Part shown: positions 1 through 25,044 of the stretch, in pieces
How the letters are laid out: each line of letters begins with the position of its first letter
Numbering within the stretch: position 1 is the first letter of the stretch
Source of the DNA: a virus
Direction: 5' to 3' (one strand)
DNA: 25,044 nucleotides
Virus record (IMG/VR): IMGVR_UViG_3300025168_000618
Span: 1-25,044 of that record
The notes under the pieces: model-generated
Told to the model about the DNA's origin: nothing
Databases searched by the model: none
The model's input: only the letters and a program-made list of their open reading frames with translations
Program-made: the position numbers and the translations under genes

Positions 1-725
1 TACCAAATACAAGTACTCTTAAATTTAGAATTGGTGCTAAACCATTTGTATTAACAGATAGTAGTACAAATTCAACAACAGACTTTACTACAATTGCAAG
101 TGCAACATATCATGCACAAGGGTTGTCCACAATCCAACAAGAAACAATTCTTTCTACTAGAGAACCAATCTTTAGTCAAGAAGAATTAACACAATCAAGA
201 ACAGAGTTCCAAGATGTTATGAGTTTCAAACATAAAAATGATCTTATTTCTTCTGTTATTAATAGTCCAGCTCCTCCATGTCGTAGAGGTTGTAGAAGAG
301 GTTGTTTCTTAGAAGGTACACCTGTAACAATGGCTGATGGTAGTGTTAAACATATTCAAGACATCCAGCTAGGAGAAAAAGTATTAGAAGGTGGTATGGT
401 TTATGCTGTAGCTAAATTCTTAATAAATGATCTTTATGATTATGAAGGTGTATTTGTTGCTGGATCTCATGCTGTAAAAGAAAACAACAAATGGGTTAGA
501 GTAGAAGATAGTAAAAAAGGAATTAAACTTGACAATGGCGACCAGATAGTGTATACTTTAGGTAATGAGAATAAGAGAATTATGATAAACAATATTGAGT
601 TTACTGATTACTTTGAAGTCGCAGAACAAGAAGAATTTTTTAATGAAGGTGAAGAGTATTTTGATACTTGGACTGATAAAATACCAGCGTTTGAGAAAGA
701 GAAGATAGACACTCTAAACGCTTAG
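1..725 (+). CDS. Virion structural protein, C-terminal part ending in a Hint domain (5' end outside window)
   Basis: The open frame (first full codon at 3) is already running at the window edge, so the TTG at 123 is not taken as the start. The first ~90 visible residues (FRIG..FVLTDSSTNST, then QQETILSTREP) resemble, from memory, the middle of DUF4815-type cyanophage structural proteins. A Cys/Arg-rich linker (CRRGCRRGC) ends at the Cys codon 303-305. This Cys starts a Hint fold of about 105 residues: CFLEGTPVTMADGS (intein block A-like), AGSHAV with the block-B His, and a final RIMINNIEFTDYFEV strand. No C-terminal His-Asn splice junction or C-extein follows, so hedgehog-like thioester processing is more likely than classical splicing, if it is active at all. 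The likely role is in the tail or baseplate. AGGAG for the next gene overlaps the stop codon. Confidence 0.75.
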   Translation, partial: PNTSTLKFRIGAKPFVLTDSSTNSTTDFTTIASATYHAQGLSTIQQETILSTREPIFSQEELTQSRTEFQDVMSFKHKNDLISSVINSPAPPCRRGCRRGCFLEGTPVTMADGSVKHIQDIQLGEKVLEGGMVYAVAKFLINDLYDYEGVFVAGSHAVKENNKWVRVEDSKKGIKLDNGDQIVYTLGNENKRIMINNIEFTDYFEVAEQEEFFNEGEEYFDTWTDKIPAFEKEKIDTLNA

Positions 726-736
726 GAGATTATATA

Positions 737-1360
737 ATGAACTATCAAAAAACGTGTTTTGAGATATTTAAAACTCATTACAAATCTATAGCTGAAGAAT
801 ATCAAAATCATAAAAACCCAACTTATTTAGATCAACATGATTTTTCTGATGGTGCCGATACATATGTTGAAGGTACATGGTATGCAGTGGGTATAAGTTC
901 TGAAGATAGAAAAGTACAGGAAGAAAGTACTTATCCTATTTTATACTCTATATTAGATAAATTTCCATACAAAATGAATTGTGCATTTATGGTTGTTAAA
1001 CCAAATACTACTATTGGTAATCATAAAGATAGAGAAGGTGGTTGGAGATATCAGCTTACTATTGATGATGGTGGTGGAGATAATAGTGGAATAAATTATA
1101 CTTATGTAAATGAAGAAGGATGGCCTCAACAAGAAACTCATATATTTAAAAATGGTAACTCAGTAATTATACAACCTGGTAAACAATTACACAACGGATG
1201 GAATAAAAATCCAAGAAAAAGAGTAACTTTATTACTTGACTTTTATGATGAAACAGTATACAATAAAAAAGACTTTATAAAGTATCGCAATAATTATAAT
1301 GATGCTTTTAATAGTTCAGGGGATTTGTGTGACATATATGAAGGAAGAAAAGTTGGATAA
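737..1360 (+). CDS. 2OG-Fe(II) dioxygenase, aspartyl/asparaginyl beta-hydroxylase-like
   Basis: The 207-aa product has the facial-triad pattern of a cupin-fold 2-oxoglutarate/Fe(II) oxygenase: His96-x-Asp98 in GNHKDREGGWRYQL, a distal His152 in KQLHNGWN, and basic residues about ten positions later (PRKRV) that could bind the 2OG carboxylate. Motif spacing resembles the Asp/Asn beta-hydroxylase group rather than prolyl hydroxylases. The substrate is unknown. Such genes are frequent in marine T4-like phages. The start is supported by AGGAG at 724-728, 8 nt upstream. No late-promoter octamer precedes it, so it is probably read from the upstream structural gene. It is the first of three 2OG oxygenases in the window. 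The family call is solid; function in infection is inference. Confidence 0.75.
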   Translation: MNYQKTCFEIFKTHYKSIAEEYQNHKNPTYLDQHDFSDGADTYVEGTWYAVGISSEDRKVQEESTYPILYSILDKFPYKMNCAFMVVKPNTTIGNHKDREGGWRYQLTIDDGGGDNSGINYTYVNEEGWPQQETHIFKNGNSVIIQPGKQLHNGWNKNPRKRVTLLLDFYDETVYNKKDFIKYRNNYNDAFNSSGDLCDIYEGRKVG

Positions 1361-1907
1361 GATATTAGTTATTGGACATACCAAAGGTATTGGTAAAGCT
1401 GTATATGATTATTATAATAAAAAAGGTCATACTGTAAAAGGATTAAGTAGATCAAATGGTTTTAATCTATGTGATCCAAAAAAGTTTTATAGACATATTT
1501 TTGCTTATGATTGGATTATATTAAATGCTTTTTATTATGACTCACAATATAAACTTCTTAAACATATTGTGGACAAATATGAAAACAAAAAGAAAAAAAT
1601 TATAGTTATAACAAGTACTTCTGGTACAGATATATGTTTTGATAAAACAATTGAAGCTGATAGTTATAAGGAATATAGTAGACATAAAAGAAAACTTATA
1701 AAATATATTGAAAAGATTCAACAAAGATTAGTAGATAAACCACTACAAATATTTGATGTTTGTCCGGATATTGTTGATACACAAATGAGTAAAGGTCTAT
1801 GGGTTAATGCTAAAAAATTAAAACCTATAGAAGTTTCAAAGGCAGTACAGTTTTGTTTAGAAAGTAAATTTAATGTTAATAGAATAGTAATACAAAAAAA
1901 ATGCTAG
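1338..1907 (+). CDS. Short-chain dehydrogenase/reductase-like protein
   Basis: The 189-aa product begins with a Rossmann strand and glycine-rich loop (ILVIGHTKGIGKAV, residues 9-22), matching the TGxxxGxG cofactor loop of SDR enzymes. LNA near residue 62 sits where NNAG normally is. ITSTSG near 91-96 can give the catalytic Ser, and Tyr113-x3-Lys117 (YSRHK) matches YxxxK. The catalytic set therefore looks intact, in a compact protein (SDRs are usually about 250 aa). An NAD(P)-dependent oxidoreductase is likely; the substrate is unknown. An in-frame ATG at 1299 would add 13 hydrophobic residues and a 62-nt overlap. The ATG at 1338 is preferred because it starts just before the Rossmann strand, although no strong ribosome site is visible. 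The codons are very AT-rich. Its neighbours suggest a small accessory enzyme cassette. Confidence 0.68.
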   Translation: MKEEKLDKILVIGHTKGIGKAVYDYYNKKGHTVKGLSRSNGFNLCDPKKFYRHIFAYDWIILNAFYYDSQYKLLKHIVDKYENKKKKIIVITSTSGTDICFDKTIEADSYKEYSRHKRKLIKYIEKIQQRLVDKPLQIFDVCPDIVDTQMSKGLWVNAKKLKPIEVSKAVQFCLESKFNVNRIVIQKKC

Positions 1908-2368
1908 TCAGTGCTTGGAATTTAGATATAGATTATGACACATTAGTTGATTGGTGGCAGCAACATGATTTTGGACAAGTACCAAAAGAATGCTTACCTC
2001 CTATTGGTGTTATGGTTACACATAATGATAAACCAATATGTGCTGGAGGCTTATATGTTTGTGATGGAACAAAGTTTGCTTTTATGGAGTGGATTGTAGC
2101 TGATCCAAAAGCTCCTCCTAAGTTAACTCATAAATGTATTAAGTTGTTAATTGATGAATTAATTAGTAAAGCCAAAGATGGAGGATGTTTACTACTTTAT
2201 ACAGTTACAGAAAATCCAGGATTACATAAAAGGTATGTTAAGTATCATGGATTATCACAAGGTGAGAAACATGCTAGAACATTTATAAAAGATTTAACAG
2301 ATGGTAGTTACGGACCATTGTTATGGGCTAAAAGCCAAGAAGTGCTTGACGAAGAACCCAAGAATTAG
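1901..2368 (+). CDS. GNAT-like N-acetyltransferase
   Basis: The 155-aa product has a GNAT-like layout: an N-terminal helix (DYDTLVDWWQQHDF), a beta-rich centre (GVMVTHNDKPICAGGLYV, then FAFMEWIVADP), a helix (LTHKCIKLLIDELISKAKDGG), and a C-terminal strand-helix (LLYTVTENPGLHKRYVKYHG) of the kind that closes the acetyl-CoA fold. The pyrophosphate loop Q/RxxGxG/A is not clearly visible, so the call rests on overall pattern and is moderate. The acceptor is unknown. It overlaps the preceding gene by 7 nt, which suggests translational coupling. It ends directly at a late-promoter octamer (2369-2376) and so is probably the last gene of the transcription unit that begins upstream of the window. Confidence 0.55.
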   Translation: MLVSAWNLDIDYDTLVDWWQQHDFGQVPKECLPPIGVMVTHNDKPICAGGLYVCDGTKFAFMEWIVADPKAPPKLTHKCIKLLIDELISKAKDGGCLLLYTVTENPGLHKRYVKYHGLSQGEKHARTFIKDLTDGSYGPLLWAKSQEVLDEEPKN

Positions 2369-2376
2369 TATAAATA
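2369..2376 (+). promoter_or_regulatory. T4-type late promoter octamer (TATAAATA)
   Basis: This is a perfect match to the T4 late-promoter core. It directly follows a stop codon and starts 29 nt before the ATG of the 516-aa structural gene. Recognition by a gp55-like late sigma factor is inferred from the phage type. Confidence 0.7.
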
Positions 2377-2397
2377 GATTAGAGAAAAGGTAAAAAC

Positions 2398-3948
2398 ATG
2401 GCATTAAAGAATTTAGCTCAGTCTTTCAGAGTTCAAAACAGACCTGGTGGTGTATTTGTAACAAAAGTAGATTTGTACTTTTCAAAAAAAGATGCATTAC
2501 TTCCAGTAACAGTTTCAATAAGAGAGATGAAATTAGGTGTACCTACAAAAAGAGTAGTACCATTTTCATCAATAACAAAGTTTCCATCAGATACTGCAGC
2601 ATCAAATGATGATTTTGTAAGAGTACAAACAAGTACAGATGGATCCAAAGCATCTACATTTCATTTTAAATCACCAGTATATTTAAAGAATGATACTGAT
2701 TATGCACTAGTAGTAACACCAGGTGGTAATTCAAAAAATTATAGTGTATGGACAGCTAAACTTGGTGACTTTGATAAAGGTACAACTAATATTATTAGTG
2801 AACAACCATTAGTAGGTACATTATTTTTATCTGCAGATGGAACAACATTTACAGAATCACAAGATATAGATTTAAGATTTACAATGTATTGTGCTAACTT
2901 TGAATCTACAGGAACATTAGTTCAAGAGAATGAAAAGTTTGATGATCTTACTATAGCACCAATATCAGGGGGAACATTTAAAACTGGTGAGTTAGTTTTT
3001 GGTAATACAACCAGTGGTCATGCTTTTGCTAATACAAAAGGTAGTGGTGTTGTAAAATCTTATGTTGCAAATACTGTTACAAAGTTAGTATTAGGAAATA
3101 GATTAAATTCAGCATATACTGTTGGTATGAAAGTTAATGGTCAAGAATCAAATGCAGTAGGTACAATCACAGCTATTAATGATTACTTAGTAGATACTGT
3201 TCATTATAACTTTGGTGTTATTAATCTTGGAGATACTGATTTGAGTTCTTCATTAAAAGCAACATCTAATAATAATGTTCAAGATAGTTCGTTTGGAACA
3301 AAGATAGAATTAAACAGAGACATTGATATGATTAATGTTAAAAAAGTTATGAGTTATAGTAATGAGATTGCAAACCTTTCTGGTAAAAAATCAAGTCTAT
3401 TACAAACAACTATGACAACAAGAAATGCAAACATATCTCCAGCAATTGATATTGAGAAATCAACTGCATATTTAATTAATAACTTGATCAATAATACTTC
3501 AACTAATGAAACAAATGCTAGTGGTGGAGATGCGGAAGCAAGATATATTACAAGAAGAGTTACACTTGCAGATAATCAAAATGCAGAAGATTTATTAGTT
3601 TTTTTGACTGCATATAAACCATCAGAAACAACTATTAATGTTTATTACAAAATATTAAATAGTGCTGACTCAGAAGACTTTGATGATAAGAGTTATGTTG
3701 AAATGACTCAAGTAACTAACACAGGTACAAATTCCGTAACAAACAATTTAAGTGATTTTATTGAATATAAGTATCAAATTCCATCAGCCAATATGACTGG
3801 AATTAGTAATGCTGTTGCATATACAAGTGGTCTAGGAGCAACATTTTCTGGATTCAATGTGTTTGCAATTAAGATAGTTATGCTTAGTACTACTGATGTT
3901 GTAGTACCACAGATAAGAGATCTTAGAGCAATTGCATTGCAAGTATAA
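2398..3948 (+). CDS. Virion structural protein, C-terminal half of a DUF4815-like family
   Basis: The 516-aa product opens almost at once with LAQSFRV..GGVFVTKVDLYFS, then PVTVSIREMKLGVPTKRVVPFS and a block ending FHFKSPVYL..DTDYALVV. From memory, this order is characteristic of large cyanophage tail/baseplate structural proteins (DUF4815 type), where it lies in the interior of a longer chain after a segment like the one encoded at 3-260 here. The remainder (about 180-516) is beta-rich and Asn/Thr-rich. The ATG at 2398 has a weak purine-rich site (GAGAAAAGG) and its own late promoter. The protein is probably assembled into the tail. It appears to be separated from its former N-terminal half by the Hint domain and three enzyme genes. 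Confidence 0.7.
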   Translation: MALKNLAQSFRVQNRPGGVFVTKVDLYFSKKDALLPVTVSIREMKLGVPTKRVVPFSSITKFPSDTAASNDDFVRVQTSTDGSKASTFHFKSPVYLKNDTDYALVVTPGGNSKNYSVWTAKLGDFDKGTTNIISEQPLVGTLFLSADGTTFTESQDIDLRFTMYCANFESTGTLVQENEKFDDLTIAPISGGTFKTGELVFGNTTSGHAFANTKGSGVVKSYVANTVTKLVLGNRLNSAYTVGMKVNGQESNAVGTITAINDYLVDTVHYNFGVINLGDTDLSSSLKATSNNNVQDSSFGTKIELNRDIDMINVKKVMSYSNEIANLSGKKSSLLQTTMTTRNANISPAIDIEKSTAYLINNLINNTSTNETNASGGDAEARYITRRVTLADNQNAEDLLVFLTAYKPSETTINVYYKILNSADSEDFDDKSYVEMTQVTNTGTNSVTNNLSDFIEYKYQIPSANMTGISNAVAYTSGLGATFSGFNVFAIKIVMLSTTDVVVPQIRDLRAIALQV

Positions 3949-4166
3949 TGGCTGATAAAGTACAAGTAAAAGATCATAGAGATTTAGTAAGAGATTCAGG
4001 TAGCAAAGCTATTTTGAATACTAATATTGAAGCTCTACAAGCCTACAAAAAAAAGAAAGCAACATTTAAAAAAATAGAGAAGATTGATACATTGGAAGAT
4101 AAGATACATTCAATTGAAAAGAAAATTGACTATGTCTTAGAAGCAATGAATAAGTTAGTTAAGTAA
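3948..4166 (+). CDS. Small coiled-coil protein of unknown function
   Basis: The product is 72 residues, very Lys-rich and predicted helical. The C-terminal half (LEDKIHSIEKKIDYVLEAMNK) has heptad-spaced Ile/Leu consistent with a coiled coil. The middle segment (SKAILNTNIEALQAYKKKK) resembles short conserved proteins found beside structural genes in T4-like cyanophages, from memory; no function is known to me. It starts inside the stop codon of the previous gene (TAATG), so it is probably translationally coupled to the structural protein. That makes it a candidate small virion or assembly protein. Confidence 0.65.
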   Translation: MADKVQVKDHRDLVRDSGSKAILNTNIEALQAYKKKKATFKKIEKIDTLEDKIHSIEKKIDYVLEAMNKLVK

Positions 4167-4169
4167 ATT

Positions 4170-4778
4170 ATGTCGTTTAAAAATTTGTTTAGTGTTCCCA
4201 TCTTTCATGGGAAAGTTGATAATTATAAAAAATATAATAGGGATCTTCTTCCCGCTTGTCAAGAAATTCGAAAAGAAACAGAAGATATGACTGACCTGCC
4301 ATGGAATTGTAATGTGTGGTCAACATATGCTTATGATGCTCAAGTATTTAAAAGACCTCAATTCCATGAGATAGCAAAAGTTATTGGAATGTATGTTAGA
4401 GAGTATATTGATAAAAGAAAATGGAAACATGAGTCAAAAATATTAATGACAGAGATGTGGGTCAATTATCAAGACAAGTATCAGTATCAAGAGTATCACG
4501 ATCATAGGGAGAGAATAGTGTCAGGAATCTATTATATCGACGTACCTGAGGGTACCCCAGGAATAATGATGCAGACTCCCCTAAAAGCTAATTTTGATGA
4601 TTTAATGTTTGATGAAGAGTCTTGTCAAGAAGTTAATCATCTTGATATACAGACAGGAGATATTTTATTATTTCCAAGTTGGTTAAATCATGGAGTAAAA
4701 GCTAACTTAACAGATAAACCAAGAATCAATGTAGCGTTTAATTTTGGATCACCGGAGTGGGTAAATGTCTTTGGTTGA
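4170..4778 (+). CDS. 2OG-Fe(II) oxygenase-like protein (2OG-FeII_Oxy_5 / TIGR02466 type)
   Basis: The 202-aa product carries EYHDHRERIVSGIYYIDVPEGTPG (residues 108-131), and later GDILLFPSWLNHGVKAN with His174 and PRINVAFNFG with Arg185. This order (HxH, SGxYYxxVP, LFPSxLxH, R/K..I.FN) is the signature of the putative 2OG-Fe(II) oxygenase family common in marine phages and bacteria. The first metal-binding pair is His110-Asp111-His112, so the classical HxD is replaced by HxH, as is usual in this family. The substrate is unknown. The gene lies 3 nt after the coiled-coil gene and overlaps the next oxygenase by 14 nt, so the two oxygenases are translated together. Confidence 0.75.
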   Translation: MSFKNLFSVPIFHGKVDNYKKYNRDLLPACQEIRKETEDMTDLPWNCNVWSTYAYDAQVFKRPQFHEIAKVIGMYVREYIDKRKWKHESKILMTEMWVNYQDKYQYQEYHDHRERIVSGIYYIDVPEGTPGIMMQTPLKANFDDLMFDEESCQEVNHLDIQTGDILLFPSWLNHGVKANLTDKPRINVAFNFGSPEWVNVFG

Positions 4779-5283
4779 TGTTTATGATGACTTAATCACA
4801 AAAGATTTATTATTAGAATTAGAACAATATGTGTCAGGTTTTACTTATTCAAGATTTGAAACAGATAATGAAGAATATGACTTTAAAACTAACACACATG
4901 ACTTTGATCATAAAGACCCATTATTAATAAAATGTCAACAATTATTTTGGAATAAACTTAAAAATAATGTTGACATTATCTTAACAAGGTTGTATTGTAA
5001 TAAAATATTAGCTGGAGATAGTCCCACATCTCATTATGATGGAAAATATGATGTTGACACAACTGTTCTTGTATATGTCAATAGTGAATGGGATCATAAT
5101 GAAGGTGGTGAAACTTTATTCTATAATAAGGATAAAGAAGTTGTGCAAGCGGTAGTTCCAAAACCAGGAAGAGTTGCAATATTTCCAGCTAATATACTAC
5201 ATAGTGCAAGACCACCATTGCCATATGTTACTAAACCAAGATATACGGTGGCTTATAAGTATGAATATGGACTTCTTGTATAA
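4765..5283 (+). CDS. 2OG-Fe(II) dioxygenase, prolyl-4-hydroxylase-like
   Basis: The 172-aa product has a full triad: His90-Tyr-Asp92 (SHYDGKYD), His146 (NILHSARPP) and Arg159 (KPRYTVAY) for 2OG. Between them are VLVYVN..W..NEGGETLFY and PGRVAIFPA, the standard prolyl-4-hydroxylase-type core. It could hydroxylate proline or another residue in a protein; the target is not evident from sequence. The start overlaps the preceding oxygenase by 14 nt and is supported by GGAG at 4754-4757, 7 nt upstream. It is followed by late-promoter octamers, one of which overlaps its stop codon. The presence of a collagen-like fibre elsewhere in this window makes virion proteins a possible substrate (inference). 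Confidence 0.8.
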   Translation: MSLVDVYDDLITKDLLLELEQYVSGFTYSRFETDNEEYDFKTNTHDFDHKDPLLIKCQQLFWNKLKNNVDIILTRLYCNKILAGDSPTSHYDGKYDVDTTVLVYVNSEWDHNEGGETLFYNKDKEVVQAVVPKPGRVAIFPANILHSARPPLPYVTKPRYTVAYKYEYGLLV

Positions 5284-5286
5284 ATA
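5279..5286 (+). promoter_or_regulatory. T4-type late promoter octamer (TATAAATA)
   Basis: A perfect octamer overlapping the stop codon of the preceding oxygenase, 38 nt before the ATG at 5317. The second octamer at 5290 has the more usual spacing, so which one is used is uncertain. Confidence 0.5.
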
Positions 5287-5289
5287 TAA

Positions 5290-5297
5290 GATAAATA
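5290..5297 (+). promoter_or_regulatory. Late promoter-like octamer (GATAAATA)
   Basis: A one-mismatch late octamer starting 27 nt before the ATG at 5317. The spacing matches the 24-29 nt seen at most other genes here, so it may be the working element of this pair. Confidence 0.5.
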
Positions 5298-5316
5298 ATA
5301 ATAAAGAAGGACTAAT

Positions 5317-5793
5317 ATGACAGCAATAGCAAATGTAGCTCTAAGTGATACATTCAATACTCAAAGAGTAAAATTGAATAGAGCAGTAGTTAGATTAAAC
5401 AACTTCGCTCAAAACGAAAGTCAGATAGCTGCAAATACTTTATTTGCAAATGTTGCATTTACTGGTCCTAGTATTTCAAGCACAGTTAACCTAAATACTA
5501 TCAGTGGAAGAACTTCAACAGTAAGTGCAAATCTTAATGTTGGTGGTTCGTTCAGTAATATAACTTGTGCTAATACAAACATTAAGGGTAAAATACTTTT
5601 AGTAACTAGCAATAGTAATATAACTTGTGCTAATACAAACATTAAGGGTAAATCACTTTTAGTAACTAGCAATAGTTATTTTACTGGAACATTAGAAATA
5701 AATGGTTTAACAGCTACTACATCAAATACTGTAGCAGGTGCAATAACTGAAGTAAGCGATAACACAATAGCATTTTCAATAGCATTAGGATAG
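5317..5793 (+). CDS. Small tail-fibre-like protein with a 20-residue tandem duplication
   Basis: The 158-aa product starts with ALSDTFNTQRVKLNRAVVRLN, resembling the N-terminal segment (LSDTFDTWR..N type) of marine phage fibre proteins. The rest is Asn/Thr/Ser-rich and beta-prone. Residues about 80-119 contain two nearly identical 20-aa units (NITCANTNIKGK.LLVTSNS). The C-terminus, SDNTIAFSIALG, closely matches the end of the large collagen-like fibre at 21704-23950 (SDSLAFAIALG), suggesting a shared trimerisation or docking tip. It opens the first fibre cluster, behind late promoters. Fibre function is inferred from composition and context. Confidence 0.6.
   Translation: MTAIANVALSDTFNTQRVKLNRAVVRLNNFAQNESQIAANTLFANVAFTGPSISSTVNLNTISGRTSTVSANLNVGGSFSNITCANTNIKGKILLVTSNSNITCANTNIKGKSLLVTSNSYFTGTLEINGLTATTSNTVAGAITEVSDNTIAFSIALG
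5554..5673 (+). repeat. Two-copy 60-bp in-frame tandem repeat
   Basis: Copies lie at 5554-5613 and 5614-5673 and differ at two adjacent positions (5593-5594 versus 5653-5654). The unit encodes 20 residues. The near-identity at DNA level points to a recent duplication. Confidence 0.9.
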
Positions 5794-5797
5794 GAGC

Positions 5798-6139
5798 ATG
5801 GCAAGTAATTTCGACGTAAAAACATCAAGAGCTGTAGGTACAACAGCTGCCAGAATTGGTAGTTATACAGTAGCCTCAGGAACAAAAACAACAGTGATAG
5901 GATTAACATTAGCTAATGTAACTAATACTGCAATCACAGCAACCGCTTTCCATAGTAGTCATACGAATAATGGATCGAACACACATTTAATTAAAGCCGC
6001 ACCAATTCCAGCTGGCTCATCATTAGTTGTAGTTGGTGGTGATCAGAAAGTAGTTTTGGCAAATGTACATGGTATCTTTGTTCAAGCTAATACAGCAAGT
6101 TCACTTGATGCGGTTATGTCAATTCTCGAGGTAACGTAG
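5798..6139 (+). CDS. Small beta-rich virion-associated protein, unknown
   Basis: The 113-aa product has no charged tail or membrane segment. It alternates short beta-like stretches: IGSYTVASGTKTTVIGLTLAN, TAITATAFHSS, LIKAAPIPAGSSLVVVGG, QKVVLANVHGIFVQAN and SLDAVMSILEVT. This pattern (an AGSSLV..GD/Q.VVL core, a later IxVxA, and a final SxLEVT strand) is familiar from short phage structural proteins with a jelly-roll-like sandwich, but I cannot name the family. It is placed between two fibre genes, 4 nt after the first and 1 nt before the next, with TAGGAG as ribosome site. It is probably a minor fibre or tail decoration protein (inference). Confidence 0.55.
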   Translation: MASNFDVKTSRAVGTTAARIGSYTVASGTKTTVIGLTLANVTNTAITATAFHSSHTNNGSNTHLIKAAPIPAGSSLVVVGGDQKVVLANVHGIFVQANTASSLDAVMSILEVT

Positions 6140-6140
6140 A

Positions 6141-6971
6141 ATGACATATATCGGTAGTCCCCAAGGTACTGGTTTTAGTACCATACGTTCTCAACAATTT
6201 ACTGGTAATGGTAGTTTGACTGCCTTTACTATGAGGAACAGTGTGAGTAGACCAGAACATATAGAAGTCTTTGTAAACAATGTAAGGCAGGATCCACATT
6301 CTGCTTATACTGTATCTGGAACAACTTTAACATTTACAGAAGCACCAGGTAATGCAACAAATAACATTTATGTTGTATATCTTGGAGGCAATGTCAATAC
6401 AACAGAGATTCCACCAGATGCAACAATAGCTTTGAGAGATGGTTTAAAAACAGCTCCATCATTGTTTAGAAATCTTGAAATCGCAACAGGTATGTATTTT
6501 CCAAAAGCAAATACAGTTGCTTTTGCTCAAGGTGGTAAAGATATACTCACAGGAAACAATTCAATAGTAACTATAGGTATTAATGGTACTACTGTAGCAA
6601 CTTTTAATAGTACTGGGATAGATATAACTGGATCCGTTTCTGCTGACAATTACTTAACTACTGTTAACTCAGTCACTGTTGGTGCTGCAAACGTAACATT
6701 AAATTTTAGCAATACAAATGTATTTGATTTATCATTGACCACTTCAACGCATCTAAACAGACCTAGCAATATTGTAGCTGGTCAAAAAGGAACAATATTT
6801 GTGACACAAGACGGAACTGGATCTAGAACATTAAGTTATTCAAGTGTATTTGACTTTGCTGGAGGTTCAGCTCCAACATTGACAACTGCTGGGTCTGCTG
6901 TTGATAGAATTGATTATGTGGTCAAATCAACATCTAGCATACATGCGGTAGCGACTCTAGCATTAGCATAA
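6141..6971 (+). CDS. Tail fibre protein with shared 101-aa C-terminal module
   Basis: The 276-aa product has an N-terminal domain (residues about 15-85: FTGNGSLTAFTM, EVFVNNVRQDP, YTVSGTTLTFTEAP, IYVVYLGG) typical of phage fibre attachment domains. A short linker with SIVTIGINGTTVATFNSTGIDITGSV follows. Nucleotides 6666-6968 then encode a 101-residue C-terminal module. The same module, without gaps, ends the proteins at 7000-8202 (about 75% identical by hand count) and 23978-24835. Invariant segments are QDGTGSRTLSYS, APTLTT and VDRIDYVV. This module is probably the distal receptor-binding or trimerising tip. Only one base separates it from the preceding gene; GAGG upstream is the likely ribosome site. 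Confidence 0.7.
   Translation: MTYIGSPQGTGFSTIRSQQFTGNGSLTAFTMRNSVSRPEHIEVFVNNVRQDPHSAYTVSGTTLTFTEAPGNATNNIYVVYLGGNVNTTEIPPDATIALRDGLKTAPSLFRNLEIATGMYFPKANTVAFAQGGKDILTGNNSIVTIGINGTTVATFNSTGIDITGSVSADNYLTTVNSVTVGAANVTLNFSNTNVFDLSLTTSTHLNRPSNIVAGQKGTIFVTQDGTGSRTLSYSSVFDFAGGSAPTLTTAGSAVDRIDYVVKSTSSIHAVATLALA
6666..6968 (+). other. Shared 101-aa fibre C-terminal module, copy A
   Basis: First of three colinear copies (others at 7897-8199 and 24530-24832), each exactly 303 nt and each ending at the stop codon of its gene. Confidence 0.85.
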
Positions 6972-6975
6972 AGGG

Positions 6976-6983
6976 CATAAATA
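6976..6983 (+). promoter_or_regulatory. Late promoter-like octamer (CATAAATA)
   Basis: One mismatch from TATAAATA, in the 28-nt gap, 24 nt before the ATG at 7000. Confidence 0.6.
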
Positions 6984-6999
6984 AAGGTAAGGAAAAAAT

Positions 7000-8202
7000 A
7001 TGGCTTATATAGGAAGAGAACCTAAGGCAGGTAGATTTGCTAAATTAGATGACATCAAAGCAGGTTTTAATGGAAGTCTCAAGACTTTCAATTTAACTGT
7101 TGGTGGAGATGCACCTGATATTATTACATCAACACAAGTAATTATAAGTGTCAACAATGTTGTGTTAGAACCTGAAAAAGGTTATGCCATTAGAAACAAT
7201 CAAATAATTTTTAACACAGCTCCAACAGGAGGCCATGCGTTTTTTGGTGTCTTGCTTGGAGAAACCTTCAATGCAATACGAACAACCTCAACAAATAGTA
7301 TTGGTAGTACTGAATTAAAAGCTGGTGCTATTAATGCTAATACATTCTTTGCCAATGGAGTAATCACAAGACATGCTTTAGCAAATGGAGCAATAAGTGC
7401 TAATACATTAATCTCAACTGGATCCATTACAGCAGATCTAATTGCAACAGGTGCAGTGGGACCAACTGAGTTAGCTACAGGAGCTGTTTCTGCTAATACA
7501 AAAATGGGCACAGGAGTTATAACTGCTATAAACTTGGCTAATGATTCAGTTGGTCCACAACATTTACAAGCAGGTGCTGTAAATGCAAATACAGTTTTAG
7601 CAACTGGTGCTATAACGGCTGACTTGATTGCAACAGGTGCAGTAGGTCCAACCGAGTTAGCTGCAGGTGCAGTAAGTGCGAATACTAAAATTGGTGCAAA
7701 CATAATTACAGCTAGTAATATAAAAGCTGGTGCTGTTGGAGCATCTGAATTAGCTACAGGAGCTGTATCAGCAAATACAAAAATGGCAGCTGATGTAGTA
7801 GGAGCAAGAGAATTAAGGATAGGTAATGTAGCTGCAGCAAATGGTGTGTTTACACATAATGCTCATACATTTGTTAAGGCACAAAGAGGAACAATACATG
7901 CTGTAGCAGTTGGTGCTGCAAACGTAACAATAGATTTAGGAAATACAAATCACTTTGCATTAACATTGGGTGCTACAACACACTTAAATAGACCAGGTAA
8001 TATTACAGCTGGTCAATCAGGATCCATCTTTGTAATTCAAGATGGTACCGGATCCAGAACATTGAGTTATTCTTCTGTATGGGATTTTGCTGGAGGAACA
8101 GCTCCAACATTAACAACAACAGCTTCTGCAGTAGATAGAATTGATTATGTCGTAAGGTCATCTTCAAGTATTCATGCAGTCGCTACACTAGCATTAAGTT
8201 AG
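7000..8202 (+). CDS. Repeat-containing tail fibre protein
   Basis: The 400-aa product has three parts. Residues 1-90 form an attachment-type domain (FNGSLKTFNLTV, QVIISVNNVVLEPEKGY, IIFNTAP), similar to that of the preceding gene. Residues about 103-275 are degenerate repeats built around ELxxGAVSANTK and ITAxxIATGAVG, suggesting an extended triple-stranded beta shaft. Residues 300-400 are the shared 101-aa C-terminal module. Residues 211-287 match residues 96-172 of the fibre at 23978-24835 at 73 of 77 positions. It is followed 7 nt later by a LamG protein, an order repeated at 23978-25044. Ribosome site AAGGTAAGG; late promoter octamer at 6976. Host recognition is the likely role. Confidence 0.75.
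   Translation: MAYIGREPKAGRFAKLDDIKAGFNGSLKTFNLTVGGDAPDIITSTQVIISVNNVVLEPEKGYAIRNNQIIFNTAPTGGHAFFGVLLGETFNAIRTTSTNSIGSTELKAGAINANTFFANGVITRHALANGAISANTLISTGSITADLIATGAVGPTELATGAVSANTKMGTGVITAINLANDSVGPQHLQAGAVNANTVLATGAITADLIATGAVGPTELAAGAVSANTKIGANIITASNIKAGAVGASELATGAVSANTKMAADVVGARELRIGNVAAANGVFTHNAHTFVKAQRGTIHAVAVGAANVTIDLGNTNHFALTLGATTHLNRPGNITAGQSGSIFVIQDGTGSRTLSYSSVWDFAGGTAPTLTTTASAVDRIDYVVRSSSSIHAVATLALS
7306..7824 (+). repeat. Degenerate GAVSANT-type coding repeats
   Basis: Encodes about ten imperfect units of the forms (S/A)xELxxGAVSANTK and ITAxxIATGAVG. The strongest pair begins near 7434 and 7617, both encoding ADLIATGAVGPTELA. The repeats form a protein shaft and are not a CRISPR array. 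Confidence 0.8.
7897..8199 (+). other. Shared 101-aa fibre C-terminal module, copy B
   Basis: Colinear with 6666-6968 and 24530-24832. A hand count gives 76 of 101 residues identical to copy A. Confidence 0.85.
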
Positions 8203-8209
8203 AGGTAAT

Positions 8210-9667
8210 ATGACAAGTCTGTCAGAAACAAGTATGTTAGCAGGTGCTGCTGGTCAAAGCACTGGATTCACAATAGGTCAATCAATTCGATTCAATAAAG
8301 CTGATAGTGCTTATATAAGCAGAACAGTATCAAGTGCTGGCAATCAAAGAACATTTACTATAAGTTGGTGGTGGAAATTTGGATTACTTGGAAGTCTAAG
8401 TGGTGCTGCACATCAACTTTGGAACAGTTATGCAGACAACAATAATCGTTTTTCTATAATGATTGATAATGATGTAGGAAGTGGTGCTGCTGGAGATAAG
8501 TTATGTATTTTTAATAATGCTAGTGGTACAACACAAGAGATATTAGAAACAAATAGATTATTCAGAGATCCTAGCGCATGGTATCATTTTGTTGTTACAG
8601 TTGATACGACTCAAGCAACTAAATTTGAACGAGTTAGATTATATGTCAACGGAGAAAGAGAATCAAATTATGCTGAAAGTTCAATGCCTGCACAAAACTA
8701 TCAAATGAATTGGAATGCAGCAAATCTTCATTTATTTGGTAAGTATGGAGGTGGTACAAGTAATAATGCTGATGGTTATATGGCAGAGTGTAATCATATT
8801 GATGGAACAGCTTTAGGTCCAGAAAATTTTGGAGAGTTTAAAGAAGATACCAATATTTGGATCCCTAAAAAATATACTGGATCATATGGAACAAATGGAT
8901 TTAGAATAACAGGAGAAACAAACAACGATTTAGGTAAAAATGTAGCATCAGGAAATACGTTTGCTACTTATGCTTCTACTAATCTTGCAACTAATGACCA
9001 AAGAGCAGATACTCCTACAAATAATCAAATAACATTTAATCCATTAAACAATCAACAAAGTGGTGGTACACTAACTAATGGTAATTTAGAGTATACAGGA
9101 CCTAGTACAAGAACAAATATTAGTTTAACAGCTAATATACCTGCAACAGGTAAATGGGCTGTTGCATTTAAGGCAACTGATAATAGTAATGATGAGTGGA
9201 ATATGGGAATAACAAAAGCTACAAATACTAACTTTGGAGATGCAGCTGGATCCAATGAAGCAATTGGTGGCCAAGATAATGATGGTATACAATTTTTACC
9301 TAGTAGTAATGATGCATCACTTTATAATTACATAGGCAGTGCTGCTATAGATCCAAGTTTACCTATTACCACTAGTGATGAATTTTGGATGGCGGTTGAT
9401 ATGGGTACAGGAAAATGTTTTTTAGGAATTTATGATGCAAGTGCAACAGCAATGAAATTTGTTGCAGCTGATGCTGGTATTGATGGTAACCCAGCAACAG
9501 GTGACAACCCTACTATTACTATCTCAGATATGATTGGATCACTTGATTATGCATTTGCTGTAAATAGTAAAAGTACTAATGTTTGGACTTTATTAAGATC
9601 AACAGAAGTTAGTGGTACTACACCAACAGGATATACATACTTTGAAAACGTAAAGGATTTACTATAA
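8210..9667 (+). CDS. LamG/SPRY-type adhesin-like tail protein
   Basis: The 485-aa product starts with a concanavalin-like (LamG) jelly roll at residues about 25-235: SIRFNKADSAYISRT, RTFTISWWWKF, WYHFVVTVDTT, VRLYVNGERE, DGYMAECNHIDGTALGP, and KKYTGSYGTNGFRITG closing the domain. After a linker (ADTPTNNQITFNPLN), residues about 285-450 resemble a SPRY-like fold (GNLEYTG, SGKWAVAFKAT-type strand, FWMAVDMGTGKCFLGIYDA). LamG proteins of this type occur in many marine phages beside fibre genes and probably bind host glycans; that is inference. It is related to the next gene and to the partial gene at 24844. Ribosome site AGAGG, 7 nt after the preceding stop. Confidence 0.72.
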   Translation: MTSLSETSMLAGAAGQSTGFTIGQSIRFNKADSAYISRTVSSAGNQRTFTISWWWKFGLLGSLSGAAHQLWNSYADNNNRFSIMIDNDVGSGAAGDKLCIFNNASGTTQEILETNRLFRDPSAWYHFVVTVDTTQATKFERVRLYVNGERESNYAESSMPAQNYQMNWNAANLHLFGKYGGGTSNNADGYMAECNHIDGTALGPENFGEFKEDTNIWIPKKYTGSYGTNGFRITGETNNDLGKNVASGNTFATYASTNLATNDQRADTPTNNQITFNPLNNQQSGGTLTNGNLEYTGPSTRTNISLTANIPATGKWAVAFKATDNSNDEWNMGITKATNTNFGDAAGSNEAIGGQDNDGIQFLPSSNDASLYNYIGSAAIDPSLPITTSDEFWMAVDMGTGKCFLGIYDASATAMKFVAADAGIDGNPATGDNPTITISDMIGSLDYAFAVNSKSTNVWTLLRSTEVSGTTPTGYTYFENVKDLL

Positions 9668-12147
9668 TGGCTGGAACAATAATAATTGGCAAACAACATA
9701 TGAGCTCGTTCACATACGAGGGTAACGGTGGTGGTCAACGTGTAGGTAACTTTGTTCCATTCACCAATGATGGTACTATAGCAAAAAGTGTTATGGTAGA
9801 TTATAGCAGTAGTAGTTATTTACAAAGAACTCAAGATACAGTTGCTGGTGATGATAATAAAAGAAAAGCTACTTTTTCGTTTTGGTTTAAACCATCAGGA
9901 GCAAGGCTTGGTAATGAAACATGTTTATTTGGTGCAGCTCCTAGTGGAAGATTGTTTGCTAGATTTGATACTTCAGATAGACTTATGCTTCGTTTAACAA
10001 ACGGTACAACAGAATATCAAAAAGTTACAAACAGAACTTTTCAAACTACAGATAAGTTTTATCATTTTCTTTGGCAAGTAGATGCAAGTCAAAGTACTGC
10101 TACAGATAGATCACAACTTTATATAGATGGAGATAGAATAACAAGTTGGAATTCAGATAATAACCCAGCTCAAAATACAGATATTGTTGGATTAGCTGAC
10201 GGTACAGTTATGAGAATATCATCTCTTTCACATTCTGCAGCTCAATTCTTTGATGGCTATATAGCTGAATTTAATTGTGTTTCTGGTTCTGTAGTTGCTC
10301 CTTCTGTATTTGGAGTAACTGATACTTCAACAGGTAGATGGGTCCCAAAAGCATTAACAGGTATAACATATGGTACCAATGGTTTCAGATGTACGTTTGC
10401 TAATACAGCTGGTCTTACTATAGGAGATGATACAAGTGGTAATGGAAATGATTTTGACACACTTAATGGTATAGGAACCGATCATATAAGAACAGATAGC
10501 CCTACACAAAATTTTATAACTGCTGATCCTTTTACAGCTATTGGTACTGCTCCAACTCTTAAAGAAGGAGGTTTGCAATTAGTTTATGCTTCTGGATCAG
10601 GATATCCTAAAATTGGTTTTAATAAAACAATTCCTCAATCAGGTAAATGGTATTGGGAAGTCAAAGCAACAGCTGTAGGTGGATATCAAGGTATAGCTAA
10701 TCCAGATTGTGGTTTAGCAGATCTTAATTTAATTCAAGTTCAAGCAATACCTACAAATGCTAATATGGCAGGATCTGCTGGTGTCTTGGCATGTAGAATG
10801 GAAAGTGGTTTTAAATTTACTGATGTAAGATCAACTTCACAATCTTTGTCTACTATTGGATCTACTAACATGGCTGACGGAGATTATTGGTTATGGGCCC
10901 TTGATATGGATAATGGTAAATTATTTATAGGTCACTATGATGCATCAGGAACATCTACAACATATTTTGCTGCTGATGGTGGAACAGATGGTAACCCTGC
11001 TAATGGAACTAATCCAACATTTGAATTTGATCCAAAAGATCATAGATTTGTTCCTGTTCAAGAGGTTTTTGCACCAGGCAGTTATGCTTCTACTTGGGAT
11101 TATAATTTTGGATCTAAAGCATATGATTTTACAGCACCATCAGGATATGGTAAATTAAGTCAAGAAAACTTTCCTGAATCTGATGAAGGTATAGGTGGAA
11201 TGGTTTGGGTTAAAAATAGAGATACAACTGATTACCATACAATTTATGATAGTAGCAGAGGAATTAGTAAAGAAATTTATCCTAACGATACATCTGCTGA
11301 AGCAAGTGCAGTTGCAGATGGATTAAAGAAATTTCTTAAAGGTGGATTTGCAACAGAGGATGCTGTCAACTTAAATGAAGCAGGTGAAAGTTTTGTTGCA
11401 TGGAACTGGGTTGCTAATGGTGGAACTACTGCTGCTAATACAGATGGTTCAGGAGCTAGTATAGCATCAACTACTCAAGCAAATCAAACTGCTGGGTTTA
11501 GTATTGTTCAATATACAGGAACAGGTAGTGCAGGAACTGTAGCACATGGATTAAGTGCTGCACCAACTATGATTGCAGTAAAAAATTTAGGTGACTCGGC
11601 ATCATGGTATGTTTATATGAATGTGACACGAGCTGCTAGTCCCAATACTTATTATATGAGATTTGATAGTGATGATTCACAATCTCAAACAGGTGCAGTA
11701 TGGAATGATACCACTCCTACTTCAAGTGTGTTCACGGTAGGTGGGGAAGATACGTCTAATAAAAATACTAAAAATTATGTAGCATATTGTTGGACAGATA
11801 TACCAGGATATTCAAGAGTTGGAACCTTCAACGGAAATGCAAATGCGGATGGTTCATTTGTTTATACCGGGTTCAGACCTCAATGGTTGATGATTAAAGG
11901 ATTAGATGTTGGTAATGGGTGGACAGTTTGGGATTCTGCACGAAGTGTTAGAAATCCATTAGATACAGCATTATTTTGGAATACAACTGGTGCTGATGAT
12001 ACTGGCAATACTATAGATTTTTTATCTAATGGTTTTAAACCAAGAAGTACTAATGCAGATTTTAATGGTAGTAACATATATGGATACTTAGCTTTTGCTG
12101 AACATCCATTTAATGGTGATGGTACTAACCCATGCACAGCAAGATAG
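9667..12147 (+). CDS. Large LamG/SPRY adhesin-like protein with DUF7483-like C-terminus
   Basis: The 826-aa product has an N-terminal LamG-type domain (about 35-235: KATFSFWFKPSG, YHFLWQVDASQ, QLYIDGDRITSW, DGYIAEFNCVSG, GTNGFRCTF). A DTSGNGNDF..DSPTQNFITADP linker leads to a SPRY-like region (SGKWYWEVKATAVGG, YWLWALDMDNGKLFIGHYDASG). The long C-terminal part (about 610-826) contains FSIVQYTGTGSAGTVAHGLS, APTMIAVKNLG, YVAYCWTDIPGYSRVG, FVYTGFRPQWLMIKG, FLSNGFKPR and YGYLAFAEHPF. I recognise this as the C-terminal domain widespread in marine phage tail proteins (DUF7483-like, from memory). It overlaps the previous stop by one base (TAATG), so it is probably coupled. It is the largest fibre-cluster protein seen here and a candidate host-binding tip. 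Confidence 0.72.
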   Translation: MAGTIIIGKQHMSSFTYEGNGGGQRVGNFVPFTNDGTIAKSVMVDYSSSSYLQRTQDTVAGDDNKRKATFSFWFKPSGARLGNETCLFGAAPSGRLFARFDTSDRLMLRLTNGTTEYQKVTNRTFQTTDKFYHFLWQVDASQSTATDRSQLYIDGDRITSWNSDNNPAQNTDIVGLADGTVMRISSLSHSAAQFFDGYIAEFNCVSGSVVAPSVFGVTDTSTGRWVPKALTGITYGTNGFRCTFANTAGLTIGDDTSGNGNDFDTLNGIGTDHIRTDSPTQNFITADPFTAIGTAPTLKEGGLQLVYASGSGYPKIGFNKTIPQSGKWYWEVKATAVGGYQGIANPDCGLADLNLIQVQAIPTNANMAGSAGVLACRMESGFKFTDVRSTSQSLSTIGSTNMADGDYWLWALDMDNGKLFIGHYDASGTSTTYFAADGGTDGNPANGTNPTFEFDPKDHRFVPVQEVFAPGSYASTWDYNFGSKAYDFTAPSGYGKLSQENFPESDEGIGGMVWVKNRDTTDYHTIYDSSRGISKEIYPNDTSAEASAVADGLKKFLKGGFATEDAVNLNEAGESFVAWNWVANGGTTAANTDGSGASIASTTQANQTAGFSIVQYTGTGSAGTVAHGLSAAPTMIAVKNLGDSASWYVYMNVTRAASPNTYYMRFDSDDSQSQTGAVWNDTTPTSSVFTVGGEDTSNKNTKNYVAYCWTDIPGYSRVGTFNGNANADGSFVYTGFRPQWLMIKGLDVGNGWTVWDSARSVRNPLDTALFWNTTGADDTGNTIDFLSNGFKPRSTNADFNGSNIYGYLAFAEHPFNGDGTNPCTAR

Positions 12148-12148
12148 T

Positions 12149-12156
12149 CATAAATA
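12149..12156 (+). promoter_or_regulatory. Late promoter-like octamer (CATAAATA), distal
   Basis: Just after the stop of the 826-aa gene and 68 nt before the next ATG. It repeats the TCATAAATAA context found exactly 40 nt downstream. Confidence 0.45.
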
Positions 12157-12188
12157 AGAACGAGTAACCAAAAATAGTAACATTTTAT

Positions 12189-12196
12189 CATAAATA
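12189..12196 (+). promoter_or_regulatory. Late promoter-like octamer (CATAAATA), proximal
   Basis: 28 nt before the ATG at 12217, the usual spacing in this window. The 69-nt gap holds both octamers and the AAGGAG ribosome site. No hairpin terminator is visible in it. Confidence 0.6.
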
Positions 12197-12216
12197 AAAC
12201 ATAAGGAGATTTTTAA

Positions 12217-12840
12217 ATGTGGGCAAGAGTAAAAGCAAGTCAAGTTGTTGAGATTATACCGGGTAGAAAGGCTATTACTATAGATGGTACTCAATATCCT
12301 TCAACAATATTTTCAATATGGTCAGCTGCTGATCTAAAAGCAATAGGAATTTATTCTTATACTGAAGCAGGTCTGAAAGATACTACATACTATACTCAAG
12401 GTAGTATATCATACACTGTTGATGATGATGCTGGAACTGTTGTAGGTGGATATGCATATACTGCAAAAGGTATGGATGATGTAAAGTGGACGCAATCAGA
12501 AATTGATGCAGGATCAGCTCCAACAGGTGCAGATACAAATACTGTTAAGACTGAAGGTCTCAAGACTATGTGGATCAAAAAAATTAAAACCATAGCTTCA
12601 GGTCTTATAACTCCTTATGACTGGTACACATTAAGATTAGCTCAATCAGGTACCGCAATTCCATTAGCTGTTAATACATATATTAATGCTGTGAGAACAG
12701 CAACAATTGCTAATGAGGCCAATGTAGCAAGTACTGCAAATGTTACTCAAATGATCACAAGATCTGAACAAACTGTAGATGGTGATGGTAAATTCAGTGC
12801 TAATTCTGTTTATGGAGAATGGCCAGATTCAATAGAGTAA
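12217..12840 (+). CDS. Tail fibre chaperone-like protein
   Basis: The 207-aa product starts MWARVKASQVVEIIPG, followed by QYPSTIFSIWSAADLKAIGIYSY, a pattern seen in short proteins near phage fibre genes (the P..IF..WS..EL..IGI segment). The C-terminal part contains SGLITPYDWYTLRLAQSG..IPLAVNTYINAVR, resembling the DWY..R..E.G...P..V..YR..VR segment of tail-fibre assembly proteins (DUF4376-like), where a C-terminal helix acts in folding or attachment. The chaperone role is inferred from these motifs and from its position after the adhesin genes. It has a strong AAGGAG site and its own promoter pair, and sits just before the neck genes. Confidence 0.55.
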   Translation: MWARVKASQVVEIIPGRKAITIDGTQYPSTIFSIWSAADLKAIGIYSYTEAGLKDTTYYTQGSISYTVDDDAGTVVGGYAYTAKGMDDVKWTQSEIDAGSAPTGADTNTVKTEGLKTMWIKKIKTIASGLITPYDWYTLRLAQSGTAIPLAVNTYINAVRTATIANEANVASTANVTQMITRSEQTVDGDGKFSANSVYGEWPDSIE

Positions 12841-12850
12841 GCTAAATCCT

Positions 12851-12858
12851 TATAAATA
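12851..12858 (+). promoter_or_regulatory. T4-type late promoter octamer (TATAAATA)
   Basis: Perfect octamer in the 34-nt gap, 24 nt before the gp13 ATG. It probably drives the gp13-gp17 unit, in which no further intergenic octamer is seen. Confidence 0.7.
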
Positions 12859-12874
12859 GTATCAAGGAGATACT

Positions 12875-13624
12875 ATGGCTACACCAATTTCAAGAGATAC
12901 ATTTAAAGAATATTGTCTTCGTTCATTAGGCAAGCCTGTTGTTGACATTAATGTTGATGACGCTCAGATTGAAGACAGAATAGATGATGCACTTCAATAT
13001 TACAGAGATTATCATTTTGATGGTACAGAAAGAATTATCAAAAAGGTTGAAGTAACCCAAGCAATAAAAGATAGTAAATCAATAGACTTTAGTAACGAGT
13101 CTCCAGAAATTATTGGAGTAACAAAATTATTAAATATTGGAGATAGTACTAATAGTAGCAATCTTTTTAATATAAGATATCAAATTCATTTAAATGATTT
13201 ATTTGATTTTACTTCAACAACTTATCTTCCATATGTTACTGCAATGAGGCATGTGGAATCTTTAGAAGAAATATTTGTTGGAAGTCAACCAATAAGATTC
13301 AATAGACATACCAATGTTGTTAACATAGACATAGCATCAGAAGATTTGATTGTAGGTTCATTTGTTATAGTAGATGGCTATGCTGTTATCAATCCTGATA
13401 CTTATACAGATATGTGGAGTGATTGGTGGTTGAGAAGATATGGTACTTGTTTAATAAAAAAACAATGGGGTGAAAACCTTAAGAAATTTGAAGGTATGCA
13501 AATGCCTGGAGGACTAACTTTTAACGGTCAGAAGATCTGGGAAGAAGCAACTGAAGAACAAAGAAGTTTAGAGCAAGAAGTTATCAACAGTTATTCATTG
13601 CCAGTGATGGATATGGAGGGCTAA
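12875..13624 (+). CDS. 13: gp13 neck protein (T4-like)
   Basis: The 249-aa product has the family signature near its start: ISRDTFKEYCLRSLGKPVVDINVDD, then QIEDRIDDALQYYRDYHFDG. The central YLPYVTAMRHVESLEEIF and the later DMWSDWWLRRYGTCLIKKQWGENLKKF are also typical of phage T4 gp13 relatives. T4 gp13 is 309 aa, so this is a shorter marine-type version. The family forms a neck ring closing the filled head at the portal and docking the tail. It is the first gene of the conserved gp13-gp20 run, with one base between it and gp14. Ribosome site AAGGAG at about 12864-12869. Confidence 0.9.
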   Translation: MATPISRDTFKEYCLRSLGKPVVDINVDDAQIEDRIDDALQYYRDYHFDGTERIIKKVEVTQAIKDSKSIDFSNESPEIIGVTKLLNIGDSTNSSNLFNIRYQIHLNDLFDFTSTTYLPYVTAMRHVESLEEIFVGSQPIRFNRHTNVVNIDIASEDLIVGSFVIVDGYAVINPDTYTDMWSDWWLRRYGTCLIKKQWGENLKKFEGMQMPGGLTFNGQKIWEEATEEQRSLEQEVINSYSLPVMDMEG

Positions 13625-13625
13625 T

Positions 13626-14486
13626 ATGGCCACCAATAAATACTTCAATAATTTTGCTTATGCAAGAGAGCAAGATTTAGTAGAAGACCTTACAATAGAA
13701 TCAATTAAAATTTATGGACACAATGTAAAGTATTTGCCAAAAACAATTGCTGGCATTGATCATTTATTTGGTGAAGATAAAAACATTAGTTATAGTACAG
13801 CTGCAGATGTAGAAATGTATATAAAAAATGTTGAAGGATTTGAAGGTGAAGGTGACTTTATGAGTAAGTTTGGTGTTCAAATAAATGACCAACTTACATT
13901 AACAGTTGCAAGAAAAAGATACGATCAAATAAGAACAGAGAAGTTATCAACAGAAGTTGGATATAACTATGTTCAAGAATCAGCAAACACAGATAGTCCA
14001 TCAAGACAATTCCTTACCGGTAATAGTCATACAGAAAGTATAGTTTTAGAAACAGGAACTACAGGTGTAAATAATTATACAATTACAACCGAAAGACCAA
14101 TGGAAGGTGATTTAATATTTTTTCCTTTGGTTAATAAAATGTTTGAAATAAAGTTTGTAGAACATGAACAGATCTTTTATCAAACAGGAAGATTACAAAC
14201 TTTTGATCTTAGATGTGAGTTATTCAAATACAGTAGTGAAACAATTAACACTGGTAATACTCAAATTGATACAATTGAGACTTCACAGACTCTTGATACA
14301 TTATTATATCAAATGTTACTTGAAGATGGAGAAAACTTACTTGAAGAAGAAGGTAATTCAATTATACAAGAGTATCAATTATTTACTCAAGATGCTGGTG
14401 CTAATAATTCATTCTTTGAATCTGAAGGAGAAAGTATTATTGACTTTAGTGAAAGAAACCCATTTAGTGAGGTAGATAGGTACTAA
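13626..14486 (+). CDS. 14: gp14 neck protein (T4-like)
   Basis: The 286-aa product contains the gp14 hallmarks EQDLVEDLTIESIKIYGHNVKYLPKT near the start, the VEMYIKNVEGFEGEGDFMSKFG stretch, and the LIFFPLVNKMFEIKFVEHEQIFYQTGRLQTFDLRCELFKYSSE segment. T4 gp14 is 256 aa. With gp13 it completes the head neck before tail joining. The C-terminal third is acidic and Gln/Glu-rich (LLEDGENLLEEEGNSI, then SEGESIIDFSERNPFSEVD), a repeated pattern that marine relatives also seem to have. It is translationally coupled to gp15 through a TAATG overlap. Confidence 0.9.
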   Translation: MATNKYFNNFAYAREQDLVEDLTIESIKIYGHNVKYLPKTIAGIDHLFGEDKNISYSTAADVEMYIKNVEGFEGEGDFMSKFGVQINDQLTLTVARKRYDQIRTEKLSTEVGYNYVQESANTDSPSRQFLTGNSHTESIVLETGTTGVNNYTITTERPMEGDLIFFPLVNKMFEIKFVEHEQIFYQTGRLQTFDLRCELFKYSSETINTGNTQIDTIETSQTLDTLLYQMLLEDGENLLEEEGNSIIQEYQLFTQDAGANNSFFESEGESIIDFSERNPFSEVDRY

Positions 14487-15310
14487 TGTTTGGACATCAA
14501 TACTATAATCAAGTTATAAGAAGATATGTTGTATTATTTGGTACATTGTTTAATGACATTGTAGTTCAGAGATTCAATACAAGTGGTGTAAGATTAAAAT
14601 CTTTAGCTGTTCCTATTGCTTATGGACCTAAAGAAAAGTTTTTAGCAAGAGTGGAACAAGATCCAACTTTAACTAAACAATCAAGTGTTAGTTTACCAAG
14701 AATGGGTTTTGAAATGACTGGAATGCAATATGCACCTGAAAGAAAATTATCAACAACACAAAGAAGAGTAAATGTACAAGGAACAGCTGGATCAAACAAT
14801 ACAATAAAAACAGTTTTTAGTCCAGTACCATATGACTTTAATTTTAATTTAAGTATATTTGTAAAGAATGCAGATGATGGAGTTCAAATATTAGAACAAA
14901 TACTACCTTTCTTTACTCCTGATTGGACATCAACAATAAACATAATACCAGAAATGAATATCAAACATGATGTTCCAACAGTACTTCAAAGTGTAACAAC
15001 AGAAGATAGTTATGATGGAGACTTTGAAACAAGAAGAAGTTTAATTTATAATTTAGACTTTTTAGTAAAAGGATACATCTATGGTCCTGTTAAAAAGAGT
15101 GGAATTATTAAAAGAACAAATATTGATTTTATTAATGGTACAGGTGCCGGTGGTGTTAAATTAGAAACTCTCAAAGTTACACCAGCATTACTTGCAAATG
15201 GATCCCCAACAAGTAATAGTGCTGCTAGTATAAGTATAGATAATATTAGTGCTAATGATACATTTGGATTTGCAATAGATTATGATATAAACCTTAGTGG
15301 AGAACAGTAA
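14486..15310 (+). CDS. 15: gp15 tail terminator / proximal sheath stabiliser (T4-like)
   Basis: The 274-aa product is almost the same length as T4 gp15 (272 aa) and begins with the characteristic MFGHQYYNQVIRRYVVLFGTLF, then VPIAYGPKEKFLARVEQDP, LPRMGFEMTGMQYAPERKL and PVPYDFNFNLSIFVKNADDG. In T4 the protein forms the hexamer capping tube and sheath and joining the tail to the neck. It overlaps gp14 and gp16 by one base each (TAATG at both ends), which suggests coupled translation. I see nothing unusual in the reading frame. Confidence 0.92.
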   Translation: MFGHQYYNQVIRRYVVLFGTLFNDIVVQRFNTSGVRLKSLAVPIAYGPKEKFLARVEQDPTLTKQSSVSLPRMGFEMTGMQYAPERKLSTTQRRVNVQGTAGSNNTIKTVFSPVPYDFNFNLSIFVKNADDGVQILEQILPFFTPDWTSTINIIPEMNIKHDVPTVLQSVTTEDSYDGDFETRRSLIYNLDFLVKGYIYGPVKKSGIIKRTNIDFINGTGAGGVKLETLKVTPALLANGSPTSNSAASISIDNISANDTFGFAIDYDINLSGEQ

Positions 15311-15708
15311 TGACAGCATTTGATAAGAGCATGGAAGGTATATTTGATTTACCAGAAAAGGTCAACGAGAAGAAAGAATTAAAAACTGTTGACAATTCAG
15401 AAGAAACAGTGGATAATGATTTTAAGTATGCAAGAGAAAACCTCTACAATATTATTGAAAAAGGATCTGATGCATTAAATACTTTAGTTGATGTTGCTCA
15501 GCAATCTCAACATCCTAGAGCATTTGAAGTTGTAAGTCAACTAGTAAAAACTCTAAGTGATACAAATAAAGATCTACTAGAAATACAAAAGAAAGTTAAA
15601 GTATTAAAGAAAGATTCTCCTGATGCACCACAAAATGTTACTAATGCATTATTTGTTGGTAATACAAGTGAACTACAAAAATTAATCAATAAAAGAAATA
15701 ATGAATGA
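15310..15708 (+). CDS. 16: gp16 small terminase subunit (T4-like)
   Basis: The 132-aa product is mostly helical, with an acidic variable N-terminus and a core (DFKYARENLYNIIEKGSDALNTLVDVAQ, HPRAFEVVSQLVKTLSDTNKDLLEIQKKVKVL) matching the coiled-coil centre of T4-type gp16. T4 gp16 is 164 aa. It recognises viral DNA and stimulates the gp17 ATPase. The C-terminal segment (NALFVGNTSELQKLINKR) is also typical of marine relatives. Its end overlaps the gp17 start by 8 nt. Both identity and position support the call. Confidence 0.9.
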   Translation: MTAFDKSMEGIFDLPEKVNEKKELKTVDNSEETVDNDFKYARENLYNIIEKGSDALNTLVDVAQQSQHPRAFEVVSQLVKTLSDTNKDLLEIQKKVKVLKKDSPDAPQNVTNALFVGNTSELQKLINKRNNE

Positions 15709-17335
15709 TAATTACCTTGGAAATCCAAATCTAAAAAAATCCAATGTAAATGTTGAATATACCAAAGAGGAAGTAGAAGAATTTATAAAGTGTGCAAAAG
15801 ATGCTGAGTACTTTATAGAAACATATATTCAAATTGTTAATGTTGATAAAGGCTTAATTCCATTTAAGCTATATGATTTTCAAAGAACAATGGTTAACAA
15901 ATTTGTTAGCGAAAGATTTGTAATTAACAAGCTCCCAAGACAATCTGGTAAAAGTACAACTGTAACAGCTTATATGTTATGGTTAATATTATTTCACGAT
16001 CAACAAAGTATTGCTATTCTAGCAAACAAAGGATCTTTAGCAAGAGACTTATTAGGTAAGATTCAACTTGCATACGAACATCTACCAAAGTGGTTACAAC
16101 AAGGAGTTGTTGTATGGAATAAAGGTAATATAGAATTAGAGAATGGATCCAAAATTATATCTAGTGCAACAAGTGGTAGTGCTATTAGGGGTGGATCTTA
16201 TAATTTAATATTCTTAGATGAGTTTGCATTTGTAAGTAATAACCTTGCAGAAAGTTTTTTTGCTTCTGTTTATCCTACAATATCTTCTGGTGAAACAACA
16301 AAAGTAATAATTGTAAGTACTCCAAATGGATTAAATCATTTCTATAAATTATGGAGTGATAGTGTTGATGAAAAGAATGCATATAAACCAATAGAAGTTA
16401 CATGGGATCAAATACCAGGTAGAGATGAAAAATGGAAGAAAGAAACTATAAGCAATACTAGCGAAGAACAATTTAGACAAGAGTTTGAGTGTGAATTTGT
16501 TGGAAGTATGAATACCCTGATTAGTTCAACTAAACTTAGAAATATGCCATTTGAGTATCCAATTAAAAAATATGGTAACTTTGTTCAGTTTGAAGAGCCT
16601 CAAAAAGATCATGTTTATATGATGACAGTTGATACAGCAAGAGGAGTTGGATTAGATTATAGTGCTTTTGTCTTATTTGATGTAACAGAGATGCCATTTA
16701 AAATAGTTGGTAGTTTTAGAGATAAACACGTTTCACCATTATTATATCCAACAACATTGCATAATATAGGTAAGAATTATAATGATGCTTATATGTTAAT
16801 TGAAACTAATGATATTGGTCAACAAGTTGTTGATATTATGCATAATGATCTTAATTATGAAAACTTAATGACTACTACACACAAAGGTAGGGCTGGTCAA
16901 GTTATTAGTAGTGGTTTTGGAGCTGGATCAACAACTATTGGTGTTAAGACAACAAAGCAAGTAAAAAGAATTGGTTGTAGTAATTTAAAAGATTTAATTG
17001 AGAATGATAAGTTAATTATAAAAGATTTTGATATCATTGCAGAGTTATCTTCTTTTGTTGGTAGAGGAAGTAGCTATGAAGCTGAAGAAGGAACCAATGA
17101 TGATTTAGTTATGTGTACAGTGTTATTTGCTTGGATGGTTAGACAAGATTACTTTAAGGAAATAACTGATACAGACATTAGAGAAAGACTATATAATGAG
17201 CGAATGAAACAGTTTGATGAACAGATGCTACCATTGGGATTTCAAGAAGATGGAATTCAAGATAATGAGCAAGTAGATAACTTTAATAATGACCATGATA
17301 GATGGATTATACAAAAAGATCGTGACTTTTCATAA
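15701..17335 (+). CDS. 17: gp17 large terminase subunit (T4-like packaging motor)
   Basis: The 544-aa product (T4 gp17 is 610) has an N-terminal ATPase and a C-terminal nuclease. Seen directly: YDFQRTMV (adenine-binding Q motif-like), Walker A PRQSGKST at about 79-86, Walker B LIFLDE at about 169-174, and coupling motif STPNG at about 206-210. The RNase H-like nuclease has its first acidic residue in TVDTARGVGLDYS (about 309-321), then LIETNDIGQ (Glu about 368) and GTNDDLV (Asp about 467-468). All catalytic residues appear intact, with no intein or intron insertion. It powers DNA packaging and cuts the concatemer. It overlaps gp16 by 8 nt; a promoter-bearing gap follows. Confidence 0.96.
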   Translation: MNDNYLGNPNLKKSNVNVEYTKEEVEEFIKCAKDAEYFIETYIQIVNVDKGLIPFKLYDFQRTMVNKFVSERFVINKLPRQSGKSTTVTAYMLWLILFHDQQSIAILANKGSLARDLLGKIQLAYEHLPKWLQQGVVVWNKGNIELENGSKIISSATSGSAIRGGSYNLIFLDEFAFVSNNLAESFFASVYPTISSGETTKVIIVSTPNGLNHFYKLWSDSVDEKNAYKPIEVTWDQIPGRDEKWKKETISNTSEEQFRQEFECEFVGSMNTLISSTKLRNMPFEYPIKKYGNFVQFEEPQKDHVYMMTVDTARGVGLDYSAFVLFDVTEMPFKIVGSFRDKHVSPLLYPTTLHNIGKNYNDAYMLIETNDIGQQVVDIMHNDLNYENLMTTTHKGRAGQVISSGFGAGSTTIGVKTTKQVKRIGCSNLKDLIENDKLIIKDFDIIAELSSFVGRGSSYEAEEGTNDDLVMCTVLFAWMVRQDYFKEITDTDIRERLYNERMKQFDEQMLPLGFQEDGIQDNEQVDNFNNDHDRWIIQKDRDFS

Positions 17336-17346
17336 AACTAAAAAAT

Positions 17347-17354
17347 TATAAATA
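17347..17354 (+). promoter_or_regulatory. T4-type late promoter octamer (TATAAATA)
   Basis: Perfect octamer 62 nt before the gp18 ATG, much farther than at the other genes. This leaves a leader of roughly 45-50 nt with a palindrome in it. Confidence 0.65.
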
Positions 17355-17372
17355 ATTGCAAGAATCAAATTA

Positions 17373-17388
17373 AACAATTATAATTGTT
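17373..17388 (+). promoter_or_regulatory. Perfect 16-bp palindrome in the gp18 leader
   Basis: AACAATTATAATTGTT is its own reverse complement. It lies between the late octamer and the gp18 ribosome site (AGGAG near 17397). It also contains TATAAT, a possible host-type -10 element. It could be an RNA hairpin, a dimeric-protein site, or chance in AT-rich DNA. Confidence 0.4.
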
Positions 17389-17408
17389 ACAAAGTAGGAG
17401 AGATAAAA

Positions 17409-19409
17409 ATGCCATTCCAAGTTTCACCAGGTGTAAATGTATCAGAGATAGATCTTACAACCGTAATCCCTGCCGTTTCCACGACAGAAGGTGGCATAGC
17501 TGCCCACCTAAGATGGGGACCAGCATGTCAAAGAGTTTTAACGACATCAGAAGATGATCTAGTATCAAACTTTCAAAAACCATTAACAGCAAATACTGCT
17601 ACAGACTTTTTTGTAGCAAGTAACTTTCTTGCTTATGGTAACGCATTATATGTTGTAAGAGTAGTAAACGAATCTACTGCTGATGCTACATCTAAAGCAA
17701 CAAATGCAACTGCTGCTAATACATCTGCTGCATTCTTATTATTAAAGAATGAAAAAGATTATGATGAGCAATATAGCACAGGTATATCTGGATTTGGAGC
17801 ATGGGCTGCAAGATATCCTGGAGCATTAGGAAACAGTTTAAAAGTTTCAGTATGTCCAAGTTCGAACGCATACGAATCAACAATTACAGGTAACATAGCT
17901 GTTACAAATAGTTCAAAAACAGTTAATGGTGTTCCAACAACAGGATCAGGAGCCAATGGAGGTGGTACTGCTGCAACTGCATTTTCTAGTGAGTTAAAGG
18001 TTGGAGACACATTACTATTAGGTCCTGATAAATTTCCAGGTAAAGTTGCATCTATTTCAAACAATAGTGTATTAACATTATCCACAAAATATTTAGGAAA
18101 CACAGTTTCACAATATGGTACTGCTGCTACACACAGTGCTTCTGCTTCTGGAGCAACTAGAAGATGGGAGTTCTTTAGTAACTTTGATAAAGCACCATCA
18201 ACAACTGCATATGCAAATACAGTTGGAGGTACTGGTGATGAACTTCACGTAGTTGTTGCTGATGAAGATGGCGAGTGGTCTGGTGTTAAAGACACTGTAC
18301 TAGAATCATTTGGTAACTTGAGTTTTGCATCTGATGCTAAGAATGAAGATGGATCAGTCAATTTCTATAAAGAAGTTATTAATCAACAATCAAAATATTT
18401 ATTCTGGGCTGCACATGACGGTTCAACAAATGCAGGTTCGGCTGCTGCTGGTACAACATTCAGTGGTGATCCATTACCTGATACTAAAAGTTTAAGTAGA
18501 GGTAGAGATGGATCTGCTCCAAGAAATGCAGATTACATTGAAGGATACAACTACTTTAAAAGTGCTGAAGATGTAGATGTATCTATAATAATAAATTCAG
18601 CTCGAAATCAAGTAGTAACAGAACATAATATAAGCAACATTGCTGAGTCAAGAAAAGATTGTGTAGTTGTTCTATCACCTGAAAGGGCTGATGTTGTAAA
18701 CAACAATACATATTCAGGCAAAGAAGCTGAAGATGTTGTTGCATTTAGAGATAGCTTACCATCAACTTCATACGCTGTTATGGATAGTGGATGGAAGTAT
18801 CAATACGATAAATTTAATGATCTTCAAAGATATATTCCAGCAAATGGAGATACAGCTGGTCTAATGGTTAGAACAGATACTACTAGAGATCCTTGGTATT
18901 CACCAGCTGGATTCAATAGAGGTATTATGAAGAACGTAACTAGATTAGCATTCAATCCAAATAAAGCAGAAAGAGATCTACTTTATAAAAATGGTGTTAA
19001 CCCAGTCACTTCTTTCCCAGGGTCTGGAACAATATTATTTGGAGACAAAACATTATTAGAAAAGCCAAGTGCATTCGATAGAATTAATGTAAGAAGATTA
19101 TTCATAGTTCTTGAGAAAGCAATTTCAACTGCTGCTAAATTTACTCTCTTTGAGTTCAATGATGCATTTACTAGATCACAGTTTGTTCAACTAGTCGAGC
19201 CATTCTTGAGAGATGTACAAAGTAGAAGAGGTATTCAAGACTTCAGAGTAGTTTGTGATGAAACAAACAATACTCCACAAGTAATTGATACTAATAGATT
19301 TGTTGGTGATATATTCATTAAACCAAGTAGATCTATAAACTTCATTCAACTTAACTTTGTAGCTGTAAGAACTGGTGTTGAATTTTCTGAAGTAGTTGGT
19401 CAATTTTAA
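17409..19409 (+). CDS. 18: gp18 contractile tail sheath (T4-like)
   Basis: The 666-aa product (T4 gp18 is 659) begins with the sheath signature FQVSPGVNVSEIDLTTVIP, then GGIAAHLRWGPA. The conserved C-terminal sheath core is clear: FNPNKAERDLLYKNGVNPV, RINVRRLFIVLEKAIS, FEFNDAFTRSQFVQLVEPFL and GIQDFRVVCDETNNTP, ending in FIKPSRSINFIQLNFVAV. The middle region (about 150-330) is the variable, surface-exposed part. Sheath contraction drives the tube into the host. It has a strong AGGAG site and a dedicated promoter with a long leader, fitting high-level late expression of a protein used in over a hundred copies. Confidence 0.96.
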   Translation: MPFQVSPGVNVSEIDLTTVIPAVSTTEGGIAAHLRWGPACQRVLTTSEDDLVSNFQKPLTANTATDFFVASNFLAYGNALYVVRVVNESTADATSKATNATAANTSAAFLLLKNEKDYDEQYSTGISGFGAWAARYPGALGNSLKVSVCPSSNAYESTITGNIAVTNSSKTVNGVPTTGSGANGGGTAATAFSSELKVGDTLLLGPDKFPGKVASISNNSVLTLSTKYLGNTVSQYGTAATHSASASGATRRWEFFSNFDKAPSTTAYANTVGGTGDELHVVVADEDGEWSGVKDTVLESFGNLSFASDAKNEDGSVNFYKEVINQQSKYLFWAAHDGSTNAGSAAAGTTFSGDPLPDTKSLSRGRDGSAPRNADYIEGYNYFKSAEDVDVSIIINSARNQVVTEHNISNIAESRKDCVVVLSPERADVVNNNTYSGKEAEDVVAFRDSLPSTSYAVMDSGWKYQYDKFNDLQRYIPANGDTAGLMVRTDTTRDPWYSPAGFNRGIMKNVTRLAFNPNKAERDLLYKNGVNPVTSFPGSGTILFGDKTLLEKPSAFDRINVRRLFIVLEKAISTAAKFTLFEFNDAFTRSQFVQLVEPFLRDVQSRRGIQDFRVVCDETNNTPQVIDTNRFVGDIFIKPSRSINFIQLNFVAVRTGVEFSEVVGQF

Positions 19410-19417
19410 CATAAATA
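19410..19417 (+). promoter_or_regulatory. Late promoter-like octamer (CATAAATA)
   Basis: Directly after the gp18 stop and 25 nt before the gp19 ATG, so gp19 probably has its own late start in addition to read-through. Confidence 0.6.
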
Positions 19418-19434
19418 TTAGTAGGAGAAAATAG

Positions 19435-19983
19435 ATGGCATTCAATATTAACTTATTTGCAGGAGCACTAAAATTAGGAGGAGCAAGAACCTCCTTATTC
19501 CAAGTGAACATATCAAATCCAGCTAACGCTGTTGCTGATATTCAAGTCCCATTTTTAGCAAGAGCTGCACAAATTCCAGCTGCTACAATTGCACCCTTAG
19601 ATGTTCCATATTTTGGCAGACAATTAAGACTTGCTGGAAATAGAACATTTGCTGATTGGAACGTAACTATATTAAATGATGAAGATATGTCTATTAGAAA
19701 CTCTATGGAAGAGTGGTCTAATAACATTAACGGTTTTCAAACAAACCTAAGAAAGTTTGGAGCTTCTTCACCAGCTTTATATAAGTCTACTGCACAAGTA
19801 ACGCAATTTAGTAAAACTGGAGTTCCACTCAGAGTATATAACTTCGTTGGTATATTCCCAACTGAAATATCTACTATAGAAATGGATTGGGGTACAGACG
19901 CGGTAAGTGAGTTTACTGTTAGTTTCACATACGATTATTGGGAAGTTTCTGGTGGTATCACTGGCAATGCTGGTGGTATTTAA
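19435..19983 (+). CDS. 19: gp19 tail tube protein (T4-like)
   Basis: The 182-aa product (T4 gp19 is 163) has the tube signature: GGARTSLFQVNISNP, then VPFLARAAQIPAATIAPLDVPYFGRQLRLAGNRTFADWNVTILNDEDM, followed by IRNSMEEWSNNINGFQTNLR. Late strands include RVYNFVGIFPTEISTIEMDW and EFTVSFTYDYWEV. It forms stacked hexamer rings inside the sheath, through which DNA passes. Promoter octamer and AGGAG lie immediately upstream. It is followed by a 69-nt gap before gp20. Confidence 0.95.
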   Translation: MAFNINLFAGALKLGGARTSLFQVNISNPANAVADIQVPFLARAAQIPAATIAPLDVPYFGRQLRLAGNRTFADWNVTILNDEDMSIRNSMEEWSNNINGFQTNLRKFGASSPALYKSTAQVTQFSKTGVPLRVYNFVGIFPTEISTIEMDWGTDAVSEFTVSFTYDYWEVSGGITGNAGGI

Positions 19984-20000
19984 AGCAATTTAATTGAAAA

Positions 20001-20037
20001 AGTATTGGACTAATAAATAGATTTGTAGTACAATACT
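20001..20037 (+). repeat. Inverted repeat flanking the gp20 promoter-like octamer
   Basis: AGTATTG at 20001-20007 is the reverse complement of CAATACT at 20031-20037. The 23-nt loop contains the octamer at 20012. The stem is too weak and lacks a T-run for a terminator; it may be chance. Confidence 0.3.
20012..20019 (+). promoter_or_regulatory. Late promoter-like octamer (AATAAATA)
   Basis: One mismatch from the consensus, 41 nt before the gp20 ATG, and the only candidate in the gp19-gp20 gap. Confidence 0.4.
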
Positions 20038-20052
20038 CTTAAAGGAATAGTT

Positions 20053-21714
20053 ATGGCAATAGAATTGTTTGGCTTTCGCATTGGTCGAAAGGAAGATGAA
20101 CAGAAATTAAAAGACGATAATCTTAAATCGTTTGTTCCACCAACTACGGATGATGGAGCAATTGAAATTGCAGCGGGCGGTGCTTACGGTACATATGTAG
20201 ACCTTGAGGGTTCAGCAAAATCAGAAGCAGAATTAGTTACAAGATATAGAGAAATGTCACTCCAACCGGAATGTGATTCTGCTATTGATGATATTGTAAA
20301 CGAAGCTATAGTATACAACGAAAAGGAACCAGCGGTTTCAATTGTATTAGATGATCTCAAAGTAAGTAATTCAATAAAAAATAAAATTAGAGAAGAGTAT
20401 AACAAAATACTTATGATGTTAAACTTTACTACTAATGCTTACGATCTATTCAGAAAATGGTATATTGATGGTAGATTATATTATCATTTAGTTATTGATG
20501 AAAGTAATCCAAGATTAGGTATTCAAGAATTAAGATATATTGATCCAAGAAAAATTAGAAAGATAAAGCAAGCTATCAAAAGAAAAGATGATCAGATGGA
20601 TGCTATTGTTACTAAAGGATATAATGAGTATTACATATATCACCCAAGAGGAATCAATAGAGCAAACCAAGGATTAAAAATATCCAAAGATAGTATTTCA
20701 TATACACATAGTGGTTTATTAGATCAAAGAATGTTATTAGTTCTTGGTCATCTACACAAAGCAATTAAGCCATTAAATCAATTAAGAATGTTAGAAGATG
20801 CTACTGTAATTTACAGATTAGCAAGAGCACCTGAAAGAAGAATCTTTTATATAGATGTTGGTAATTTACCTAAAGTAAAAGCTGAACAGTATCTAAGAGA
20901 TATGATGGTTAAGCATAAGAATAAATTAGTATATGATGCATCTACAGGTGAAGTCAGAGACGATAGAAAGTTTATGACTATGTTAGAAGATTTTTGGTTA
21001 CCAAGAAGAGAAGGTGGTAAAGGTACAGAGATTACAACATTGCCTGGAGGACAAAATCTAGGTGAAATGGATGATGTAGATTACTTTAAGAAAAAACTAT
21101 ACAAAGCACTTAATGTTCCTATAACAAGAATGGAATCTGAAACTAATTTTAATCTTGGTAGAGCATCTGAAATTACTAGAGATGAATTAAAGTTTACAAA
21201 GTTTGTACAAAGACTAAGAAATAAATTTACTACTCTATTTGATAATATTCTTGAAATACAATTAGTATTAACAGGAGTTACTACCAGAGCTGAGTTCAAA
21301 GAAATGAAAGAGCATATACATTATGACTTCTTAGAAGATAATCATTTCACTGAATTAAAGTATGGTGAAATTATGGGTGATAGATTAAGATTACTTGGTG
21401 AAGTTGATGCATTTGTTGGTAAGTATTTTAGTAAAGAATATGTTCGTAAATCAGTGTTGAGAATGAATGAAGATGAGATAGAAAAAGAAGAGGACAGGAT
21501 GAAGACAGAACTTCAAGACGAGCCAGAAGAAGATGGTGAAGATCAACAACAAGATCAACAGCCAGAGCCAGAACCAGAACCAGAGCCTGAGCAACCTCAA
21601 GAAAGTTTTCAAGCTGCCAATACAATATCTGAAGAAGAGAAATCATTAGTAAATAGTATGACTAAGATTATTGAAGAAACTTTAGATGATAAGGCAGAAG
21701 AAGATGGAAAATGA
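20053..21714 (+). CDS. 20: gp20 portal protein (T4-like)
   Basis: The 553-aa product (T4 gp20 is 524) shows the portal signature throughout: LVTRYREMSLQPECDSAIDDIVNEAIV, FRKWYIDGRLYYHLVID, LRYIDPRKIRKIK, LEDATVIYRLARAPERRIFYIDVGNLPKVKAEQYLRDMM, FWLPRREGGKGTEITTLPGGQNLGEMDDVDYFKKKLYKALNVPITRM, and EITRDELKFTKFVQRLR. Dodecamers form the DNA gateway at the head vertex and nucleate prohead assembly. The C-terminal 55-60 residues are unusual: acidic and low complexity, with a Gln run and repeated Pro-Glu (nt 21541-21600). Its end overlaps the following fibre gene. The ATG has AAAGG upstream. Confidence 0.96.
   Translation: MAIELFGFRIGRKEDEQKLKDDNLKSFVPPTTDDGAIEIAAGGAYGTYVDLEGSAKSEAELVTRYREMSLQPECDSAIDDIVNEAIVYNEKEPAVSIVLDDLKVSNSIKNKIREEYNKILMMLNFTTNAYDLFRKWYIDGRLYYHLVIDESNPRLGIQELRYIDPRKIRKIKQAIKRKDDQMDAIVTKGYNEYYIYHPRGINRANQGLKISKDSISYTHSGLLDQRMLLVLGHLHKAIKPLNQLRMLEDATVIYRLARAPERRIFYIDVGNLPKVKAEQYLRDMMVKHKNKLVYDASTGEVRDDRKFMTMLEDFWLPRREGGKGTEITTLPGGQNLGEMDDVDYFKKKLYKALNVPITRMESETNFNLGRASEITRDELKFTKFVQRLRNKFTTLFDNILEIQLVLTGVTTRAEFKEMKEHIHYDFLEDNHFTELKYGEIMGDRLRLLGEVDAFVGKYFSKEYVRKSVLRMNEDEIEKEEDRMKTELQDEPEEDGEDQQQDQQPEPEPEPEPEQPQESFQAANTISEEEKSLVNSMTKIIEETLDDKAEEDGK
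21541..21600 (+). repeat. Gln-rich and Pro-Glu dipeptide low-complexity stretch in gp20
   Basis: Twenty codons (residues 497-516) encode a Gln/Asp run followed by five Pro-Glu pairs. This is a likely disordered C-terminal tail of the portal, or slippage-prone coding DNA. Confidence 0.8.
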
Positions 21715-23950
21715 CATCAAAAATGCTAAGGTCCTTGCTACATCACTAGCATTTACTAAACAAGAAATTAAAAAACTTAGAGCTGATTTTAGTAACTACA
21801 AACTAAATGAAGATAAATTACCTCGTGGTCCAAAAGGAGATATTGGACCTCAAGGACCTAAAGGCGAATCTGGTCCAGATAGAAAAATCATAATAGAAGC
21901 AAAAGGTCCTGTTGGACCAAAAGGAGATAAAGGTGAAGCTGGTAGAGCTATCAATGCAGCTTTTATTGAAGAAGGTAAATTACACTTAAATTACACAGAT
22001 GGAGAAACAGCTGATATTGGATCTATTGTAGGTCCAAGAGGTGGTCAAGGTATACCAGGACAAAAAGGTGAAAGAGGATTAATTGGTGAAGAAGGAAAAC
22101 AAGGATCTAAAGGTGAAGTAGGACCACGTGGTACTATTGGACCAAGAGGATTACTTGGTGAACAAGGACCAATTGGACCAATAGGACCAATTGGATTACA
22201 AGGCGATAAAGGAGAAAAAGGTGATAAAGGTGAACAGGGTGAACCCGGTATACAGGGCATACAAGGACTACAAGGACTTATCGGACCGAGAGGCGAGACG
22301 GGCGAGCGAGGTACAATTGGGCCACAAGGATTACAAGGACCTAGTGGAAAAGATGGTACGTCGGTAGATCTTAAACCTCTTAAAGACGAATTAACAGTTG
22401 ATCTACAATCTTTTAAAAATAATATAAGTGCAAGTATAACTAGAAGAAACTTAGCAAGTAGTGGTGCTGGTGGTGGTATAGGACCAAGACCTAAAACAAC
22501 ATTACATGTTAGAGATATACTTCCAGAGTCAAATGTAACATTTAATTTAGGATCCGAAGAAAAAAGATTTAAAGATTTATTCTTATCTGGTAATACATTA
22601 TCTCTTGGAGCAACAGAAATAAAAGCATCTGCAGATGGTGGTATTGAACTACCTGCAGTTGAAGCTAATACAATGTTGGTGATGAACCCAGCTAGTTATC
22701 AACTTTTTACAACTAAAGTAATTACTAAAACATCTGCTCATCCATATACTGGTCAAGGTTCAAGTTTAGCTTATTCAATAAACGGTAAAGAGTCACCTTC
22801 ATTAATTCTTGTACCAAATATGACTTACAGGTTTGATCAATCTGATAGTTCAAATGGAAGTCATCCACTAAGATTTTACAAAGATGCAGCTAAAAGTACA
22901 TCTCATACTACAGGTGTAACAACAAATGGAACACCTGGATCAGCAGGCGCTTATACACAAATAGTTATAACAGAAACTACACCAACAGTATTCTATCAAT
23001 GTTCTTCTCATGCACATATGGGAAGTGTTGCGACTACAACAGTAGGTACAATACAACAACAAGATATAACAAACGCTGTTAATGATTTAATAGATGCAGC
23101 TCCATCACAACTTAATACGTTAAATGAGTTAGCTGCTGCATTAGGAGATGATGCTAATTTTGCTACCGCAATTACCTTATTAATTAATGACAGAGCACAG
23201 GTTGCAAATGTTGCTTCATTAGCTGCATTAGCAAATACAAATTCAGGAATAGCATTACTTAATACAAACTTAGTTGGATCCAACACAGCACTTAGAACAT
23301 TAATTAGTGATAGAGCTCAAGTTGCTAATGTTGCAAGTTTAGCTGCACTTGCTAATACTAATCTAGCTATTGGTAATCTAAACACTAACTTAACTGGAAG
23401 TAATACTGCATTAAGATTATTAATAAACGATAGAGCACAAATTGCGAATGTTGCTTCTTTGGCTGCTTTAGCGAATACAAATGCAGCAATAGGAAATTTA
23501 AATACAAATCTTGGAGGTACTAATACAGCTATAAGAACTTTAGTTAGTGATAGATTACAAGTTGCAAATGCTTCAGCTACTTTTACTACAAAAGCATATG
23601 CAGCTGCTAACTCATATGTTAATTCTACATTTGTTAAACCAGATGCAACAAATATAAGTTTTTCTGGACAATCAGTAACAATCACTGGTAACTTAATAGT
23701 GCAAGGTACAACCACACAAACAACAACTTCAAGTTCAAATGTTGAGAGTGCATTTATGATACTTAATGCTGGTTTAGATGGAACACCAAGTAATGATGCT
23801 GGTATAAAAGTAAATAGAGGAAATCAAGCAAATGTTGAAATAAGATTTAACGAAACAGGAAATAAATTTGAATTTACTAACGACGGTACAACATTTAATG
23901 AGCTAGGATCTGTTAGTGATTCGTTAGCTTTTGCTATAGCTTTGGGATAA
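21704..23950 (+). CDS. Collagen-like tail fibre with cupredoxin-like domain and 40-aa repeats
   Basis: The 748-aa product contains, in order: a helical N-terminus; short Gly-X-Y blocks; a main block of 36 uninterrupted Gly-X-Y triplets (22031-22357); a fibre segment DILPESNVTFNLGSEEKRFKDLFLSGNTLSLG; a cupredoxin-like domain (22735-23053) with His at 22862 and CSSHAHM at 23000-23020; three 40-residue repeats (23183-23542); and a tip ending SDSLAFAIALG. The ATG at 21704 is preferred over 21686 because it gives a smaller overlap with gp20 (11 nt). T4 has head genes 67/68/21 at this position, so a fibre gene here is an insertion relative to T4. A host-binding fibre is likely; copper binding is inference. 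Confidence 0.75.
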   Translation: MENDIKNAKVLATSLAFTKQEIKKLRADFSNYKLNEDKLPRGPKGDIGPQGPKGESGPDRKIIIEAKGPVGPKGDKGEAGRAINAAFIEEGKLHLNYTDGETADIGSIVGPRGGQGIPGQKGERGLIGEEGKQGSKGEVGPRGTIGPRGLLGEQGPIGPIGPIGLQGDKGEKGDKGEQGEPGIQGIQGLQGLIGPRGETGERGTIGPQGLQGPSGKDGTSVDLKPLKDELTVDLQSFKNNISASITRRNLASSGAGGGIGPRPKTTLHVRDILPESNVTFNLGSEEKRFKDLFLSGNTLSLGATEIKASADGGIELPAVEANTMLVMNPASYQLFTTKVITKTSAHPYTGQGSSLAYSINGKESPSLILVPNMTYRFDQSDSSNGSHPLRFYKDAAKSTSHTTGVTTNGTPGSAGAYTQIVITETTPTVFYQCSSHAHMGSVATTTVGTIQQQDITNAVNDLIDAAPSQLNTLNELAAALGDDANFATAITLLINDRAQVANVASLAALANTNSGIALLNTNLVGSNTALRTLISDRAQVANVASLAALANTNLAIGNLNTNLTGSNTALRLLINDRAQIANVASLAALANTNAAIGNLNTNLGGTNTAIRTLVSDRLQVANASATFTTKAYAAANSYVNSTFVKPDATNISFSGQSVTITGNLIVQGTTTQTTTSSSNVESAFMILNAGLDGTPSNDAGIKVNRGNQANVEIRFNETGNKFEFTNDGTTFNELGSVSDSLAFAIALG
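22031..22357 (+). repeat. Collagen-like Gly-X-Y block (36 triplets plus Gly)
   Basis: All 36 triplets are uninterrupted. Pro occurs mainly at X; only GIP and GEP place it at Y. Lys is frequent at Y. Two shorter blocks precede it (21828-21878 and 21905-21943). Confidence 0.95.
23183..23569 (+). repeat. Three 120-bp coding repeats plus a partial fourth
   Basis: Units start at 23183, 23303 and 23423, with a 27-nt remnant at 23543. Each encodes 40 residues (pattern I.DRAQVANVASLAALANTN, then NTNL.G.NTALR.L). DNA copies have diverged, mostly at synonymous positions. Confidence 0.9.
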
Positions 23951-23953
23951 ATA
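23946..23953 (+). promoter_or_regulatory. Late promoter-like octamer (GATAAATA), first of a pair
   Basis: Overlaps the stop codon of the collagen-like gene and abuts an identical octamer. Confidence 0.4.
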
Positions 23954-23961
23954 GATAAATA
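23954..23961 (+). promoter_or_regulatory. Late promoter-like octamer (GATAAATA), second of a pair
   Basis: 24 nt before the ATG at 23978, matching the preferred spacing. Its match to the consensus is one base short. Confidence 0.5.
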
Positions 23962-23977
23962 AAAGTAAAGGACAATT

Positions 23978-24835
23978 ATGGGCGGTTTATCAAGAATTAG
24001 ATTAGATGGTATTGCAAACAATGCTGTCGCAAATACCAATATAGTAGATGGTGCTGTAGGCGCTGCCGAAATAGCAACAGGTGCTGTAAAAGCAACTGAA
24101 GTTGCTGCAGGTGGTATTGCAGCTAATACAGCTTTTGGTTCAGGAGTAATAACAGCACATGCTATTGCAACTGGTAATGTTGGAAAAACAGAATTAAGAT
24201 CAAGTGATCTTTTAACAGCTAATACACAATTCAATGCAGGTATTATTACAGCACATGCTATTGCAACAGGCGCAGTAGGACCAACCGAGTTAGCAACAGG
24301 TGCAGTAAGTGCAAATACTAAAATAGCTGCAAATATAATAGATGCAAGTAATATAAAAGCTGGTGCTGTTGGAGCATCAGAATTAGCAACAGGTGCAGTA
24401 AGTGCAAATACTAAAATGGGTGCTGATGTAGTTGGTGCCAGAGAACTTAGAATAGGTAATGTAGCTGCAGCAAATGGAGTTTTTACTCATAACAGTGCAA
24501 CATATGCTAAAGCTCAATTAGGTAGAGTTGAGAGTGTAACTGTTGGTGGTGCAAACGTGACTATAGATTTTGCAAATGCAAACATATTTAATTTGACACT
24601 TGGTGCAAGTACAAGATTAGGAAGACCAGCCAACGTTGCAGTTGGTCAAGCAGGAACAATATTTGTGACGCAGGACGGAACTGGATCCAGAACATTGAGT
24701 TATTCAACAGTGTGGGATTTTATTGGAGGTACAGCTCCAACATTAACAACAACTGCAGCTGGTGTTGATAGAATTGATTATGTAGTATATTCAACAGCAA
24801 GAATCCAAGCAGTCGCCTCACTAGCTTATAGTTAG
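23978..24835 (+). CDS. Repeat-containing tail fibre, relative of the fibre at 7000-8202
   Basis: The 285-aa product lacks the attachment domain of its relative and opens directly with repeats (residues about 12-160, units ELATGAVSANTK and ITAHAIATGAVG). It ends with the shared 101-aa C-terminal module (185-285). Residues 96-172 match 211-287 of the 7000-8202 protein at 73 of 77 positions. The missing N-terminal domain suggests that it attaches through another protein, perhaps the collagen-like fibre just upstream (inference). AAAGGA is the ribosome site; a promoter octamer pair lies in the gap. It is followed 8 nt later by a LamG gene, the same order as in the first cluster. Confidence 0.72.
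   Translation: MGGLSRIRLDGIANNAVANTNIVDGAVGAAEIATGAVKATEVAAGGIAANTAFGSGVITAHAIATGNVGKTELRSSDLLTANTQFNAGIITAHAIATGAVGPTELATGAVSANTKIAANIIDASNIKAGAVGASELATGAVSANTKMGADVVGARELRIGNVAAANGVFTHNSATYAKAQLGRVESVTVGGANVTIDFANANIFNLTLGASTRLGRPANVAVGQAGTIFVTQDGTGSRTLSYSTVWDFIGGTAPTLTTTAAGVDRIDYVVYSTARIQAVASLAYS
24290..24417 (+). repeat. 35-bp identical direct repeat, 93-bp period
   Basis: Copies at 24290-24324 and 24383-24417 are identical over 35 nt and encode the LATGAVSANTK unit. A related 20-nt repeat (ACAGCACATGCTATTGCAAC) lies at about 24152 and 24248. Confidence 0.85.
24530..24832 (+). other. Shared 101-aa fibre C-terminal module, copy C
   Basis: Colinear with copies at 6666-6968 and 7897-8199. 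It keeps QDGTGSRTLSYS, APTLTT and VDRIDYVV and differs more at the very end (IQAVASLAYS). Confidence 0.85.
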
Positions 24836-24843
24836 GAGCTCAT

Positions 24844-25044
24844 ATGAGTATTTACAGAAATCATTTACCACTTATGGGTGCATCAACTGGTGGAGACTAT
24901 GAGATTGGATTCTCTGGTCAATGGCAACGTTCTCAAGCAGATCACATGAAAAGATCATTTGGCTCTGGTGGTAATAGGAAAAAATATACATTGTCTGTAT
25001 GGCTTAAATTGGGAGCTATGGACGGAGCTTCAGGGCGGCAGATT
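24844..25044 (+). CDS. LamG-type adhesin-like protein, N-terminal part (3' end outside window)
   Basis: Sixty-seven codons are visible from an ATG with TTAGGAG upstream, and the frame is open to the window end. The start MSIYRNHLPLMGASTGGDYEIG leads into SQADHMKRSFGSGGNRKKYTLS and VWLKLG. This matches the opening of a LamG jelly roll as in the proteins at 8210 and 9667 (there FNKADSAYISRT..AGNQRTFTISWWWK). It is probably the second cluster's equivalent of those adhesins. The rest of the domain lies outside the window, so length and C-terminal domains are unknown. Confidence 0.65.
   Translation, partial: MSIYRNHLPLMGASTGGDYEIGFSGQWQRSQADHMKRSFGSGGNRKKYTLSVWLKLGAMDGASGRQI

What the first reader, a model, noticed from the sequence alone, without database searches (positions are those of the whole stretch)
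1..3948. Structural protein apparently split in two, with a Hint domain at the break and enzyme genes in between
The left-edge protein ends in a Hint domain right after a segment that, in cyanophage DUF4815-type proteins as I remember them, continues directly into LAQSF..GGVFVTKVDLYF. Here that continuation starts a separate gene at 2398, 1.67 kb downstream, with its own late promoter. The interval holds the Hint domain plus 2OG oxygenase, SDR and GNAT-like genes. This may be a decayed intein-type insertion that split a virion gene and gathered cargo, or a self-cleaving C-terminal module on the upstream half. No IntC is visible at the start of the 2398 protein, so trans-splicing looks unlikely.
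Basis: partly seen in the sequence, partly recalled or inferred. Interest (0 to 1): 0.78.

Follow-up and report, generated by a model that had tools for sequence, protein, structure and literature searches.

The report
Split phage baseplate protein with self-processing tail
In a family of uncultured marine viruses of bacteria, a baseplate protein that is normally one chain is made as two, and the first half carries a Hedgehog/intein-type self-processing domain that always travels with an acyltransferase gene and often two more enzyme genes, which suggests an undescribed way of chemically finishing virus particles.

Summary
The left-edge protein is the N-terminal half of VrlC (DUF4815), ending in a Hint domain that starts at Cys 303. 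The 2398 gene is VrlC's C-terminal half. HTVC008M and about 70 other loci encode both halves in one chain, and none of those carries this Hint.

It is not intein decay with random cargo. The same Hint family occurs at the C terminus of at least four unrelated virion-type proteins in uncultured phages. All 69 distinct phage Hints with enough downstream sequence are followed by the same GNAT, often with overlapping start and stop codons. Every one of 50 AspH-family loci, and all 47 loci with the cassette-type SDR, carry the Hint upstream. Catalytic residues are invariant and dN/dS is about 0.05. Folding confirms Hint and GNAT.

No terminal Asn, C-extein nucleophile, IntC or endonuclease is present, so splicing is excluded on sequence.

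Best reading: a Hedgehog/BIL-like thioester module that cleaves or transfers the C terminus of VrlC-N, served by dedicated enzymes. VrlC-C is made separately and probably joins non-covalently. Linkage and fold are shown; cleavage, acceptor and enzyme substrates are inferred. I found no description in the papers searched, and no isolate phage in the collection carries the Hint.

The parts
3..302 (+). C-terminal end of VrlC-N (DUF4815 baseplate protein; full half is 1501 aa in L002), ending in the linker ...APPCRRGCRRG
   Evidence: phrog_358 1342-1408, E 1.2e-9; HTVC008M VrlC; L002 full ORF
300..302 (+). Gly at position -1 of the predicted scissile bond; -1 is Gly in 50 of 60 distinct family members
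   Evidence: sequence
303..722 (+). Hint domain (residues 1-105) with long C-terminal helix; stop codon 723-725
303..305 (+). Cys1, predicted nucleophile for N-S acyl shift; invariant
   Evidence: alignment A3 of 47 sequences
468..470 (+). Block-B His56 (V-A/S-G-S/T-H); invariant; position of the usual Thr is Ala here, mostly Ser in the family
   Evidence: alignment to NEQ068 intein block B 'GITLSANHLVL'
600..617 (+). FTDYFE motif, last strand of the Hint fold; Phe, Thr, Asp invariant; no His-Asn block G follows
737..1360 (+). AspH-like 2OG/Fe(II) oxygenase (PF05118), HxD...H...R kept in all 47 sequences aligned
1338..1907 (+). SDR oxidoreductase (start inferred at ATG 1338, overlapping AspH), GxxxGIG and YxxxK kept in all 41 sequences aligned
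1901..2368 (+). GNAT (phrog_17252), overlaps SDR by 7 nt; obligate partner of the Hint
2369..2376 (+). T4-type late promoter element TATAAATA ahead of VrlC-C, kept in the five close relatives examined
2398..3948 (+). VrlC-C, C-terminal half of VrlC as a separate 516-aa protein with its own ATG; no IntC sequence at its start

Best explanation
The locus is a Hint-coupled virion-protein operon. VrlC-N carries a C-terminal Hedgehog/BIL-like Hint domain. By analogy with known Hint chemistry, Cys1 (nt 303) attacks the preceding Gly peptide bond, makes a thioester, and the Hint plus its helical tail is removed by hydrolysis or by transfer of the VrlC-N C terminus to an acceptor. The translationally coupled GNAT is the dedicated partner enzyme of that step (using or modifying the acceptor or the product), and AspH plus SDR are an optional oxidising pair acting on the same product. 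VrlC-C is translated separately and joins the baseplate as a second chain, without ligation. Shown by sequence: the split, the Hint and GNAT folds, conserved catalytic residues, obligate linkage, strong purifying selection. Inferred: that the Hint cleaves, that a substrate is transferred, and what the enzymes act on.
For: Fused VrlC in 77 loci (duplicates included), none with this Hint; every Hint-bearing VrlC is split, with GNAT or AspH-SDR-GNAT genes between the halves wherever the contig reaches that far. The Hint family sits C-terminally on unrelated proteins: VrlC, Gly-rich adhesin-like proteins, ~1000-1280-aa proteins in a tail-gene region, and a protein between portal and major head genes. 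69 of 69 distinct phage Hints with enough downstream DNA have the GNAT, gaps -32 to +18 nt when no AspH-SDR lies between. The reverse search gave Hint upstream in 19 of 19 GNAT loci with upstream DNA, 50 of 50 AspH loci and 47 of 47 cassette-type SDR loci. Catalytic residues invariant; dN/dS 0.042-0.063. Gly at -1 in 50 of 60, as in Hedgehog G197-C198 (PMC7906309). The same enzymes follow the Hint across unrelated exteins, so the shared substrate is more likely the Hint or its adduct than the extein. VrlC is a baseplate component at the edge of the host recognition cluster in pelagimyophages (PMC7029224).
Against: No biochemistry exists. The block-B Thr is Ala in the window clade. The GNAT lacks the canonical RxxGxG/A loop, so it may not use acetyl-CoA. 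Window-clade relatives have Arg at -1 in five loci, less favourable than Gly. All members are from uncultured viruses, so virion presence of the products is untested. At deep divergence (16 representatives) Hint and GNAT distances are not correlated (r 0.13, 422 of 2000 shuffles as high), although they are over all 63 (r 0.73). Split VrlC without this Hint also exists (L008, L010, L084, L085, and L056 with another Hint), so the split does not require it.
Confidence: 0.62

Rival explanations
1. Decayed intein or homing element: an intein invaded vrlC, lost its C-terminal half and endonuclease, split the gene, and enzyme genes accumulated in the gap.
For: Hint at the exact junction of a protein that is fused in relatives; inteins are the best PDB sequence match for block A; other modules also occupy this break.
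Against: No fused VrlC in the set carries this Hint. The Hint is C-terminal on unrelated proteins with the same GNAT. Cys1, His56 and FTD are invariant; dN/dS 0.056. No endonuclease and no block G in any member examined.
Confidence: 0.07
2. Split intein: VrlC-N and VrlC-C are joined by trans-splicing with a short or unrecognised IntC.
For: The break is between two halves that are one chain elsewhere, and an IntN-like Hint ends the first half.
Against: VrlC-C starts MALKNLAQSF, MAVTSQGYKINKQPIAQSF, MAYSLAQSF and the like, with no His-Asn-nucleophile or IntC. The Hint already contains the F-like strand. The same Hint occurs on proteins that are not split halves.
Confidence: 0.03
3. The Hint is only a folding or capping module (chaperone-like) removed by simple hydrolysis after assembly, and the enzymes are host-takeover or metabolic genes that share the operon for expression timing.
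For: C-terminal autocleaving chaperones are common in tail proteins (established knowledge); AspH-SDR are absent from many Hint-GNAT loci.
Against: GNAT linkage is 69 of 69 and reciprocal, and AspH was found only with the Hint; passenger genes would be expected elsewhere as well.
Confidence: 0.22

Closest known systems
Hedgehog C-terminal autoprocessing (Hog = Hint + SRR)
   Same: C-terminal Hint fold, Gly-Cys junction in most members, invariant Cys1 and block-B His, no terminal Asn, an extra C-terminal helical part after the Hint; Foldseek hit to Hedgehog autoprocessing mutant D46H (rank 34, E 0.018).
   Different: No detectable sterol-recognition sequence; phage virion proteins; dedicated GNAT/AspH/SDR enzymes in an operon; acceptor unknown.
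Bacterial intein-like (BIL) domains and Tetrahymena BUBL BIL2
   Same: Best structural matches (6y75, 6tmm, 2lwy); non-homing Hint domains on variable host proteins.
   Different: BILs normally keep a C-terminal His-Asn block for C-terminal cleavage; it is absent here.
Vint / Hom_end_hint (Pfam)
   Same: Sub-threshold Pfam matches over block A, and over blocks A-B for Vint; Vint crystal structure matched (8r2c).
   Different: No VWA domain, no homing endonuclease.
VrlC / DUF4815 baseplate protein of T4-like cyano- and pelagiphages
   Same: Both halves belong to phrog_358; L157 and L008 hit DUF4815.
   Different: Split in two with a Hint on the first half.
Phage GNATs such as Rac (host protein acetylation) or Mom (DNA modification), PMC7824862
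   Same: GNAT fold, catalytic-Tyr-type motif kept.
   Different: Obligatorily paired with a virion-protein Hint; degenerate CoA loop.

Membership tests
Hint superfamily | Hint fold | tested here: met
   AlphaFold2 pLDDT 87.6; Foldseek probability 1.00 to BIL2, gp41-1, Vint, BIL
Hint superfamily | N-terminal Cys/Ser nucleophile and block-B His | tested here: met
   Cys1 and His56 invariant in 47 sequences
Intein (protein splicing) | C-terminal Asn plus Cys/Ser/Thr +1 of a C-extein | tested here: not met
   the protein ends soon after the helix that follows FTDYFE; no C-extein
Intein (protein splicing) | homing endonuclease (optional) | tested here: not met
   no room and no hit
Split intein | IntC at the start of the partner protein | tested here: not met
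   VrlC-C starts in all split loci
Hedgehog/Hog | Gly-Cys scissile bond | tested here: met
   Gly -1 in the window and in 50 of 60 distinct members; Arg, Leu or Lys in the rest
Hedgehog/Hog | sterol-recognition region and ligation activity | not testable with these tools
   a C-terminal helix of about 34 residues follows the Hint; no sequence match; needs biochemistry
BIL type A/B | C-terminal HN block | tested here: not met
   present only in the additional upstream Hint of tandem loci
VrlC / DUF4815 | sequence homology over both halves | tested here: met
   phrog_358, DUF4815 in L157 and L008, HTVC008M
GNAT | GNAT fold | tested here: met
   pLDDT 93.6; top Foldseek hits are GNATs
GNAT | R/Q-x-x-G-x-G/A acyl-CoA loop | tested here: not met
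   window has K-L-T-H-K-C, L094 has R-S-V-H-T-A at this place
AspH-type 2OG oxygenase | iron-binding HxD...H and 2OG Arg | tested here: met
   H96, D98, H152, R162 invariant in 47 sequences
SDR | GxxxGxG cofactor motif and YxxxK | tested here: met
   G10, G14, G16, Y110, K114 invariant in 41 sequences

The most novel reading that the evidence does not exclude
A phage-encoded, Hedgehog-like conjugation system. The Hint thioester at the C terminus of baseplate and adhesin proteins is captured by a small molecule or protein amine made or delivered by the GNAT and, in the extended form, tailored by AspH and SDR, so that virions carry a covalent non-standard C-terminal group that might act in receptor binding.
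Probability: 0.33. Interest if true: 0.92.

Novelty: new variant of a known kind. Interest (0 to 1): 0.76.

Why it matters
Hint domains outside inteins and Hedgehog mostly have unknown roles. Here a Hint has a strictly conserved enzyme partner set and a virion location, which makes its function directly testable. If the thioester is transferred, phages would have a Hedgehog-type way to modify adhesins. It also shows that a core baseplate protein of abundant marine T4-like phages can be encoded as two chains.

Tried and rejected
Trans-splicing and cis-intein readings: rejected on sequence. Isolate phages: a Hint query (window) and a tandem-Hint query (L136) against 50,697 phage records found no member of this Hint family, only VrlC, recombinase genes matching intein-like block A, or another tail Hint. 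Remote GNATs in Cellulophaga, Tenacibaculum and a spring podovirus have no such Hint. One GTDB contig (L190, a Verrucomicrobia MAG) carries the cassette; given the Gly-rich phage protein it is probably a mis-binned phage contig. The nearly invariant C-terminal Asn of the Hint tail looked catalytic, but the DNA reads ..AATGCTTGATAA.., so it is explained by overlap with the next start codon. L007 looks like a chimeric contig and was dropped. The Hint tree has too few columns to count module transfers reliably. Literature searches found no Hint-GNAT phage system. TATAAATA is not enriched in the window overall, so promoter evidence rests on position and conservation.
Full report
What is there. The window is an IMG/VR virus fragment of 25,044 bases. 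The left-edge ORF (3-725) contains the end of VrlC-N and a 140-aa Hint region that starts at Cys 303. The ORF at 2398-3948 is the rest of VrlC. Both belong to phrog_358, at positions 1342-1408 and from 1424 on. Pelagibacter phage HTVC008M has them in one 2001-aa chain. A near-identical IMG/VR contig (L002) gives the complete first half: 1641 aa, with the Hint after residue 1501. DUF4815 is detected in two relatives of the first half, L157 and L008. VrlC is described as a baseplate component that substitutes for T4 gp7 in pelagi- and cyanomyophages, at the edge of the variable host recognition cluster (PMC7029224).

The Hint is real. By sequence it is sub-threshold in Pfam. The AlphaFold2 model from 47 sequences has mean pLDDT 87.6 and its top PDB matches are BIL2, class 3 and gp41-1 inteins and Vint, then BIL and, further down, Hedgehog. 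Cys1, Gly5, Thr6, the paired Gly30-Gly31, His56, Trp64 and Phe-Thr-Asp of FTDYFE are invariant in alignment A3. The protein then runs into a ~34-residue helix and ends. There is no C-terminal His-Asn, no +1 nucleophile, no endonuclease.

Fused versus split. Of 98 loci classified, duplicates included, 77 have VrlC fused across this junction and none of these has the Hint there; 21 are split. One of the 77 (L154) carries the Hint, but on a different, downstream gene. Every Hint-bearing VrlC is split, with GNAT or AspH-SDR-GNAT in between where the contig reaches that far. A few splits have other things at the break: a different Hint family in L056 and Cys-led non-Hint modules in L008, L010 and L084. 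The junction is therefore a modular boundary. The VrlC-C starts show no IntC. In the window clade VrlC-C has a conserved TATAAATA about 21-30 nt upstream; in other split lineages it follows GNAT almost without a gap.

The module is larger than VrlC. A search with the Hint alone found about 68 loci. The Hint is always C-terminal, on VrlC-N, on ~480-aa Gly-rich adhesin-like proteins, on ~1000-1280-aa proteins in a tail-gene region, and on proteins of podovirus-like genomes, one of them between portal and major head genes. All 69 distinct phage Hints with enough downstream DNA are followed by the GNAT; five others run off the contig. One of those five, L129, shows a GNAT-like start within its last 82 bases. 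Of 75 distinct Hint hits one, L198, is a bacterial Hint without GNAT and outside this family. The reverse tests agree: 19 of 19 GNAT loci with upstream DNA, 50 of 50 AspH loci and 47 of 47 cassette-type SDR loci carry the Hint; divergent SDRs without the cassette exist (33 loci). Hint and GNAT reading frames often overlap (gaps -32 to +18 nt), and the Hint stop codon often overlaps the AspH start. No fused Hint-GNAT ORF was seen.

The genes are maintained by selection. dN/dS medians are 0.056 (Hint), 0.042 (AspH), 0.044 (SDR, only 7 pairs) and 0.063 (GNAT); dS values exceed 1, so these are approximate. AspH keeps HxD...H...R, SDR keeps GxxxGIG and YxxxK, GNAT keeps Tyr112. GNAT folds with confidence and matches GNAT enzymes, but the usual RxxGxG/A loop is degenerate, so its acyl donor is open.

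Mechanism. Shown: split, folds, residues, linkage. Inferred from Hint chemistry (Hedgehog thioester at Gly-Cys, PMC7906309): Cys1 forms a thioester with the preceding Gly (Gly at -1 in 50 of 60) and the VrlC-N C terminus is released or transferred. Because the same enzymes follow the Hint on unrelated exteins, their common substrate is probably the Hint or its adduct, not the extein body; this is inference. GNAT seems the core partner and AspH-SDR an extension, found in the window clade of VrlC and in most Gly-rich loci. VrlC-C presumably assembles as a separate chain.

Caveats. No member comes from an isolate; all evidence is comparative. Hint and GNAT distances correlate over 63 loci (Mantel r 0.73, no shuffle of 2000 as high) but not among 16 deep representatives (r 0.13), so long co-inheritance of exact pairs is not shown; linkage of families is. 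The paper library holds open-licence papers only, so 'not described' is limited to it.

Noticed in passing
window 334-379: Window and L002 differ at 17 sites over 10.9 kb of overlap; 12 of them lie in this 46-nt stretch of Hint block A, and all but one lie in 128-379. L002 there resembles L005/L006. This looks like a short recombination tract.
   Followed up: partly
L132, L136, L148, L149, L176-L178, L180, L184, L188: Tandem Hints: an upstream intein-like Hint ending ...VVHN followed by K or KG and then this Hint, on Gly-rich or other virion-type proteins, with GNAT and no AspH-SDR.
   Followed up: partly
L056 2446-6537; L008 2946-6971; L084 3494-7486: Other modules at the same VrlC break: a different Hint family (CLLEDMKVML...YTVHGHYE) and Cys-led non-Hint domains (HCCTAAQKRGDMNF..., ICTALNEIYGFGSF...).
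   Followed up: no
L181 2765-3985: A Hint-bearing 406-aa protein between portal and major head genes, with a glycine-zipper-like stretch (GGTIGTSVGGPVGGAIGSAIGAAIG) directly before the Hint Cys, suggestive of a membrane-inserting ejection protein.
   Followed up: no
L273 (Achromobacter phage 2-1) 4083-7589: A cultured phage with a tail-region protein ending in another Hint (after CNCDCNCSC), followed by an unknown gene and a radical SAM gene: possibly the same theme of virion Hint plus modifying enzyme.
   Followed up: no
window 4170-5283: Two more 2OG-Fe(II) oxygenase genes right after VrlC-C and a small structural-protein gene, making three such genes in 5 kb.
   Followed up: no
window 21686-23950: 754-aa fibre-like protein with a long collagen-like GXY repeat.
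   Followed up: no
L007: IMG/VR contig that joins replication-type genes and a short Gly-rich start directly into the middle of VrlC-C; probably an assembly chimera.
   Followed up: partly
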